From: Leucobacter sp. OLIS6
Lineage (GTDB): Bacteria > Actinomycetota > Actinomycetes > Actinomycetales > Microbacteriaceae
Assembly: GCF_002752355.1 (NCBI RefSeq)
Contig: NZ_MRAV01000014.1
Coordinates: 186,001-250,000, forward strand
Length of the DNA: 64,000 nt
Reading direction: 5' to 3'
Shown here: in pieces, positions 1-64,000 of the stretch
Numbering within the stretch: the stretch's first letter is position 1
How the letters are laid out: every line of letters starts with the position of its first letter
The notes under the pieces: generated by a model
Seen by the model: the letters and a program-made list of their open reading frames with translations, nothing else
Told to the model about the DNA's origin: nothing
Databases searched by the model: none
Translations under genes and position numbers: made by a program

Positions 1-182
1 GGCTCGTCGCGTCGCGACTCGGTCGAGCGCAGCAGATCGAGGACGGCCATGAGCTCGCCCTGGTTGTTCGTCGCGCGGGGCCAGCCGCCGGCGCGCCATT
101 CCTGATCGCTGATCACCCAGGCCCAGCCGGCGGGACCGGGATTGCCGAGTGCGGAGCCGTCCGCTGCTGCAACGATCGTCAT
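1..182 (-). CDS. rnhA: Ribonuclease HI, N-terminal part (cut by window edge)
   Basis: RNase H degrades the RNA strand of RNA:DNA hybrids in the cytoplasm. The visible first 60 residues begin MTIVAADGS-like (MTIVAAADGSALGNPGPAGW) and contain the strand-1 catalytic Asp in the DGS motif, the GNPGPAGWAWV turn, and TNNQGELMAVLDLL, whose Glu is the second acidic active-site residue. The rest lies outside the window. The ATG at 182-180 is preceded closely by GGAGGG. The gene is divergent from the hydrolase at 308. RNase HI rather than a RNase H-like reverse-transcriptase domain is favoured by the short compact start. Confidence 0.85.
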   Translation of the reverse strand, partial: MTIVAAADGSALGNPGPAGWAWVISDQEWRAGGWPRATNNQGELMAVLDLLRSTESRRDE

Positions 183-244
183 CCCTCCATCCTGGCAGAG
201 CCGTCGGGGTGCCCGTGCGGACGCGCCCGCACCGGAGGCTTCTC

Positions 245-250
245 TATATT
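245..250 (+). promoter_or_regulatory. Candidate -10 (TATATT) for the hydrolase at 308
   Basis: TATATT lies in the divergent gap between rnhA and the hydrolase and would give a leader of about 50 nt before the ATG at 308. No convincing -35 is seen. Confidence 0.4.
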
Positions 251-307
251 GGTGTGGTGCCCGAGAGCCGTGAGCGGCTCGCAGCCGGACGAGAGGATCC
301 GAGACCC

Positions 308-1042
308 ATGATCGACATCACCAGCGGAACCGTGCTGCGCGCAGAGCGGGAGAACGTCGAACTGCGGACCTCGGACGGGCTCGTCCTCGTCGGAGAACTC
401 GCGGTGCCGGTCGGCCGCGCGCCGAAGGCCACCCTCGTGACGCTCCACCCGCTGCCCACCGCCGGCGGATTCATGGACTCCCACGTGCTCCGCAAGGCTT
501 CGTGGCGGCTGCCCGAACTCGCCGACCTCGCGGTACTCCGTTTCAACACGCGAGGTACATCCTCGCCGCGCGGCACCAGCGAGGGGTCCTTCGAGGAGGG
601 CGTGGGCGAGCGGCTCGACGTCGACGCGGCGATGCGTTTCGTCGCCGAGCGCGGTCTGCCGAACCCCTGGCTGGTCGGCTGGTCGTTCGGCACCGAGCTC
701 GCGCTGAAGTACGGTCTGCAGCACCCGATCGAGGGCGCGATCCTGCTCTCGCCGCCGCTTCATCGGGCGACGGACGCCGAGGTCGCGGCCTGGGCGAATG
801 CTGCGCCCGAGCTCATGGTGATCGTGCCGGAGTTCGACGACTACCTGCAGCCGGCCGAAGCCGCGGAGCGCTTCGCCTCGGTGCCGCGTGCCGAGATGAT
901 CCCGGTCGAGGGCGGACGCCATCTGTGGGTGGGGGAGAAGCAGGTTCGGCGGGTGCTCGACGAGATCGTCGGGGCGGTGGGAACCGCGCCGACGCCGCTC
1001 CCCGGCTCGGTCGCCGAGGAGCGCGTCGAGCCGCGTCGCTAG
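308..1042 (+). CDS. Alpha/beta hydrolase
   Basis: A 244-residue alpha/beta-hydrolase fold protein of unknown substrate, probably cytoplasmic because no signal peptide is seen. The nucleophile elbow is GWSFG with Ser127. LRFNTRGTSSPRG resembles the oxyanion-side loop of the dienelactone hydrolase/YfhR-like group. The likely acid is in EFDD near residue 185 and the base is His in GGRHLW near 212. I chose ATG 308, preceded by GAGAGG, over an upstream in-frame start at 149 that would run into the rnhA promoter. Its stop overlaps the stop of the convergent coiled-coil gene in a shared CTAG. Confidence 0.8.
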   Translation: MIDITSGTVLRAERENVELRTSDGLVLVGELAVPVGRAPKATLVTLHPLPTAGGFMDSHVLRKASWRLPELADLAVLRFNTRGTSSPRGTSEGSFEEGVGERLDVDAAMRFVAERGLPNPWLVGWSFGTELALKYGLQHPIEGAILLSPPLHRATDAEVAAWANAAPELMVIVPEFDDYLQPAEAAERFASVPRAEMIPVEGGRHLWVGEKQVRRVLDEIVGAVGTAPTPLPGSVAEERVEPRR

Positions 1043-4000
1043 CGGTCGGTCTCGCTGCCGCCCGTCGCGGAGGTCGCTGGATCGGTGTCCTCCGAGACCG
1101 GATCGGCGGCATCCTGGTCGACGATCGTGACGTCGGTGGCCTGCTGCGTCGCCGACGTCATCTTCTGCGCATTGGTGAGCACCTCGCCGAGGCTCTCGAA
1201 GTAGCGGGCGACGGCGCCTCGCTCGACCTTCAGCTGGGTCATGCGATCCTCGGCTGCGGCGAGCACCTTGGCGGCGCGGTTCTCCGCGCTCGTGAAGGTC
1301 GCGTGCGCCCGGCGCTCTGCTTCTTGGACGATTCCCGCGGCCTCGGTCTCGGCCGCGGCGCGGATCCGGTCGGCCTCGGTCGCTGCGGCGTCTTCGATGC
1401 GATGCTGCTCGTCCCGTGCCGTCGTGAGCCGCTCGTGCAGTTCGGCGAGCTGGGTACGTGCGGCGTCGAGCTCGCGCTGAGCGGTCTCGGCCGCCTCGCG
1501 CTGCCGGGCGGCGAACTCCTGCTCGAAGGCCTCGCGGCGCTCGGCCGTGCTGCGCTCGAACTCGGCGGTCTCGGCGGCGATGCGCTCGCGCTCGGCACGC
1601 ACCGAGTCGAGGGTCGCGCTGCGGAGCTCCGCCAGCTCGGTTTCTTCGCGGTGGCGGAAATCCGCGAGTTCCGCCACGGTGTCCGCCCGAAGCAGGTCGG
1701 TCTCCTCGGCGACCGCGGCCCGACGGGATTCGACCTCGCGCGCGACCTGCTCGGCCGCGGCTTCGCGCTCGTGGCGGAGCGTCTCGTCGTGCAGTTCGCG
1801 AGCCGCCGCGAGTTCGCGCTCGTGCTCGTCTCGTTCGCGCGAGATGTCACCGGCGAACTGCGCCCGATCGCGTTCGATCCGCAGCTCGAACTGCTCGCGG
1901 GAGAGCCCCAGCTCGGCCGCGGCCTCTTCACGGTCGATACGCATGCGTTCCGCTTCAGCACCGGCTTCGTCGGTGATGCGGGCCCGGTGCTCGGTGAGTT
2001 CCGCCGTGATCGTCTCGTCATGCAGGGTTCGTTCGTCGGCGAGCGTCGCCTCGTGCGCGCTGCGTGCTGCGGAGAGCCGGCGCTCCTGTTCGGTGCGCTC
2101 CTGCTCGAGGGTGCGCTCGTGCTCGGCGACCTCGGCCGCGATCCGCTCGTCGTGATCCGCTCGCTCGGTCTCCAGAGCGGCGCGGTGCGCCGAGAGTTCC
2201 GCGGCGACGGCGGCATCGTGCTGCTCCCGCTGGGCGAGGAGCTGCTGTTCCTGCGCCTCGCGTTCCGTGCGCAGCGCGTGCTCATGCTCGGCGCGCTCCG
2301 TTGCGATGGCCTCGTCATGCGTCGCGCGCTGCTCGGCGAGCTCCTGCTCTTGCGCGGCACGCTCCTGGGACAGCTCCGCGTGCTGGAGCGATCGGGCGGA
2401 CTCCAGCGCGGTGTCGTGCGCTTCGCGCTCCTCGGCGATGCGCTGTTCGTGCGCGGCCAGCGCAGCGGCGAGAGCGACTGCCTGGTCGTTGCGGGCGGTG
2501 TCGAGCTCGGTGCGCTGCGCGTACCGCTCGTCGGCGAGCAACTCGTCGTGCGCGTGCCGCTCGTTCGCGAGCGACTGCTCGTGCGCTTCCCGCTCGGAAG
2601 CGATCTGCTCCGCGGAAGCGGCGGATTCGCGTTCGATGCGCTCGGCATGGGCCGCGGACTCCCGCTCGATGCGGGCGTCCAAGTCGGTGGACTCGCGTGC
2701 GATGCGGGCATCGTGCTCCGCTGCCTCGCGCTCGATCCGCTCGGCGTGCTCGGTCGACTCGCGCTCGATCCGGGCGCGGTGCTCGGTGGTCTCCCGTTCG
2801 ATGCGGGCGTCCAGATCGGCGGATTCGCGCTCGATCCGCTCAGCGTGCTCCGCTGCCTCGCGCTCGATCCGCTCAGCGTGCTCGGTCGACTCGCGCTCCA
2901 GCTGCTCGTCGTGGGCCGCGCGTTCCGTCGAGATGCGCGTCTCGTGGGCGTCGCGCTCCTCCGACAGTGCGGTGTCGTGCGCGGCGCGCTCCTGCTCCAG
3001 CTGCGCCTCGTGGGTGCCGCGCTCACCGATCAGTCGGCGCTCATGCGCCTCGCGCTCGTCGGCGATCCGGGTCGCGTGCAGTCCGAGCTCGGCCGAGATG
3101 CGCTGCGCGTGCTCCGCGCTCTCGGTCGAGATCCGGAGGTCGTGCTCGGCGCGCTCATCCGCGAGCTGCGCCTCCTGATCCGAGCGTGCCGAGGTGAGCG
3201 CGGTCTCGTGGGCCTCGCGTTCGGCGACGATCCGCTGATCGTGGGAGGCGCGCTCGTTCACCAGTCGAGTCTGGTGCGCCTCGAGCTCCCGGGTGATGCG
3301 GGCCGCATGGGCCTCCCGCTCTTCGGCGAGAGCGGCGTCGTGGGCGTCGCGCTCGGTGACGATACGGGACTCGTGCTGTTCGCGGGTGCGGCCGAGATCG
3401 AGCTCCTGAGCCGCGCGCTCTTCGGCGAGGCGCTCAGCCTGCTCCTCGGCGAGCCGCGCGCGCTCGGCGGCGGCGGTCTCGTCGGCGCGAGCGCGCTCGC
3501 GCTCGGCCTGCTCCTGCGCGGACTGGATCCGTGCGCGAGCGGCCTCGTCGGTGCGCGCCTGCTCAGCGGCGACGGCTTCCCGCTGCTGGGCGAGACGCTC
3601 CTCGTGACTGCGCACCTGCTCGGCGATGCTCCGCTCGTGCGTCTCGCGCTCCTCGGCGATGGCGCGATCGTGGACTTCGCGCTCCTGGGCGATCCGGCCG
3701 CGGAGCGTCTCGATCTCGGTGCTCAGGGTGCGACGGAGCCCGTCCATCTCCTGCGCGAGTTCGCGCTCGCGGTTGGCGAAGCGTGCCTCGAGCTCGGATT
3801 CTTCGCGCTGCTGACGTGCGGCGAACTCCGCGCGGGTCCGCTCGGCCTCGCTCGCGAGACGAGCACGCTCCTGCGCCGCGTCCCGCTCGTTCTCGGCGCT
3901 CGATCGAGCGAACTGCTCGGCCTCGCGCTCGGTCGTGGAGCGCAGTTCGGCGGCCGACGCCTTCGCCGCCTCGAGCAGCCGCTCGACCTCCGCGCGTGCA

Positions 4001-4590
4001 CGGGCGAGCATCGCCTGAGCTTCGGCCTCGGCGGTCTCGGTTCGCGATGCGCCATCCCGCTCGGTGGCGGCCTGCAGCAGCTCGGCGGTGCGGCGGGATT
4101 CCTCGAGCAGCCGCTCGCTCTCGGCGGTACTCTCCGTCCGAAGTCGTTCGGCGGCCGCGCGCGCGGCGGAGACCGCGGTCTCCGCCTGTTCGGTGGCGCT
4201 GGTCACCAGTTCATCGGCGCGGCTCTGCGCCTGGCTCAGCAGTCGCTGGGTCTCGGCCTCGGTGGTGCGGCGCAGCTTCTCGGCGTCGAGGTCGGCCTGC
4301 GCCATGAGGCGGTGGGCGTGATCCTCCGCGATCTGCAGGCTCTTCTCGACGCGGAGCCCGAGGCCGGAGTAGCCGCTCGCGCCGAGCTCGGACACCTGGT
4401 CCTGGAGGTCGGTGATGAGGGTGCGCTGCTCTTCGCTGTCGCGGACGGCCTGCTGATATGCCGCCTGCAGCGACGCGAGGTGCTCCTGGAGCGTGCCGAT
4501 GTGCTGGGACAGGGCGCCGACTTTCGCATCGACTTCGCCGCGGTGGTAGCCGCGGAAGGCTTGCGAGAAGAGCGGATCTGCTTCGGTCAC
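1039..4590 (-). CDS. Very long DivIVA-like coiled-coil protein
   Basis: This 1183-residue protein is almost entirely predicted coiled coil, rich in Glu, Arg, Ala and His. The first 30 residues (DPLFSQAFRGYHRGEVD) match the N-terminal membrane-binding pattern of DivIVA/Wag31, where F..(A/V)xRGYxxxEVD is typical. Residues about 80-300 are Ala-rich heptads. About 300-900 is a tract of dozens of degenerate 14-residue units such as EREAHERRIxxE. The C-terminus is short and acidic/Thr-rich. Size and layout recall actinobacterial polar scaffold proteins such as Scy, so a cytoskeletal or growth-pole role is my inference. The GTG start at 4590 has GGAGG six bases upstream. Wag31 itself is only about 250-400 residues, so this is a separate protein. 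Confidence 0.75.
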   Translation of the reverse strand: MTEADPLFSQAFRGYHRGEVDAKVGALSQHIGTLQEHLASLQAAYQQAVRDSEEQRTLITDLQDQVSELGASGYSGLGLRVEKSLQIAEDHAHRLMAQADLDAEKLRRTTEAETQRLLSQAQSRADELVTSATEQAETAVSAARAAAERLRTESTAESERLLEESRRTAELLQAATERDGASRTETAEAEAQAMLARARAEVERLLEAAKASAAELRSTTEREAEQFARSSAENERDAAQERARLASEAERTRAEFAARQQREESELEARFANRERELAQEMDGLRRTLSTEIETLRGRIAQEREVHDRAIAEERETHERSIAEQVRSHEERLAQQREAVAAEQARTDEAARARIQSAQEQAERERARADETAAAERARLAEEQAERLAEERAAQELDLGRTREQHESRIVTERDAHDAALAEEREAHAARITRELEAHQTRLVNERASHDQRIVAEREAHETALTSARSDQEAQLADERAEHDLRISTESAEHAQRISAELGLHATRIADEREAHERRLIGERGTHEAQLEQERAAHDTALSEERDAHETRISTERAAHDEQLERESTEHAERIEREAAEHAERIERESADLDARIERETTEHRARIERESTEHAERIEREAAEHDARIARESTDLDARIERESAAHAERIERESAASAEQIASEREAHEQSLANERHAHDELLADERYAQRTELDTARNDQAVALAAALAAHEQRIAEEREAHDTALESARSLQHAELSQERAAQEQELAEQRATHDEAIATERAEHEHALRTEREAQEQQLLAQREQHDAAVAAELSAHRAALETERADHDERIAAEVAEHERTLEQERTEQERRLSAARSAHEATLADERTLHDETITAELTEHRARITDEAGAEAERMRIDREEAAAELGLSREQFELRIERDRAQFAGDISRERDEHERELAAARELHDETLRHEREAAAEQVAREVESRRAAVAEETDLLRADTVAELADFRHREETELAELRSATLDSVRAERERIAAETAEFERSTAERREAFEQEFAARQREAAETAQRELDAARTQLAELHERLTTARDEQHRIEDAAATEADRIRAAAETEAAGIVQEAERRAHATFTSAENRAAKVLAAAEDRMTQLKVERGAVARYFESLGEVLTNAQKMTSATQQATDVTIVDQDAADPVSEDTDPATSATGGSETDR

Positions 4591-4906
4591 GAGGGTCCTC
4601 CGGAATGGTGGCTGCCCGGTACGCGTCGGAAGGGTCCGTCTGCGCGCCGGAGATCTGTCTCATCGTAGAACATTTCGGCCGGTCAGGAGCCGGAGATGAC
4701 ATCCCGGACCGGTGACGTTCGAGCCGACGCGGCGCCCGCTCCATCCGGGGGACGCAGTGCGCGGTCCGCATGGGATTCCGCTGAACGCGAAGACGTACCC
4801 ACCCGCCCCTCGGAAAGCTCCGGTACCGTTGAAGCTTGAATTGTCTGTGGATGGCGAGATGCGACGCGCGGGAGCGCGATCGGATCCGCCGATGAAGGAG
4901 GACCGC
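4591..4906. promoter_or_regulatory. Divergent intergenic region (316 bp) without a gene
   Basis: The region separates the coiled-coil gene (minus) from the membrane protein gene (plus). On the minus strand a TACGAT hexamer at 4662-4667 could be the -10 of the coiled-coil gene, giving a leader of about 65 nt. On the plus strand the only clear signal is AAGGAGG at 4895-4901, the ribosome site of the next gene. The middle (about 4825-4860) is the most AT-rich part and probably holds the plus-strand promoter, but I cannot place it. Confidence 0.4.
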
Positions 4907-6850
4907 GTGCGGTTTTTCGGTGCCATCACCGCCCTGGTGCTCGCCGGCGTCATGCTCATCCTCGGGATCGGCCAGCGGACCTTCCTCGCGGGACCGGCCG
5001 AGATCGAGTTCCAGGCCGAGTCGAGCGGGGAGGAGCACTACGCGGTGATCCCGGCTTCGGTCTTCGATGAGGTGGCCGGGCAGCCGAGCGTCGTGCTCGA
5101 GGGCAAGAACGCCTTCGCGGCGATCGGTGCGTCCCGCGATGTCGAGGCCTGGGCGGCGGAATACCGCCACCTCGAGATCGGTGCCGATACGAAGCAGAAG
5201 CGCTTGAACGCCGCGACGGTCGCCGCCGAGGCCCCGAAGGCAGCGGAGGGCGGAGACTCCAAGGCCGACGCGGCCAAGACGCCCGAACCCCTGGACCCGC
5301 GGGGCAGCGATCTCTGGCTCGCCGAGTACGGCACGGGCGTGTCGAACGCGGGCGCGTCCCCGTCCGCCTCCGACGGAGCCGGAACGCTGCGGGTGCCCGT
5401 CGCGCTCAACCCGGATCAGTCGATCCTCATCGCGACGAACGGCACGGAGCCGCTGCCGCAGAAGATCGCGATCGCCTGGTCGCAGGACCGCAGCACTCCG
5501 CTGGCGGGACCGTTCCTCGTGGCCGGCGGCGTCCTGGCGCTGATCGGTGCGCTGCTCTACCTGCTCGCGGTCGACCACGACCGCCGCGGTCTCGGACCGC
5601 GGCGCGGTCGGCGCGGGCCGCTGCAAGGCATCCGCAACTTCTTCCGCGGCGGCGGCAAGCGGCGGGCGGCGCCCTCCACCACGACCGAAGCGCCGAAGGC
5701 CGCGGACGCGGGCTCCGGAACCGCTCAGCGCACGGCGGTGCGCAGGCTCCGACGCGCGGCGATCCCCATCGGGCTCGCCGGGCTGCTGGCGCTGAGCGGC
5801 TGCTCCGCTTCGTACTGGCCCCAGTTCGGCGGCGACGCGGTTCCGACCGAGTCGACCACCAGTCCGAGCCCGTCCAAGTCCGCACCGGTCCCGGTGAACG
5901 ATGACCAGATCAAGCGGATCATCGGCAGCGTCGCGGACGCCGCGACTCAGGGCGACGACAGCCTCGACGCGAAGCAGCTCGAAGCCCGGTTCACGGGCGA
6001 CGCGCTGCAGCAGCGCACCGCCAACTACAAGATCCGGGCCAAGGTGAAGGACTACGAAGTGGTCCCGCCCCGCATCACGAACCGCCAGGAGTCCTACAAG
6101 TTGGTGCAGAGCACCGAGGACTGGCCCCGCGTGGTCCTGGCGACCGTCGCCTCCGAGCCCGGCGTCAAGAAGGCCTCCACGCCGAGCCCCAGTGCGCAGT
6201 CCGATGCTGCGCAGCAGCAGGAGGAATCGCCGACGCTCGCGCTGATGCTCGTGCAGGACAACCCGCACGTGAACTTCCAGGTGTCGCGCGTCATCGCGCT
6301 CCGAGGCGGGCAGAAGATGCCCGACGCCGCGCCGGCGGAGGAGGGCACCGCGCGCGTCTCCGACGATCTGAGCACGCTCGCGCTCACCCCGGCGGCTGCG
6401 GTCGCCGACTACGCCAAGGTGCTGCAGGGCGGCGACAAGGTCGCCGAGGCGAGTGCGTTCAACCTGCAGGACGACGTCCTCGTCACGAAGAGCGGGGCGG
6501 CGTGGGTCGCTCAGGCGCAGGCCAAGGCGAAGAAGGATGGCAACGAGTCGGTCAAGTACTCGGTGACCGTGACCCCCAGCGACTCCGAGCTGATCAGCCT
6601 GTCCACCGGTGTCGGTGGCGCTCTCGTGAGCGCGACCCTCCGCGAGGAGCGCATCGAGGATTCGGCCGGAGGCCGCGCCAAGCCCACGGCGACCGCGAGC
6701 GTGACCGCGCTCTCGGGTCTCGAGGGCCGTCAGGACAAGCTGGTTCGCGTGGTCACGCACCAGATCCTGTTCTTCATCCCGAGTAAGACGAGCGGCGGAC
6801 AGGTCCAGCGGCTCGGCGTGACCAGCGAGCTCGTAGAGGCGAGGAAGTAA
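4907..6850 (+). CDS. Multi-span envelope protein with an internal lipobox-like site
   Basis: A 647-residue protein of no family I recognise. It has an N-terminal membrane segment (about 3-27), an Ala/Pro/Asp-rich presumably extracytoplasmic part (28-200), a second segment (201-222), a very basic cytoplasmic stretch (223-283) and a third hydrophobic segment ending in LLALSGC (Cys299), which looks like a lipobox in mid-protein. The remaining 350 residues look extracytoplasmic, low in hydrophobic runs and with Thr/Ser/Pro linkers. The GTG at 4907 is chosen because AAGGAGG ends five bases before it. An ATG at 4892 is in frame but lacks a ribosome site. It lies 4 nt before the thioredoxin-TPR gene and is surely cotranscribed with it. 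Confidence 0.6.
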   Translation: MRFFGAITALVLAGVMLILGIGQRTFLAGPAEIEFQAESSGEEHYAVIPASVFDEVAGQPSVVLEGKNAFAAIGASRDVEAWAAEYRHLEIGADTKQKRLNAATVAAEAPKAAEGGDSKADAAKTPEPLDPRGSDLWLAEYGTGVSNAGASPSASDGAGTLRVPVALNPDQSILIATNGTEPLPQKIAIAWSQDRSTPLAGPFLVAGGVLALIGALLYLLAVDHDRRGLGPRRGRRGPLQGIRNFFRGGGKRRAAPSTTTEAPKAADAGSGTAQRTAVRRLRRAAIPIGLAGLLALSGCSASYWPQFGGDAVPTESTTSPSPSKSAPVPVNDDQIKRIIGSVADAATQGDDSLDAKQLEARFTGDALQQRTANYKIRAKVKDYEVVPPRITNRQESYKLVQSTEDWPRVVLATVASEPGVKKASTPSPSAQSDAAQQQEESPTLALMLVQDNPHVNFQVSRVIALRGGQKMPDAAPAEEGTARVSDDLSTLALTPAAAVADYAKVLQGGDKVAEASAFNLQDDVLVTKSGAAWVAQAQAKAKKDGNESVKYSVTVTPSDSELISLSTGVGGALVSATLREERIEDSAGGRAKPTATASVTALSGLEGRQDKLVRVVTHQILFFIPSKTSGGQVQRLGVTSELVEARK

Positions 6851-6854
6851 CCAG

Positions 6855-7823
6855 ATGAGTCAGCAGATGCCCGAGCGGATCCCCGGCGGCGGGGTCGACC
6901 TGAGCCACCTCGCTGCGCGGGCCCAGCAGCCCGCGCAGGGGAGTGCGCCCGCGGGCGCACCCGGCGGAGGACAGGTGGTCGATGTTCCAGCGGTGGTGTT
7001 CGATCTCACCGATGCGACCTTCGAGCAGGCCATGCAGCTCTCGTCCGTCGTGCCCGTGGTCATCGACCTCTGGGCCGAGTGGTGCCAGCCCTGCAAGACG
7101 CTGAGCCCCGTGCTCGAGAAGGTGACGCGGCAGAGCGCGGGACAGCTGGTGCTGGCGAAGGTGGACGTCGATGCGAACCCCGGGCTCGCCCAGGCGTTCC
7201 AGGCGCAGTCGATCCCGACGATCGTCGCGCTCGTCGGCGGACGGCCGGTCCCGCTGTTCCAGGGCGCGGTGCCCGAGGCCCAGGTGCGCGAGGTGTTCGT
7301 CCAGCTGCTGCAGCTCGCCGCGGAGCAGGGAGTCACCGGCCGCGTGAGCGCTCCGGATCTCGACGGCGAGGCGCAGACCGACGCTGCGGTGCCGGCCGAA
7401 CCCGAGGTGCCCGAGGCGCACAAGCCCGCTCTCGAAGCGCTGGAGCGCGGCGACTACGCCGCTGCTGCCGCGGCCTACCACGACGTGCTCGCGAAGTCTC
7501 CGAGGGACGCCGAGGCGAAGGCCGCGCTCGCGCAGGTCACGCTGCTGCTGCGTCTGCAGGGCAAGAGCGCCGACGATATCCGTGCGGCCGCCGCCGATCG
7601 TCCGACGGACGTCGAAGCGCAACTGGCGGTGGCCGACCTGGACCTCTCGGGCGGTCACGTCGAGGACGCGCTGCTGCGCCTGCTCGAGCTGTTCGCGGAG
7701 CGGACCGATGCCGACGAGCGGAGCGCGATCCGGGAGCGTCTGCTCGACTACTTCGAGGTGGTCGGAACCGCCGACCCGCGTGTCGTCGCCGCGCGGGGGC
7801 GACTCGCGAGCCTGCTCTACTGA
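6855..7823 (+). CDS. Thioredoxin-domain TPR protein (CnoX/YbbN-like co-chaperone)
   Basis: This 322-residue cytoplasmic protein has a disordered Ala/Gly/Pro N-terminus (1-45), a thioredoxin fold (46-155) and tetratricopeptide-like helices (185-322), the architecture of YbbN/CnoX, which protects client proteins from oxidation and passes them to chaperones. Unlike E. coli CnoX (SxxC), it keeps a full CxxC site, WCQPCK with Cys77 and Cys80, and the cis-Pro of SIPT, so it may be redox-active. It starts 4 nt after the stop of the membrane protein and ends 8 nt before the cysteine desulfurase, with the ribosome site GAGGAAG inside the preceding gene. Confidence 0.85.
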   Translation: MSQQMPERIPGGGVDLSHLAARAQQPAQGSAPAGAPGGGQVVDVPAVVFDLTDATFEQAMQLSSVVPVVIDLWAEWCQPCKTLSPVLEKVTRQSAGQLVLAKVDVDANPGLAQAFQAQSIPTIVALVGGRPVPLFQGAVPEAQVREVFVQLLQLAAEQGVTGRVSAPDLDGEAQTDAAVPAEPEVPEAHKPALEALERGDYAAAAAAYHDVLAKSPRDAEAKAALAQVTLLLRLQGKSADDIRAAAADRPTDVEAQLAVADLDLSGGHVEDALLRLLELFAERTDADERSAIRERLLDYFEVVGTADPRVVAARGRLASLLY

Positions 7824-7831
7824 GTCCGGAC

Positions 7832-8998
7832 GTGCGCGCCTACCTCGATCATGCCGCGACGGCCCCGATGCCCGACGAGGTCCTCGCCGGGTACGCCGAA
7901 GCGCTGCGGACCGTCGGGAATCCGGCGTCGACCCACGGGCACGGCCAAGCGGCCAGCGCGCGCCTCGAGGCCGCGCGCGAGGGGCTCGCGCAGCGCTTCG
8001 GCTGCACCCCGGCCGAGGTCACGCTGACCTCGGGCGGGACCGAGTCGATCAACCTCGGCCTCAAGGGGCTCTTCTGGGCGCGACGGCGGGCGGGTTCCGG
8101 CCCGGTGGTGCTGGTCGCGGACGGCGAACACCACGCGACGATCGAGGCCGCCGAGTGGCTCCGGGACGCGCAGGGCGCGGAACTGCGCTGGATCCCGCTC
8201 GACGGGACCGGCCGACTCACTCCCGGAGCGCTGACCGCCGCCATCGCCGAAGCCGGTGCGGAACGGGTCGCTCTGATCTCCTTCCTCGCGGCGAACAACG
8301 AGGTCGGCACGGTGAACGACACCGTCGCCCTCTGCGGGATCGCGAGGACCGCCGGGATCCCGGTCCATGTTGATGCCGTGGCGGCGCTCGGTCAGCTGCC
8401 GATCGATTTCCGCGGGAGCGGAGCCGCGCTGATGAGCCTGTCGGCTCACAAGATCGGTGGGCCGGTCGGGATCGGAGCGCTGCTCATCGACCGCGGTACC
8501 ACGATCGATCCGCTGCAGCACGGGGGATCGCAGCAGCGCGGACGGTCGGGTACGCAGGACGTCGCGGGTGCGGTCGGATTCGCACTCGCGGCGGAGCTCG
8601 CCGCGCCCGAGGCCCCGCGGCTCGAACGCATCCGCGCGCTCAGGGATCGTCTGGTCTCGGGCGTTCGCGACGCTGTTCCCGATGCGGTGCTGCGCGGGGC
8701 AGCCGCGGCCGACGGGCGGCTGCCCGGCAACGCCCACTTCACCTTCCCCGGGTGCCAGGGGGACTCGCTCGTGTTCCTGCTGGACGCGGCGGGGATCTCG
8801 GCGTCGGTCGGGTCCGCGTGCCGGGCCGGCGTCGCCGAGACCTCGCACGTGCTGCTCGCGATGGGGCTCGACGACGAGGTCGCGGCCGGTGCGCTCCGTT
8901 TCACCATCGGCTTCGACACGACGGAGACCGAGATCGAACTGCTGCTGCGGGAACTGCCGGGCGCCGTCGAGCGTGCGCGGAGCGCCGGACTGAGCTGA
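7832..8998 (+). CDS. Cysteine desulfurase (IscS/NifS class)
   Basis: A PLP enzyme that takes sulfur from L-cysteine as an enzyme persulfide. The 388-residue protein shows the AYLDHAAT start, the TSGGTESIN pocket, EHHATIE, the HVDAVAALGQ strand, the PLP-binding lysine in SAHKIGGPVG (Lys207) and the persulfide cysteine in the mobile loop SVGSACRAG (Cys330). The GTG at 7832 lies 8 nt after the thioredoxin-TPR stop with no good ribosome site, so translation is probably coupled. The next gene is mnmA, whose product needs persulfide sulfur for tRNA 2-thiouridine, so sulfur transfer to MnmA is the likely job. A role in Fe-S assembly is not excluded. Confidence 0.9.
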   Translation: MRAYLDHAATAPMPDEVLAGYAEALRTVGNPASTHGHGQAASARLEAAREGLAQRFGCTPAEVTLTSGGTESINLGLKGLFWARRRAGSGPVVLVADGEHHATIEAAEWLRDAQGAELRWIPLDGTGRLTPGALTAAIAEAGAERVALISFLAANNEVGTVNDTVALCGIARTAGIPVHVDAVAALGQLPIDFRGSGAALMSLSAHKIGGPVGIGALLIDRGTTIDPLQHGGSQQRGRSGTQDVAGAVGFALAAELAAPEAPRLERIRALRDRLVSGVRDAVPDAVLRGAAAADGRLPGNAHFTFPGCQGDSLVFLLDAAGISASVGSACRAGVAETSHVLLAMGLDDEVAAGALRFTIGFDTTETEIELLLRELPGAVERARSAGLS

Positions 8999-9082
8999 AA
9001 CTCCGGGATCGGCATCGCGCGGAGCGATGACGGCGGACGGGTGCGCTCGGAAACGGCGTGCACCGGAGGCCGGGAGTCGCCG

Positions 9083-9088
9083 TAGAAT
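9083..9088 (+). promoter_or_regulatory. Leaderless -10 (TAGAAT) of mnmA
   Basis: TAGAAT ends six bases before the mnmA ATG at 9095, so transcription should start at or next to the start codon. No Shine-Dalgarno sequence is needed or seen. Confidence 0.6.
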
Positions 9089-9094
9089 GGACGG

Positions 9095-12762
<3,668 letters not shown>

Positions 12763-12780
12763 GCGGCGCCTCCGGGCGAG

Positions 12781-12789
12781 TTATCCACA
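12781..12789 (+). promoter_or_regulatory. Perfect DnaA-box sequence (TTATCCACA)
   Basis: The 9-mer matches the strong DnaA-box consensus TTATNCACA exactly and lies 18 nt after the ligA stop, ahead of tag. It is a single box with no others nearby, so it is not an origin. It may be a titration or regulatory site, or chance. Confidence 0.45.
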
Positions 12790-12862
12790 GATCTCGATTT
12801 TCCGGCTTCGCGGCTTCGGAGAATCCCTACGCTGAGGGGCATTCCCGAGCGAAGGAGAACCG

Positions 12863-13546
12863 GTGACCGACACCCCCGAAGCACTCGACCATGCCAGCCT
12901 CGCCTCCGCGGCCGGCGGCGGCGACGCCGAGCCCCTGGTCCGCGCGGCCTGGGCGCAGCAGTCGCCGGTGCTCACCGCGTACTACGACGCCGAGTGGGGC
13001 ATGCCGATCTTCGACGAGCGAGGGGTGTTCGAACGGCTCACGCTCGAGGCCTTCCAGTCCGGGCTCTCCTGGATCACGGTCCTGCGCAAGCGGGAAGCCT
13101 TCCGAGCGGCGTTCGACGGCTTCGAACCCGAGGCGATCGCGGCGTACGGCGAAGCCGACATCGCTCGGCTGCTCGCCGACGAGGGCATCATCCGTAACCG
13201 CATGAAGATCCTCGCCACGATCGGCAACGCGCGAGCGGCGCTCGCGCTGCGGGACGACCCGAAAGCGGGCGACCTCGCGCGCCTGGTCTGGTCGGCCATG
13301 CCCGAGCGTTCTCCGTCGCCCGAGTCCGACATCGAGGTGCCGAGCACATCGCCGGAATCCGTCGCGCTCGCGAAGGAACTGAAGCACCGCGGCTTCTCCT
13401 TCGTCGGCCCCACCACCGTCTACGCCCTGATGAGCGCCATCGGCGTTGTCGACGTCCACCTCCGCTCGAGCCACCGACGCGGCTGCTCGGGCCTCTGGGC
13501 AGTCGACGGAAGCCGCACCGACGTCCCGCTCCCGTTCGCGCCATGA
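12863..13546 (+). CDS. tag: DNA-3-methyladenine glycosylase I family (Tag), first paralog
   Basis: Tag excises 3-methyladenine from alkylated DNA. The 227-residue protein has the family core: YYDAEWGMP, LTLEAFQSGLSW with the catalytic Glu, the GIIRNRMKI helix-hairpin-helix segment, and FVGPTTVYALMSAIGVVDVH. Three of the four zinc ligands of E. coli Tag are missing: the N-terminal Cys is Ala (RAAW), His17 is Tyr (YYD) and the last Cys is Ser, so the zinc snap seems lost. The last 25 residues are unrelated to the family. A ribosome site GAAGGAGA precedes GTG 12863. A second Tag paralog lies at 59863. Confidence 0.85.
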   Translation: MTDTPEALDHASLASAAGGGDAEPLVRAAWAQQSPVLTAYYDAEWGMPIFDERGVFERLTLEAFQSGLSWITVLRKREAFRAAFDGFEPEAIAAYGEADIARLLADEGIIRNRMKILATIGNARAALALRDDPKAGDLARLVWSAMPERSPSPESDIEVPSTSPESVALAKELKHRGFSFVGPTTVYALMSAIGVVDVHLRSSHRRGCSGLWAVDGSRTDVPLPFAP

Positions 13547-13588
13547 GGGATCCGGGAGCTCCCACGAACCGAGGTCGCCGGCGCTCGA

Positions 13589-13594
13589 TAGGAT
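13589..13594 (+). promoter_or_regulatory. Candidate -10 (TAGGAT) of gatCAB
   Basis: TAGGAT in the 87-nt gap before gatC would give a leader of about 33 nt. No clear -35 is seen. Confidence 0.4.
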
Positions 13595-13633
13595 GGACGG
13601 GTTCCCGAAGCCCCTCTTCACCCCTGGAGCAGC

Positions 13634-13954
13634 ATGCCTGAACCCAGCGCGGCGAGCAGCGAGATCACGGCCGAGACCGTGCAGCATCTCGCCGGACTCG
13701 CCCGGATCGCCCTCACCGACTCCGAGATCTCCTCGCTCACGAGCGAACTCGGATCGATCCTCACCAGCATCGCGAAGGTCAGCGAGGTGGCCACCCCCGA
13801 GGTGCCGGCCACCAGTCACCCGATCCCGCTGAGCAACGTCACCCGACCCGACGAGGTCTCCGACGTGCTCACGCAGGAGCAGGCGCTCATGAACGCGCCC
13901 GATGCGGCCGAGGGCATGTTCCGCGTGTCGTCGATTCTGGGCGAAGAGCAGTAG
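13634..13954 (+). CDS. gatC: Asp/Glu-tRNA amidotransferase subunit C
   Basis: Small subunit that holds GatA and GatB together in the enzyme converting Glu-tRNA(Gln) and Asp-tRNA(Asn) to the cognate Gln and Asn species. The 106-residue protein has the family pattern: [17 protein letters not shown] near the N-terminus, a long helix [18 protein letters not shown], and a C-terminal arm with RPDEV and [14 protein letters not shown] 13634 follows TGGAGCAGC. The gene lies 8 nt before gatA, and all three subunits are in one operon. Confidence 0.95.
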
Positions 13955-13962
13955 AGGACGAG

Positions 13963-15486
13963 ATGAACGATCTGATCACGCTGACCGCGGCCGAACTGGC
14001 CGCGAAGATCTCCTCGGGAGAGGTCTCGTCCGTCGAGGCCACCCGTGCCCACCTCGACCGCATCGCCGAGGTCGACGGTGCGGTGCACGCCTTCCTCGCC
14101 ACGGACGAAGAGGTGTCCCTGGCCGCCGCCCGCGACATCGATGCCCGCCGCGCGGCGGGCGAGGCGCTCGGCGAACTCGCCGGTGTGCCCCTCGCGGTCA
14201 AGGACGTGCTCGTCACCACCGACATGCCTTCCACCTCGGGATCGAAGATCCTCGAGGGGTACCGTTCGCCGTTCGACGCGACCACCGTAGCCAAGGCCCG
14301 AGCGGCCGGTCTCGTCTCCATCGGCAAGACCAACATGGACGAGTTCGCGATGGGCTCCGCCACCGAGAACTCGGCGTACGGCCCCACCCACAACCCGTGG
14401 TCGCTCGACCGGGTGCCCGGCGGATCCGGCGGCGGTTCCGCGGCCGCGGTGGCCGCCTTCGAAGCTCCGCTCGCACTCGGTTCCGATACCGGCGGCTCGA
14501 TCCGCCAGCCGGCCGCGCTCACGGGCACCGTCGGTGCCAAACCGACCTACGGCGGGGTCAGCCGCTACGGCGCGATCGCGCTCGCCTCCTCGCTCGATCA
14601 GGTCGGCCCCTGCGCGCGCACCGTGCTCGACACGGCCCTCCTGCACGACGTGATCGCCGGCCACGACCGGCACGACTCGACCTCGCTCGACTTCGCGTGG
14701 CCCTCGATGGCTGCGGCCGCTCGCGGGGGAGTCGATCCGTCGAGCCTCAAGGGCCTGCGCGTCGGTGTGGTGAAGCAGCTGATGATCGACGGCGTGCAGC
14801 CCGGCGTGAAGGCCAGCTTCGAGCAGGCGCTCGCCCTGCTCACCGCGCAGGGCGCCGAGATCGTCGAGATCGACGCTCCGCACTTCGAGTACGCGGTCGC
14901 CGCCTACTACCTGATCCTCCCGTCGGAGGCCTCGAGCAACCTCGCCAAGTACGACTCCGTGCGCTTCGGCCTGCGCGTCGCCCCCGAGGGCGGCGGCACC
15001 GTCGAGAGCGTGATGAGCGCGACCCGCGAGGCCGGGCTCGGCGCGGAGGTCAAGCGCCGCATCATCCTCGGCACCTACGCGCTCTCCGCCGGCTACTACG
15101 ACGCCTACTACGGCAGCGCGCAGAAGGTCCGCACGCTGATCCAGCGCGACTTCGCGAGCGCGTTCGCGCAGGTCGACGTGATCGCCTCGCCCACCGCGCC
15201 CACCACCGCGTGGAAGCTCGGGGAGCACGGCGGAGACCCCATGCAGGACTACCTGAACGACGCCACGACGATCCCCGCGAACCTCGCCGGGATCCCGGGG
15301 CTCAGCCTGCCCATCGGCACGGCGAGCGAGGACGGCCTGCCGGTCGGCCTGCAGCTCATGGCCCCCGCGTTCGAAGACGCCCGCCTGTACCGCGCGGGCG
15401 CCGCGATCGAGCGGCTGATCGCCGAGCGCGACGGCGCTCCGTTCTGGGCCCAGGCGCCCGCACTCACCGGAAAGGCTGGCGCATAA
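13963..15486 (+). CDS. gatA: Asp/Glu-tRNA amidotransferase subunit A
   Basis: Amidase-signature glutaminase that releases ammonia from glutamine for transamidation. In the 507-residue protein the Ser-cisSer-Lys triad is Lys80 (PLAVKD), Ser155 ([12 protein letters not shown]) and Ser179 ([12 protein letters not shown]). [16 protein letters not shown] is the family signature. ATG 13963 is preceded by AGAGGACG. The stop shares one base with the gatB ATG (TAATG), implying coupled translation and equal subunit dose. Confidence 0.97.
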
Positions 15487-17003
15487 TGGCCAAGACCAAG
15501 CTGATGGACTTCGACCGCGCCCTCGAACTCTTCGAGCCGGTCATCGGTCTCGAGGTGCACGTCGAGCTCAACACCAAGACCAAGATGTTCAGCACCGCGC
15601 CGAACGTCTTCGGGTCCGAGCCGAACACCAACCTCGCCCCCGTCTGCCTCGGCCTCCCCGGCTCGCTGCCGGTGGTCAACGAGCAGGCCGTGCGCTCCTC
15701 GATCAGCCTGGGCCTGGCGCTCGGCTGCGGCATCGCCGAGGTCTCGGGATTCGCCCGGAAGAACTACTTCTACCCGGACATGGGCAAGAACTACCAGATC
15801 TCGCAGTACGACGACCCGATCGCGCACGACGGCTCGGTCGAGATCGAGCTCGCCTCCGGTCGCGTCGTGCACGTGCCCATCGAGCGCGCCCACATGGAGG
15901 AGGACGCCGGCAAGCTGAACCACGTCGGCGGCTCCACCGGTCGGATCCAGGGCGCCGAGTACTCGCTCGTCGACTACAACCGTGCGGGCGTTCCCCTGGT
16001 CGAGATCGTCACGCGTCCGATCTTCGGCGGCGAGGCCGATGTCCCCGAGATCGCGGCGGCCTACGTGTCGACCATCCGCGACATCGTCGTGGCACTCGGG
16101 ATCTCGGACGCGCGCATGGAGCGCGGCAACATCCGCTGCGACGCGAACGTCTCGCTGCGCCCCCGCGGCAACGAGGATGCCGGCATGTCGGTGCTCGGCA
16201 CCCGCACCGAGACCAAGAACGTGAACTCGCTGCGCTCGATCGAGCGCGCGGTGCGCTTCGAGATCCAGCGCCAGGCGCTGATCCTCGCCGAGGGCGGCTC
16301 CATCACCCAGGAGACCCGGCACTGGCACGAGGACACCGGGGAGACCTCGCCCGGTCGTCCCAAGAGCGATGCCGACGACTACCGGTACTTCCCGGAGCCC
16401 GACCTCGCCCCGCTCACGCCGTCGCGCGAGCTGGTCGAGGAGTTGCGCGCCGCGCTGCCCGAGCACCCGACCCTGCGCCGTCGTCGGTTGCGCGAGGAAT
16501 GGCAGTTCTCGGCTCTCGAGTTCCAGGACGTCGTGAACGCCGGCCTGCTGACCGACATCGAGGCGACGGTCGCCGCCGGCGTGCCGGCCCAGGCCGCGCG
16601 CAAGTGGTGGATGGGTGAGATCGCCCGCATCGCGAAGGAGCGCTCCGCCGCGCCTGCGGACCTCATCACGCCCGCGCAGATCGCCTCGGTCGTCGAGCTC
16701 GTCGACGCGGGCACCCTCAACGACAAGCTGGCGCGCCAGGTGATCGCGGGCATCATCGACGGCGAGGGCACCGCCCAGCAGATCGTCGACGCCCGCGGCC
16801 TCGCGATCGTGTCGGACGACGGCCCGCTGATCGAGGCCGTCGACGCGGCGCTCGCCGAGCAGCCGGATGTGCTTGCCAAGATCCGCGACGGCAAGGTTCA
16901 GGCCGCAGGCGCGATCATCGGCGCGGTCATGAAGGCGATGCGCGGCCAGGCCGATGCGGCCCGCGTGCGCGAGCTCGTGATCGAGCGCGCCTCGGCCGAA
17001 TAG
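15486..17003 (+). CDS. gatB: Asp/Glu-tRNA amidotransferase subunit B
   Basis: Kinase and transamidase subunit that phosphorylates the misacylated tRNA-bound Glu or Asp and adds ammonia. The 505-residue protein begins near [14 protein letters not shown], contains [36 protein letters not shown], the [14 protein letters not shown] signature and the RCDANVS and TKNVNS motifs. The C-terminal YqeY-like helical tail (about 370-500) binds tRNA. Its ATG overlaps the gatA stop by one base. A strong hairpin terminator follows 33 nt after the stop. Confidence 0.97.
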
Positions 17004-17036
17004 GGCGGAGCCGCCGCGGGACCGACCCGCGAACCG

Positions 17037-17074
17037 ACGGCCCGCCCGGATCCCGAAGGATCCGGGCGGGCCGT
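17037..17074. terminator. Bidirectional hairpin terminator, gatB / patatin
   Basis: A perfect 17-bp stem closed by a CGAA tetraloop. The arms are 17037-17053 and 17058-17074, with core GGCCCGCCCGGATCC. It sits between convergent genes and can act in both directions. Only a short T run follows, as is common at high GC. Confidence 0.9.
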
Positions 17075-17082
17075 TCGCGTGC

Positions 17083-18060
17083 TCAGTTCCAGAAGGCGCC
17101 GAGACGATCGGCCAGCCGCACCCCCTGCGCGAACCCGGCCCGGGCCGCGTCCGGACGCAGCGACGGATCCATCGCGTTCGCCCCGATCAGTCGCGCGGTG
17201 TCCTCGTCGGGCCCGACGACCTCGACGGTGCTGCCCGCGGCGCGCAGATCGTCAGTCTGCGCCGCGAGCTGCATGCGCCATTCGAGCGGGTGGCGGGTGC
17301 GCCCGCCGAAGGGGGACAGTACGAGCACCCGTTCGCTGCCGACCGCGAGATCCGCGTTCTCGTTGCGACGGTATCCGCCGTCGATGAAGAACCGGCCGCA
17401 GGTGTGATGCGGAGCACCGCTCGCGCAGCTCGCCGCGACCGCGTCGGCGAGTCCGACCCCGCTGTCGCGATCGAAGACGACCGGGGATCCGTCCGCTGCA
17501 TCGACGGCGACGATGCGCAGATCGCGCGCCGGCCAGCGTTGATCGGGCAGGCGGGAGGCGACGACCGTGCGCCAGCGCGCGCTCCGTTCCGGATCGGACG
17601 CGCCGTCGAGCTGCATCGCCGCCGCTCCCATGCTGCGGCGCATGTCCGCAGGATCTGCGGCTGCGGCGATGATCCGGGAAGTTCGGTCGAGCTGTTCTGC
17701 GACGGCGGCATGCGCCGGCCGGGGCGCGCGGCCGATGCCGGTCGGGCCGGCTGTACCAGCCGCGCCGGCCGCACCCGCCGGGCCGGCTGTACCCGTCCGG
17801 CGATCGGCGATCGTGGCCTCGTGCAGTTCGAGGGGGGAGCGGAAGGAGATCTGCGCGGCGGTGGTGGCGCCGGCCGAGGTGCCGATGAGCAGCTCGGCGG
17901 CCGCGGCATCGACGCCTTCGTGCAGGAGCCCGGCGAGGACGCCGAGCATCCAGGCGTTGCCGGTGGATCCGCCTCCGCCGAGCACGAGGGCGCGGTCGCG
18001 CGCCGATTCGCGCGCGCGAGGATCGGGGGAGAACGGAGAAGAAGGAAGTGAGAGAGGCAT
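17083..18060 (-). CDS. Patatin-like phospholipase/acylhydrolase
   Basis: A 325-residue cytoplasmic patatin-fold hydrolase, probably acting on lipid acyl groups. It has the glycine-rich oxyanion loop LVLGGGGSTG, the nucleophile elbow IGTSAGA (Ser62) and the dyad aspartate in FFIDGGYRRN (Asp227). Residues about 88-112 form a Gly-Ala-Pro-Thr-rich, collagen-like insertion (GTAGPAGAAGAAGTAGPTG) that ordinary patatins lack, encoded by a 36-nt-spaced direct repeat. ATG 18060 starts just before the conserved core. It is convergent with gatB and divergent from dinB. Confidence 0.85.
   Translation of the reverse strand: MPLSLPSSPFSPDPRARESARDRALVLGGGGSTGNAWMLGVLAGLLHEGVDAAAAELLIGTSAGATTAAQISFRSPLELHEATIADRRTGTAGPAGAAGAAGTAGPTGIGRAPRPAHAAVAEQLDRTSRIIAAAADPADMRRSMGAAAMQLDGASDPERSARWRTVVASRLPDQRWPARDLRIVAVDAADGSPVVFDRDSGVGLADAVAASCASGAPHHTCGRFFIDGGYRRNENADLAVGSERVLVLSPFGGRTRHPLEWRMQLAAQTDDLRAAGSTVEVVGPDEDTARLIGANAMDPSLRPDAARAGFAQGVRLADRLGAFWN
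17743..17793 (-). repeat. 15-bp direct repeat inside the patatin gene
   Basis: CGGGCCGGCTGTACC occurs at 17743-17757 and 17779-17793, exactly 36 nt apart, so the reading frame is kept. It encodes part of the Gly/Ala/Pro-rich insertion and suggests the insertion grew by in-frame duplication. Confidence 0.8.
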
Positions 18061-18260
18061 GATGGTCGTCTTTCGCGAGAACGAATGCGAGCGCGTGCCT
18101 CCGGTCCCGACCGCTACGGTCGGGTGATCGTGGACTCCGGGGAAGCACCCGCTGCGAGTACTGGGGTCATGGGGGCTCACCTCCTGCCGTCCGATCGTGA
18201 TCGGGACGAGGCTAGCACGCCCGGGCGAACCGCGGAGGGGCCGTTGTCGGTGGTCTGTGC

Positions 18261-18266
18261 TGGAAT
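18261..18266 (+). promoter_or_regulatory. Candidate leaderless -10 (TGGAAT) of dinB
   Basis: TGGAAT ends six bases before GTG 18273, the same geometry as other leaderless promoters in the window. The 3' half could alternatively serve as a weak ribosome site for ATG 18276. I see no LexA box in the gap. Confidence 0.4.
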
Positions 18267-18272
18267 GGGAGC

Positions 18273-19514
18273 GTGATGGAGGGGAACGATGCACCGGGCG
18301 GAAGCGCGCTCCGGGCGCAGGCGTCGATGCTGCACGTCGACATGGACTCCTTCTTCGTCTCGGTCGAACTCCTCGAGCAGCCCGCGCTCCGAGGACTCCC
18401 CACCGCGGTGGCCTTCGATACGGCTCGCTCCGTCGTGTCGAGCGCCAGTTACGAGGCCCGGCGGTTCGGCGTCCGATCCGCAATGCCGGTCGGTCGCGCC
18501 AAGCAGTTGTGCCCGCAGCTGATCCTGATCCCGCCCGTGCACTCCAAGTACCGAGACGCCTCGCGCGCGGTGATGCGGGTGTTCGAGGAGTTCACGCCGC
18601 TCGTCGAACCGCTGAGCATCGACGAGGCGTTCCTCGACGTCGCTGGATCGCTCAAGCTGTTCGGTGAGCCGACCGAGATCGCGCGGCAGCTGCGAGCACG
18701 CGTGCGCGAGCAGACCGGCCTGCCGGCCTCGGTGGGGCTGGCGGGCACGAAGTTCATCGCCAAGCTCGCTTCCCAACGGGCGAAGCCCGATGGGATCCTC
18801 GAGATTCCGCCGGCGCGCACGCTCGAGTTCCTGCACCCGCTCCCGGTCGAGGCGATGTGGGGCGTCGGCAAGGCGACTGCGCGGTCGCTCCAGTCGCGAG
18901 CCATCCGCACGATCGGGGAGCTCGCCCGCGAGCCGCTGCCGAGCCTGGAACGTCTGGTCGGGCGGGCCTCCGCGCTGAAGCTGCACGCGCTGGCCAACGG
19001 CCGCGACGCGCGCGCCGTCGAGACCGAGCGCATCGAGAAGAGCATCGGCCACGAAGAGACCTTCGCGATCGACGAGACGGATCGCGCGGTGCTGCACCGC
19101 GAGCTTCTGCGGCTCTCCACCCGGACCGCGGAGCGGCTGCGCGAGCACGGCGCCGAGGCGCGGACCATCGCCATCAAGGTGCGCTGGGACACGTTCGAGA
19201 CGGTGACGCGATCCCGCACCCTCTCGGAGGCGACGAACGCGACGCAGCGCATCTACCGCACCGCGTGCGAGCTGCTCGACGGCCTCGGAGCGTCGCTGAG
19301 GCCAGTGCGTCTCATCGGGGTCCGCGCCGAGCAGCTGATGGCGGCGGGATCGGACCCCGCCGGGCTGTGGAGCGACGACGACGACTGGCGCGCGGTCGAT
19401 CAGGCGGTCGACGAGGTGCGTGGCCGCTTCGGTCGCGACCAGCTGACCTCGGCGCGCCTGCTCACCGGGCGGGGGCAGGTGGTCGACGCGCGCTCGCTCG
19501 AACCACCGGCGTGA
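18273..19514 (+). CDS. dinB: DNA polymerase IV (Y family)
   Basis: Error-prone translesion polymerase. The 413-residue protein has the catalytic carboxylates in HVDMDSFFVSVE and SIDEAFLDV, the YEARRFGVRSAMP finger motif, the GLAGTKFIAKLASQRAKPDG palm/thumb region, helix-hairpin-helix WGVGKATARSLQ, and a little-finger domain (about 240-350). The C-terminus after 400 (GRGQVVDARSL) lacks an obvious beta-clamp motif. The start is GTG 18273 or the adjacent ATG 18276. The gene converges on the DUF2017 gene with 7 nt between stops. Confidence 0.95.
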   Translation: MMEGNDAPGGSALRAQASMLHVDMDSFFVSVELLEQPALRGLPTAVAFDTARSVVSSASYEARRFGVRSAMPVGRAKQLCPQLILIPPVHSKYRDASRAVMRVFEEFTPLVEPLSIDEAFLDVAGSLKLFGEPTEIARQLRARVREQTGLPASVGLAGTKFIAKLASQRAKPDGILEIPPARTLEFLHPLPVEAMWGVGKATARSLQSRAIRTIGELAREPLPSLERLVGRASALKLHALANGRDARAVETERIEKSIGHEETFAIDETDRAVLHRELLRLSTRTAERLREHGAEARTIAIKVRWDTFETVTRSRTLSEATNATQRIYRTACELLDGLGASLRPVRLIGVRAEQLMAAGSDPAGLWSDDDDWRAVDQAVDEVRGRFGRDQLTSARLLTGRGQVVDARSLEPPA

Positions 19515-19521
19515 TCGCGGC

Positions 19522-20076
19522 TCAGCTGCGCTCCATGGTGCGCAGCAGGGACTCCAGGATCGCGGCGAGCCAGTCGTAGACCAGCACAGTGCCGCGCGAC
19601 TCTTCGTCTTCGAGCAGGCGATCGTGGTCCTCTTCGATCTCGAGGCCCACGCGCGCGGCCATGGCGAGCCGCAGCGCCGTCAGCGTGCGGATCCACGCGG
19701 GGAAGGTCGCCTCGGTGATCTCGAGGGTCACCGGAGCGGGGTCGTCGGGGTCGCTCCCCGGGCCGAGCTCGGAGGTGACCGTCAGCGCATCCTGGAGCTT
19801 GCGGTTGAGGAGACCCTGCTCGGTGACCCGGCGGAACGCCGAGGCGTTGCCGCCGCCCTCGTAGGCGTCGGGGAACAGGCGAGCCAGCGCCGGGTCCTCG
19901 GGCAGGACTTCGCTGCCGCCGACCTCGAGGCTGGCGAACAGGGGATCGGGGTCGAGCGCCGTCTTACTGTGGCTCTGCAGCAGCGCGATCAGCTGGCTCA
20001 CCAGCTGGTCGAGCAGCTGCGCCTCGTCCGGATCGAGTCCGAGGCGCACGCCCTCGGGCACGGGCAGCAGCCTCAC
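19522..20076 (-). CDS. DUF2017 family protein
   Basis: A 184-residue, Leu/Glu-rich, soluble actinobacterial protein of unknown function. Conserved features include the N-terminal RLLPVPEGVRLGLDPDEAQLL, FPDAY, and the C-terminal helical VYDWLAAILESLL. The GTG at 20076 is chosen because AAGGAGG precedes it by seven bases and it overlaps the clpS stop as GTGA. Genes of this family commonly follow clpS in actinobacteria, so a link to Clp proteolysis is likely but is inference. Confidence 0.85.
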   Translation of the reverse strand: MRLLPVPEGVRLGLDPDEAQLLDQLVSQLIALLQSHSKTALDPDPLFASLEVGGSEVLPEDPALARLFPDAYEGGGNASAFRRVTEQGLLNRKLQDALTVTSELGPGSDPDDPAPVTLEITEATFPAWIRTLTALRLAMAARVGLEIEEDHDRLLEDEESRGTVLVYDWLAAILESLLRTMERS

Positions 20077-20384
20077 GAGGCGCCCTCCTTGCGAACTGTG
20101 GCCCACAGTCCGTAGCCGTGCATCGCCTCGACGTGCATCTCCATGGCCTCCCGGCCCCCTTCGGCCACGACCGCACTGCCGTCGTGGTGCACGCGCAGCA
20201 TCAGCTCTTCGGCGCGCTCGGTCGAGAACCCGAAGTGCGAGCGGAAGACGTACGAGACGTAGGACATGAGGTTGACCGGATCGTCCCAGACCACCGTCTG
20301 CCAGGGGTGCTCGGGCGCGGCCGCGCGGTGCAGCTCCTGATCGGTGCCGACGCCGCTGTCCGGCTGGGTCTCGGTGGCGACCAT
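20073..20384 (-). CDS. clpS: ATP-dependent Clp protease adaptor ClpS
   Basis: Adaptor that delivers N-degron substrates to ClpA/ClpC-ClpP. The 103-residue protein has a flexible N-terminus and the ClpS core (about 30-100): PWQTVVWDDPVNLMSYV with the Asp that contacts the substrate alpha-amino group, then the hydrophobic-pocket helix and VHHDGSAVVAEGGREAMEMHVEAMH. ATG 20384 shares one base with the metallopeptidase stop. A GTG 9 nt upstream is possible. Operon order is metallopeptidase, clpS, DUF2017. Confidence 0.93.
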   Translation of the reverse strand: MVATETQPDSGVGTDQELHRAAAPEHPWQTVVWDDPVNLMSYVSYVFRSHFGFSTERAEELMLRVHHDGSAVVAEGGREAMEMHVEAMHGYGLWATVRKEGAS

Positions 20385-20731
20385 CAACCCCACCCCAGCT
20401 CGTGGATGCGCTCTTCGTCGATGCCGTAGAAGTGGGCGATCTCGTGCACCAGGGTCACGCGGATCTCGTGGACCAGTTCGTCCTGATCGGCGCAGTGCTC
20501 GAGCAGGTTCTCGCGGAACAGGATGATGCGATCGGGCTCTTCGCCGTACCCGTAGCGTTCGCGCTCGGCGAGGGAGAACCCCTCGTAGACGCCGAGCAGA
20601 TCGCTGCCATCCTCGGGGCGATCCTCGATCAGGAAGATGACGTTGTCGAGCTCGGAGAGCATGTCCTCGTGCAGGCTGTCGAGTCCGTCGGACACGAGGG
20701 CCTCGAAGGCCTCTGGCGAAACGTCGAGCAT
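20384..20731 (-). CDS. Minimal zincin-like metallopeptidase family protein
   Basis: A 115-residue protein of the zincin-like family often annotated simply as metallopeptidase family protein. It has HEIAHFYGIDEERIHELGW near the C-terminus, matching HExxHxxGxxxxxxxE with Zn-binding His residues and the catalytic Glu. The N-terminal half (VSPEAFEALVSDGLDSL) is helical. It heads the clpS operon. The ATG at 20731 has a TAGGGT -10 six bases upstream, though GAAGG could also act as a ribosome site. Substrate unknown. Confidence 0.85.
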   Translation of the reverse strand: MLDVSPEAFEALVSDGLDSLHEDMLSELDNVIFLIEDRPEDGSDLLGVYEGFSLAERERYGYGEEPDRIILFRENLLEHCADQDELVHEIRVTLVHEIAHFYGIDEERIHELGWG

Positions 20732-20737
20732 GCCTTC

Positions 20738-20743
20738 ACCCTA
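20738..20743 (-). promoter_or_regulatory. Candidate leaderless -10 (TAGGGT) of the metallopeptidase-clpS operon
   Basis: On the minus strand TAGGGT is followed by six bases and then ATG 20731. Confidence 0.45.
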
Positions 20744-20816
20744 CAGAAGCGCCGGGGTGATCGGCAGGGGGCGGTAGCATTCCGGCAGCGGATGGGCGCG
20801 CGAATCGGGAGGTCGG

Positions 20817-21473
20817 ATGGGGAGCGCGGGCGAGGACACGACGCGGCGGGTCCGGCGCGAACTCGATGTGGCCGAGGCGCTCGCACGAGGCGGGGACACG
20901 GACGCGGCGATCGCGGCGTACGCCGAGCTCCTTCCCCGGGTCGAGGAGGCGTTCCCGCACGACCGCTTCGTGCTCGCCGGAGCGCTCGATCGGTTCAGCG
21001 CCGTGCTGTCGGCGGCCGGACGGTTCGACGAGATGACCGACGCGCAGGAGCGGGCGATCCGGGTCGCGGAGGGCGCGGGTCAGACCCCGGAGAATCTCGC
21101 GCGGATGCGGCTCTCGCTGGGGGACCGCCTGCGCGGCAACGGGCGCCTCGATGCGGCGATCCGCGCCTACGCCCGCGCGGCGGAGACCGCGGAGCCCGAG
21201 ACCGGGACCGCGCATCCGGCCGTCGTGGAGGCTGGGATCGGCATGGCGGAGTGCGCGGCGGATCTCGGACGGCACGGCGACGCGCTGCGCAGCTATCGCT
21301 GGGTGGTTCCCGCGGCGCGGCGCGCGCTCGGCGATGCCGCGGAGCCGACGCGCCGGGCGGAAGCGGGGATGCGGGCCTCGGCATCGGTGCGGCGCCGTCG
21401 GATCGCCGCGGTAGCCGGCGCGGTGCTCATCGCCGTGATCGTCGGCGCGGTGCTCTGGGAACAGCTCGCCTGA
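20817..21473 (+). CDS. Tail-anchored TPR-repeat protein
   Basis: A 218-residue protein with about four tetratricopeptide-like helix pairs (10-170; A-x3-Y/F-A pattern such as DAAIRAYARAAETAEP and DALRSYRWVVPAARRAL) and one C-terminal membrane segment (about 195-215) preceded by RRRR. It should display its TPR domain in the cytoplasm as a tail-anchored protein. Partner unknown. ATG 20817 has GGAGG four bases upstream, and TAGCAT at 20775-20780 is a possible -10. It converges on the tetR gene. Confidence 0.7.
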   Translation: MGSAGEDTTRRVRRELDVAEALARGGDTDAAIAAYAELLPRVEEAFPHDRFVLAGALDRFSAVLSAAGRFDEMTDAQERAIRVAEGAGQTPENLARMRLSLGDRLRGNGRLDAAIRAYARAAETAEPETGTAHPAVVEAGIGMAECAADLGRHGDALRSYRWVVPAARRALGDAAEPTRRAEAGMRASASVRRRRIAAVAGAVLIAVIVGAVLWEQLA

Positions 21474-21491
21474 GCCGCTCGGATCCGGGTG

Positions 21492-22139
21492 TCAGCGACG
21501 GAGCAGCTCGAGCGCTTCCGGACTCGCGCCGGCGGCGCTCAGGCGGTCGCGGAGCGCGCGACCCGCGACCTCGTAGGGCGCGATGCTGCCGAACAGCAGG
21601 GACCGGGCGTTGGCGTGCTCGGTGAGCGAGACCAGTTCGAAGCTCAGCGCGGACGCGGATTCCGCCCGGAGTTCGCCGCCGGCGATCGCCGCTTCGACCT
21701 GCAGCTCCAGGTATCGGTACCACTCGGCGAGTGCAGAGCGGACGGCGTCGCTCACGGGCCCCGGTTTGGAGTCGACGTCGGCCGCGGTGGCGGCGAAGAA
21801 GCATCCGCCGCTGAAGACGCGGTCGCGTGAATAGGCCATGGCGTTGCCGAGCAGGGCGGCGAGTCGGCGCGCGCCGCGCGGCTCGGCGCGAGCCGGTTCG
21901 ACGATCCGTGCGGTGAAGATCTCGCGGGCCGCGGCGACCGTCGCGAGCTGCAGCCCCTCCTTGCTGCGGAAGAGGGTGGCGATGCTGCTCTTGCTGCTTC
22001 CGGCGGCTTCCGCGAGCCGGCCAATGGTGAGGCCGTCGAGGCCGTCGACCGAGGCGAGGTCGGTGGCGCGCTCGAGGATGACGCTGCGGGACGCGTTGCC
22101 GCGGGCACGGCGTCCGTCTGCTTCGACACGATCGATCAT
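21492..22139 (-). CDS. TetR family transcriptional regulator
   Basis: A 215-residue repressor with an N-terminal HTH (about 18-65: SVILERATDLASVDGLDGLTIGRLAEAAG then SKSSIATLFRSKEGL) and a helical ligand-binding domain. GGCFFAATAADVDSKPGPV is the C-terminal-domain pattern of the group containing the YxxGCLL-type regulators. ATG 22139 is chosen so that the operator-like palindromes lie just upstream. It is divergent from an alpha/beta hydrolase gene, which is probably its target along with itself. Confidence 0.88.
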   Translation of the reverse strand: MIDRVEADGRRARGNASRSVILERATDLASVDGLDGLTIGRLAEAAGSSKSSIATLFRSKEGLQLATVAAAREIFTARIVEPARAEPRGARRLAALLGNAMAYSRDRVFSGGCFFAATAADVDSKPGPVSDAVRSALAEWYRYLELQVEAAIAGGELRAESASALSFELVSLTEHANARSLLFGSIAPYEVAGRALRDRLSAAGASPEALELLRR

Positions 22140-22150
22140 GAATTCGAGTA

Positions 22151-22191
22151 TACGAACGAACGTTCGCTTACTATAGGCATGATCGTTCGTA
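22151..22191. promoter_or_regulatory. TetR operator region with nested inverted repeats
   Basis: TACGAACGA (22151-22159) and TCGTTCGTA (22183-22191) form a perfect 9-bp inverted repeat. CGAACGTTCG (22157-22166) is a second, tighter palindrome. On the minus strand TATAGT (22170-22175) between them looks like the tetR -10. Binding would block both divergent promoters. Confidence 0.75.
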
Positions 22192-22212
22192 TTGTTGCGG
22201 GAGGAGAGTGCT

Positions 22213-23130
22213 GTGTCATCCATGATCGAGCTCGTCGCGGGAGGGATCCGCGGGGTGTCGCGGGTGTCGCCGCGGCTCGGGGGCGACCTGGCCTATCGCG
22301 CGTTCTTCTCGACCGCGCCGCGCATGCGGGTGCGCGATTCGATGCGACCGGTGCACGAGTCCGCTCGCAGGGGCGCGCTGCGTCTGCCCGGGGGCGATGC
22401 GGTGGTCTTCGAGTGGGGAGCGGGGGAGCGCTCCGTGCTGCTGCTCCACGGCTGGAAGGGGCGGGCTTCGCAGTTCGCTCCGCTGGTCGAGCGGCTGGTG
22501 GGGGACGGCTTCCGCGTGATCGCCTTCGATGCGCCGGCTCACGGGGATTCTTCGGGCCGGCACGCCGACGTGCGTGACTGGATCGCCGCAGCGGAGGCGC
22601 TCGCCGAGCGCCACGGGTCCTTCGATCTGCTCGTCGGGCACTCGTTCGGATCCCTCGCCGCGCTGACGCTCGCCCGATCGACGCTGCCGACGCCGCGGGT
22701 GGCGGTGGTGGCGGGCGCGGCGAGCCCCGAGGCCTTCGTGGAGGCCTTCGTGAGTGATTTCCGGCTGCCGAGCGCCAGCGCGGATCGTCTGCGTGAGCGA
22801 TTTCGGAGTCGGCTCGGCGTCGATGAGGCGGAGCTCGTGCGGCGCTACGACGCGGCACGGGATCCGCTGCCCGCCGGGACCGAACTGCTGCTCGCGCACG
22901 ACCGCGGGGATCGGCGCCTCGCCGACCGGGATGCGCTGCGCCTCCGCGAGGTGCACGGGGATCGCGCACGGCTCCTGCGGACCGAGGGGCTGGGGCACGC
23001 GCGGATCCTCGCCGCGGACGCCGTGCTCGACGCGATCTCGGGCTTCGCTCGGGCCGGTCTCGACGGGGTTGGGCCCGCGAGCGGGAACGCCGATATCGGG
23101 TCGGCCCTGGTGGATCCGCCGCCCGCGTGA
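22213..23130 (+). CDS. Alpha/beta hydrolase, TetR-controlled
   Basis: A 305-residue alpha/beta-hydrolase. Residues 73-110 carry VLLLHGWKGRASQF and VIAFDAPAHGDSSG, and the nucleophile elbow is VGHSFGS (Ser144). The late acid is in LLLAHDRGDRR and the base is His in EGLGHARIL. The combination resembles the YqiA/serine-hydrolase group that follows TetR genes. GTG 22213 is favoured by GGAGGAGA upstream; ATG 22222 is also possible. It lies 13 nt before the arsR start. Its divergent TetR partner probably senses its substrate. Confidence 0.8.
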   Translation: MSSMIELVAGGIRGVSRVSPRLGGDLAYRAFFSTAPRMRVRDSMRPVHESARRGALRLPGGDAVVFEWGAGERSVLLLHGWKGRASQFAPLVERLVGDGFRVIAFDAPAHGDSSGRHADVRDWIAAAEALAERHGSFDLLVGHSFGSLAALTLARSTLPTPRVAVVAGAASPEAFVEAFVSDFRLPSASADRLRERFRSRLGVDEAELVRRYDAARDPLPAGTELLLAHDRGDRRLADRDALRLREVHGDRARLLRTEGLGHARILAADAVLDAISGFARAGLDGVGPASGNADIGSALVDPPPA

Positions 23131-23156
23131 GATAGTTAGCTACATGGCACACTATC
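23131..23156 (+). promoter_or_regulatory. ArsR leaderless promoter with operator over the start codon
   Basis: GATAGT (23131-23136) ends seven bases before ATG 23144 and fits a leaderless -10. It is also one arm of the inverted repeat GATAGT-N14-ACTATC (arms 23131-23136, 23151-23156), which spans the start codon. Autorepression is a plausible reading. Confidence 0.55.
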
Positions 23157-23503
23157 GGGATGATCTGGACGCGGTTCTGCTCGCGCTCGCCGACCCGACG
23201 CGGCGTCGGATCATACGTCGTCTCGGGCGCGGACCCGCGAGCGTGGGCGAGCTCGCCCGTCCGTTCGAGATGACGCTGCCGTCGTTCATGAAGCACGTGC
23301 GCGCCCTCGAATCGAGCGGAGTGATCCGCACCAGCAAGACCGGGCGGGTGCGCAGCTGTGTGCTGAACCGCGAACGGCTCGCGCTGGTCGACGACTGGCT
23401 CGCCGAGCAGCGCGAACTCTGGTCCGGTCGGACGGACCGGCTCGAAGCATTCGTCACCGATCGCCAGACCGGCCGCACCACCGAGCAGGAGGAGTCATCA
23501 TGA
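23144..23503 (+). CDS. ArsR family transcriptional regulator
   Basis: A 119-residue winged-helix repressor: LDAVLLALADPTRRRIIRRLGRG, then recognition region VGELARPFEMTLPSFMKHVRALESSGVIRTSKTGRVRSC. No cysteine metal site is present (only one Cys), so it belongs to the metal-independent group that is paired with SRPBCC proteins. It overlaps the SRPBCC gene by ATGA. A leaderless promoter and operator-like inverted repeat lie on its start codon. Confidence 0.9.
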   Translation: MAHYRDDLDAVLLALADPTRRRIIRRLGRGPASVGELARPFEMTLPSFMKHVRALESSGVIRTSKTGRVRSCVLNRERLALVDDWLAEQRELWSGRTDRLEAFVTDRQTGRTTEQEESS

Positions 23504-23994
23504 ACCAGCACCTCGATCCCGAACGGGACCTCAGCATCGAGCGCGTGATCCGAGCTCCACGTGAGCGGGTCTGGCAGGCGTGGACCGATCCGCTGCAGCT
23601 CGCGCAGTGGTGGGTGCCGGCCCCGACGGTCGCGCGCATCGATCGATTCGATCCGCGCCCCGGCGGTGCCTTCGTCACCAGCATGAGCGACGACGGCGAG
23701 GACTTCGTGCCGCATACCGACGGCATCTTCCTGCTGCTCGAAGCGGGGAGCCGACTGGTCTTCACGAACGCCATCACCAGCAGCTGGCACCCCGCGGAAC
23801 CCGCACCGGTGGCGATGACGGCCGAGATCCTCTTCGGCGAGCACCCCGAGGGGACGGCCTACCGAGCGGTCGTGCGGCACGGGGATCCCGTGGATCGCGC
23901 CAGGCACGAGGAACTCGGCTTCTTCGACGGCTGGGGCGCGGTCACGGCGGCCCTCGCCGAACTCGTGGAGCGCGGCACCGACACTGCCGAGTGA
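23500..23994 (+). CDS. SRPBCC (AHSA1-like) domain protein
   Basis: A 164-residue START-like fold protein. The family pattern is IERVIRAPRERVWQAWTDPLQLAQWWVPAP near the N-terminus and DGWGAVTAALAELVE at the C-terminus, as in proteins related to activator of Hsp90 ATPase. It probably binds a small hydrophobic ligand. The gene is translationally coupled to arsR, a very common actinobacterial pair of unknown physiology. It converges on the VOC gene. Confidence 0.88.
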   Translation: MNQHLDPERDLSIERVIRAPRERVWQAWTDPLQLAQWWVPAPTVARIDRFDPRPGGAFVTSMSDDGEDFVPHTDGIFLLLEAGSRLVFTNAITSSWHPAEPAPVAMTAEILFGEHPEGTAYRAVVRHGDPVDRARHEELGFFDGWGAVTAALAELVERGTDTAE

Positions 23995-24043
23995 GTCCCG
24001 CGCGGGAACCGGTGCGGCTGGTCTGACCGGTCCGACCGGCGGG

Positions 24044-24451
24044 TCAGTGCGCCGCCAGGTACGCCGCGCGTTCCTCGACGGAGAGCAGCACGCAGAACTG
24101 GTTGCCCTCGGGATCCGCGAGCACGACCCAGCCGCTGCCCGGCCCGGCGATGCCGCGCTGATCGGCGACCTGCACGGCGCCCAGCCCGAGCAGCCGCTCG
24201 ATCTCCGCCGCCTGCGTGCCGGTGCGGGGACGCAGATCGAAGTGGATCCGCTTCGCCGGCAGCTCGGCGTCCGGGACCTCGATGAACAGGAGCCGATGCC
24301 CGGTCTCGGGATCCCGAATCATGCACTCCTCGTCGCCCGCTGTGTTCGGTTCGTCGTCGAGGTCGACGTATCCGAGCAGCCGCTTCCACCACTCCGACAG
24401 CGCATACGCGTCGTGGCAGTCGATCGTGGTGTGCGCGATGAAGCTGGTCAT
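24044..24451 (-). CDS. VOC (glyoxalase/bleomycin-resistance-like) protein
   Basis: A 135-residue vicinal-oxygen-chelate fold protein with two beta-alpha-beta-beta-beta modules: TTIDCHDAYALSEWWKRLLGY at the start and WVVLADPEGNQFCVL near the end. Metal-ligand candidates are His8 (IAHTT), His70 (KRIHFDL) and the Glu of DPEGN. It resembles the glyoxalase-like domain group without known substrate. ATG 24451 faces the BCCT transporter promoter. Confidence 0.85.
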   Translation of the reverse strand: MTSFIAHTTIDCHDAYALSEWWKRLLGYVDLDDEPNTAGDEECMIRDPETGHRLLFIEVPDAELPAKRIHFDLRPRTGTQAAEIERLLGLGAVQVADQRGIAGPGSGWVVLADPEGNQFCVLLSVEERAAYLAAH

Positions 24452-24492
24452 GGACCGATGATCGCAGGGTCCTCGCCATTCCGCACCCGAAG

Positions 24493-24522
24493 TTGCCGGT
24501 CGAACCGGTGCATCGCTACCGT
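24493..24522 (+). promoter_or_regulatory. Leaderless promoter of the BCCT transporter
   Basis: TTGCCG (24493-24498), an 18-nt spacer and TACCGT (24517-24522), ending six bases before ATG 24529. This is one of the clearer -35/-10 pairs in the window. Confidence 0.6.
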
Positions 24523-24528
24523 CGAAGC

Positions 24529-26340
24529 ATGTCCTCGGAGCATCAGCCCCCGTCCACACCCGACTCGAGCGGATCGCGGTCGGGTATCGCGCGCTGGGTG
24601 TTCTGGCCCACGGCGATCGTGGTCGTCGCGTTCGTCGCGGCCACCCTCGTGAACCCCGAGGCCATGAACGCCGGAATCGGAGCGGTGCAGAGCGCGATCA
24701 TCGCGAACTTCAGCTGGTGGTACGTGCTGCTCTCGTTCGGTTTCGTGCTCTTCTGCGCCTACCTCGGGTTCTCTCGGAAGGGCAACGTGAAGCTGGGCCG
24801 TCCGGAGCACGAGCCCGAGTTCTCGCTGATGAGCTGGTTCGCCCTGCTCTTCGCGGCGGGCATGGGCATCGGCCTCGTGTTCTACGGCGTGACCGAGCCG
24901 CTCAAGCACTTCGCGACCCCGAAGCCCTCGCTCGCCGACCAGAACCTGCAGCCGGGCGCGCTGGCGCAGGAGGCGATGTCGACGACGTTCCTGCACTGGG
25001 GATTCCAGCCCTGGGCGATCTACGTGGTCGTCGGGCTCGCGCTCGCGCACGCGATCCACCGCCGCGGGCGTCCGCTCGCCGTGCGCTGGGCTCTGGAGCC
25101 GCTCATCGGCGAGAAGGCGACCCGCGGCGGGTGGGGCAACGCGATCGACGTGATCGCGCTCGTCGGCACGGTGTTCGGCGTCGCGACCTCGCTCGGCCTG
25201 GGGGTGACCCAGATCAGTGCGGGCCTGCAGGCGCTCGGGGTGATCGCGGAGGACAACCACTGGATCGAGTACGCGATCATCGGCGTCGTGACCTGCTTCG
25301 TGCTGTGGTCGGTGCTTTCGGGCGTCTCGCGGGGCATGAAGTGGCTCTCGAACATCAACCTGGTCCTCGCCGGCGGACTCCTGCTCTTCGTGCTCATCGT
25401 CGGCCCCACGCAATTCCTGGCGAAGGAGATCCTCCAGTCCATCGGGCACTACCTGCAGAACTGGCTCGGGATGTCGACCGACACCTCGGCGTTCACCGGA
25501 AGCGCCGGCGCCGAGTGGCAGGCCTCCTGGTCGACCTTCTACTGGGGCTGGTGGATGAGCTGGGCGCCGTTCGTGGGCGTGTTCATCGCGCGCATCTCGC
25601 GCGGCCGCACGGTTCGGGAGTTCATCCTCGGCGTCATCCTCGTGCCCGCGCTTGTCACGTTCGTCTGGTTCGGGGTGCTCGGGGGAACCGCGATCTTCAA
25701 CGAGATGTTCCGGCCGGCCGGATACACCTCGGTGATCGGCGCCGGGGGCGCCGTCGACGCGAACTCCGCGCTCTTCCAAGTGCTCGAGCAACTGCCCGCG
25801 GGCGGTGTGCTCGTGGTGGGCGCGATCGTGCTCTCGGCGATCTTCTTCATCACCTCGTCCGACTCGGGTTCGCTCGTCATGGCGATGCTGGCCACGGGCG
25901 GCGACGCGGAGCCGCGCAACTGGATCCGCGTGTTCTTCACGCTCGCGACGGCCGCCCTCGCCGCGGCGCTCCTGCTCGCGGGCGGGCTGTCGGCGATCCA
26001 GACCCTCGCCGTGACCATCGCCCTCCCGTTCAGCGTGATCATGATCCTCATGTGCGCGGCGACCTTCAAGGCGCTGCAGCGCAACGTGCGACGCGCGGAT
26101 CGGCTCCGGCGCGAGGCGTTCGTCGCCGACCTGTCCGAACGCTTCGGCCTCGACTCCGACGACGATGCCATCGAATCCGGTCCGCGCAGCGCCGACTCCT
26201 GGTGGAACGGGCTCAGCAGCCGTCGTCGGCGCGATATCGTGCGCGGGGTGACGCAGGTGGCGCAGGCGTTGCCCGAGAAGCACCGGGCACGCCTGCTGGG
26301 CCGCCGTGAGCCGGGCGTCGACGCGGACCGGCAGGGCTGA
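24529..26340 (+). CDS. BCCT family transporter (betaine/choline/carnitine type)
   Basis: A 603-residue secondary transporter with 12 predicted membrane segments (about 25-515) that takes up trimethylammonium compounds with Na+ or H+. Diagnostic motifs are GMGIGLVFYGVTEPL, the Trp-rich segment FYWGWWMSWAPFVGVFIARISRGRTVREF and FITSSDSGSLVM. GMGIGLV is the glycine stretch seen in Na+-coupled BetP-like members. The 85-residue C-terminal tail is charged and could serve osmosensing as in BetP, which is inference. It ends at a hairpin shared with the convergent PBP gene. Confidence 0.93.
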   Translation: MSSEHQPPSTPDSSGSRSGIARWVFWPTAIVVVAFVAATLVNPEAMNAGIGAVQSAIIANFSWWYVLLSFGFVLFCAYLGFSRKGNVKLGRPEHEPEFSLMSWFALLFAAGMGIGLVFYGVTEPLKHFATPKPSLADQNLQPGALAQEAMSTTFLHWGFQPWAIYVVVGLALAHAIHRRGRPLAVRWALEPLIGEKATRGGWGNAIDVIALVGTVFGVATSLGLGVTQISAGLQALGVIAEDNHWIEYAIIGVVTCFVLWSVLSGVSRGMKWLSNINLVLAGGLLLFVLIVGPTQFLAKEILQSIGHYLQNWLGMSTDTSAFTGSAGAEWQASWSTFYWGWWMSWAPFVGVFIARISRGRTVREFILGVILVPALVTFVWFGVLGGTAIFNEMFRPAGYTSVIGAGGAVDANSALFQVLEQLPAGGVLVVGAIVLSAIFFITSSDSGSLVMAMLATGGDAEPRNWIRVFFTLATAALAAALLLAGGLSAIQTLAVTIALPFSVIMILMCAATFKALQRNVRRADRLRREAFVADLSERFGLDSDDDAIESGPRSADSWWNGLSSRRRRDIVRGVTQVAQALPEKHRARLLGRREPGVDADRQG

Positions 26341-26342
26341 TC

Positions 26343-26379
26343 GCCGTCGGGGCGGTGCCGTCGCACTCGCCCCGACGGC
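26343..26379. terminator. Bidirectional terminator between BCCT and PBP genes
   Basis: A perfect 12-bp stem, GCCGTCGGGGCG (26343-26354) against 26368-26379, with a 13-nt loop, fills the 44-nt gap between two convergent stops. Confidence 0.85.
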
Positions 26380-26384
26380 CCCGG

Positions 26385-29057
26385 TCACCGTCCGCAGCTG
26401 AGGGTCAGCGTGATCTGGGAGCTCTGTTTCGCTTCCTTGCCGCTGCCGGGGCTGACCGACTTGACGGTGTCCTTGCCGGGGTCGGGCTTGCCGCTTCCCG
26501 TGTCGCACTGCAGCACGACCTTCGTGAATCCGGCGCCGGCGAGGGCGCTCTGAGCGTCTGCGCCGGTCCGTCCGGTCAGCCCGTCGGGCACCTTGGCGAG
26601 GTTCCCGCTGCTGCGGATCAGGGAGATCGTGGAGCCGGCCTGCACCGCGCTGCCCGCAGCCGGGTCGGTCTTGGCGACCATGCCCTTCGCAACCGCGGAA
26701 TCGGTGGTTCCGCCGTCGACCACGGTGAAGCCCGCAGCGGTGAGCGCGCTCGTCGCCTGCTCGACGGACTTCCCGGTGACATCGGGCACCTGCTGGGTGG
26801 TGATGCGGAGTGCGGACTCCGAGGGTTCGGGGAACGCGTCACCCCCATACTTCCGATCGGCCTCGTTCATCAGAGCCGGCCAGATGGTCTGGTCGGCGTA
26901 CATCAGATTCCCGAAGAAGCGGGTCGATACGCGCTCGCACGTATTCGCGTCGCGCGGGTTCGCGCACGTCGGACCCACGTTGCCCACCCAGGTCGCCGTC
27001 GCGACCTTGGTGCTGGCGCCCACGGTCCAGTTGTCGACCACGTCGTCGGTGGTGCCGGTCTTCGCCAGGTGCGGGACGCCGGTGGAGGAGGCCGCGTGAC
27101 TCGCGAGGCCGTTGGTCACCGTGTACTGCAGCGTGTAGGCGACGCCCGCGGCGACCTCGGGCGAGATCGCGTTGGTGCACTTGCTCTTGGTGAAGTCGAC
27201 GGGCTTGCCGTCGGGGCCCGTGATCGACTCGATCGGCACGGGCGTGCAGACCTTGCCGCCGCCGGCGAACGCGGCGTAGGCGGATGCCATGGTGATCGGG
27301 GCGATCTCGTCGACGCCCGCGAAGGTGTTCGAGGGCACCATCGAAAGATCGCGGAAGCTGCCGGTGAGGGTCGGGACGAACGGCTTCTTCGGATCCTCTT
27401 CGCTCTTCGGGAGGTCCGATGCGCGGTGAATGCCGAGATCCTTCGCGGTCTGGAAGATCTCGCACAGGTCGAGCTTCTGCGCCATCGAGACGACGCCGCC
27501 GTTGATCGAATTCGCGATCGTGGTCCGCACCGATTGCGTACCGCGGATGCCGAGGTTGTCGTTCGAGAAGGTCCACGGTCCGTAGCTGTAGACGCCATCG
27601 GTCATGCACGAGGCGCGGAAGGACTGCTGCAGCACGGTGCGGCCGTTGACGTTGAGGACGTCCCGCACGGAGTTCCCGCTCTTGAGCCACTGGGTCAGCG
27701 TGATCGGCTTGAACGTCGAGCCGACCTGGAATCCGTTCGATCCGCCGTACTCGAAATCGGTGTTCCAGTTGATGCTCGTGTAGGTCGGGTGCTTCTTGAG
27801 GAAGTCGCCGTCGTCGCTGAACGGTCGGCTCTGCACCATGGCGAGCACCTTGCCGGTGTCGACCTGCACCGAGGAGCTGGCACCGCCGGCGTCGATCCCG
27901 TCGATCCGCTGCGGCACGGTGTCGTGCATCGCCCGGAGGCCCGCCGCCTGCATGTCGAGGTCGATGGTGGTCATGATCTGGTAGCCGCCGCGGCGGAACT
28001 TGAACATGCGCTCCTCGGCCGTCGCGCCGAAGCTCGGGTCGTTGCGGATGTAGCGCTGGACGTAGTCGCAGAAGTGGCCGAGACCGTAGTTGCCCTCGGC
28101 GACCGAGCAGCCCGGCCGGCGCGGAGTGATCTTCGGCGTGACCGGGGTCGCCTTCGCCTCGTCGTACTGGGCTTGCGTGATCTTGCCATGGCGGAGCATG
28201 GAGCCGAGGATCTTGTTGCGGCGCTCGGTGTTCCGCGCCACATTCTCGGGCAGGTCGATCTGCAGCTGCGCCGGGTTGTTCACGATCGCGACGAGGCTCG
28301 CCGCCTCCGCGAGGGTGACATCCTTCGCCGACTTGCCGTAGAAGTACCGGGCTGCCGACTCGATGCCGTAGACCTGGCGGCCGAACAGCGCGATGTTGAG
28401 GTAGCCGAGGAGGATCTCATCCTTCGAGTACTTCTTCTCGATGCTGATCGCGAGCTTCATCTCCTTGAGCTTGCGATCGGCGGTCTGCTTCATCGCGTCG
28501 TTGTAGGCGGCCTTGCGCTTCTTCTCGTCGATGATCGCCTGCGACTCCTGGATCAGCACGTTGCGCACGTACTGCATCGACACCGTCGAGGCGCCGGAGA
28601 TGTTCTTCTTCGCGAGGTTCTGCAGGATCGCTCGACCGGTCGAGATGATGTCGACCCCGCCGTGCGAATAGAAGCGCGGGTCCTCCTCGGCGACGACCGC
28701 GTCCTTCACGTACTGGGAGATGGCGTCCCAGGGCACCGTCCTGCGGTCCTGGTCGTAAAAGGTCGCCAACTGGACGGTCTTGCCGCCCTTCTTGGCGTAG
28801 AGGGTCGAGGGCTGGGCGAGCTCACCGGGGTTGAGGTGATCCGGCAGGTTCTCGAAGATCTTGATCGCCGAGGTCGCTCCGGCTCCGGTGAGCGCGACGA
28901 CCGGGGTGATGGCTGCGGTGAGCAGCACGCCGGCTACGACGCTCATGGCGATGGCGCCGAGCAGGCTCGCGAGCACCCCTCCGAGGCTCCGCGGTTTCGT
29001 CGTGCGGACTCCGGTGGAATGCATGCGAGACGGGCGTGATGAATCTCGTTCGGGCAT
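26385..29057 (-). CDS. Class A penicillin-binding protein with PASTA domains
   Basis: Bifunctional peptidoglycan synthase (glycosyltransferase and transpeptidase), 890 residues, anchored by a membrane segment (about 28-60). The GT51 domain (75-290) has AEEDPRFYSHGG with catalytic Glu near 124. The transpeptidase domain (about 360-690) has STFK (Ser447), SIN (Ser517) and KTGT (Lys666). Two PASTA repeats follow (about 760-890: VPDVTGKSVEQATSALTAAGF and VPDGLTGRTGADAQSALAGAGF), as in actinobacterial PonA-type enzymes. A TAGAAT -10 six bases before ATG 29057 suggests a leaderless mRNA. Confidence 0.96.
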   Translation of the reverse strand: MPERDSSRPSRMHSTGVRTTKPRSLGGVLASLLGAIAMSVVAGVLLTAAITPVVALTGAGATSAIKIFENLPDHLNPGELAQPSTLYAKKGGKTVQLATFYDQDRRTVPWDAISQYVKDAVVAEEDPRFYSHGGVDIISTGRAILQNLAKKNISGASTVSMQYVRNVLIQESQAIIDEKKRKAAYNDAMKQTADRKLKEMKLAISIEKKYSKDEILLGYLNIALFGRQVYGIESAARYFYGKSAKDVTLAEAASLVAIVNNPAQLQIDLPENVARNTERRNKILGSMLRHGKITQAQYDEAKATPVTPKITPRRPGCSVAEGNYGLGHFCDYVQRYIRNDPSFGATAEERMFKFRRGGYQIMTTIDLDMQAAGLRAMHDTVPQRIDGIDAGGASSSVQVDTGKVLAMVQSRPFSDDGDFLKKHPTYTSINWNTDFEYGGSNGFQVGSTFKPITLTQWLKSGNSVRDVLNVNGRTVLQQSFRASCMTDGVYSYGPWTFSNDNLGIRGTQSVRTTIANSINGGVVSMAQKLDLCEIFQTAKDLGIHRASDLPKSEEDPKKPFVPTLTGSFRDLSMVPSNTFAGVDEIAPITMASAYAAFAGGGKVCTPVPIESITGPDGKPVDFTKSKCTNAISPEVAAGVAYTLQYTVTNGLASHAASSTGVPHLAKTGTTDDVVDNWTVGASTKVATATWVGNVGPTCANPRDANTCERVSTRFFGNLMYADQTIWPALMNEADRKYGGDAFPEPSESALRITTQQVPDVTGKSVEQATSALTAAGFTVVDGGTTDSAVAKGMVAKTDPAAGSAVQAGSTISLIRSSGNLAKVPDGLTGRTGADAQSALAGAGFTKVVLQCDTGSGKPDPGKDTVKSVSPGSGKEAKQSSQITLTLSCGR

Positions 29058-29063
29058 GCGCAG

Positions 29064-29069
29064 ATTCTA
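29064..29069 (-). promoter_or_regulatory. Leaderless -10 (TAGAAT) of the PBP gene
   Basis: Minus-strand TAGAAT ends six bases before ATG 29057. The 126-nt gap behind it (to 29183) is AT-rich compared with the rest of the window and holds no gene. Confidence 0.6.
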
Positions 29070-29154
29070 TGGGAGTATTTCTGCGAGAAATGAATTTCGT
29101 CACGGGAATGTGACCATACGAAAACGATATGCGGTTTATGCTATTTGATTTTCG

Positions 29155-29174
29155 GAAAACCTGAATCGGTTTTC
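29155..29174 (-). terminator. Weak hairpin after the Lrp-type gene
   Basis: GAAAACC and GGTTTTC form a 7-bp stem with a 6-nt loop, 8 nt beyond the regulator stop. There is no T run, so terminator activity is uncertain. Confidence 0.35.
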
Positions 29175-29182
29175 GAGCGGGA

Positions 29183-30094
29183 TCACCCGATCACGAGGGC
29201 GGACAGGCCGTAGAGCTCCTTGGTGATCCGCAGGTGGGACCAGGCGTCGACGAGCGCGACCTGTTCGATGCGGCGCAGCGCATCGAGCTTGGCGAGCTGG
29301 CCCTCCGGGGTCTCGGCCGAGATCGTCGAGATGAGATCGTACGAACCGCTCGACGAGGCGAGGAACTCCGGGGCGACCGTGCAGACGCGGTCGATGATGT
29401 CCGCCGTCAGTTCTCCGCGGATCCGGATCCCGAGGCCGAGCGGGGGCGGGCCCACCTGATGGTCGCGGACGGGTAGACCGACGACCTTGACCGCCCGGTT
29501 CTGGAGCAGGCGGTGCAGGCGGTTCCTGGCGCTCGCGGGGGAGACGCCGCCGGCTGCGCCGAGCTCTCGGAACGTCGCACGCCCGTTGTGCTCGAGCGCC
29601 GCGATGATCCCGCGATCCACCTGATCGATGCGCAGCGACGCGGCCGCCGGATCGGGGAGCGGCGAATCGATGTTGACGAAGATCCGCTCGTAGACGTTGC
29701 AGGAGATGCCGCTCACGCCGGGGATCGAGCGGATCTCGCCGAGCACCCGCTGGTGGTCCGCGTCCGAGCCGACCCGGACCTCGGCGTCGACGCCCGCGGT
29801 GCCCGCGAGGGCCGAGACGAAGCAGGTCTCCGGCATCGCGTTCAGGGCGTCGAGGATCGGCCCGCTCGGGCCGGAGGACTGGATGAGGAGGTAGGAATAG
29901 CGGGTGATGCCGAGCAGGTCGGGGCTGACGGTCGCGGTCAGTCGGATCCGCTGCTCGCGCACGGCGTCCTCGACGATCGTCGCGACGAGCTGCCTCGGCA
30001 TGCCGAGGCGGTTCGCGATGCCGGTGTAGCTGGCCCGGCCGTCCTGGCGCACCTCCCGCAGGACCCGTCGTGCGAGCTCCTCGTTCGCCGTCAC
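29183..30094 (-). CDS. Double-length Lrp/AsnC family regulator
   Basis: A 303-residue protein made of two tandem Lrp/AsnC units: HTH 1 (about 5-50, LARRVLREVRQDGRASYTGIANRLGMPRQLV) with effector domain 1 (55-145), then HTH 2 (about 155-205, DQVDRGIIAALEHNGRATFRELGAAGGVSPASARNRLHRLLQ) with effector domain 2 (210-303). Ordinary Lrp proteins are about 150 residues. The fusion should act as a built-in dimer. GTG 30094 has only GGGGG upstream. It is divergent from the NCS1 permease-dehydrogenase operon, which it probably controls. Confidence 0.88.
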   Translation of the reverse strand: MTANEELARRVLREVRQDGRASYTGIANRLGMPRQLVATIVEDAVREQRIRLTATVSPDLLGITRYSYLLIQSSGPSGPILDALNAMPETCFVSALAGTAGVDAEVRVGSDADHQRVLGEIRSIPGVSGISCNVYERIFVNIDSPLPDPAAASLRIDQVDRGIIAALEHNGRATFRELGAAGGVSPASARNRLHRLLQNRAVKVVGLPVRDHQVGPPPLGLGIRIRGELTADIIDRVCTVAPEFLASSSGSYDLISTISAETPEGQLAKLDALRRIEQVALVDAWSHLRITKELYGLSALVIG

Positions 30095-30167
30095 TGCGCC
30101 CCCATTCGGTTCGAATCGCTCGAAAGTCGCGCGATCTGCCTGCGCAAAAATATTGACCTTCGGTGCC

Positions 30168-30216
30168 TGAGCATAGTTTACGTGCTCATTCGGGGCATTC
30201 CTGAAACGTATGAGCA
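30168..30216. promoter_or_regulatory. Candidate Lrp operator: three TGAGCA half-sites
   Basis: TGAGCA (30168-30173) and TGCTCA (30183-30188) form an inverted repeat with a 9-nt spacer. A third TGAGCA lies at 30211-30216, 43 bp (about four helical turns) from the first. All lie in the 249-bp divergent gap, where an Lrp-type protein would bind. Confidence 0.55.
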
Positions 30217-30343
30217 GTCTGTGGTGAACCAGCCTGCGTTTTCGGTGGAAACCATGCCGACGGGCTTCTACAGTTGCCCGAGTCGGTTCGATTCCGGGAG
30301 CGCCCCGGGACCGGACGACCCGGAACTCGAAGAGGAGCACTCC

Positions 30344-31903
30344 ATGTCGGAGCAGACAGCAGAGCAGGCGGCGACCTTCGCCGTCGAGGCGCACGGGATC
30401 GACCCGATCCCGGAATCGGAGCGGTGGGCGAAACCGCGGGACATCTTCGGGCTCATCTTCGGCGGTGCGAACAGCGTCTCGACCGCCGTGCTCGGAACCT
30501 TCCCGGTGGTCTTCGGGCTCACCTTCTGGGACGGGGTGCTCGCGATCGTGATCGGCGTGCTCGTCGGATCGCTCATCCTCTCGCCCATGGTGCTCTTCGG
30601 GCCGAAGAACGGCACCAACAATGCGGTCTCGTCGTCCGCCCACTTCGGTGCGCACGGGCGCCTGATCGGATCCCTGCTGGCGCTCCTCGGCGCCTTCACC
30701 TTCCTCGCACTCGCGGTCTGGGCATCGGGCGACGCGCTCCTCGCGTCCGTCGCGCGGCTCTTCGGCTTCGAGCAGACCGGCCTGCTCTCGGGTCTCGTGT
30801 ACGCGCTGATGGCCCTGCTGCTGATCGTGATCTGCGTCTACGGCTACCGGATGCTCGTGGTCCTGAACCGCTTCGTGCCGATCCTCGTCGGAGCGCTCTT
30901 CGTCGTCGGGATCGTGGTCTACGCGAGCCAGGCCGACTTCGGTGCGGTGCTCGCGCACCGGGTCGCCGATCGGTGGAGCGATCCCGTGTACATCGCGGGC
31001 TTCTTCGGCTCGGTGCTCGTCGCCATGTCCTGCCCGATCTCGTACGGCCCCTTCCTCGGCGACTACTCGCGCTACGTCGCGCGCTCCGTACCCCGCAGGT
31101 CCCTCATCGTCGCCGTCGTGCTCGCGCAGCTCGCCTGCCTGGGAGCCTTCCTCTTCGGCCACGTCACCGCGTCGGTCATCTCGGTCGGTTCGCCCGAGCT
31201 CATCGCCGGAGGCGACTACGTGGGCGGGCTCGTCGCCAGCGCGCCCACGTGGTTCTTCGTGCCGCTCGCCGTCATCGGCGTGCTCGGCGGCGTGACCACG
31301 GGCACGAGCCTGCTCTACGGGACCGGGCTCGACTTCTCGAGCATCGTCGTGGTCATGGGGCGCGTCGCCTCGACCGCCCTCATCGGCGCGATCACCGTCG
31401 TGTTCGTCCTGGTCGGCAAGTTCGTGTTCGACATGGTGCAGAGCGTCACCACGCTCTCAGTGCTGCTGGTGGTCTGCACGGTGCCGTGGATCGCGATCAT
31501 GCTGATCGGCTACGTCGTCCGGCGCGGCTGGTACGACGTCGAGCCGCTGCTGGTGTTCAGCCGCCGCGAGACGGGCGGGATCTACTGGTTCCAGCACGGC
31601 TGGAACGTCAATGCGGTCATCGCCTGGGCCGTCGGGGCGATCGCCGGCGTGATGTTCGTCAATCTGCCCGGCCAGTTCGTGGGCCTCTGGGGAGGGGTCG
31701 CCGGAGGCGCCGACGTGAGCCTGCCGGTGGCGCTGCTGCTGTCGAGCCTCCTCTACTGGGGACTGCTGCGTATCAACCCCGACCCCGACTACGTATTCGG
31801 CCCCGAGGGTCCGCGCGGGGTCCCATCCCGATCGGGCGCCCAGGCGCCGGCGATCGTCCACCGGGGCGCGTCCGCCCCCATCATCGAAGGAGCATCCGCA
31901 TGA
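30344..31903 (+). CDS. NCS1 family permease (purine-cytosine permease-like)
   Basis: A 519-residue transporter with about 12 membrane segments (35-490). The start WAKPRDIFGLIFGGANSVSTAVLGTFPVVFGLTFWDGVLAIVIG and FGPKNGTNN follow the nucleobase:cation symporter-1 pattern. Substrate cannot be told from sequence; nucleobases, allantoin or related heterocycles are family options. ATG 30344 has AGAGGAGC upstream. The stop overlaps the dehydrogenase ATG (ATGA), so uptake and oxidation are translationally coupled. Confidence 0.85.
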   Translation: MSEQTAEQAATFAVEAHGIDPIPESERWAKPRDIFGLIFGGANSVSTAVLGTFPVVFGLTFWDGVLAIVIGVLVGSLILSPMVLFGPKNGTNNAVSSSAHFGAHGRLIGSLLALLGAFTFLALAVWASGDALLASVARLFGFEQTGLLSGLVYALMALLLIVICVYGYRMLVVLNRFVPILVGALFVVGIVVYASQADFGAVLAHRVADRWSDPVYIAGFFGSVLVAMSCPISYGPFLGDYSRYVARSVPRRSLIVAVVLAQLACLGAFLFGHVTASVISVGSPELIAGGDYVGGLVASAPTWFFVPLAVIGVLGGVTTGTSLLYGTGLDFSSIVVVMGRVASTALIGAITVVFVLVGKFVFDMVQSVTTLSVLLVVCTVPWIAIMLIGYVVRRGWYDVEPLLVFSRRETGGIYWFQHGWNVNAVIAWAVGAIAGVMFVNLPGQFVGLWGGVAGGADVSLPVALLLSSLLYWGLLRINPDPDYVFGPEGPRGVPSRSGAQAPAIVHRGASAPIIEGASA

Positions 31904-33003
31904 CCGCTCGCACGAGCGCCGCAGCCATCTACTCGGGCACCGGGGACGAGGTGGAGATCGGCCGGATCGAAGTGGCGGCACCGCGCCGCGGCGAGGTGCT
32001 CGTGCGCGTGCGCGCCTCGGGCATCTGCGGGTCCGACCGGCACGTGCTCGACGGCGAATGGAACGTCCCCTCGCCGACGGTGATGGGGCACGAGGGCGCC
32101 GGCATCGTCGAGGAACTGGGCGAGGGCGTGACCGGCCTTGCTGTGGGCGACCACGTCGCGCTCGTCTGGAACCAGGCTTGCGGCAGCTGCGTGAACTGCC
32201 AGTCGGGCACACCCTGGGCCTGCACCGATCTGCGTTCGAACGAGTGCGTGATGCCGGACGGCACCACCCGCCTGTCGCGAACCGGCGAAGACGTCTTCCC
32301 CTATCTCGCCGTCGGATCGATGAGCGAGTACGCGGTCGTGCCCGCGAGCGCTGCGATCCGCATGCCCGAGGACCTCCCCTTCGATGTCGCCGCGCTGATC
32401 GGCTGCTCGGTGAACACGGGGATCGGTGCGGTGCTGAACAATGCCCGGGTGACCTCGGGGGAGTCCGCCGTTGTCGTCGGCTGCGGTGGAGTCGGACTGT
32501 CGATCCTGATGGGCCTGCGGCTCGCCGGCGCGCACCCGATCGTCGCGGTGGACCGCAATCCCGAGAAGCTCGAGCTCGCGCTGCGGGCGGGCGCCACGCA
32601 CGCGCTGCTCGCCGACGACGCCACGGCGGCGGAGATCCAGCGGATCACCGGGGGCGGCGCCGACGTCGCCTTCGAGGCGATCGGCAATGCGCGCACGATC
32701 CCCGAGCTGCCGTCGCACGTCCGCGTGGGCGGACGGGCGGTCCTCGTCGGCATGCCGCCGGAGGATTCGATGATCCCGTTCGACGTGCTCGATCTCTGCT
32801 ACCGCGGCATCACGATCATCGCCTCCAACTATGGGGGCAGCGTGCCTGCGCGGGACTTCCCGCGCTATGCGGCGCTGTACCTCGCGGGCCGGCTCCCGCT
32901 CGACCTGCTGATCTCGAATCGGATCCCGCTCGAAGGGGTCAACGGCGCCTTCGCCGCGATGCGCGCGGGCTCGGAGGCGCGGAGCGTGGTGCTGTTCGAC
33001 TGA
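31900..33003 (+). CDS. Zinc-dependent alcohol dehydrogenase family protein
   Basis: A 367-residue medium-chain dehydrogenase. Catalytic zinc ligands are Cys43 (GICGSDRH) and His64-Glu65 (MGHEGAG). The structural zinc lobe has Cys94, 97, 100 and 108 (CGSCVNC ... C). The NAD-binding fold has VVVGCGGVGLS and an Asp in VAVDRN, indicating NAD over NADP. The pattern is closest to the class III/mycothiol-dependent formaldehyde dehydrogenase group, but coupling to an NCS1 permease and a double Lrp regulator suggests a specific imported substrate. A strong terminator follows. Confidence 0.88.
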   Translation: MTARTSAAAIYSGTGDEVEIGRIEVAAPRRGEVLVRVRASGICGSDRHVLDGEWNVPSPTVMGHEGAGIVEELGEGVTGLAVGDHVALVWNQACGSCVNCQSGTPWACTDLRSNECVMPDGTTRLSRTGEDVFPYLAVGSMSEYAVVPASAAIRMPEDLPFDVAALIGCSVNTGIGAVLNNARVTSGESAVVVGCGGVGLSILMGLRLAGAHPIVAVDRNPEKLELALRAGATHALLADDATAAEIQRITGGGADVAFEAIGNARTIPELPSHVRVGGRAVLVGMPPEDSMIPFDVLDLCYRGITIIASNYGGSVPARDFPRYAALYLAGRLPLDLLISNRIPLEGVNGAFAAMRAGSEARSVVLFD

Positions 33004-33007
33004 ACCG

Positions 33008-33036
33008 TGCGCCCGGGCCATTGGGGCCCGGGCGCA
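33008..33036 (+). terminator. Terminator of the permease-dehydrogenase operon
   Basis: TGCGCCCGGGCC and its complement (33025-33036) form a perfect 12-bp stem with a 5-nt loop, starting 4 nt after the stop codon. Confidence 0.85.
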
Positions 33037-33065
33037 TTCCCTGCAGCACCAGGCCTGAGAAAACA

Positions 33066-33099
33066 AAACAGCCCCCGACTCTGAAGTCGGGGGCTGTTT
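33066..33099 (-). terminator. Rho-independent terminator after tRNA-His
   Basis: A perfect 15-bp stem (AAACAGCCCCCGACT at 33066-33080 against 33085-33099, loop CTGA). On the minus strand it is followed by TTTGTTTTC. It serves tRNA-His and can also back up the convergent operon. Confidence 0.92.
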
Positions 33100-33103
33100 G
33101 ACT

Positions 33104-33180
33104 TGGGGTGGCTAACGGGACTTGAACCCGCGACCACCGGCACCACAAGCCGGTGCTCTACCGACTGAGCTATAGCCACC
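33104..33180 (-). tRNA. tRNA-His (GTG)
   Basis: Minus-strand cloverleaf with acceptor GTGGCTA/TAGCCAC, D-arm AGCTCAGTCGGTAGAGC, anticodon stem ACCGGC/GCCGGT around loop TTGTGGT with anticodon GTG, and T-arm GCGGGTTCAAGTCCCGT. The encoded extra 5' G (G-1, at 33180) opposite C73 is the identity mark of tRNA-His. The CCA end is encoded (33104-33106). Confidence 0.97.
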
Positions 33181-33227
33181 ATGCGTACCCTGCGAGCAAG
33201 CTCACGAGGCAACCCTGCAAGCATAGC

Positions 33228-33725
33228 CTATGCACGGGCTTCGTCGCCAAATGCGCCACGCCGAGAGTCCGCGGGGGCCGTGAGGTGCAGCAGACGGGCC
33301 CGGCGGCTCAGGAGCAGACGCTGCACGAGCAGCACGACACCGAAGTAGACGAGGAGGGTCGCGGTGCCGAAGCCGCGTGTGTGCGTGAAGAACTCGAAGA
33401 CGAGGTGCTGGCCGATGCCGACGATCCAGAGCAGCAGGGTCCAGACGGTGCCCTGCGTGAGCACCGCGTCGCCGTCGCGCCACAGTCGCACGGTGTGGGC
33501 GCGTACCGCGGCGAGTCCGGTACCGACGACGAGGCTGGCGAGGCCGAGCGCGACATCGAGTCCGTCGATGCGGGTGTCCTGCGCGAACTGCGCGGTCTGC
33601 GCGGCACCGATCATGAGCAGGATCAGCGCGAGAGCGGGGCGATCCTTGAGCGGACGCACGGAGAGCTGGCGCACGAGCAGCCAGACCACGGCGATGAGCG
33701 CGGGGATGTACGAGGTGTAGGACAC
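33228..33725 (-). CDS. Small integral membrane protein, unknown function
   Basis: A 165-residue protein with about four or five predicted membrane segments (4-20, 35-50, 58-80, 100-120, 122-140) and a basic cytoplasmic C-terminus. I do not recognise the family; the LLVRQLSVRPLKDRPAL loop recalls CcdC-like membrane proteins. GTG 33725 is chosen over an upstream in-frame ATG because AGGAG lies 7 nt before it. It is divergent from the histidine kinase gene and shares its regulatory gap, so it is a candidate target of the two-component system. Confidence 0.65.
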   Translation of the reverse strand: MSYTSYIPALIAVVWLLVRQLSVRPLKDRPALALILLMIGAAQTAQFAQDTRIDGLDVALGLASLVVGTGLAAVRAHTVRLWRDGDAVLTQGTVWTLLLWIVGIGQHLVFEFFTHTRGFGTATLLVYFGVVLLVQRLLLSRRARLLHLTAPADSRRGAFGDEARA

Positions 33726-33799
33726 GGGGTGCTCCTGGTCGGTCGGGAACGGGATGCTCCCAGCCTCGCGCGGTGCCGGTCCGGGGGCATGCACCCGCG

Positions 33800-33841
33800 G
33801 GTGGAGATCCGGGTGGAGATCGGGTCGGGCAGGTGGAGATC
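33800..33841. promoter_or_regulatory. Three direct repeats GGTGGAGATC upstream of the kinase promoter
   Basis: GGTGGAGATC occurs exactly at 33800-33809, 33812-33821 and 33832-33841 in the gap between the membrane protein and the kinase genes. The last copy ends 35 bp before the kinase -10, an activator-like position. It is a plausible binding site for the response regulator encoded at 35121. Confidence 0.6.
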
Positions 33842-33876
33842 AGCGCGCGCGGGTGCCGGACGGGGGATGCCGACGG

Positions 33877-33882
33877 CAGAAT
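33877..33882 (+). promoter_or_regulatory. Leaderless -10 (CAGAAT) of the kinase operon
   Basis: CAGAAT ends six bases before ATG 33889. Confidence 0.5.
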
Positions 33883-33888
33883 GAGGGC

Positions 33889-35124
33889 ATGCAGAATCCA
33901 CTGGTGCTCGTGCCGGGCCGGCCCTGGAGCACGATCGTGCTCCAGGCGACGGTGATCGGCCTGAGCGTCTGGCTCCTCGCGCTGCAATCGTCCCCGCTCT
34001 GGGCGACGGTCCTGCTCTCGCTCTCGCTCGCCCTCCTGGCCGTGCGGCTGATCGCGCTGATCGCGATCCCCACGACCGGGCCGAGCTCGCTCACGACGGG
34101 GAACCCGGACCCGCGCCTGCGTCGATGGGAGGTGCTGATGGCTGCCGCTGCCGGTGCCGCGGCGCTGCTGGCGAGCGCGAGCTCCGGGGCGACGAACGGG
34201 ATCGGCACGTTCCCCGCGGCGGTGGCCGCGGCGATCCTCCTCTCGGAGATCGCCGCCCCGATCGGCGCGGCCCTCGCCGTCTGCGGCGCGGCGATCCTGC
34301 TGCACTGCCTCGGCGCCGGCTTCGCCGGAGCGTCCATCTCGCAGCTGGTGAACACGCTCTTCGGCCTCGGGATCGGCATCGCGGCCGGACTGGGCTGGCG
34401 ACAGCGGGCCGCCACCGCCCGGGACCGGGCGCGCGCAGCGGAGCGTGAGCTCGCACTTCGCGACGAGGCGCGCAAGCGCTCGCTCGCACGTGATCTGCAC
34501 GATGTGCTCGCGCACAGCCTCGGGAGCCTGGTGGTGCAGCTCGACGCCGTCGCGCTGCAGATCGAGGCCGGACGGATTGAGGCCGCCGGCGAGCGGGTCG
34601 CCGCGGCCCGGGAGCTCGCGGTCGAGGGCCTCCGGGAGGCACGCGCGGCGGTGCATGCCCTGCGCGAGGGGAACGACGAAGCCCCGGTCCCGTGGCCGAT
34701 CCTGCGGGATCGCATCGGCTCGATCGCGAGCGCCGTGGGAGGGGACCTCGAAGCGGTGCTGCCCGAGGGCGTCGAACTGCGGGCGAAGACGGTGTCCGCG
34801 GCGTCGGCGATGGCGATCGAACGGGCGGCGCAGGAAGGGCTCGCGAACGCTCGGAAGCACGGGGGAGGCACGACGCGCCTGCTGCTCGAGCCCGGAACCG
34901 ATACGGTGCGACTGCGCGTCGAGAACGCGCTCGCGCAGGGCGGGCATGTCACCGAGATCCCAGGTGGCGGCTTCGGTCTGCGAGGCCTGCGTGAGCGGGT
35001 GCTCTCGCTCGGCCCGCCCGCCGCGATGGAGGCCGGCGAGCACGCGTTCGATGACGAATCGGGGCTGCGTCTGCGGCGATTCGTGCTGTCGGTGACGGTG
35101 CCGTTCCTCGGGGCCGCAGCATGA
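33889..35124 (+). CDS. NarL-type sensor histidine kinase
   Basis: A 411-residue membrane kinase with five or six membrane segments (about 15-165), no large extracellular domain, a HisKA_3 dimerisation helix with phospho-acceptor His204 in LARDLHDVLAHSLGSLVVQLDA, and an HATPase domain (about 300-411) with the GLANARKHGGG N-box and FGLRGLRERV G-box. With almost no loop outside, it likely senses a membrane event such as cell-wall or antibiotic stress, which is inference. The stop overlaps the response-regulator ATG (ATGA). Confidence 0.92.
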   Translation: MQNPLVLVPGRPWSTIVLQATVIGLSVWLLALQSSPLWATVLLSLSLALLAVRLIALIAIPTTGPSSLTTGNPDPRLRRWEVLMAAAAGAAALLASASSGATNGIGTFPAAVAAAILLSEIAAPIGAALAVCGAAILLHCLGAGFAGASISQLVNTLFGLGIGIAAGLGWRQRAATARDRARAAERELALRDEARKRSLARDLHDVLAHSLGSLVVQLDAVALQIEAGRIEAAGERVAAARELAVEGLREARAAVHALREGNDEAPVPWPILRDRIGSIASAVGGDLEAVLPEGVELRAKTVSAASAMAIERAAQEGLANARKHGGGTTRLLLEPGTDTVRLRVENALAQGGHVTEIPGGGFGLRGLRERVLSLGPPAAMEAGEHAFDDESGLRLRRFVLSVTVPFLGAAA

Positions 35125-35858
35125 CCGGTACCGAGCCCGCACCCATCCGGGTGCTCGTCGCCGACGACCAGGACATCGTGCGCGACGGCCTCGTCACGAT
35201 CCTCGACCTCAGCCCCGAGCTCGCGGTCGTCGGCGAGGCGGCGACGGGCGAGCGCGCGGTCGAACTCGCGGGCGAGACCCGACCCGATGTCGTGCTCATG
35301 GACCTGCGGATGCCCGGCATCGGCGGCGTCGAGGCGACACGGCGGTTGCGGTCCGAGCACCCCGGGATCGCCGTGCTCGTGCTGACGACCTTCGACGACG
35401 GCGCCTCGCTGCGCTCCGCTCTGGCCGCCGGTGCGCGCGGCTTCCTCACCAAGGACGCCGGCCGGGTGCAGCTCGTGGACGCGATCCGCTCCGTGGCCCG
35501 GGGCGGGACCGTGTTCTCGGAGTCCGCGGCCGGGCAGCTGGTGCGTGCGTTCGTCGGCGGAGGCGCCGATGGGACGCCCGCGCCGGGCAGCGGGCCGCTG
35601 GGCTCGCGGGAGGTCTCGGCCGAGGGCGCTCCCGTCGACGCGGCTGCGCTCAGGGCGGGGTTCCCGGAGCTCACGCCCCGCGAGCGCGAGGTGCTTGCGG
35701 CCATCGCCTCGGGGGCGAGCAACGCCGAGATCGCAGCGTCGTTCTTCATCTCGGTCGCGACGGTGAAGAGCCACGTCAACGCGCTGTTCGCGAAGCTCGG
35801 GGCGGGCAGCCGGGCCGAGGCGATCGGGCTCGTGCGCGGTCGGCTGCGCGGCTACTGA
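35121..35858 (+). CDS. NarL/LuxR family response regulator
   Basis: A 245-residue DNA-binding partner of the kinase. Receiver domain 8-125 with acidic pocket DDQD (15-18), phospho-acceptor Asp61 (VVLMDLRMP), Thr (LTTFDD) and Lys (FLTKDAG). A Gly/Pro-rich linker (about 145-180), longer than usual, leads to the LuxR HTH (about 182-240: LTPREREVLAAIASGASNAEIA, VKSHVNALFAKLGAGSRAEA). It converges on and overlaps the 3' end of the GtrA gene by 7 nt. Confidence 0.95.
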   Translation: MTGTEPAPIRVLVADDQDIVRDGLVTILDLSPELAVVGEAATGERAVELAGETRPDVVLMDLRMPGIGGVEATRRLRSEHPGIAVLVLTTFDDGASLRSALAAGARGFLTKDAGRVQLVDAIRSVARGGTVFSESAAGQLVRAFVGGGADGTPAPGSGPLGSREVSAEGAPVDAAALRAGFPELTPREREVLAAIASGASNAEIAASFFISVATVKSHVNALFAKLGAGSRAEAIGLVRGRLRGY

Positions 35859-36331
35859 ACGCGGTCCTCGGCGGGGATGCGGCGCTCGGCGAACACCCAC
35901 CACCGGTAGGCCGCGAACCGGACGGCCGAGCCGAGCGCCAGCCCGATGAAGTTCGCCGAGATGTTGTCGGCGAGCACCGACCGCAGGTCGAGCACGTAGT
36001 GGGAGATCCAGAGGCAGAGCAGCGAGACGCCGCTGCCGATGAGGCTCGCGATGAGGAACTCGACGGCCTCGCGCGCGGTGTTCCGCCGGCGGGACGACCG
36101 GAAGGTCCACCAGCGGTTGCCCATCCAATTGACCGCGATCGCCGCGAGCACCGAGAAGCACTTCGCGATGATCGGCCACTGGTCCGCGAGCCCGGTCGGC
36201 GGGTGCGCGCGCAGCAGGTTGAACAGGCCGACGTCGACCACGAATCCGAAGCCGCCGACGATGGCGAACTGGAAGAGCTGGCGCACGAGCGTGCGCACCC
36301 CGTCCGTGCGTCGGCGCGGGTGATCAAGCAC
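35852..36331 (-). CDS. GtrA family membrane protein
   Basis: A 159-residue protein with four membrane segments (about 20-40, 52-72, 88-108, 120-142). QLFQFAIVGGFGFVVDVGLFNLL and NWMGNRWWTFR match the GtrA/DPMS3 family, which helps flip or stabilise polyprenyl-phosphate sugar donors. GTG 36331 overlaps the glycosyltransferase stop by 8 nt. Being last in the GT-C/GT2/GtrA operon, it is likely the translocation partner of the polyprenyl-P-sugar made by the GT2 enzyme. Confidence 0.88.
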   Translation of the reverse strand: MLDHPRRRTDGVRTLVRQLFQFAIVGGFGFVVDVGLFNLLRAHPPTGLADQWPIIAKCFSVLAAIAVNWMGNRWWTFRSSRRRNTAREAVEFLIASLIGSGVSLLCLWISHYVLDLRSVLADNISANFIGLALGSAVRFAAYRWWVFAERRIPAEDRVQ

Positions 36332-37085
36332 GGGCTTCGCTTCGGGAGATCTGCGGCAGCGGCTTCGGGCGGCGGAACAAGCGGGAGAGGCCCCAGCCGG
36401 TCACCCGCCGGAACGCCTCCAGCACGATGGGGAGCGACATCTTCGAGACGCCGTGCATCCGATCGTCGAAGGTGATCGGGACCTCGGCGATACGGCAGCC
36501 CGAGCGCGCCGCCCGGTCGAGCATCTCGATCTGGAAGCAGTAGCCGCGGCTCGTGACGAGGCCGGGTCCGATCGCGTCCAGCGCGTCCGCGGTGAAGGCG
36601 CGGAATCCGCCGGTGATGTCCTTCTGGGGGAGTCTCAGCAGCGTTCCGGCGTAGCGACTGCCGACGCGGGAGATCCGCTTGCGGTACCAGGGCCAGTGCC
36701 CGCCGAGACCGCCGCCGGGCACCCAGCGCGATCCCACCGCGACGTCCGCCGTGTCGAGCGCGGCGAGCAGCGCGGGCAGATCCTCGGGGCGGTGCGAACC
36801 ATCGGCGTCGGACTGCACGATGACGCGGTAGCCGAGTTCGCGGGCGCGGGCGAAACCGGCGACGTAGGCGGGGCCGAGACCGCCCTTGCCCGGCCGGTGC
36901 AGCACGTGGAAGGCCGGGTCCGCGGAGGCGTAGCGGTCGGCGATGCGGCCGGTGCCGTCGGGGGATGCGTCGTCGACGACGAGGATCGCGGCCTCGGGCA
37001 GCACCGCCTGGATCCGGGACACCATGCGCGGCAGATTCTCCGCCTCGTTGTAGGTCGGGAGCACCACGACCGCGCGACCGTTCAC
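36324..37085 (-). CDS. GT2 polyprenol-phosphate mannosyl/glycosyltransferase (DPM-like)
   Basis: A 253-residue cytoplasmic-face enzyme that transfers a sugar from a nucleotide donor to polyprenyl phosphate. It has VVVLPTYNEAENLP, VVDDASPDGTG, VIVQSDADGSHRPEDLP (DxD-type acidic cluster) and GSRWVPGGG, typical of Ppm1/DPM1. There is no membrane domain, so GtrA downstream may supply membrane anchoring. The GTG at 37085 overlaps the stop of the upstream GT-C gene (GTGA). Confidence 0.9.
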   Translation of the reverse strand: MNGRAVVVLPTYNEAENLPRMVSRIQAVLPEAAILVVDDASPDGTGRIADRYASADPAFHVLHRPGKGGLGPAYVAGFARARELGYRVIVQSDADGSHRPEDLPALLAALDTADVAVGSRWVPGGGLGGHWPWYRKRISRVGSRYAGTLLRLPQKDITGGFRAFTADALDAIGPGLVTSRGYCFQIEMLDRAARSGCRIAEVPITFDDRMHGVSKMSLPIVLEAFRRVTGWGLSRLFRRPKPLPQISRSEARA

Positions 37086-38689
37086 GGGTTCCCTCCTGTT
37101 GTCTTCTCGAACCGCAGCACCTCGGTGCGCGGCAGTATCGTCCGCTGCACCAGCCGGTAGCCGGCGTCCATGAGCGTCAGAGTATCGGCGGCCGTGTGCC
37201 CCGCGGCTGGGCGTTCGATGAGCCAGATCCGCCGTGCGGTGAGCTCCGGGGCGACATCCGACACCGGAGCGAGCGTATCCCACAGTCCGGCTTTGCGGTC
37301 GTATGCGGCTCGGAGCTGTGGGTCCGCCAGGCCGGTGAAACGGTCCTGGTACAGCCGGTACACGAGTCGCGGGTTGCGCGAGGGGCGCACCGATTCGCCG
37401 AACAGCAGCGCGTCCCCGGGCCCGGCGTCCGCGGCGATGACGTCGGCGGCGGCGCGGAAGTCGGCGCCGCCGTCCTTCGCGAACTCGGTGCGCTGGGAGG
37501 CGTAGTGCGGCGCGGCCGCGACGGCCACGGCGAGGAGCCCGCAGATCACCAGCGATGCCGAAGCGCCCGGGCCGCGCGCGATCAAGCCGGCCAGGGCGAC
37601 GAGGCCCGCTCCCGCGAGCAGGGCGGCGGCCGGCAGCGAGTAGGCGGTGTACCGCATGTTGTAGGTCGGCGCGATCGCAATGTCCAGCAGCACGAGCGCG
37701 AGGGTCGGCAGTAGCAGCCAGACGAGCGTCGGCCAGATCGCGGGTACCGATCGGGACGCGTGCGGATCCGACTCGCGCGTGCCCGCGGCGGCGCCGAGGC
37801 CGGCGGCCAACCGGCCGAGCGAGCCCCGGCGGCCGTGCGAGAGCGACGCGACGGTGCCGATCAGGATCGGGGTCCACAGCACGATCGCGGTTCCGGGAGT
37901 GCTGAACCACTGGGTCGCGAGGATGTTCTGCAGGGTCAGGTAGCCGCGGTTGGCGAGGAACGCGACCTGATCCTTCTGCGCGAGGGTGAGGACGACGAAC
38001 GGCAGCGACAGTGCTGCGGCCGCGATGGTCGCGCGGAGCCAGCCGCGCAGCACGCGGGTGCGGGCGGCCCGGGTCGGGGGCAGCGCCGGATCCGCGCCGA
38101 CGCGGGTCGCGGTGAGTGCGGCCACCAGGTGCACGGCGGGCAGGAAGAGCAGGTACAGGAAGAGGGCGCCCGATGCGACCGTGGCGACCGCGTAGCCGAT
38201 CCATTCCCACCGGCGGGCTCCGCCGCGGCGGATGATCGACGAGACCCAGAGCGTCAGCCAGACCGCGGCGGCGATCGAGAGCGCGTAGCTGCGTGCCTCG
38301 ACCGCGAGGTCGGTCGTGCGCGGCAGCAGGGCGAAGACGATGCCGGCCGTGACGCCGACGCTCGGCTTCCACCAGCGGGCCCCGAGGATCACGATTCCCG
38401 CGGCCGCGATGCCGATCGCGATCGCGCTGAGGGAGCGGGTCGCCGCCTCGCTCGGGCCGAGCAGATCGACCCAGACGTGCAGCAGCAGGTAGTAGGCACC
38501 GTGCACCGCGTCCACGTGCAGCAGCTCGGCGGGGAGCGAGCGCAGGGGCCGCACGGCCGACATCAGGCTGGCCGCTTCGTCGCCCCAGTAGGAGGGGATC
38601 CAGGAGCCCCAGAAACCGAGCAGCGCGGCGAACGCTCCGATCACCGGTGCGACCCAGCGCGACGGAGTGCGCGCGGTGGAAACGGTCAT
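37082..38689 (-). CDS. GT-C (GT39-like) membrane glycosyltransferase
   Basis: A 535-residue membrane protein with about 10-12 membrane segments. After the first segment SYWGDEAASL carries the acidic pair (Asp37, Glu38) that is the catalytic signature of GT-C mannosyltransferases using polyprenyl-P-sugar donors. The last 150 residues are soluble and probably outside the cell. It heads a three-gene operon with DPM-like synthase and GtrA, so donor synthesis, translocation and use are encoded together. The acceptor is unknown. ATG 38689 has a CATACT -10 six bases upstream. Confidence 0.85.
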   Translation of the reverse strand: MTVSTARTPSRWVAPVIGAFAALLGFWGSWIPSYWGDEAASLMSAVRPLRSLPAELLHVDAVHGAYYLLLHVWVDLLGPSEAATRSLSAIAIGIAAAGIVILGARWWKPSVGVTAGIVFALLPRTTDLAVEARSYALSIAAAVWLTLWVSSIIRRGGARRWEWIGYAVATVASGALFLYLLFLPAVHLVAALTATRVGADPALPPTRAARTRVLRGWLRATIAAAALSLPFVVLTLAQKDQVAFLANRGYLTLQNILATQWFSTPGTAIVLWTPILIGTVASLSHGRRGSLGRLAAGLGAAAGTRESDPHASRSVPAIWPTLVWLLLPTLALVLLDIAIAPTYNMRYTAYSLPAAALLAGAGLVALAGLIARGPGASASLVICGLLAVAVAAAPHYASQRTEFAKDGGADFRAAADVIAADAGPGDALLFGESVRPSRNPRLVYRLYQDRFTGLADPQLRAAYDRKAGLWDTLAPVSDVAPELTARRIWLIERPAAGHTAADTLTLMDAGYRLVQRTILPRTEVLRFEKTTGGNP

Positions 38690-38695
38690 CCGTCC

Positions 38696-38721
38696 AGTAT
38701 GCCGCTCGGAGCGTGCACAAT
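38696..38721. promoter_or_regulatory. Back-to-back leaderless promoters
   Basis: Minus-strand CATACT (38696-38701) ends six bases before ATG 38689. Plus-strand CACAAT (38716-38721) ends six bases before ATG 38728. The two -10 boxes are 14 bp apart, so the promoters must overlap and compete for polymerase. Confidence 0.55.
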
Positions 38722-38727
38722 GGAGCC

Positions 38728-39150
38728 ATGTCAGCTGTCAAGACCGGCCCGACCGACGCCGATGTCGATGCGTTCCTCGAAGCCGCGACCCCCGCGGTGC
38801 GCCGGACCGACGGGATCGAGCTCGCCCGGATCTTCACGGAGGTCACGGGGGTCGAGCCCGTCATGTGGGGGCCGTCGATCGTCGGCTACGGCTCCTACCG
38901 CTACATCTCCGCAGCCAACCCGCGCACGCGCGGCACCTGGCCCAGGGCCGGATTCTCGCCGCGGAAGTCGTCGCTCTCGCTCTACGGGCTGAAGGACCTG
39001 CCCGCCGGCGCGGCGCTGCTGGCGGAGCTCGGGCGGTACACCGAGGGGGCGGGCTGCGTGTATGTGAAGCGGCTCTCCGATATCGATCTCGGAGTACTCC
39101 GGCGCCTCATCGGGATCGCGTGGGAACGCGAGGACGATCCCGAACCCTGA
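38728..39150 (+). CDS. DUF1801 domain protein
   Basis: A 140-residue soluble protein. The family pattern is clear: DVDAFLEAATPAVRRTDGIELARIFTEVTGVEPVMWGPSIVGYGSYRY, then FSPRKSSLSLYGL and GCVYVKRLSDIDLGVLRRLI. The fold is YdhG-like and the function unknown. It is followed by 76 nt to the ABC exporter operon. Confidence 0.88.
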   Translation: MSAVKTGPTDADVDAFLEAATPAVRRTDGIELARIFTEVTGVEPVMWGPSIVGYGSYRYISAANPRTRGTWPRAGFSPRKSSLSLYGLKDLPAGAALLAELGRYTEGAGCVYVKRLSDIDLGVLRRLIGIAWEREDDPEP

Positions 39151-39188
39151 GCGGCCGCTGTGGGAGCGGCCCGAGCGATATTCGGGTG

Positions 39189-39219
39189 TTGCACCATCTG
39201 ATCCCGACCGGCGTAGTGT
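39189..39219 (+). promoter_or_regulatory. Leaderless promoter of the ABC exporter operon
   Basis: TTGCAC (39189-39194), 19-nt spacer, TAGTGT (39214-39219), then seven bases to ATG 39227. Confidence 0.5.
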
Positions 39220-39226
39220 GAGCGCC

Positions 39227-40207
39227 ATGAGCGAAGATGCGGTAGTCCGCACGGTCGGGCTGCAGAAGAACTACGGTCGGGTCAGCGCACTGGACGGCCT
39301 CGATCTCTCGGTGTCCGCGGGTGAGGTCCACGGCTTCCTCGGGCCCAACGGCGCGGGCAAGTCGACCACCATCCGGATCCTCCTGGGGCTTGCTCGCCCG
39401 AGCGGCGGCCGGGCCGAGGTGTTCGACCGCGACCCCTGGAACGACGCGGCGAAGCTGCATCGTCGGATCGCCTCCGTGCCCGGCGACGTCAGCCTGTGGC
39501 CGAACCTCACGGGCGGCGAGATCATCGACCTGCTCGCCCGGCTCCGCGGCGCCGACACGCGCAGCGCCGACTACCGCTCCGAGCGCGATCGGCTCGCGCG
39601 GGCGTTCCAGTTCGACCCGCGCAAGAAGGGTCGCTCGTACTCCAAGGGCAATCGCCAGAAGGTCGCGCTGATCGCGGCGTTCTCGGTCGCGGCCGAGCTC
39701 TACATCCTCGACGAGCCGACGAGCGGTCTCGACCCGCTCATGGAGGTCGTGTTCCGCGAGGAGGTCGAGCGCGTGCGCTTCCAGGGCGCCGCGGTGCTGC
39801 TATCGAGCCACATCCTCTCGGAGGTCGAGCAGCTCTGCGACCGCGTGAGCATCATCCGCGCGGGCCGGATCGTCGACTCGGGCACGCTGGCCGAGCTGCG
39901 GCACCTGACCAGCACCGAGATCTCCTTCGTCGAGCCCGAGGGCGGCCGCGTTCCCGACGTGCCGGGCGCGGTCGACCTCGAGGTGAGCGGCGGGCGGGTG
40001 CGCTTCACTGCCCCGAGCGACGGGGTGTCCGCCCTGCTGCCCGAGCTCGCCCGGCTGGGCGTCACGGGGCTCCGCATCGAGCCGCCGACGCTCGAGACGC
40101 TCTTCCTGCATCACTACGGCGACGACCCGGCGAGCGGCTCGCCGGGCGTCGACCCCGCGACCCGGGCGGGGCGACGGCATGCGCGGCACGCAGCGGGAGG
40201 CGCGTGA
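39227..40207 (+). CDS. ABC exporter ATP-binding protein
   Basis: A 326-residue ATPase of an ABC-2 type exporter. Walker A GPNGAGKST, Q-loop region PGDVSLWPNLTGGE, signature YSKGNRQKVAL (SKGN in place of LSGGQ, as is usual for this exporter subfamily), Walker B LYILDEPTSGLD and H-loop SSHILSE. Residues 230-326 form a C-terminal regulatory domain. It overlaps the permease gene start. The pair resembles actinobacterial polyketide-antibiotic/multidrug exporters; substrate unknown. Confidence 0.92.
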   Translation: MSEDAVVRTVGLQKNYGRVSALDGLDLSVSAGEVHGFLGPNGAGKSTTIRILLGLARPSGGRAEVFDRDPWNDAAKLHRRIASVPGDVSLWPNLTGGEIIDLLARLRGADTRSADYRSERDRLARAFQFDPRKKGRSYSKGNRQKVALIAAFSVAAELYILDEPTSGLDPLMEVVFREEVERVRFQGAAVLLSSHILSEVEQLCDRVSIIRAGRIVDSGTLAELRHLTSTEISFVEPEGGRVPDVPGAVDLEVSGGRVRFTAPSDGVSALLPELARLGVTGLRIEPPTLETLFLHHYGDDPASGSPGVDPATRAGRRHARHAAGGA

Positions 40208-41823
40208 TGCCCGCCCTGATGCCGCTGCTGCGATTGCGGATCCGTCGCGACCGGGTGCAGCTGCTGCTCTGGATCATCGCGACCGTGCTGCTGGCCTACT
40301 CCGCGCAGAGCGGGGTGTCCGCCAGCTACGGCTCGCTCGCCGAGCGCAAGGTGCTGCTGCAGACCGTCGTGGCGAACCCCGTCATCCTGCTGTTCCGCGG
40401 TCTGCCCTCGGGCCCCGACGACGCCGCGTTCATGCTGTTCCTGATCCTGCCCTGGCTGGCGATGATGGCCGCGTTCATGGCGCTGTTCCTGGCGGTGCGG
40501 CATACACGGGGCGATGAGGAATCGGGTCGCGCCGAGCTGATCGGCGCGACGCCGGCGGGGCGCTCGGCCCCGCTCACGGCGACCCTCATCGAGGGCGCCG
40601 GTGCGTCGGTTCTGCTGGGCGTGCTGGTCGCTGCCGTCACCCTCGCGCTCGGCCTCGCTCCGGGTGGGTCGCTCGTGGCGGGCGCGGGCACCGCGGCGGC
40701 CGGGCTGGTGTTCCTCGCCGTCGGGCTCTGCGCGGCGCAACTCATGCGCACGAGCCGGGGCGCGAACTCCCTCGGGGTGTGGGTCCTGCTCGCGACGTTC
40801 CTGGCCTCGGGCATCGGCAACGCGCTGGGGACGCCGAGCGCCGACCTGCAGCGCATCGAGAGCTCCTGGCTCGCGTGGGTCTCTCCGTTCGGGTGGATCG
40901 AGCAGACTCGCCCGTTCGCCGACGACAACTGGGCGCCGCTGGCGGCGGCGCTCGGCCTCGCCGTCGTGCTCGTCGGCCTCGCCTACGCGCTGCACGGCGT
41001 GCGCGACCTCGACGGCGGTCTGGTGCCGGAACGTCCGGGCCCGGCGTTCGCACCGGCCTCCTTGGGATCCACCTGGGCGCTCGCGTGGCGACTGACCCGG
41101 GGGTCGCTGCTCGGCTGGGGGATCGGCGCCCTGCTCACGGGTGCGCTGGCGACCGGACTCGCCTCGGTCGTCACCGATATGGGCGGCAAGGTGCCCGCGG
41201 TGCAGCAGCTGCTGCAGGCGCTGGCCAAGGGCGGCAGCGTGAACCAGGGCATGATCGTGATCTTCTACCTGGTAGCCGGGGTGCTCGCCGCCTGCTTCGC
41301 GGTGCAGACCGTGTCCCGGGCGCGCCAGGAGGAGGCGCACGGCACGGCGGAGCTGGTGCGTTCGGCAGCCGTCGACCGGGTGGCCTGGCTCGCGTCCTTC
41401 GTGGTGGTTGCGCTCGTCGGCGTCGTGGTGATCCTCGCGCTCGCGGTCGCGGGCTCCGCACTCGGCGCAGTGCAGGCCGGCGACGGCTCGCTGCTGCGCG
41501 ACGCCGTGATCTCGAGCGCTGGACAGGCCGCCGCCGCCGCGGTGTTCGCGGCGGTCACCGCACTCGTGTTCGTGGTCCTCCCACGGCTGACCATCGGCCT
41601 CGGCTGGAGCCTGGTGCTCGTCACCCTGATGCTGGGTCTGTTCGCTCCGCTGTTCGGGGCGCCGGACTGGGTCGTGAACCTCTCGCCGTTCGCGGTGGCT
41701 CCGGTTCCCGAGGGCAGCGGCGCGGACCTGCGCGGGCTCTTCTGGCTGCTGCTGGTGCTGGTGCTCGCCGGCGGCGCGGCGCTCGCGCTGATGCGCCGCC
41801 GGGAGCTCGAAACGGACGGATAG
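40207..41823 (+). CDS. ABC-2 type exporter permease
   Basis: A 538-residue membrane protein with about 12 predicted segments, matching the double-length permeases annotated as exporters of polyketide antibiotics. GDEESGRAELIGATPAGR and the similar RQEEAHGTAELVRSAAVDR in the second half show internal duplication. ATG 40207 has GGGAGG six bases upstream and shares a base with the ATPase stop; GTG 40204 is also possible. Together the two genes form a complete exporter. Confidence 0.9.
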   Translation: MPALMPLLRLRIRRDRVQLLLWIIATVLLAYSAQSGVSASYGSLAERKVLLQTVVANPVILLFRGLPSGPDDAAFMLFLILPWLAMMAAFMALFLAVRHTRGDEESGRAELIGATPAGRSAPLTATLIEGAGASVLLGVLVAAVTLALGLAPGGSLVAGAGTAAAGLVFLAVGLCAAQLMRTSRGANSLGVWVLLATFLASGIGNALGTPSADLQRIESSWLAWVSPFGWIEQTRPFADDNWAPLAAALGLAVVLVGLAYALHGVRDLDGGLVPERPGPAFAPASLGSTWALAWRLTRGSLLGWGIGALLTGALATGLASVVTDMGGKVPAVQQLLQALAKGGSVNQGMIVIFYLVAGVLAACFAVQTVSRARQEEAHGTAELVRSAAVDRVAWLASFVVVALVGVVVILALAVAGSALGAVQAGDGSLLRDAVISSAGQAAAAAVFAAVTALVFVVLPRLTIGLGWSLVLVTLMLGLFAPLFGAPDWVVNLSPFAVAPVPEGSGADLRGLFWLLLVLVLAGGAALALMRRRELETDG

Positions 41824-41879
41824 CTGCGGCTTCGCACGAGCCGTTCGCCCGAACCGTTCGCCCGGGCGGTCGAGGCGAT

Positions 41880-43184
41880 TCAGGCGATTCGCCCTGACGA
41901 AGGGGCCGATCCCTCGACCAGCAGCGCGATGAGCCCGTCGACGAGGCCGACGCGCCAGCACGCGAAGTCGTGCCCGCCGCAGTACTCCCGGTACTGCACG
42001 GTCGCGCCGGCGGCCTCCGCCAGCGCGCGGAACTCCCGGTTGAGCCCGAGCAGGTGCCCCTCGAACTCGCCGACCTCCTGGAAGATGCGGATCCCGGCCG
42101 CGGACCCGCCGCCGCGCCACAGCTCCAACTGCTCGCCCGGTGCGGCACCGTCCGCGGGGTCCGGCCACCAGAACGAGCCCGATTGCACGATGGCGTTCCG
42201 CGCGACGTGCGGTGCTCGGCGAACGAGGTCAGCCGCGGCGAGCCCGCCGAGCGAGGCGCCGCCCACGACGCGCCGTTCGGGATCCGTCGGCAGCGCCGCG
42301 AAGGACCCGGCCCAGGGGAGCAGCTCGTCCGTCAGGAAGCCGGCGAGGGCGGGGTTCATTCCGAGCGCCCTCGGCCGATCGGCGGGGTCCGCGGTCGCGT
42401 AGAGCACCGTCGCGACGGGAGCGAGCGCACCGGCCGCCGACGCCCGATCGAGCGCGGGGAGCAGGGGGACCTCCGAGGTGAGCCGGTCGCCGTCGCTGAA
42501 GATCGCGACGCCCGAGACGCCGCGCTCCGCCGCGCTCGCTGGCAAATGGCACCAGATGTCGAGCGGGAACCCGAGAACCCGCGAATCGACCCGTCCGCGG
42601 TGGATCGTCCCCGCGGGCACGGGATCCTCGGAGGGATCCGCGCGCACGAACCGCTGCGGCAGCGCGTCGGGGAGCGAGAGGATGCTGCTGCGCCCACCTC
42701 CGGCCGTGACGCACACCTCGCCGTTTCCGGGCAGCGCCTCGGTGCGGTCGTAGACCGGGCGCCAGCGCTCGCGGGTGGCGCCGATTTCGGGATCGAGCGG
42801 GCGCTCGACGAGCAGCGCGACGGTCGCGCGCAGCGTCGCGGGCAGCGAGAAGGCGCCCGCGTGCAGGCGGTTCCCTGCGTGCCCGACGCGGTCGAGGACG
42901 AAGGGAGCGAGGTCGGATCGATGCAGGTGGGTGACGGTGTCGATCAGCAGGACCGCGGACTCGTCGTCGTGCTCGAGGCGGCGGACCACGGTGACGATGC
43001 GGTGGTCAGGGGCGTCGGGGTCGGGATCGATCCAGGCCCCGCCGACGCGCGCTGCCTCGGCGAGGACGCCCTCGGCGCTCGCGCCGCGCGCGAGGGCGTC
43101 GAGCACGCGGGTGGGCGGTGATCTGCGCGGAATCGGGGGGAGGAAGGGCGGCGGGGACGACGGGGTTGCGATCGAGGCATTCAT
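41880..43184 (-). CDS. Enterochelin esterase-like siderophore hydrolase
   Basis: A 434-residue cytoplasmic esterase of the Fes/IroD type. The N-terminal Fes domain (about 20-180) includes the TVVRRLEHDDESAVLLIDTVTHLHRSDL strand pattern. The esterase-D-like catalytic domain has nucleophile GGASLGG (Ser311) and His in YCGGHDFACWR. Such enzymes cleave ferric catecholate triesters so iron can be released. Its start lies on an IdeR-like box shared with the divergent FecCD-type uptake operon, so it should be made under iron limitation. Confidence 0.88.
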   Translation of the reverse strand: MNASIATPSSPPPFLPPIPRRSPPTRVLDALARGASAEGVLAEAARVGGAWIDPDPDAPDHRIVTVVRRLEHDDESAVLLIDTVTHLHRSDLAPFVLDRVGHAGNRLHAGAFSLPATLRATVALLVERPLDPEIGATRERWRPVYDRTEALPGNGEVCVTAGGGRSSILSLPDALPQRFVRADPSEDPVPAGTIHRGRVDSRVLGFPLDIWCHLPASAAERGVSGVAIFSDGDRLTSEVPLLPALDRASAAGALAPVATVLYATADPADRPRALGMNPALAGFLTDELLPWAGSFAALPTDPERRVVGGASLGGLAAADLVRRAPHVARNAIVQSGSFWWPDPADGAAPGEQLELWRGGGSAAGIRIFQEVGEFEGHLLGLNREFRALAEAAGATVQYREYCGGHDFACWRVGLVDGLIALLVEGSAPSSGRIA

Positions 43185-43189
43185 CGTAT

Positions 43190-43208
43190 GTAGGATAGCC
43201 TTACCTTC
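43190..43208. promoter_or_regulatory. IdeR/DtxR-like iron box
   Basis: The 19-mer GTAGGATAGCCTTACCTTC matches the DtxR/IdeR consensus TTAGGTTAGCCTAACCTAA at 14 of 19 positions and keeps the central TAGCCT. It covers the minus-strand TATCCT -10 (43192-43197) that ends seven bases before the esterase ATG, and lies upstream of the divergent transport operon. It should repress both when iron is sufficient. Confidence 0.85.
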
Positions 43209-43280
43209 GTCCGATGTTTGACGAAGCTTCGGATTCCGGCTCGGATTCCGCTTCCGCCCGTGACCTCGAGGACCCCGATC

Positions 43281-44333
43281 GTGACCCGCACCGAAACCGT
43301 TCCCTCCCGTGCGCCGTCGGATCGGCCGCCGAGAACGCCGCGCACCGTCGTCCGCGTGACGGCGCTCCTGGTCGCCGGGGCACTGCTCCTGGTCATCGTC
43401 GCGGCAGCGTTCGCCATCGGCTCCTCGACCATCCCGCTCGATCGAGTGTGGCACCTGCTGCGGCACCCCGACGGCAGCAACGAGAGCTACATCGTCGGCG
43501 GCATGCGGTTCACGCGCGTGATCATCGGACTCGCGGTCGGCTGCGCGCTCGCGGTGGCCGGCGCCGTGATGCAGGCCGTGACGCGCAACCCCCTGGCGGA
43601 TCCCGGTCTGCTCGGCGTCACCTCCGGCGGGTCGCTCGCGGTCGTGCTGGGCGCCGGTTTCCTCGGGATGACCAGCCCCTCGGCCCAGTTCGCGCTGTGC
43701 GCCGTCGGATCGCTGACCGCCGCCGCCGTCGTGTTCCTCATCGGGACGCGCGGCACGGGGAGCGCCTCGCCGATGCGTCTCGTGCTCGCGGGCATCGCGT
43801 TCTCGGCCGCGGCGGGAGGCGTCATCTCGGCCGTGCTGCTGCTGAAGCCGCGGGCGTTCGACGCCTTCCGATTCTGGGACGTCGGCGGCCTCACCCGCAT
43901 GGACGTACCGCTGCCGCTGGTCGTCGTGCCCGTGCTGATCGGCCTCGTGCTGGTGCTGACGATCGCGCGCGGGCTCACCGATCTCTCGCTCGGGGACGAC
44001 GTCGCGGCAGCGCTCGGCACGCCGGTCGCTCGAACCCGGGTCGTGGCATTGATCGCGCTCACGCTGCTGTGCGCCGCGGCGACGGCCGCGGCCGGCCCGA
44101 TCTCGTTCGTCGGCCTCGTCGTCCCGCTCGTCTGCGCCTGGATCATGGGGCCGCACCGGGGGTGGATCATCGCGCTGTGCGCGGTCGCCGGACCGATCCT
44201 CGTGCTGAGCGCCGACGTGGTCGGCCGCGTCGTCGCGCGGCCGGGGGAGCTCGCGGTGGGGCTGCTCATCGCCTTCGTCGGCGCCCCGGTGCTGCTCGTC
44301 ATGGTGCTCCGTCTGAGCGGAGCCCGCCGATGA
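43281..44333 (+). CDS. FecCD-type iron-siderophore ABC permease, subunit 1
   Basis: A 350-residue permease with about ten membrane segments, importing a ferric siderophore. Family marks: [42 protein letters not shown] near the first third and [19 protein letters not shown] 43281 is chosen (GAGGA eight bases upstream, normal family length); an in-frame TTG at 43218 would add 21 Pro-rich residues. It overlaps the second permease gene (ATGA). Confidence 0.92.
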
Positions 44334-45382
44334 CCCGTATCGCACCTCCGCATCCCTCCGGCACGCGCTGGGTCGGACTCGGCGGCGACCGTTCGCTGCT
44401 GCTGCCGCGCCGCACGGTGCGGATCACCGCGCTGCTCCTGCTGGCCTGCGTCGTGCTCGCGGTGATCGCGATCGGCGTCGGCGCCTCCTCCTACGGCTAC
44501 GCGGATGCCTGGCGTCTGCTACTCGGCGAGGAGAACCGCGGCGCGCACCTCGTGATCGTCGAGTGGCGCGGATCCCGCATCGTGCTCGCCCTCGTCGTCG
44601 GCGCCGCACTCGGCGTCTCGGGCGCCCTGTTCCAGTCGGTCACCCGCAATCCGCTCGGCAGCCCCGACCTGATCGGCTTCTCGATGGGCGCTCAGACCGG
44701 GATCCTCGTCGCGGTGCTGCTGTTCGGCGCGTCGTACGCCTCGGTCTCGGCCGCGTCGCTCGTCGGCGGCATCGCGGTGGGAGCCGTGATCTACGCGCTG
44801 TCGCTGCGCAGCGGGTTCGGCGGCCTGGTCCTGATCCTGTCGGGCATCGCCATCAGCGCGATGCTCGGGGCGTTCAACCGCTGGCTGCTCGTGCGCGCCG
44901 ACAGCGACGCCGCGTTCGGCGCACTGCGCGCCGTGACCGGAACGCTCGAGGCCTCCGACTGGAGCGTCGCGATCCCGACCGCGATCTGCGTGCTCGTCGT
45001 GCTCGGAGCGACGCTCGGGCTCGCGCCGGCGATGCGGGACTTGGAGCTCGGCCCCGATCTCGCGGCGTCGCTCGGCCTGCGGGTGGAACGCACGCGGGCG
45101 CTGATGGTGCTCGCGGGCACCGTGCTCGTCGCGCTCGCCACGACCGCGGTCGGACCGATCATGTTCGTCGCGCTCATCGCGCCCCACCTCGCGCGCCGAC
45201 TGACGCGCGACTCCGTCGCCTCCCTGCCCGCCTCGGCCGCCATGGGCCCGCTGCTGCTGCTCGGCGCCGACGTACTGAGCCAGGCCGCGCTCGACAGCAT
45301 GCCCGTCGGCATCGTCACCGCCGCGGTCGGCGGCACCTACTTCATGGCCCTGCTGCTCCTCGAGAACCGGAGAACCTCATGA
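44330..45382 (+). CDS. FecCD-type iron-siderophore ABC permease, subunit 2
   Basis: A 350-residue partner permease. [45 protein letters not shown] and [18 protein letters not shown] are the conserved FecCD blocks. It has about ten membrane segments (35-345). It is coupled by ATGA overlaps to the genes on both sides, which fixes 1:1 stoichiometry with subunit 1. Confidence 0.93.
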
Positions 45383-46242
45383 CCCGCGAATCCTCGCCCC
45401 GCCTCGCCGCGCGGGACGCGACGCTCGCCTACGATTCCACGATCATCGCGGCCGGGCTCGACATCGACATCCCGGAGGGCGAATTCACCGTGATCGTCGG
45501 GCCGAACGCCTGCGGCAAGTCGACGCTGCTGCGCGCGCTCGCCCGGCTGCACCGGCCGAGTGCGGGAACCGTGCTGCTCGACGGCGAGGACATCCACCGG
45601 CTCGGCACCAAGCAGGTCGCGCGGCGGGTCGGTCTGCTGCCGCAGTCGGCGCTCGCGCCCGACGGGATGCGCGTGCGCGACCTCGTCGCGCGGGGACGGT
45701 CCCCGCACCAGGGCGTGATCCGGCAGTGGAGCGCCGCGGATCATGAGGCGGTCGAGCGGGCGATGCGCGTCACCGGCGTCGCTCCGCTCGCGGACCGCCC
45801 GGTCGACGCGCTCTCCGGCGGCCAGCGGCAGCGCGTCTGGATCGCGCTCGTGCTCGCGCAGGAGACGGAGACGATCCTGCTCGACGAACCGACCACGTTC
45901 CTCGACCTGGCGCACCAGTACGAGGTGCTCGAGCTGTGCCGACGGCTCAACCGCGACGAGGGGCGCACCATCGTGGCCGTGCTGCACGACCTCAACCAGG
46001 CCGCGCGGTACGCGACGCACCTCGTCGCGATGCGCGACGGCCGGATCCGGGCGAGCGGACCGCCCGCCGACGTCGTGACGGGGGACGCCGTCGCCGAGAT
46101 CTTCGGCCTGCCCGCCCTCGTCATTCCAGACCCCGTGACGGGAACGCCGCTGGTGATCCCGCACGAACCGCCTCGGGACGCGGTCCACGACGGAGAACCC
46201 GAGATTCCGACAGCACCGGCCACCGCGGCCGCAGAAAGGTAA
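45379..46242 (+). CDS. Iron-siderophore ABC transporter ATP-binding protein
   Basis: A 287-residue FepC/FecE-type ATPase: Walker [10 protein letters not shown] (Cys in place of the usual Gly, common in this family), Q-loop LLPQ, signature [12 protein letters not shown], Walker [14 protein letters not shown] and [14 protein letters not shown]-terminal extension (about 245-287) is Pro/Glu-rich. It lies 4 nt before the binding-protein gene. Confidence 0.95.
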
Positions 46243-46246
46243 GGCG

Positions 46247-47287
46247 ATGCGCATTCGGCATTCGGCCCAGCAGAACACCCGATCCCGGCGACGGCTCGGA
46301 GCGATCGCGGGCGCGATCCTCGTGGCCGCGACGCTCTCGGCGTGCTCCTCGGGCGGCCAGGGGGACGCGGGCGAGGCATCGGGCGGGACGAGCGGCGGGT
46401 GGCCGCGCACGATCCAGACCTCGGATGGGAAGCTGACCCTCAAGGAGCAGCCGAAGGTCATCGTCTCGACCTCGACGACGCTCACCGGATCGGCGCTGGC
46501 CGTCGGTGCGCCGGTCGTCGCGAGCGCCTCGACCAGCCCCAACATCGACGGCCTGAGCGACGACCAGGGCTTCTTCAACCAGTGGTCGAAGGAGGCGAAG
46601 GCCGCGAAGGTGAAGAAGCTCTACGAGAACGCCTCGCCGAACATCGAGAACGCCGTCGAGTACGCGCCCGATCTGATCCTCGTCTCGAAGAACAGCGGCG
46701 ACTCGCAGATGGACAGCGTCGCGCAACTGCGCAAGATCGCCCCCGTGCTCGTTATCGACTACAGCGGGGAGTCCTGGCAGGACGTGACGCGCACGATCGC
46801 CGAGGCGACCGGGCGCGAGTCGCAGGCGAAGGAAGTGATCTCGGACTACGAGCAGCACCTTGCCGACGTGAAGAAGCGGATCGCGGTGCCGCAGGGCACG
46901 ACCTCCGCGCTCATGGTCTTCGGGGACGGATCGGGCGCGGCCGCGCTGACGAAGGACTCGCCGCACGTGCAGATCCTGCAGGAGCTCGGGTTCCGCATGG
47001 CGCAGATCCCGGACTCGGTGAAGGGCGACACCTCGATGGGCGCCGACCGCAAGGACATCGTGAACCTGTCGATGGAGAACATCCAGAAGGGACTGACGGG
47101 CGACAACTGGCTCGTCGTCTCTGCTGACAAGCTCGCGCACGACACCGTCGCCAAGAACCCGGCGTTCTCGACCGCTCCCGCGGTCGAGGCGGGCAAGGTG
47201 CAGTACACCCCGGGCGAGACGTTCCGCCTCGACTACTACTCGGCGGGGATGATGCTCGACTCGCTCGCGAAGTTGTACGCCAAGTAG
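46247..47287 (+). CDS. Iron-siderophore substrate-binding lipoprotein
   Basis: A 346-residue extracytoplasmic receptor. It has a basic N-terminus, hydrophobic core and lipobox TLSAC (Cys33), a Gly/Ser linker, then a FepB/FhuD-like class III binding fold with one long helix (about 165-195) between the lobes. VEYAPDLILVSKNSG and APVLVIDYSGESW are characteristic. AAAGG precedes ATG 46247. Being last in the operon and convergent with orn, no separate promoter is seen. Confidence 0.9.
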   Translation: MRIRHSAQQNTRSRRRLGAIAGAILVAATLSACSSGGQGDAGEASGGTSGGWPRTIQTSDGKLTLKEQPKVIVSTSTTLTGSALAVGAPVVASASTSPNIDGLSDDQGFFNQWSKEAKAAKVKKLYENASPNIENAVEYAPDLILVSKNSGDSQMDSVAQLRKIAPVLVIDYSGESWQDVTRTIAEATGRESQAKEVISDYEQHLADVKKRIAVPQGTTSALMVFGDGSGAAALTKDSPHVQILQELGFRMAQIPDSVKGDTSMGADRKDIVNLSMENIQKGLTGDNWLVVSADKLAHDTVAKNPAFSTAPAVEAGKVQYTPGETFRLDYYSAGMMLDSLAKLYAK

Positions 47288-47305
47288 CGGCGGAGCGGGA
47301 CGCCC

Positions 47306-47965
47306 CTAGCCGGCCGACGGTGCCGCGGGGGCGTCCTCGCCGTCGATGAGCGGGGCGAAGCGCTCCATGGCCGCCTTCGCGAGTCCCTCGGAGGCGGCCT
47401 TGTCGGGCCCGGGCTGCGCGACGAGCACGGCGTCGCGGAAGTAGGCGAGCTCCTGGATCGACTCGGCGATGTCGGCGAGGGCGCGGTGGCCGCCGCGCTT
47501 CTCGGGGGCCGCGAAGTAGGTGGCCGGGTACCAGCGACGCGAGAGCTCCTTGATCGTGGAGACGTCGATGCTGCGGTAGTGCAGGCGCTCCTCGAGCTGC
47601 GGCAGGTAGCGGGCGATGAAGCGCCGATCCATGCCGATCGTGTTGCCCGCGACGAGGGGGCGGCGACCCGGCAGCACCCACTGCGAGACGTATTCGAGCA
47701 CGAGGCGGTCGGCCTCCGCGAGGTCGACGCCGGCCTCGATGCGGGGGAGCAGGCCGGAGGTCTCGTGCATGTTCCGTACGAAGTCGTTCATGTGGGCGAG
47801 TGCATCGGGCCCCGGGTTGATGACGAGCTCGAAGCCCGGGTGCAGCGGTTTCAGGTCGAAGTCGGTCACGATCACGGCGATCTCGCACAGCCCGTCGAGC
47901 TCGACGTCGAGTCCCGTCATCTCGCAGTCGATCCACACGATCTGTTCGGCGGGGGTGTTCGACAC
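47306..47965 (-). CDS. orn: Oligoribonuclease
   Basis: A 3'-5' exoribonuclease that degrades 2-5 nt RNAs and nano-RNAs (including pGpG). The 219-residue protein has the DEDDh residues in VWIDCEMTGLD, the LVAGNTIGMDRRFIARYLPQLEE segment, YRSIDVSTIKELSRRWYP and GGHRALADI. The C-terminal 40 residues (FAPLIDGEDAPAAPSAG) extend beyond E. coli Orn (181). GTG 47965 has GAGGAG eight bases upstream. It follows the peptide ABC genes by 38 nt and may share their transcript or use its own TAGACT -10. Confidence 0.95.
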   Translation of the reverse strand: MSNTPAEQIVWIDCEMTGLDVELDGLCEIAVIVTDFDLKPLHPGFELVINPGPDALAHMNDFVRNMHETSGLLPRIEAGVDLAEADRLVLEYVSQWVLPGRRPLVAGNTIGMDRRFIARYLPQLEERLHYRSIDVSTIKELSRRWYPATYFAAPEKRGGHRALADIAESIQELAYFRDAVLVAQPGPDKAASEGLAKAAMERFAPLIDGEDAPAAPSAG

Positions 47966-48000
47966 GGGAGCTCTCCTCGGTTCTGCGGACGGACGAGCCA

Positions 48001-48006
48001 AGTCTA
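48001..48006 (-). promoter_or_regulatory. Candidate -10 (TAGACT) of orn
   Basis: Minus-strand TAGACT overlaps the last codon region of the ABC ATPase gene and would give a leader of about 30 nt before GTG 47965. Confidence 0.4.
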
Positions 48007-49575
48007 CCGACGGGCGGACCCGGCGGCCCCGCCGAGGGAACCGCCGGGCTCCACGTGCAGGATCCGATCGCTCATGTGATCGATCACGGCCCGGTCGTGC
48101 GACACGAACAGCATCGCGGTGCCGCGTTCCGCCTGCACGTCGTCGAGGAGGTCGAGCACCCGTGCCTGCACGGTGAGGTCCAACGCCGAGACCGGTTCGT
48201 CGAGCAGCAGGATCCGGGGCGAGCGGGCGAGCGCCCGGGCGATGGCGAGGCGCTGCCGTTGGCCCCCCGAGAGATCGGCGGCGGGGCGCGCCAGCGCGGA
48301 TGCGGGGAGCCCCACCTCGTCGGCCAGGCCCAGGGCACGCCCCCGGCGCAGCCCGCGCTCGACACCGGCGGCGCGCAGGGCATCGCGCAGGATCGCGAGT
48401 CCGCTCGCTCCGCGGGGGAACGACGCCAGGGGATCCTGCGGGACGAGGGCGAGGCGCTGGTGCAGCGCGCGCCGTTCGCGCGGGCGTGCGGCGGCCCAGG
48501 ATGCGCCGTCGACGCGCGCAGCGCCGGTGTCCGGGCGCAGCAGCCCGAGCGCGACGCGGAGCAGGGTGGTCTTGCCGGAGCCGGAGGGGCCCACGAGCCC
48601 GACGGTCTCGCCGTCGCGGACCGCGAGCGAGGCGCGGTGCAGCACCGTGCGTCGGCCGAACGCGACCGAGACCTCGGCGAGCTCGAGGATCGGGGTCTCG
48701 TCGGGCCCCGCCGCGCGGATCTCCGAGGACGCGTCCCCGTTCCGCCCCAGTAGGCGGGTCCCGCGCGGTGCGCGCTCGGGGGACGCATCGAGCAGTTCGC
48801 GGGTGAACGCGTGACGGGGGCTGCCGAGCACCTCCTCGGGCGTCCCCGACTCGATCACCCGTCCGTCGCGCATCACGAGCACCCGGTCGGCGACCGCGCG
48901 CACGCTGCCGAGATCGTGGGTGACCAGGAGGACGCCGGCACCCGCATCGGCCCGGGCGCGGAGCGCGGTGAGCACGCGGTCGCGGTAGGCGGCGTCGAGG
49001 GCGGTCGTCGGTTCGTCCGCGACGATGAAGCGCGGGTCGGCGATGGTGGCGGAGGCCAGCAGCACGCGCTGGCGGAGCCCGCCCGAGAGCTCGTCGCTGC
49101 GCTGCGGCAGCCGCTCCTCTGCATCCGGGATCCCCGCGGAGACGAGCGCGTCGATGACCGGCCCGCGGCGTTCCGCGCGGCCGGAGCCCCGGTGCAGCCG
49201 CAGCGCATCCCCGGTCTCGTACTCGATGCGGCGCAGCGGATCGAGCGCGCCGAGCGCGTCCTGGGGCACGAGGGCCGCCGCCGAACCGCGGATGCGGGCC
49301 CAGGCGTTCGCAGCGCGTTCGGGAGCCGCGGTCGCGGGCCCGGTGGTGCCTGCGATCCGGCGCGCGCTCCAGGACGCCCGCGCGAGCGGCGGCAGCAGGT
49401 CGAGCAGTGCGCGACCGGTCAGCGTCTTGCCCGATCCGGACTCGCCGACGAGCGCGACCACCTCGCCCGATCCGACCTCGAGCGAGACGCAGTCGACGGA
49501 GGCGCGATCCTGCGACGGGAAGCGGACGGTGAGATCGGTGATCGCGGCCAGGATCTCGGTGCTGCGGGCGGTCAT
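48004..49575 (-). CDS. Peptide ABC transporter, fused double ATP-binding protein
   Basis: A 523-residue fusion of DppD- and DppF-like ATPases. Domain 1 (10-265): Walker A GESGSGKT, signature LSGGLRQRV, Walker B FIVADEPTTALD. Domain 2 (about 295-510): [36 protein letters not shown] fused dimer needs only this one subunit. It overlaps the DppC-type permease gene (ATGA). Confidence 0.93.
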   Translation of the reverse strand: MTARSTEILAAITDLTVRFPSQDRASVDCVSLEVGSGEVVALVGESGSGKTLTGRALLDLLPPLARASWSARRIAGTTGPATAAPERAANAWARIRGSAAALVPQDALGALDPLRRIEYETGDALRLHRGSGRAERRGPVIDALVSAGIPDAEERLPQRSDELSGGLRQRVLLASATIADPRFIVADEPTTALDAAYRDRVLTALRARADAGAGVLLVTHDLGSVRAVADRVLVMRDGRVIESGTPEEVLGSPRHAFTRELLDASPERAPRGTRLLGRNGDASSEIRAAGPDETPILELAEVSVAFGRRTVLHRASLAVRDGETVGLVGPSGSGKTTLLRVALGLLRPDTGAARVDGASWAAARPRERRALHQRLALVPQDPLASFPRGASGLAILRDALRAAGVERGLRRGRALGLADEVGLPASALARPAADLSGGQRQRLAIARALARSPRILLLDEPVSALDLTVQARVLDLLDDVQAERGTAMLFVSHDRAVIDHMSDRILHVEPGGSLGGAAGSARR

Positions 49576-50402
49576 CGGAACCCCCCGCGGCGGTCGAGCG
49601 CCCGGCCGAGCACGGTCGCCGCGAGCCCGGTGAGCATGATGCAGGCGCCGGGGAACACCGTCAGCCACCAGGCGCGCACGAGATAGGGGCGCCCGGCGTT
49701 GAGCATCGAGCCCCACTCGGGGGCGGGCGGCGGGCTGCCGAGGCCCAGGAAGCCGAGCGCGGCCGAGAGGATCACGGCGTGGCCGATGCCGAGGGCCGCC
49801 AGCACGACGACGGGACGCATCGCTTCGGGGAGGATCAGCGTCGACCAGACGCGCAGCGCGCGATCGCCCTGCGACCGGGCCGCCTCGACGGGGGCGGAAC
49901 CGATGGCGGAGCGGATGCCGCTGCGGACCATCCGCGCGTACCCGGGGGCGGTGCCGAGCGCGACCGCGATCACGACCGATGAGACCCCGGGGCCGCGGAT
50001 CGCGATGATGAGGAGCGCGAGCAGCAGCCCGGGGAACGAGAAGAGCGCCTCGATGATCCGGTCGGCGGCGAAGCGCAGCGGCGCCAGGCCGCGCCTCGCG
50101 CTGCCTCCCGCCAGGCCGCCGAGCACAAGGCCGATGCCGAGGCCCGCTGCGGTGGCGGCGAGCCCGATGAGCAGCGAATCCCGGGCTCCGAAGATCACGC
50201 GGCTGAGGATGTCGCGGCCGGACTCGTCGGTGCCGAGCGGGTGCGCGCCTCCGGGCGGGAGGAACGCCTGATCCGGAGCGACGGCGAGGGGATCGTGCGG
50301 GGCGAGCAGATCGGGGACCGCGACGGCGAGGAGCAGCGCGGCGACGACGATCCCGGCCGAGATCTCGATGGCGCTCGCGCGCGGACGGCGGAACTCAGAC
50401 AC
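49572..50402 (-). CDS. Peptide ABC transporter permease (DppC type)
   Basis: A 276-residue inner-membrane permease with six segments. HPLGTDESGRDILSRVIFGARDSLLIG is the DppC/OppC N-terminal signature and VEAARSQGDRALRVWSTLILPEAMRPVVV is the EAA loop that contacts the ATPase. GTG 50402 overlaps the upstream DppB gene by 8 nt. Confidence 0.93.
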   Translation of the reverse strand: MSEFRRPRASAIEISAGIVVAALLLAVAVPDLLAPHDPLAVAPDQAFLPPGGAHPLGTDESGRDILSRVIFGARDSLLIGLAATAAGLGIGLVLGGLAGGSARRGLAPLRFAADRIIEALFSFPGLLLALLIIAIRGPGVSSVVIAVALGTAPGYARMVRSGIRSAIGSAPVEAARSQGDRALRVWSTLILPEAMRPVVVLAALGIGHAVILSAALGFLGLGSPPPAPEWGSMLNAGRPYLVRAWWLTVFPGACIMLTGLAATVLGRALDRRGGFR

Positions 50403-51375
50403 GGGCCATCGCCTCGATCCGGCCCTCGGTACGCGGATCGAGGCGCGCGACCAGCACGTCCGTGACCAGGGTCACGATCACGTAGGCGAGCGCACTGATC
50501 AGCACGCCGCCGAGGACCACGGGAACGTCGCGGGCGAGCACCGCGCTCACCAGGGTGCGTCCGAGTCCGGGCCGGGCGAAGATCACCTCGATCACCGCGG
50601 CCCCGCCGAGTAGCGAGCCGAGCGCCCAACCCGTCAGCGTGAGACCGGGGACGATCCCGTGCCGGAGCACGTGGCGGAATCGCAGGCCGAACGTCGTCTC
50701 GCCACGGGCTCGGGCGCTGTCGATGAAGGGGGCCGAGCGGGCGTCGTCGATGCCGCTGCGACACACCTGCGCGATGAAGCCCGCCGTCGGGATCGCCAGC
50801 GCGAGCGCGGGGAGCACGAGGCCGGACGGACCGCCCGTGCTCACCGCCGGGAGCCAGCCGAGGGTGCCCGCGAAGAGCAGCACGAGCAGGCTCGCGAGCC
50901 AGAAGTTCGGCATCGCCGCCGCGACGAGGTCGAGCGCGGACGCGGTGGCGCGCGCGACGCGCGATCGTCCGCTCGCGATGAGCAGGCTCAGGAACGCGAG
51001 TACCCAGGCCCCGAGGAGCGCCGTCGCGGCCAGCGCGAGAGTCGGGGGCAGCGCGTGCGCCAGCACGTCGGTCACCGGGATCTTCTGCGCGTACGACATC
51101 CCGAGGTCCCCGCGGACCAGCCGGCCGAGGAAATCGAAGTACTGGACGACGATCGGGCGATCCAGTCCGTACTGCGCGCGCGCCGCGGCCAGCGCCTCCG
51201 CACTCGCCTGGCTGCCCGGGCCGCCGACCGCGGCCTCGGCGGAGTCGCCGGGCAGCAGCTGGAGCGCGAGGAACGCGAGGGTCGCGACGGTGAAGAGCAC
51301 AGCGACCGCTCCGCCGAGCGCGATCACGGCTCGGCGGAGGGTCGGATGCGGCGGTCGCGCCGCGCTCGTGCTCAC
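50395..51375 (-). CDS. Peptide ABC transporter permease (DppB type)
   Basis: A 326-residue permease with six segments. It has the LPGDSAEAAVGG loop, YGLDRPIVVQYFDFLGRLVRGDLGMSY and an EAA-like loop IDSARARGETTFGLRFRHVLRHGIVPGLT. GTG 51375 has no ribosome site. A TACGAT -10 ends six bases upstream, inside a hairpin that fills the gap to the binding-protein gene, so it may be expressed from a second, leaderless start as well as by readthrough. Confidence 0.92.
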   Translation of the reverse strand: MSTSAARPPHPTLRRAVIALGGAVAVLFTVATLAFLALQLLPGDSAEAAVGGPGSQASAEALAAARAQYGLDRPIVVQYFDFLGRLVRGDLGMSYAQKIPVTDVLAHALPPTLALAATALLGAWVLAFLSLLIASGRSRVARATASALDLVAAAMPNFWLASLLVLLFAGTLGWLPAVSTGGPSGLVLPALALAIPTAGFIAQVCRSGIDDARSAPFIDSARARGETTFGLRFRHVLRHGIVPGLTLTGWALGSLLGGAAVIEVIFARPGLGRTLVSAVLARDVPVVLGGVLISALAYVIVTLVTDVLVARLDPRTEGRIEAMARV

Positions 51376-51393
51376 CGGGGAATCGTATCCCCG
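51376..51393 (-). other. Intercistronic hairpin with an embedded -10
   Basis: CGGGGA-TACGAT-TCCCCG fills exactly the 18 nt between the binding-protein stop and the DppB start. The loop is a good -10 hexamer. The stem could lower downstream transcript level or protect the 3' end of the binding-protein mRNA. Confidence 0.6.
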
Positions 51394-53049
51394 CTACTTC
51401 GCGCCCACGACCGCGTCGGCGAGCACGGGAGTGCTGACCGTCGGCAGAGCGCGGAAGCCCTGCAGATCGGAGCGGTACAGGAAGTGGTTCTGCTGGTCGT
51501 AGAGGGGCAGGATGATCGAGAGCTGGGCGATGCGTTCCTGCGCCGCCTTGGCCGCCGCAGCGCGCTTCGTCGGATCGCTGTCGGTGCCGATGAGGTCGAG
51601 CTGGCGGTCGAGCTCCGGATCCTTGATCATCGCGTGGTTCGCGAAGTAGCCGCTCGGGGCGGGCACGGTGGCATCGCTGTGGTAGAGGAACCGCAGCACG
51701 TCCGGCCCGATCTTGGTGTAGGGCGCGCTGACCAGCTCGTACTCGTGGGCGCCGAGTGCGCCGTACCAGCTCGACAGGTCGAGCAGCGAGATCTTGACGT
51801 CGAACCCGACCTCCTTCGCGCCGGCCTGCAGCTGCTGGAACAGCGCCTGCTCGGCGGGTACCGACTGGTCGGTGCTGACGGGGAACCGGACCTCGAGGCG
51901 CTTGCCGTCCTTGGTGCGCACGCCGTCGGCGTCGCGCTTCGTCCAGCCGGCCTCGTCGAGCAGGTCGTTCGCGACGCGGGGGTTGTACACGTACGCGCTC
52001 TTCGACTGCAGCGAGAGGGGCTCGACGCTCGACAGCGCGCTGGCGGAGCGCTCGGCGGTGCCGTCGAAGAGGGACTCGACGGCGGCGTTCACGTTCACGG
52101 ACGCGATGAACGCCTTGCGCACGCGTTCGTCGTCGAAGGGGGCCTGGGCGGTGTTCAGCTCGATGCGGTTGCTGGCACCGGGTCGCGGTGCGTTCAGGTG
52201 CGCGATGGCGCCGCCCTTCTCGACCTGCGAGATCTGGTCGGGGAGCGGGTTGTCGATCACGTCGACCTCGCCGCTCTGCAACGCCGCGTAGCGCGAGGTC
52301 GCATCGGGGATGAAGCGCCACGTGACCTTCTGCACCGCGTCCTTCGGGGGCAGCTCGGTGCCCTGCGGGGCGGAGCGGTAGTCCGGGTTGCGGGTCAGCT
52401 CGACCCGATCCTGCTTGCTCCACCCGGCGACGGTGAACGGACCGGTGCCTACGGGAGCGAGGCAGTTCGCCTCCTGGCCGCGTGCGATCCCCTTCGGCGA
52501 CTCGATCGCGACCCAAGGCTGCGCGAGCGATTCGAGGAGTGCGGCGTCGGGACGTACGAGGTGGAACCGCGCGACCGTGGGGGAGACGACTTCCACGCGC
52601 TTCACCTGCTGCACGGCCAGGTAGCCGGTGGACGATGCGGTCTTCGGGTCCTGGAGGTGCTCGATGTTCGCCTTGACGGCGGCGGCGTTGACCGGGGTGC
52701 CGTCGGTGAAGGTCAGCCCCGGCTTGAGGGTGAAGTCCCAGGTGAGGCCGTCGGGGCTCTGCTGCCACTTCTCGGCGAGCCAGGGCACGATCTCGCGCTT
52801 CTCGTCGAGGCCGACGAGCGATTCGAGCACCTGCGATCCGAGCAGCGCCTGGGGGAAGTTGCCGCCGACGTGCGGGTCGAGGCAGGTGGGCTCGGCATCG
52901 CCGGTGGCGTAGACGAGCGTGTCGGCGGGTCCGGAGCGCGGCGCGGCGGACGGGCCTGATCCGCTGCACGCTGCGAGCGGGAGAGTCAGGGCGGTGACGG
53001 CGACGGCGGCGAGGGCCGTCGTGACGAGGCGGGAGGGAGCGGGACGCAT
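51394..53049 (-). CDS. Peptide/nickel-type ABC substrate-binding lipoprotein
   Basis: A 551-residue DppA/OppA-family receptor (SBP_bac_5). The N-terminus has a signal peptide with lipobox LPLAAC (Cys28). PTCLDPHVGGNFPQALLGSQVLESLVGLDE and DGLTWDFTLKPGLTFTDGTPVNAAAVKANIEHLQD are the family hallmarks. The substrate is unknown, probably an oligopeptide. ATG 53049 is chosen because the lipoprotein signal starts there. An ATG at 53100 overlaps the presumed -10. Confidence 0.92.
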   Translation of the reverse strand: MRPAPSRLVTTALAAVAVTALTLPLAACSGSGPSAAPRSGPADTLVYATGDAEPTCLDPHVGGNFPQALLGSQVLESLVGLDEKREIVPWLAEKWQQSPDGLTWDFTLKPGLTFTDGTPVNAAAVKANIEHLQDPKTASSTGYLAVQQVKRVEVVSPTVARFHLVRPDAALLESLAQPWVAIESPKGIARGQEANCLAPVGTGPFTVAGWSKQDRVELTRNPDYRSAPQGTELPPKDAVQKVTWRFIPDATSRYAALQSGEVDVIDNPLPDQISQVEKGGAIAHLNAPRPGASNRIELNTAQAPFDDERVRKAFIASVNVNAAVESLFDGTAERSASALSSVEPLSLQSKSAYVYNPRVANDLLDEAGWTKRDADGVRTKDGKRLEVRFPVSTDQSVPAEQALFQQLQAGAKEVGFDVKISLLDLSSWYGALGAHEYELVSAPYTKIGPDVLRFLYHSDATVPAPSGYFANHAMIKDPELDRQLDLIGTDSDPTKRAAAAKAAQERIAQLSIILPLYDQQNHFLYRSDLQGFRALPTVSTPVLADAVVGAK

Positions 53050-53102
53050 GCGCGGAGAATCCTGTCGACGTTGTTGAACGCGGTGCAAAAACACCGACAT
53101 CT

Positions 53103-53108
53103 ATTCTC
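53103..53108 (-). promoter_or_regulatory. Candidate -10 (GAGAAT) of the peptide ABC operon
   Basis: Minus-strand GAGAAT about 50 nt before ATG 53049. It lies between the divergent binding-protein and def genes. Confidence 0.35.
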
Positions 53109-53133
53109 GCACAGTCCCGACCGTGCGCGTCGA

Positions 53134-53139
53134 TAGGCT
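53134..53139 (+). promoter_or_regulatory. Leaderless -10 (TAGGCT) of def
   Basis: TAGGCT ends seven bases before ATG 53147 and there is no ribosome site. Confidence 0.5.
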
Positions 53140-53146
53140 TGGATCC

Positions 53147-53710
53147 ATGGCAGTCCTTCCCATCCTGATCAGCGGCGAGTCCGTGCTGCACCGCCCCGCC
53201 GAGCCCATCACCGAGTTCGATGCGTCGCTGCGCACCCTGGTCGACGATATGTACGAGACCACCGTCGCCGCGCCGGGCGTCGGCCTGGCGGGGCCCCAGG
53301 TGGGCGTCGGCAAGCGCCTCTTCGTCTGGATGTACGACGATCAGGACGAGGCGCCCGAACAGGGTGTCGCGATCAACCCCGAGCTGTGGATCGCACCGCT
53401 CGAACCGGGACTGCCCGGCGACGACGAGATCGAGGGCTGCCTGTCGTTCCCGGGCGAGCGCTTCGCGCTGCGCCGATCACCGCGGGCGCTGCTGCGCGCT
53501 CAGGACATCGACGGCAAGCCGTTCGAGATTGAGGCCAGCGGATGGTTCGCCCGCATTCTGCAGCACGAGTTCGACCACCTGAACGGGTTGCTCTACGTGG
53601 ACCGTCTGCTGCACCCCGAGAGCAAGGGTGCGCAGAAGGCGCTCCGCAAGAACGGCTGGGGTCGCCCGGGCCTGAGCTGGACCCCGGGCATCGACGACCT
53701 CGAAGGCTAG
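53147..53710 (+). CDS. def: Peptide deformylase
   Basis: Removes the formyl group from nascent N-terminal Met using Fe2+/Zn2+. The 187-residue protein has motif [11 protein letters not shown] (a Gly where GLAAPQ has Ala), motif [10 protein letters not shown] with the Cys ligand, and motif [12 protein letters not shown] with the two His ligands and catalytic Glu. The C-terminal helix region ([15 protein letters not shown]) is the longer actinobacterial form. Its TAG stop lies in a CTAG shared with the stop of the convergent SDR gene. Confidence 0.95.
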
Positions 53711-54594
53711 AGCCCCTTCTCGTCCTGAATGGCGTTGCCGCCGTCGACCACGAGCACCTGGCCCGTGACATACGACGCGCCCGGCGACGCGAGGAACTCG
53801 ACGACGGCCGCGACCTCGTCGGGGGTGCCCGATCGGCCGAGCGGCGTCGCGTCGCCCATGCGGTTCTCGTGCTCCGTTGCGGAGCCCGTGCGGATCCAGC
53901 CCGGTGCGACCGCGTTCGCCGTGGTGCCGCTCGAGGCGAGGTCGACCGCGAGGGAACGGGTGAGTCCGACGAGGCCGGCCTTGGCCGCGTGGTAGCCCAC
54001 GTCGCCGCGGTAGGCGAGCAACGGCCCCGAAACCGATGAGACGGTGACGATGCGCCCGTGCGGCGCCGCCGCGAGGTGCGGGATCGCCGCTCGGGTGAGG
54101 AGGTAGGCGGTCGTGAGATTGCGGGTCAGGGCGTGCTCCCAGCCGGCGAGGTCGAGCCCGTCGATGGACTGGGGATCCTGCGGATCGGAGACCGAGGTCA
54201 TGCCCGCGTTGTTGACGACCGCGTCGATGCGGCCGTAGGTCTCGATCGCCGCGTCGACCATGCGCTGCGCGCCCTCGGCCGCGGTGAGGTCGGCCGCGAC
54301 GCCGATCGCGACGGGGGTGCTCGCGCGCCCGAGATCGACCTGGCGTGCGCGCCGCGGGGTCGGGCGCGGCGCGATCAGCGCCCGGAGCTCAGCCGCGCGC
54401 TGCTCGATGCGGTCGGTTGTCGCACCGACGACGACGCGGTAGCCGGACTGCACGAGCCGTCGGGCGATGGCGAAGCCGATGCCGTCGGGGGAGCCGGCGC
54501 CCGAGACGATGGCGACGCGCGGTTCGGCGTCGGTGTCGCCGGGACCGGAAACGGCGGGAACGGGCGCAGCGGGAGGAGTCGAGGAGGCCTGCAT
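53707..54594 (-). CDS. Short-chain dehydrogenase/reductase (SDR)
   Basis: A 295-residue classical SDR: cofactor loop [18 protein letters not shown], catalytic Ser in VSSVSG, YHAAK (Tyr and Lys), and C-terminal [14 protein letters not shown] Pro/Arg-rich insertion of about 20 residues ([19 protein letters not shown]) follows strand 3. Substrate unknown. It starts 9 nt after the MFS gene stop, so the two form an operon. A 25-residue N-terminal Pro/Ala tail is unusual. Confidence 0.9.
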
Positions 54595-54603
54595 GGCCGC
54601 AGC

Positions 54604-55821
54604 CTACCCGGTGCTGCTGACGTTCCGGTCACGAGCGGCCGAACTCCCGGCGACGGGCGTGAACGACCAGGCGATGGCGGTGAGCGCGAGCAGCGCGGCG
54701 GTGACCGCGAAGGCCCAGCCGAAGCCCGCCGCATCGACGATCGCGCCCGCGACGAGGGGGCCGAGGACTCCGCCCAGGTCGCTCGCCATCGAGTAGCCCG
54801 CGACCACGCCGCCGCCGCGCCGCAGGCCGACGACATCGGCCAGCACGGCCTGCTGTCCCGGGTTCACGAGCGCGGATCCCGCGCCCGCGACCAGCATGAT
54901 CCCGAGGGTCACCCAGATCGACTGCGCGGCCGGCAGCGCCGCATACCCGAGCGCGGTGACCGCCATGCCGGTGATGAGCAGGGGGCGGCGTCCGAGGCGG
55001 TCGGTCCACCGGCCGGAGGGGAAGATCAGGATCGCGTTGCCCGCCGCGTATGCCGCGAGCACCCAGCCGGCGAGCGCGGGCTGCCCCGGGAACGTCGCGG
55101 CGATGAGCAGGGGGACTATCGAGACGCGCACGCCGAAGGACGACCAGCCGAACGCGAACACGGAACCGAGGAGCGTCCGGTAGCTCGGGATCCGCAGCGC
55201 CTCGCCGAAGCGGAGCGGGGGTTCGGCGTCCGCGTCGTCGCGCCGACCGACGATCGCGGACCGGCGGAGCGCGAACCAGACCACGGCGGCGGCGATCATG
55301 AGCGTTGCGAAGTAGAAGACGAACGGGGCGCGCAGGCCGAAGCCCGCGACCAGCGCGCCGAGCACGGGGCCCAGGAGCGTGCCGAGCAGGAAGCCGGCGG
55401 CGTTGACGCTGGCGACCCGTCCGCGGGCCTGCACGGGACTCACCTTGATGAGCAGCGCGGTCGCGGCGACCGTGAACATCGTCGATCCGATGCCACCGGC
55501 CGCGCGCAGCACCAGGAGTTGCGGGTAACTGTTCGCGAGAGCGCAGGCACCCGTCGAGAGAGCGACGATCAGAATGCCCGTCGAATAGGTGCGCCGCTCG
55601 CCGAGGCGGCCCACGACCCAACCGGCCAGCGGGGCGGAGACGAGGCGCATGAGCGCGAACGCGCTGACGATGGCGGACGCCGCGAGGTTCGTCACGCCGA
55701 AGGCGTGCGCGTACTGCGGGATCGTCGGAGCGACCACGCCGTAGCCGAGAGCGACCGTGAACCCGCCGGCGACGAGGGCCCAGACCTCGAACGGGAGTCG
55801 GGTCTTCGAATTGCGGAGCAC
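54604..55821 (-). CDS. MFS transporter, 12-TM efflux type
   Basis: A 405-residue major facilitator with 12 segments. GWVVGRLGERRTYSTGILI is the loop 2-3 motif A, and PAGRSGRWTDRLGRRPLLITG-like FPSGRWTDRLGRRPL repeats it in the second half. The pattern fits drug:H+ antiporters. GTG 55821 has TAGGCT six bases upstream (leaderless). It precedes the SDR gene in one operon, so the SDR may modify the exported compound, which is speculative. Confidence 0.9.
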   Translation of the reverse strand: MLRNSKTRLPFEVWALVAGGFTVALGYGVVAPTIPQYAHAFGVTNLAASAIVSAFALMRLVSAPLAGWVVGRLGERRTYSTGILIVALSTGACALANSYPQLLVLRAAGGIGSTMFTVAATALLIKVSPVQARGRVASVNAAGFLLGTLLGPVLGALVAGFGLRAPFVFYFATLMIAAAVVWFALRRSAIVGRRDDADAEPPLRFGEALRIPSYRTLLGSVFAFGWSSFGVRVSIVPLLIAATFPGQPALAGWVLAAYAAGNAILIFPSGRWTDRLGRRPLLITGMAVTALGYAALPAAQSIWVTLGIMLVAGAGSALVNPGQQAVLADVVGLRRGGGVVAGYSMASDLGGVLGPLVAGAIVDAAGFGWAFAVTAALLALTAIAWSFTPVAGSSAARDRNVSSTG

Positions 55822-55827
55822 TGCACA

Positions 55828-55855
55828 AGCCTAGTCGCTCCGAGGCGCGTAGGAT
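55828..55855. promoter_or_regulatory. Divergent leaderless promoters (MFS / DUF4031)
   Basis: Minus-strand TAGGCT (55828-55833) ends six bases before GTG 55821. Plus-strand TAGGAT (55850-55855) ends seven bases before ATG 55863. Confidence 0.55.
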
Positions 55856-55862
55856 CGAGCGC

Positions 55863-56144
55863 ATGACCGTGCTGATCGACCCTCCGGCCTGGCCGGCGCA
55901 CGGGCGGCTCTGGTCCCACCTCGTGAGCGACGCCTCGGTCGAGGAGCTGCACGATTTCGCCGCGGCGAACGGGATTCCTGCCCGCGGATTCGACCTCGAC
56001 CACTACGATGTACCCGAGGAGTCGCACGCGCGGCTCATCGCCGCGGGCGCTGTCTCCGTGAGCGGTCACGAACTCGTGCGCCGCCTCATCGCGTCCGGTC
56101 TCCGGGTCACCGGACGGCAACGGCGGGAGAACGCCCACCGATAA
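55863..56144 (+). CDS. DUF4031 domain protein
   Basis: A 93-residue protein of the DUF4031 family ([64 protein letters not shown]). Function unknown. It is very common in actinobacteria. ATG 55863 has a leaderless -10. It is followed by the cold-shock gene leader. Confidence 0.9.
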
Positions 56145-56160
56145 TCCGTACGGCTTGAGG

Positions 56161-56268
56161 TGGCACTTCCGGGCAGAATCCGGAAAGATAAGAAGCTCCG
56201 CAGCGACGCCGTCGCGGCGGTCACACGGATCACCACGAGTGATCCAGAACAACCGAAGGAAAGACGTT
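56161..56268 (+). promoter_or_regulatory. Structured 5' leader of the cold-shock gene
   Basis: The 124-nt gap before csp holds a hairpin TTCCGG (56167-56172)/CCGGAA (56180-56185), a short GC-rich one near 56208-56222, and GGATCAC-N5-GTGATCC (56227-56245), a perfect 7-bp stem ending 9 nt before GAAGGAAAG, the ribosome site. Cold-shock leaders are known to fold differently with temperature. The transcription start is not identified. Confidence 0.5.
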
Positions 56269-56472
56269 ATGGCCACTGGCACCGTCAAATGGTTCAACTC
56301 CGAAAAGGGCTACGGCTTCATCGCACCCGACGACGGCTCCGCCGACGTCTTCGCGCACTTCAGCGCGATCCAGGGCAGCGGCCGTCGCGACCTGGTCGAG
56401 GACCAGAAGGTCGAGTTCGAGACCGAGCAGGGTCAGAAGGGCCCGCAGGCCACCAACATCCGCGCGCTGTAA
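56269..56472 (+). CDS. Cold-shock protein (CspA family)
   Basis: A 67-residue OB-fold RNA chaperone with the RNA-binding motifs [15 protein letters not shown] (RNP1) and DVFAHFSAI (RNP2), [17 protein letters not shown], and no other domain. ATG 56269 is preceded by GAAGGAAAG. A GC-rich hairpin follows 5 nt after the stop. It is monocistronic. Confidence 0.96.
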
Positions 56473-56477
56473 GCACG

Positions 56478-56506
56478 CGCCGGGGTCCGCGCGCGGCGCG
56501 GCCCCC
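56478..56506 (+). terminator. Hairpin terminator of the cold-shock gene
   Basis: CCGGGGTCCGCGC pairs with GCGCGGCCCCCGG (12 of 13 pairs) around a 3-nt loop, 5 nt after the stop. No T run follows. Confidence 0.75.
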
Positions 56507-56622
56507 GGAATGCTTCGCGGGTGATCGGCCGGTGGCCGAGCACGCAGACCGGGCCGCCTCTCTGAGGCTGTCCGGTCTTCTCGCGAGCCCGCAAGGTCTC
56601 GCCGTGTACCCTCGAAGTACCC

Positions 56623-56698
56623 GCCTCCGTAGCTCAGTGGATAGAGCAACGGCCTTCTAATCCGTTGGTCGCAGGTTCGAATCCTGCCGGGGGCACCA
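56623..56698 (+). tRNA. tRNA-Arg (TCT)
   Basis: Cloverleaf with acceptor GCCTCCG/CGGGGGC, D-arm AGCTCAGTGGATAGAGC, anticodon loop CTTCTAA with anticodon TCT, T-arm GCAGGTTCGAATCCTGC and encoded CCA. Position 31-39 is a C-T mismatch at the base of the loop. Flanked by the cold-shock gene and a lipoprotein gene. Confidence 0.95.
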
Positions 56699-56887
56699 CA
56701 CCTGATCCGAGCGTTCCGATCGACCAGGAAGGCGGTTCCGCCCGGGCCTTCCGCGCTGGCGCTCCGGCCGCAGCGTTGCGTGCCGGAAGCTCCGAGTCGG
56801 GAACGACGACGTGTACGAACCCTCGTACTGGTCTCGCCCGACGTGAGAGAATCCTCGAAAGCCGTCGACCGCAGCGAGGGGGCTCCC

Positions 56888-57493
56888 GTGCGACATCTTC
56901 ACCGACGAACCGGCATCCTGCTGAGCGCGCTGCTCCTGATCGGGGGAGTCGCCGGCTGCGCCGATGCCGATGCCGGTGACGCACCGAAACCGTCCACGCC
57001 GCGCACGGCTCCGAACGAGTCGGCTCCGCCGACGTCGCAGACACCCGACGTCGAGCCGGCGCGCGGCGCGGCGGTCGAGATCCCGGTTCTGAAGTTGCGC
57101 GTCACCGAGGACCTCCGCTGGCTCCCATTTTCGACTCGGTTGACGGCGTCCGCGACGGCCGTGCTCGACGACGGATACCCGGCGAGCGTCACCGCGAGCG
57201 AACTGCAGTCGGTGCAGAACGATCTCGACGCCTACGCGCGAGCCTTCATCGAAGTGTCGACGTACGACCCCCGGCCGACCCGTCTCGAGAACCGGGCCAT
57301 CGACGGGGCCGAGGCTTGGGTGGCCGAGGCGGTCGGGGCTGAGCTCCGCTCCTACTGGGTCGGCGGGATCCATGGCGACCGGCAGTGGTCGGTCCAGATC
57401 GAGACCCCGGTGAGTCTCGCCGATGCCGAAGCGACGCAGCTGCGCGAGCGGATCCTCGCGAGCATCGAATTCACCGGGGCACCGTCGGCGTGA
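56888..57493 (+). CDS. Putative lipoprotein of unknown function
   Basis: A 201-residue secreted lipoprotein: basic RRTG start, hydrophobic ILLSALLLIGGVAGC with lipobox Cys near residue 24, a Pro/Thr/Ser linker, then a globular domain (about 65-200) with an alternating strand pattern (AYARAFIEVSTYD, WSVQIETPVSL). I do not recognise the family. The GTG at 56888 has GAGGGGG upstream. It overlaps the S41 gene by GTGA, so the two products likely work together outside the membrane. Confidence 0.65.
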   Translation: MRHLHRRTGILLSALLLIGGVAGCADADAGDAPKPSTPRTAPNESAPPTSQTPDVEPARGAAVEIPVLKLRVTEDLRWLPFSTRLTASATAVLDDGYPASVTASELQSVQNDLDAYARAFIEVSTYDPRPTRLENRAIDGAEAWVAEAVGAELRSYWVGGIHGDRQWSVQIETPVSLADAEATQLRERILASIEFTGAPSA

Positions 57494-58554
57494 GGCGGAC
57501 CGCGCTGCGATCGATGGCGGCCGCGATCACCGGCGGCGCACTGCTGCTGAGCATCGCTGCCGCCGCACCGGTCGACGATTCCGGGGTCCGCGCCTACGTC
57601 GACCGGGCGCTCTCCGGGTTGCGGGCCGGTTACTACGTGGACACGCCTGAGTGGGACGAGGCGCTCGCGCAGGAGGTCCCCGGTCTGCGCGCGGCCGAAT
57701 CTCCCTCCGATACCTACGCGGCTCTGAGCCGCCTGGCCCGTGCCGCCGGTGGGCGCCACAGCCGCTTCTCGGGACCCGAGCAGGCCGCCGCAACCTCGCA
57801 GCCCGATGTCCCGTGGTCCCGCACGACCCCGACCGTTCGGTACGAGGGGCGGATCGGCATCCTGACGATCCCGGGCTTCTCCAGCGTCCACGCGGGCGAG
57901 CAGGATCGGTACCTCCGCGCGGCGAGCGAGATCTTCGGATCCGCGCAGGCCCGCTCCGCCTGCGGGTGGGTCATCGACCTGCAGCAGAACGAAGGCGGCT
58001 TGGCGTGGGCCATGCTGCTCGCGGCGAGCCCGCTGCTCGACGACGGCACGGTCGAGCAGTTCCGTGCGCGCGACGGCCGCGCGAGTGCGATCCGCGTCAG
58101 CGGGACCTCCCTGAGCTGGGAGGGTCGGCGGTGGGACGGCCTGCCCGTGTTCGCGGGGCGGTTCGGCGCGCTCGATCAGCTCGGTCTGCCCGGGCTCGTG
58201 GTCGCTCCGTCACTCCCGGGCGTGCCGGCCAAACTGACGGGGTGGCCGGTCGCGCTCGTGCAGTCGACGCGGTCGGCGAGTGCCGCCGAGATGGTGCTGC
58301 TGGCCTTCGCCGGGCAGGAGAGGACCGCGACCTTCGGATCGGAGAGCGCCGGCTATACGACCCTCAACGGCGGCTTCATGCTTCCCGACGGTGCCCAGGT
58401 CACGCTGTCCTTCGCGCTGATGGGCGACCGCGACGGCAACTTCTTCGAGGGGGCGATCCCACCCGATCATCCGGCGGATCCGGAAGACGGATCCGCCCTC
58501 GACGCGGCCCGGAGCTGGGCGTTGCAGCAGTGCCCGAGCGGGTCCGGCGGCTAG
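57490..58554 (+). CDS. S41 family peptidase, exported
   Basis: A 354-residue C-terminal processing-type protease. A signal peptide (about 1-25, AAAITGGALLLSIAAAA) is followed by an N-terminal helical domain (DDSGVRAYVDRALSGLRAGYY) and the tail-specific protease domain (about 120-330). The nucleophile is in QSTRSASAAEMV, followed by GSESAGYTTLNG. No clear PDZ domain is seen. WVIDLQQNEGGLAWAM is the core strand. It is coupled to the upstream lipoprotein gene. Confidence 0.82.
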   Translation: MRRTALRSMAAAITGGALLLSIAAAAPVDDSGVRAYVDRALSGLRAGYYVDTPEWDEALAQEVPGLRAAESPSDTYAALSRLARAAGGRHSRFSGPEQAAATSQPDVPWSRTTPTVRYEGRIGILTIPGFSSVHAGEQDRYLRAASEIFGSAQARSACGWVIDLQQNEGGLAWAMLLAASPLLDDGTVEQFRARDGRASAIRVSGTSLSWEGRRWDGLPVFAGRFGALDQLGLPGLVVAPSLPGVPAKLTGWPVALVQSTRSASAAEMVLLAFAGQERTATFGSESAGYTTLNGGFMLPDGAQVTLSFALMGDRDGNFFEGAIPPDHPADPEDGSALDAARSWALQQCPSGSGG

Positions 58555-58699
58555 CCGCCACCGGTCCGCCGTTCGGTGCGGAGGGTTCTGCGCAATGTAC
58601 AGCTGCCGGCATGGTTCGTCGGCTACGGTGAGGGAAGCGATCGGCGACCGCCTGTGGCTTCACCTGAGTTGCCGCGACCGGTAGTTCATAACCAGACAG

Positions 58700-59818
58700 G
58701 TGCCGATCGTGTCATCGACTGCTCCCCGCACACTCGACGGGCCGGGCCCGCTCCGGCCCACGCGCGCGAAGGCCGGCGACTTCCCGCCGATCGCGAAGGC
58801 CTACACCCGGGTCTCCCAGGTCGTTCGGGAATCCGGGCTCCTGCGTCGCACCCCGTGGTTCTACCTGGCCGTCGGAACCGCGTTGCTGCTCGCTCTGGGC
58901 GGAGCGATCACGGGCTTCATCCTGCTGGGGGAGACCTGGTACCAGTTGCTCATCGCCGCCGCGCTCGGCATCATCTTCACCCAGATCGCGTTCCTCGCGC
59001 ACGAGGCGGCGCACCGGCAGATCCTGTCGACGGGGCCGGCGAACGACCGGCTCGCCCGGATCCTCGCCGGCGCGATCGGCATGAGCTATTCGTGGTGGGA
59101 TTCGAAGCACTCGCGGCACCACTCGAACCCGAACCGGGTCGGCAAGGATCCCGATATCGAGGTCGACACGATCTCCTTCCTCGAGGAGGACGCGGTCGAG
59201 GCCCGCGGGTTCCGACGCATGCTCACGAAGCGCCAGGGCTGGTTCTTCTTTCCGCTGCTCACCCTGGAAGGGCTGAACCTGCACCGGCAGAGCTTCGGGC
59301 ACCTCGCGAGCCGCGAACCGGTGCGGGGGCGCTGGATCGAGATCGGCATCATCGCCGCCCGCTTCGCGCTGATCCTCGTCCCCGTGTTCCTCCTGCTCCC
59401 GTTCGGCATGGCCTGCGCGTTCATGGGGGTGCAGTTCGCGGTGTTCGGCGTCTACATGGGCGCCTCGTTCGCTCCCAACCACAAGGGCATGCCGGTGATC
59501 GCGCACGATGCGAAGCTCGACTTCTTCACGAAGCAGGTGCGCACCTCGCGCAACATCCGGGGCGGCTGGTGGGCGACGTGGCTCATGGGCGGCTTGAACT
59601 ATCAGGTGGAGCACCACCTGTTCCCGAGCATGGCGCGCCCGCACCTGGCACGGGCGCGAGCCATCGTCCGCGAGCACTGCCGCACGCTGGGGGTCCCGTA
59701 CACGGAGACCTCGCTCTGGCGGTCCTACGCGATCGTGATCGCCTACCTCAACCGGGTCGGGCTCGCCGCGCGGGATCCGTTCGAGTGCCCGATCACCGCC
59801 GAGTACCGGCGTGCCTGA
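58700..59818 (+). CDS. Membrane fatty acid desaturase
   Basis: A 372-residue di-iron desaturase that introduces a double bond into lipid acyl chains. Three histidine boxes are present: HEAAH (about 102-106), HSRHH (about 136-140) and QVEHH (about 299-303), the Gln form being typical of front-end/acyl-lipid desaturases. Four membrane segments lie at about 52-100 and 215-260. There is no cytochrome b5 domain, so ferredoxin is the likely electron donor. GTG 58700 or GTG 58709 may start it; no clear ribosome site decides. Confidence 0.93.
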   Translation: MPIVSSTAPRTLDGPGPLRPTRAKAGDFPPIAKAYTRVSQVVRESGLLRRTPWFYLAVGTALLLALGGAITGFILLGETWYQLLIAAALGIIFTQIAFLAHEAAHRQILSTGPANDRLARILAGAIGMSYSWWDSKHSRHHSNPNRVGKDPDIEVDTISFLEEDAVEARGFRRMLTKRQGWFFFPLLTLEGLNLHRQSFGHLASREPVRGRWIEIGIIAARFALILVPVFLLLPFGMACAFMGVQFAVFGVYMGASFAPNHKGMPVIAHDAKLDFFTKQVRTSRNIRGGWWATWLMGGLNYQVEHHLFPSMARPHLARARAIVREHCRTLGVPYTETSLWRSYAIVIAYLNRVGLAARDPFECPITAEYRRA

Positions 59819-59862
59819 ACGGATCCCTCTGTCGCCGAGGCGCTGACCGCCGCGTCCAACCG

Positions 59863-60477
59863 CTACTGAGCGGGCCAGATCCCCGAACTGCCGCGGCGGT
59901 GCGAACCGATCAGGTGGGTGTCGACGATCCCGATCGCCTCCATGAGGGCGTACATCGTCGTCGGTCCGACGAAGGCGAAGCCGCGACGACGGAGCTCCTT
60001 CGAGAGCGCGACGGACTCGGGCGAGGTCGTCGGGATCTCCTCGAAGCGCTGCGGCCGCGGGGTCTCCGCGGGTCGGAAGGACCAGATCAGCGCCGACAGG
60101 CCCACGTCCTCCCGCAGCGCGATCGTGGCGCGAGCGTTCCCGATGGCGGCGAGGATCTTCTGTCGGTTGCGCACGATCCCCGCATCGGCGAGGAGGCGTT
60201 CGACGTCCCGGTCGCCGTAGGCCGCGATCAGATCCGGGTCGAATCCGTCGAAGGCGGTGCGGAACGCGGGACGTTTGCGCAGGATCGTCGCCCAGGAGAG
60301 ACCGGCTTGGAAGCCTTCGAGCGAGACGCGTTCGAAGACCCCGCGCTCGTCGGTGACGGGCATGCCCCACTCGGTGTCGTAGTACTCGCGCAGCAGCGGA
60401 TCGACGGATGCCCATGCGGGCCGGGCGAGCCCGTCGTCGCCGATCACGACACCGGGGTCCTCGTGCGTTCCGGTCAC
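59863..60477 (-). CDS. tag: DNA-3-methyladenine glycosylase I family (Tag), second paralog
   Basis: A 204-residue Tag enzyme, third gene after the sigma factor in the alkylation-repair operon (sigma, MGMT, alkB, tag). Motifs: YYDTEWGMP, LEGFQAGLSWATILRKR with the catalytic Glu, GIVRNRQKILAAIGNARA, FVGPTTMYALMEAIGIVDTH. Like the 12863 paralog, it lacks Cys4 (Ala), His17 (Tyr) and the last Cys (Ser) of E. coli Tag. GTG 60477 has GGAGA five bases upstream, 17 nt after the alkB stop. Confidence 0.88.
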   Translation of the reverse strand: MTGTHEDPGVVIGDDGLARPAWASVDPLLREYYDTEWGMPVTDERGVFERVSLEGFQAGLSWATILRKRPAFRTAFDGFDPDLIAAYGDRDVERLLADAGIVRNRQKILAAIGNARATIALREDVGLSALIWSFRPAETPRPQRFEEIPTTSPESVALSKELRRRGFAFVGPTTMYALMEAIGIVDTHLIGSHRRGSSGIWPAQ

Positions 60478-60494
60478 GTGTGTCTCCGTTCGTC

Positions 60495-61184
60495 TCAGCC
60501 GTCGAGGCCGGTCATGCGCATGGTGATGTTGATCCGGCCGGCGCTCTTCCCGTCGGCGCCGTCGAGCCCGCAGCCGTCCGGCGCGGTGAACGGGTGGATC
60601 CGGATGACGCCGTGGTAGGCCAGGCGCGATGCTCCGCCGAATACGAACAGGTCGCCGGAGCGGAGTCGCAGATCGGTGTAGGGCCGGTTGCGGGTCTCCG
60701 TGTTGCCGAACCGGAAGGTGCAGGCATCGCCGAGCGACAGCGAGACGATGGGGGCGAGCGTCTGCTCGTCCCTGTCCTGGTGCATCCCCATCTTCGCGCT
60801 CTCGTCGTAGAAGTTCGCGAGCGCGGTGTCCGGAGTGTACGCAGCGACTTCGTGCTCGGGGGAGCCGGCCTCCCGCAGCGCACGCCGCCCGAGCCGGACC
60901 ATCCAGTCGGGGAAGGGGAGGACGCGCTGCCCGTTCACGTCGGTGGCCTCCCGCGTATACCGGTAGGGCTGCCAGTGCCAGCCGAGGCAGACGGTGCGCA
61001 CCGACATCTCGTGACCGCGCACCTTCGCGGCGCGGATCGGAACCGGGCCCGCCGTCCAGGCACGGAACTGTCCGACGATCCACGCCTGCTGCTCGAGCGT
61101 GAGCCAGCCGGGCACGTGCACGGCGCCTTCGGCGACCTCTGTGGGATGCTCCGGTGCGGAGGGGAACTCGAAGAGCTCGGTCAT
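60495..61184 (-). CDS. alkB: AlkB family 2-oxoglutarate/Fe(II) DNA dioxygenase
   Basis: Oxidative demethylase that repairs 1-methyladenine and 3-methylcytosine. The 229-residue protein has the iron triad His135-x-Asp137 (MGMHQDRDE) and His191 (AYHGVIRI), and the Arg residues that bind 2-oxoglutarate and substrate in RINITMR (217, 223). ANFYDESAKMG matches the YxxxxxxMGxHxD AlkB pattern. It overlaps the MGMT gene by ATGA and lies 17 nt before tag. Confidence 0.95.
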   Translation of the reverse strand: MTELFEFPSAPEHPTEVAEGAVHVPGWLTLEQQAWIVGQFRAWTAGPVPIRAAKVRGHEMSVRTVCLGWHWQPYRYTREATDVNGQRVLPFPDWMVRLGRRALREAGSPEHEVAAYTPDTALANFYDESAKMGMHQDRDEQTLAPIVSLSLGDACTFRFGNTETRNRPYTDLRLRSGDLFVFGGASRLAYHGVIRIHPFTAPDGCGLDGADGKSAGRINITMRMTGLDG

Positions 61185-61795
61185 GCCGCGGCCTCCATCT
61201 CGAGCAGAGCGGTCTTGGCTTCGAGCCCGCCGATGTAGCCGCCGAGCGTCCCGTCGGTGCGGAGCACGCGGTGGCAGGGGACCACGACGGGCAGCGGGTT
61301 GGTGGCGCAGGCGGTGCCGACGGCGCGGACCGCCTTCGGATTCCCGACCATCTCGGCCATCTGCTTGTAGCTGCGGGTCTGCCCGTAGTCGATCTCGGGC
61401 AGGTGCTGCTGCACGAGCTGTCGGAATCCCTTGGAGAGCGAGAGATCGAGTGCGAGGTCGAAGGTCCTCCGCTTGCGCTCGAAGTACTCGTCGAGCTCGC
61501 GGGCCGCGGTGTCGAGCCGCTTCGGTGCGCGCAGCACGCGCGGACTGACCTTGGCGGCGAGATGCTCCAGGACTCGGTCGTGGTCCTCGGTCGCGAAGGC
61601 GACGCGGACCAGTCCCCGCGGGGTGGAGGCGAGCAACAGCTTGCCGAGCGGGCTGTCGACGATGCGGTAGGCGACGTCGAGGAGCCCCTCGGACTGCGCC
61701 GAGGCCTCCAGCCGCCGGTGCAGCTCGGCGAGCGTGTCGGGGGTGACGGGTGCCGTCAGGGCGGCGATACGATCTTCGTCTCGGATGTCGTTCAT
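61181..61795 (-). CDS. ogt: Methylated-DNA–protein-cysteine methyltransferase, extended
   Basis: A 204-residue suicide repair protein that removes O6-alkyl groups from guanine. The active-site Cys174 is in the hallmark PCHRV, and YGQTRSYKQMAEMVGNPKAVRAVG is the DNA-binding helix region. Residues 1-45 form a helical extension (RIAALTAPVTPDTLAELHRRLEA) that minimal Ogt proteins lack. Its ATG overlaps the sigma gene stop (ATGA), so the two are made at matching levels. This suggests, without proof, that they interact. Confidence 0.92.
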   Translation of the reverse strand: MNDIRDEDRIAALTAPVTPDTLAELHRRLEASAQSEGLLDVAYRIVDSPLGKLLLASTPRGLVRVAFATEDHDRVLEHLAAKVSPRVLRAPKRLDTAARELDEYFERKRRTFDLALDLSLSKGFRQLVQQHLPEIDYGQTRSYKQMAEMVGNPKAVRAVGTACATNPLPVVVPCHRVLRTDGTLGGYIGGLEAKTALLEMEAAA

Positions 61796-62289
61796 GATCG
61801 TGCTCCTTCCGTGTTCGTGCCCGGATAGGTTCTTCTGAGGTTCTTGAGTCCGTCGGCGGCCGCTCTGCGTGCGGATTCGACGGTTCCGCCGAGGATCGCG
61901 GCGATCTCGGCGTAGGGCATCCCGACCAGATATCGGAAGGTGATCGCCTGGCGCTGCTTGGGCGGAAGCTCGCCGACCGCCCGCCACAGCTCGGTGTCGT
62001 CGGCGCCGGGCACCCCGAGCCCCGTCGGCGCTTCGGGGAGTTCCTCGACGGGCAACGGATTCCGTTTGCTCGCCCGATGCACGTCGATGGATTTCCGGCG
62101 GGCGATGGTGACGAGCCAGGCCTCGACGTTCGCGGTCTCGGGCAGGTCCGGGTAGGCCCGCATCGCCGCGAGAAAGGTCTCCGACCAGGCATCATCGGCG
62201 TCGTGGATCCCGAGCAGCGACCGGCAGACGCGCAGCACGGTGGTGCTGTGGAGGGCGACCACGACTTCGAACGGCTGTTTCATGTTCAT
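61792..62289 (-). CDS. ECF-type RNA polymerase sigma factor, alkylation-repair operon
   Basis: A 165-residue sigma factor. Region 2 (about 8-75) has DDAWSETFLAAMRAYPDL and WLVTIARRKSIDVHRA, and region 4 (about 108-158) has LPPKQRQAITFRYLVGMPYAEIAAILGGTVESARRAAADGLKNLR. No anti-sigma gene is adjacent. It leads sigma, MGMT, alkB, tag. ATG 62289 is chosen since the -10 element CGTC lies 9 nt upstream, giving a leaderless or near-leaderless mRNA; ATG 62283 is also possible. It likely transcribes its own operon. Confidence 0.9.
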   Translation of the reverse strand: MNMKQPFEVVVALHSTTVLRVCRSLLGIHDADDAWSETFLAAMRAYPDLPETANVEAWLVTIARRKSIDVHRASKRNPLPVEELPEAPTGLGVPGADDTELWRAVGELPPKQRQAITFRYLVGMPYAEIAAILGGTVESARRAAADGLKNLRRTYPGTNTEGARS

Positions 62290-62325
62290 CGCACTGCAGA
62301 CGCTGCGGGAGGACGTTTCGTGAGA
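62290..62325 (-). promoter_or_regulatory. ECF-type promoter of the sigma-MGMT-alkB-tag operon
   Basis: On the minus strand TCTCACG (62325-62319), 16-nt spacer, CGTCTGCAGTGCG (62302-62290), then ATG 62289. CGTC is a classical ECF -10 core and TCTCACG resembles the ECF41 -35 (TGTCACA). The -35 is also half of the palindrome CGTGAGACTCACG (62319-62331). The same 20 bases in the same spacing occur in the opposite-strand promoter. Confidence 0.8.
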
Positions 62326-62370
62326 CTCACGTCGACAATCCTCTCGCAACGATGCCCGTTGCACAGTCGA

Positions 62371-62406
62371 TCTCACGTTCCGCACCCCCCGAACGTCTGC
62401 AGTGCG
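62371..62406 (+). promoter_or_regulatory. Matching ECF-type promoter of the divergent MGMT gene
   Basis: TCTCACG (62371-62377), 16-nt spacer, CGTCTGCAGTGCG (62394-62406) on the plus strand, identical in both elements and in spacing to the minus-strand promoter. Spacer sequences differ, so the match is functional, not a simple duplication. Confidence 0.8.
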
Positions 62407-62444
62407 GGAAGATGGACCCGCGCGAGCGGAAGGAGGGTCGACGC

Positions 62445-62957
62445 ATGAGCGTTCGGCATACGGTGATCGATTCGCAGGTGGATCCGCTCCTCCTGGTGGC
62501 GGACGGCGATGCGCTGGCCGGCCTCTACTTCGAGGGGTACCGCTTCACTCCGCCGCCGGACGGGCTGGGGCCCAAGGTCGGCGCAGGATCCGATCCGGTG
62601 TTCGCGCAGGCGGCGCGGGAGCTCGCCGAGTACTTCGCCGGGGAACGACGCGTGTTCGACGTTCCCGCGGTGACCGCGGGCGATGCGATGCAGGAGCAGA
62701 TCTGGGCGCGGCTGCGCGAGATCCCCTACGGCGAGCGGGTCACCTACGGCGACATCGCCATCGGCCTCGGCGATCGCTCGCTGTCCCAGCTGGTGGGGCA
62801 GGCCGTGGGGCGCAACCCCGTCAGCATCGTGATCCCGTGCCATCGCGTGGTCGGCGCCGGGGGCAAGCTCACCGGCTTCGGCGGCGGACTGCGGCGGAAG
62901 CAGATCCTGCTGGAGCTCGAGGAGCCGGACGAGGTCCGCGGGAGCCGACTGTTCTGA
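62445..62957 (+). CDS. ogt: Methylated-DNA–protein-cysteine methyltransferase, second
   Basis: A 170-residue MGMT with active-site PCHRVVG and the AIGLGDRSLSQLVGQAVGRNP DNA-binding segment, closest in length to the minimal Ogt class. GDAMQEQIWARLREIPYGERVTYGDIA precedes it. ATG 62445 is chosen because AAGGAGG lies upstream; an ATG at 62412 is in frame. It is divergent from and probably co-induced with the sigma operon. Confidence 0.92.
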   Translation: MSVRHTVIDSQVDPLLLVADGDALAGLYFEGYRFTPPPDGLGPKVGAGSDPVFAQAARELAEYFAGERRVFDVPAVTAGDAMQEQIWARLREIPYGERVTYGDIAIGLGDRSLSQLVGQAVGRNPVSIVIPCHRVVGAGGKLTGFGGGLRRKQILLELEEPDEVRGSRLF

Positions 62958-63009
62958 CTATCTCCGGTGCTCCCGCAGCGGATCGGTGGACACCGGCTGA
63001 CGCTGCCGC

Positions 63010-63015
63010 TTGAAT
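63010..63015 (+). promoter_or_regulatory. Candidate leaderless -10 (TTGAAT)
   Basis: TTGAAT ends six bases before ATG 63022. Confidence 0.4.
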
Positions 63016-63021
63016 CGACGC

Positions 63022-64000
63022 ATGACGGAATCGCTGCGATCGGTACTGGAACGGCACGCGGCCGAGGGGGTGTTCCCCGGGCTCGTCGGCGTCGACGGTG
63101 CCGCCGACGGCGCTTTCGAAACGGTGGCGGTCGGGGCGCTGCCCGCCGACGCGATCGTGCGCATCCAGTCGATGACGAAGTCCGTGCTCGCGGTCGCGAC
63201 GCTGCGGCTGGTGCAGCAGGGGCGTCTGGGGCTCGACGACCCGGTGGAGCGGTGGCTGCCCGAGCTCGCCGACCGTCGGGTGCTGCGCGAGCCGAACGCG
63301 GAACTCGACGACACGGTGCCCGCCGAGCATCCGATCACGATCTGGCATCTGCTCACGAACACCTCCGGGTACGGGGTGATGACGGTGCCGTGCCCGTTGG
63401 GGGCGGCCATGGCGGAGGCGGGGGTCGAAGCCGGTCAGGAGCCGCTGGCCATCGGCGCGGAGGATTGGCTGCGCGCGATCGCGTCGCTGCCGCTCGCCTT
63501 CCACCCGGGGGAGGCCTGGCGGTACCACCACTCCTTCGGCATCCTCGGGATCCTCCTGTCGCGGGCGACCGGTGGCCTGGACGCGCACCTGCGGCGCGAG
63601 CTCTTCGCACCGCTCGGCATGGTCGACACCGGATTCAGCGTGCCGCGCGAGCAGGCGCATCGGCTGCCCGCGGCGGTCCGGCGCGTCGCCGACGGTTCGC
63701 TGGTCGAGGTCGAGCCGGCTGCCGGTGGGCTGTCGGCCGCTCCGGCTCCCTTCGATCTCTGCCACTCCGAGCTCGTCTCGACCGCGGCCGATTTCGCGGC
63801 GTTCGCGCGGATGCTCGCGGACGGCGGCCGCCACGACGGCCGACCGTTCCTCGCGCCGGAGCTGCTTGCCCTGATGCGAACGGATCAGGTGCCCGATCGG
63901 ATCAAGGCCGACGACAGCTTCTTCCCCGGATTCTGGGACGGCACCGGCTGGGGCTTCGGAGTCTCGGTGCTGACGCAGGGGCCGAACGCCGGGCGCTTCG
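63022..64000 (+). CDS. Serine hydrolase, beta-lactamase/EstB type (cut by window edge)
   Basis: The first 326 residues of a class C beta-lactamase-fold hydrolase. Nucleophile motif SMTK (Ser50, Lys53), HLLTNTSGYG, and RYHHSFGILGILLSRATG where the usual YSN of penicillin-recognising enzymes is YHH, so it is more likely an esterase or D-aminopeptidase than a beta-lactamase. There is no signal peptide. The C-terminus lies beyond the window. Confidence 0.85.
   Translation, partial: MTESLRSVLERHAAEGVFPGLVGVDGAADGAFETVAVGALPADAIVRIQSMTKSVLAVATLRLVQQGRLGLDDPVERWLPELADRRVLREPNAELDDTVPAEHPITIWHLLTNTSGYGVMTVPCPLGAAMAEAGVEAGQEPLAIGAEDWLRAIASLPLAFHPGEAWRYHHSFGILGILLSRATGGLDAHLRRELFAPLGMVDTGFSVPREQAHRLPAAVRRVADGSLVEVEPAAGGLSAAPAPFDLCHSELVSTAADFAAFARMLADGGRHDGRPFLAPELLALMRTDQVPDRIKADDSFFPGFWDGTGWGFGVSVLTQGPNAGRF

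Follow-up and report, generated by a model that had tools for sequence, protein, structure and literature searches.

The window analysed here is a stretch of 64,000 nt from Leucobacter sp. OLIS6 (GCF_002752355.1, contig NZ_MRAV01000014.1, positions 186,001 to 250,000 of the forward strand). It contains a minus-strand operon with the order sigma-MGMTa-alkB-tag, a divergent second methyltransferase gene and two copies of a promoter-like element. With genes identified by Pfam, the features are:

61792 to 62289, minus strand: sigma gene, encoding an ECF-type sigma factor of 165 aa, with its ATG at 62289
61181 to 61795, minus strand: MGMTa, an O6-alkylguanine methyltransferase of 204 aa with an N-terminal extension of about 40 aa
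60495 to 61184, minus strand: alkB, an AlkB-type 2OG-Fe(II) dioxygenase of 229 aa
59863 to 60477, minus strand: tag, a Tag-type 3-methyladenine glycosylase of 204 aa with a GTG start at 60477
62445 to 62957, plus strand: MGMTb, a divergent MGMT of 170 aa without the extension
62298 to 62325, minus strand: TCTCAC-N17-CGTCT element ahead of the sigma operon
62371 to 62398, plus strand: second copy of this element, equally spaced, ahead of the divergent MGMTb

A preliminary description of positions 59863-62957 had named the same genes, including the second, divergent MGMT; the coordinates, strands and identities are confirmed. It had also described the operon as tied together by ATGA overlaps. 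Such 4-bp overlaps join the sigma stop to the MGMTa start (61795-61792) and the MGMTa stop to the alkB start (61184-61181), but alkB, ending at 60495, is separated from the GTG of tag at 60477 by a 17-nt gap.

The sigma protein has Sigma70_r2 and Sigma70_r4_2 matches above cut-off and no further sigma domain in Pfam, and it scores 62.2 bits against the NCBIfam sigma70-ECF superfamily (cut-off 42.9). Regions 2 and 4 without a region 3 match are the mark of ECF (group IV) factors. No anti-sigma domain was detected by Pfam in any of the five genes, and the genes flanking sigma are both MGMTs. As expected for MGMT/Ogt proteins, MGMTa and MGMTb each carry PF01035 and PF02870 above cut-off and a PCHR acceptor site; in MGMTa the matches run from residue 42 onward. 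MGMTb does not cluster with the MGMTb usually found upstream; it falls together (100/99) with a second MGMT from a Streptomyces relative (L056). AlkB has a PF13532 (2OG-FeII_Oxy_2) match of 163 bits, above cut-off, and 92.5 bits for the NCBIfam alkb equivalog, below its cut-off of 231.05. Similarly, Tag exceeds the cut-off for PF03352 (Methyladenine glycosylase, 220.6 bits) and falls slightly below it for the NCBIfam tag subfamily (221.7 bits, cut-off 232.5).

The sigma gene and MGMTa adjoin in all 80 named loci, where sigma identity is at least 57% throughout and at least 60%, or nearly so, in 57. They also adjoin in the 40 sigma-bearing genomes of a 296-genome class sample, and a single exception (L013) was met outside those sets. 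The pairing is spread over many families of Actinomycetota, and on its occurrence in 80/80 loci a chance neighbourhood was rejected. The remaining neighbours are variable (MGMTb in 58 loci, AlkB in 39, Tag in 36 and a PF09859 oxygenase in 35), leaving MGMTa as the sole constant partner. Seven more distant sigma-MGMT pairs, with 36-46% identity to the window's sigma, are also paired in every case; in all seven, sigma stop and MGMT start overlap (4 to 25 nt) and residues are present ahead of the MGMT core.

The promoter-like element YCTCAC-N17-CGTCT has two sites in the window against 0.15 expected, two or more being found in none of 100 shuffles, and exact TCTCAC-N17-CGTCT occurs in the whole genome in these two places only. 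The relatives have 64 exact sites in 42 of the 80 loci (mean of 20 shuffles, 1.0), always with a spacer of 17. In 76/80 loci the kilobase upstream of sigma contains YCTCAC-N17-CGTC[TG], versus 1/80 on the reverse strand. In the class sample the strict element was found in 11/40 sigma-bearing and 1/256 sigma-less genomes, and in the order sample in 10/59 and 2/120. Over both samples 24 genomes have strict sites (G000 counted twice), three of them without such a sigma. The element is also found in trans, ahead of MGMT genes in two genomes (G141 and G377), and some strict sites precede genes of no evident link. It is missing in 14 of 38 further loci. Even in relaxed form it is absent from six of the seven distant pairs, the seventh having only CGAC at -10, so it characterises the closer group. 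Allowing one mismatch, the OLIS6 genome has 11 sites versus 19 for the reversed control; thus, the motif alone is not specific. The sigma-operon message is probably leaderless, because the sigma ATG lies only 8 nt past the CGTCT of its element.

Judged from the sequence, a small alkylation-repair regulon is likely to be under the control of an ECF sigma factor that also regulates its own gene. The preliminary description had proposed a sigma-led regulon of this kind, and the shared conserved element supports it with evidence that the description did not have. Sigma with core RNA polymerase would recognise YCTCACRTTY-N13-CGTCTWC (-35 CTCAC, 17-nt spacer, -10 CGTCT) and transcribe its own operon, sigma-MGMTa-alkB-tag, together with the divergent MGMTb. 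Enzymes for O6-alkylguanine, for N1-methyladenine/N3-methylcytosine and for 3-methyladenine would then be made together, and autoregulation of sigma would give positive feedback. From association we infer that the element is the sigma's own promoter and is recognised by this sigma; alkylation is the putative signal.

The best candidate for a sensor is MGMTa. It may be a suicide anti-sigma, whose extension would hold sigma until alkylation of the acceptor cysteine frees it: an alkyl group moved from DNA to the MGMTa cysteine would release sigma, and MGMTa would be replaced. We put this forward tentatively, as possible and on balance rather unlikely. The acceptor site PCHRV (Cys174) is invariant across 80 aligned rows, and the extension forms helices at residues 6-14 and 19-35 in an AlphaFold2 model. 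By sequence, no solved MGMT has the extension; matches begin at residue 37 or later, except for two engineered fusion chains (from residues 13 and 19). In Foldseek the 204-residue MGMTa retrieved MGMTs at all of ranks 1-38, over 161-181 alignment columns. The MGMTa start is offset from the sigma stop by -17 to +61, never by a multiple of three, which rejects an in-frame sigma-MGMTa junction (0/79 loci; L083, with a broken frame, was left out of the start and extension counts). If MGMTa is the sensor, a repair enzyme would count lesions directly and start its own replacement, and part of the order would rely on a sigma-based adaptive response in place of Ada. The distant-pair results, namely pairing, overlap, an undetected helix pattern and a mostly absent element, cut both ways for this hypothesis.

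A serious contender, plausible though short of probable, is that MGMTa is a target only. Sigma would then have no post-translational partner and its activity would follow its level, with the response started from a basal promoter of low strength or by some other regulator (perhaps Ada-AlkA) and amplified by autoregulation. In ECF41, to which this arrangement would be close, the adjoining enzyme genes carry the promoter TGTCACA-N16-CGTC and are the only targets detected, as described in PMC3426412. This reading agrees with the missing coevolution signal between sigma and the MGMTa extension: among the top 200 pairs a fraction of 0.30 falls in the extension, which holds 0.28 of the usable columns, although 80 pairs with an effective number of 42.7 are too few to exclude contact. 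Moreover, the extension helix is retained in 2/6 MGMTa relatives without sigma, and its LxxLHxxL pattern is not evident in the seven distant pairs. Against it stand the presence of MGMTa beside sigma in every one of the 80 loci, where MGMTb, AlkB and Tag are variable, and the 4-bp overlap of its start with the sigma stop in 70/79 loci; no starter for sigma was found.

It is unlikely that a different regulator or sigma binds the element and that the window's sigma acts elsewhere. The link between element and sigma is one of association only, a strict site lies ahead of an ECF41-like sigma gene in one genome (G169), and the ECF41 promoter is similar (PMC3426412). Nevertheless, the element tracks the sigma gene across genomes, is shaped like an ECF promoter and has the sigma start codon 6-12 nt downstream in 20/80 loci, as for a transcription start. 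Still less credible is that sigma senses alkylation itself through Cys22 in region 2. This residue is invariant in all 80 aligned sigmas, but another residue takes its place in L020, which is more distant, and the site lies inside a predicted helix (residues 7-26), where an invariant cysteine may be structural. Repair genes often cluster, yet chance or neutral clustering behind an unrelated sigma is hardly credible given the constant pairing over many Actinomycetota families and the shared promoter-like element.

Several known systems resemble this one in part. The operon recalls a classic ECF sigma/anti-sigma pair in its putative autoregulation and in having a translationally coupled gene at the anti-sigma place 3' of sigma, but that gene encodes a DNA-repair methyltransferase without a Pfam anti-sigma domain. 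It shares with the E. coli Ada response the activities of MGMT, AlkB and a 3-methyladenine glycosylase. Unlike that response, it is headed by a sigma factor, with neither an Ada Zn domain nor an AraC-type HTH in the operon (Pfam), and its glycosylase is Tag rather than AlkA. In E. coli, Tag is not known to be under Ada control and AlkA is used. With ECF41 as described, the system shares the lack of an anti-sigma gene and an adjoining enzyme gene under a similarly shaped promoter. The window's sigma differs in its 165 aa, without C-terminal extension or SnoaL match (Pfam), and in having DNA-repair enzymes as neighbours; its element, TCTCACG with CGTC 17 nt after TCTCAC, is related to the ECF41 promoter with a different -35.

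An MGMT-linked ECF neighbourhood is not itself new. The review PMC8999054 lists ECF122 with 6-O-methylguanine DNA methyltransferase neighbours and gives its mechanism as unknown. As in that listing, there is no anti-sigma gene here and MGMT is the conserved neighbour; ECF122 (representative WP_057211282.1) is likened to the window's sigma by neighbourhood description, not by sequence. Beyond the review's account of ECF122, the promoter element, the regulon and the relation to Ada come from the present analysis. Among the titles and abstracts searched, none dealt with a sigma-controlled alkylation regulon. The element makes the regulon predictable in further genomes and turns the activation of the MGMT-linked ECF group into a testable question. 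It also adds genes without a clear repair role, an SDR and a SnoaL-like protein.

Accounts of the adaptive response of bacteria to alkylation centre on Ada. If true, a dedicated sigma with a promoter of its own would offer a second mode of control; in the order sample of 179 genomes, this sigma occurs in 59 genomes and Ada in 62, roughly equal frequencies. The preliminary description had suggested that Ada is absent and that sigma replaces it. The absence holds for the window, where the Ada Zn-binding family has no match, but not for the genome, whose single match is on contig C17. There, an Ada-AlkA fusion of 523 aa (domains Ada_Zn_binding, AraC-type HTH, AlkA_N and HhH-GPD) is followed by an AdaB-type MGMT, which rules out a genome without Ada. 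Membership of this Ada gene in the sigma regulon was rejected: the few hundred bases upstream of its start hold no element with up to two mismatches. Replacement finds support within the order, where 51 genomes have sigma without Ada, 54 Ada without sigma and only 8 both, against 20.4 expected (Fisher p 2.4e-5, uncorrected for relatedness), but not across the class, where Ada occurs in 25/40 sigma-bearing genomes and 187/256 others (p 0.19). The genome of OLIS6, having both sigma and Ada, is an exception to the avoidance seen in its order.

The locus consists of a minus-strand operon headed by an ECF-type sigma gene and a divergent second MGMT gene, each preceded by the same promoter-like element:

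62325-62298, minus strand: exact TCTCAC-N17-CGTCT before the sigma operon
62371-62398, plus strand: TCTCAC-N17-CGTCT before MGMTb, with spacing identical to the minus-strand site
62289 (start; operon 62289-59863), minus strand: sigma factor of 165 aa with regions 2 and 4
within 62289-59863, minus strand: MGMTa, an MGMT of 204 aa
within 62289-59863, minus strand: AlkB-type dioxygenase of 229 aa
within 62289-59863, to 59863, minus strand: Tag-type glycosylase of 204 aa
62445-62957, plus strand, divergent: MGMTb, the second MGMT, of 170 aa

The ATGA overlaps reported in the preliminary description are present for sigma/MGMTa and MGMTa/alkB, while alkB and tag are separated by a 17-nt gap. The locus (flanks: window 58700-59818 and 63010-64000) lies between a fatty-acid desaturase and a protein of the beta-lactamase family, neither of which has an evident repair link.

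The sequence gives good support to the proposed sigma-led regulon for alkylation repair, through the shared element and the conserved pairing of sigma and MGMTa. YCTCAC-N17-CGTCT has 2 matches in the window against 0.15 expected, a number reached by 0/100 shuffles, and the exact TCTCAC-N17-CGTCT is confined to these two sites in the whole genome. With up to one mismatch the genome has 11 places in all, versus 19 for the reversed control, and weaker sites are therefore noise. Relatives were collected by scanning a named genome collection, which gave at least 578 confirmed relatives; the best 80 of these, chosen solely on sigma similarity, are not independent (21/80 are Arthrobacter or Paenarthrobacter). 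In these loci the exact form occurs at 64 sites in 42/80; 20 first-order Markov shuffles gave 1.0 site on average, and spacers of 12-16 and 18-23 gave 0-3 sites. Of the 80 loci, 76 have YCTCAC-N17-CGTC[TG] in the 1 kb upstream of sigma, and 1/80 has it on the opposite strand (L038, whose MGMTb is divergent like the window's); it was missed in L073 and L094, and L079 and L111 are off by 1-2 letters. YCTCAC-N17-CGTC was also found within 900 bp in 24 of 38 additional loci, which include L009, the same place as L038. The sigma message is likely leaderless, since the start codon lies 6-12 nt past the -10 in 20/80 loci. Both the pairing and the overlap persist in seven distant sigma-MGMT pairs (36-46% identity); the element belongs to the closer group, because six of the seven lack even a relaxed form and the seventh has CGAC.

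The survey of sigma-MGMT neighbours confirmed MGMTa directly 3' of sigma in 80/80 of these best loci. Of the 296 class-sample genomes, 40 have a sigma match (E 1e-20) and 46 an MGMTa match (E 1e-38), and the two matches are 0-161 bp apart on the same strand in 40/40 sigma-bearing genomes; locus L013, from a fragmented genome outside this sample, is an exception, with sigma and no MGMTa. Contig ends cut some flanks, so that the neighbour counts among the best 80 of at least 578 loci are lower bounds: MGMTb on the same strand directly upstream in at least 57 and divergent in at least 1, AlkB in at least 39, Tag in at least 36, a PF09859 oxygenase in at least 35 (e.g. L048:7106-7846), a small Ada-Zn-like ORF in at least 32 and a SnoaL-like gene in at least 8. 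The oxygenase, which according to Pfam acts on damaged DNA, is frequent in relatives' operons and absent from the window's. The small ORF, of about 90 aa (L048:7843-8118 and L043:7837-8127), matches Ada_Zn_binding weakly (28.2 and 23.9 bits, cut-off 23) and apparently has Gly where Ada has its methyl-accepting Cys38. SnoaL-like genes also follow element sites near the operon at L043:9463, L058:10081, L060:4699 and L064:10910.

In the genus, a close sigma homologue (E 9.9e-59 or better) is present in 5/37 genomes, own included (G000, G017, G018, G021 and G030). The window sigma lies in a clade of 13 sigmas (support 97/99) from Microbacteriaceae, Micromonosporaceae, Streptosporangiaceae, Thermomonosporaceae, Intrasporangiaceae and Streptomycetaceae. 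This family-mixed clade and the patchy presence point to horizontal transfer of the module, with which plasmid-borne sigmas of Tsukamurella, Arthrobacter and Rhodococcus (NZ_LR134464.1, NZ_AP024649.1 and NZ_CP110616.1) agree.

A strict form of the element, CTCACRTTY-N13-CGTCTDC, was searched in the class (296) and order (179) samples, which overlap. There are 14 sites in 12 class genomes (reversed control, 1 site), in 11/40 sigma-bearing versus 1/256 sigma-less genomes (Fisher 7.9e-10, kinship ignored), and 14 sites in 12 order genomes (control, 0), in 10/59 versus 2/120 (p 3.1e-4, kinship ignored); most sigma-bearing genomes, 29/40 and 49/59, do not have it. Far from sigma, strict sites precede MGMT genes in genomes G141 and G377 and a PF09859-oxygenase-like protein (by eye) in G105. 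A 244-aa short-chain dehydrogenase (Pfam on the G095 one) follows the strict site in L192, L193, L194 and L208 (G095, G236, G217 and G380), beside MGMTa in the first three genomes and far from sigma in G380. Genes without evident alkylation link follow in G383, G445, G432 (RecO-like frame, by eye) and G169. In the last (L196, G169:C39) the gene 3' of the site is an ECF41-like sigma gene (by eye), which reflects either cross-talk or a chance match to the similar ECF41 promoter. No downstream gene was recognised as repair at the three strict sites in sigma-less genomes (G252, G361 and G461), and no YCTCAC-N17-CGTC was found in 4.5-5 kb around each of six MGMTa relatives from sigma-less genomes. 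In a tree (100/99) the window's divergent MGMTb does not group with the usual upstream MGMTb. It joins an MGMT that stands alone in a Streptomyces relative (L056) and carries the same element, so that a different MGMT would here be controlled in the same way.

The preliminary description of a regulon without Ada holds for the locus and fails for the cell, because the genome (3.33 Mb, 22 contigs) encodes on contig C17 (L003, L005 and L006) a 523-aa Ada-AlkA fusion with Zn domain, AraC-type HTH, AlkA_N and HhH-GPD, followed by an AdaB-type MGMT. No sigma element was found near the fusion start. The genome has two MGMT-type genes beyond the locus pair; a 112-aa MGMT-family protein on contig C21 (L004:1351-1689, minus strand) is ATL-like, since WWR sits where the acceptor CHR would be (by eye).

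That sigma acts in place of Ada is partly sustained. Of the 179 order genomes, 59 carry sigma (E 1e-20), 62 carry Ada (E 1e-15) and 8 carry both, against 20.4 expected (p 2.4e-5, kinship ignored); families f7, f9 and f12 have members with sigma or with Ada and none with both. The 59 include distant sigmas, with identity down to 32%, which may be another group. Against replacement, the window's own genome (G000) is among the eight exceptions, with G380, G382, G398, G419, G432, G445 and G484, and there is no avoidance class-wide: the Ada Zn domain (E 0.001), found in 212/296 genomes, is in 25/40 sigma-bearing versus 187/256 others (p 0.19). G266, one of the 25, matches only weakly (E 5.7e-4), perhaps through the small Ada-Zn-like ORF.

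The review PMC8999054, in the part describing non-canonical ECF groups without anti-sigma and of unknown mechanism, lists "6-O-methylguanine DNA methyltransferases (ECF122)". By that description ECF122 resembles the window sigma, being MGMT-linked and without anti-sigma; if the latter belongs to ECF122, the sigma-MGMT neighbourhood has already been published, as that of an ECF group not yet characterised. The titles and abstracts searched, with the ECF classification paper outside their scope, showed no promoter, wider regulon or Ada avoidance for such a sigma; these three come from the present analysis.

MGMTa is the only constant partner of sigma. With L083 dropped, its start overlaps the sigma stop by 4 bp in 70/79 loci, and 26-68 residues precede the MGMT core in 79/79. 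AlphaFold2 predicts two helices in this extension, residues 6-14 and 19-35 (block pLDDT over residues 1-40: 53, 73, 89 and 92), and neither L25, L29 and D40 nor the acceptor site varies across 80 aligned MGMTa rows. Because of the constant partnership, the overlapping start and the extension with predicted helices, MGMTa might, as a hypothesis only, act as an alkylation-gated anti-sigma. Alternatively, MGMTa may be only a target of sigma, as passages of PMC3426412 state of the neighbouring enzyme for ECF41, and the lack of signal in a sigma-MGMTa coevolution test counts against the anti-sigma role. A distant parallel to MGMTa as anti-sigma is the E. coli Ada-sigma subunit contact, named in a paper title cited in PMC4437013. 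Among the six MGMTa relatives from sigma-less genomes (by eye), the helix is absent in L186, L188, L189 and L190 and kept in L185 and L187; the seven distant pairs have the extension, with no evident helix pattern. Broken or split MGMT matches occur in three loci, L041 and L069 (MGMTb) and L083 (MGMTa).
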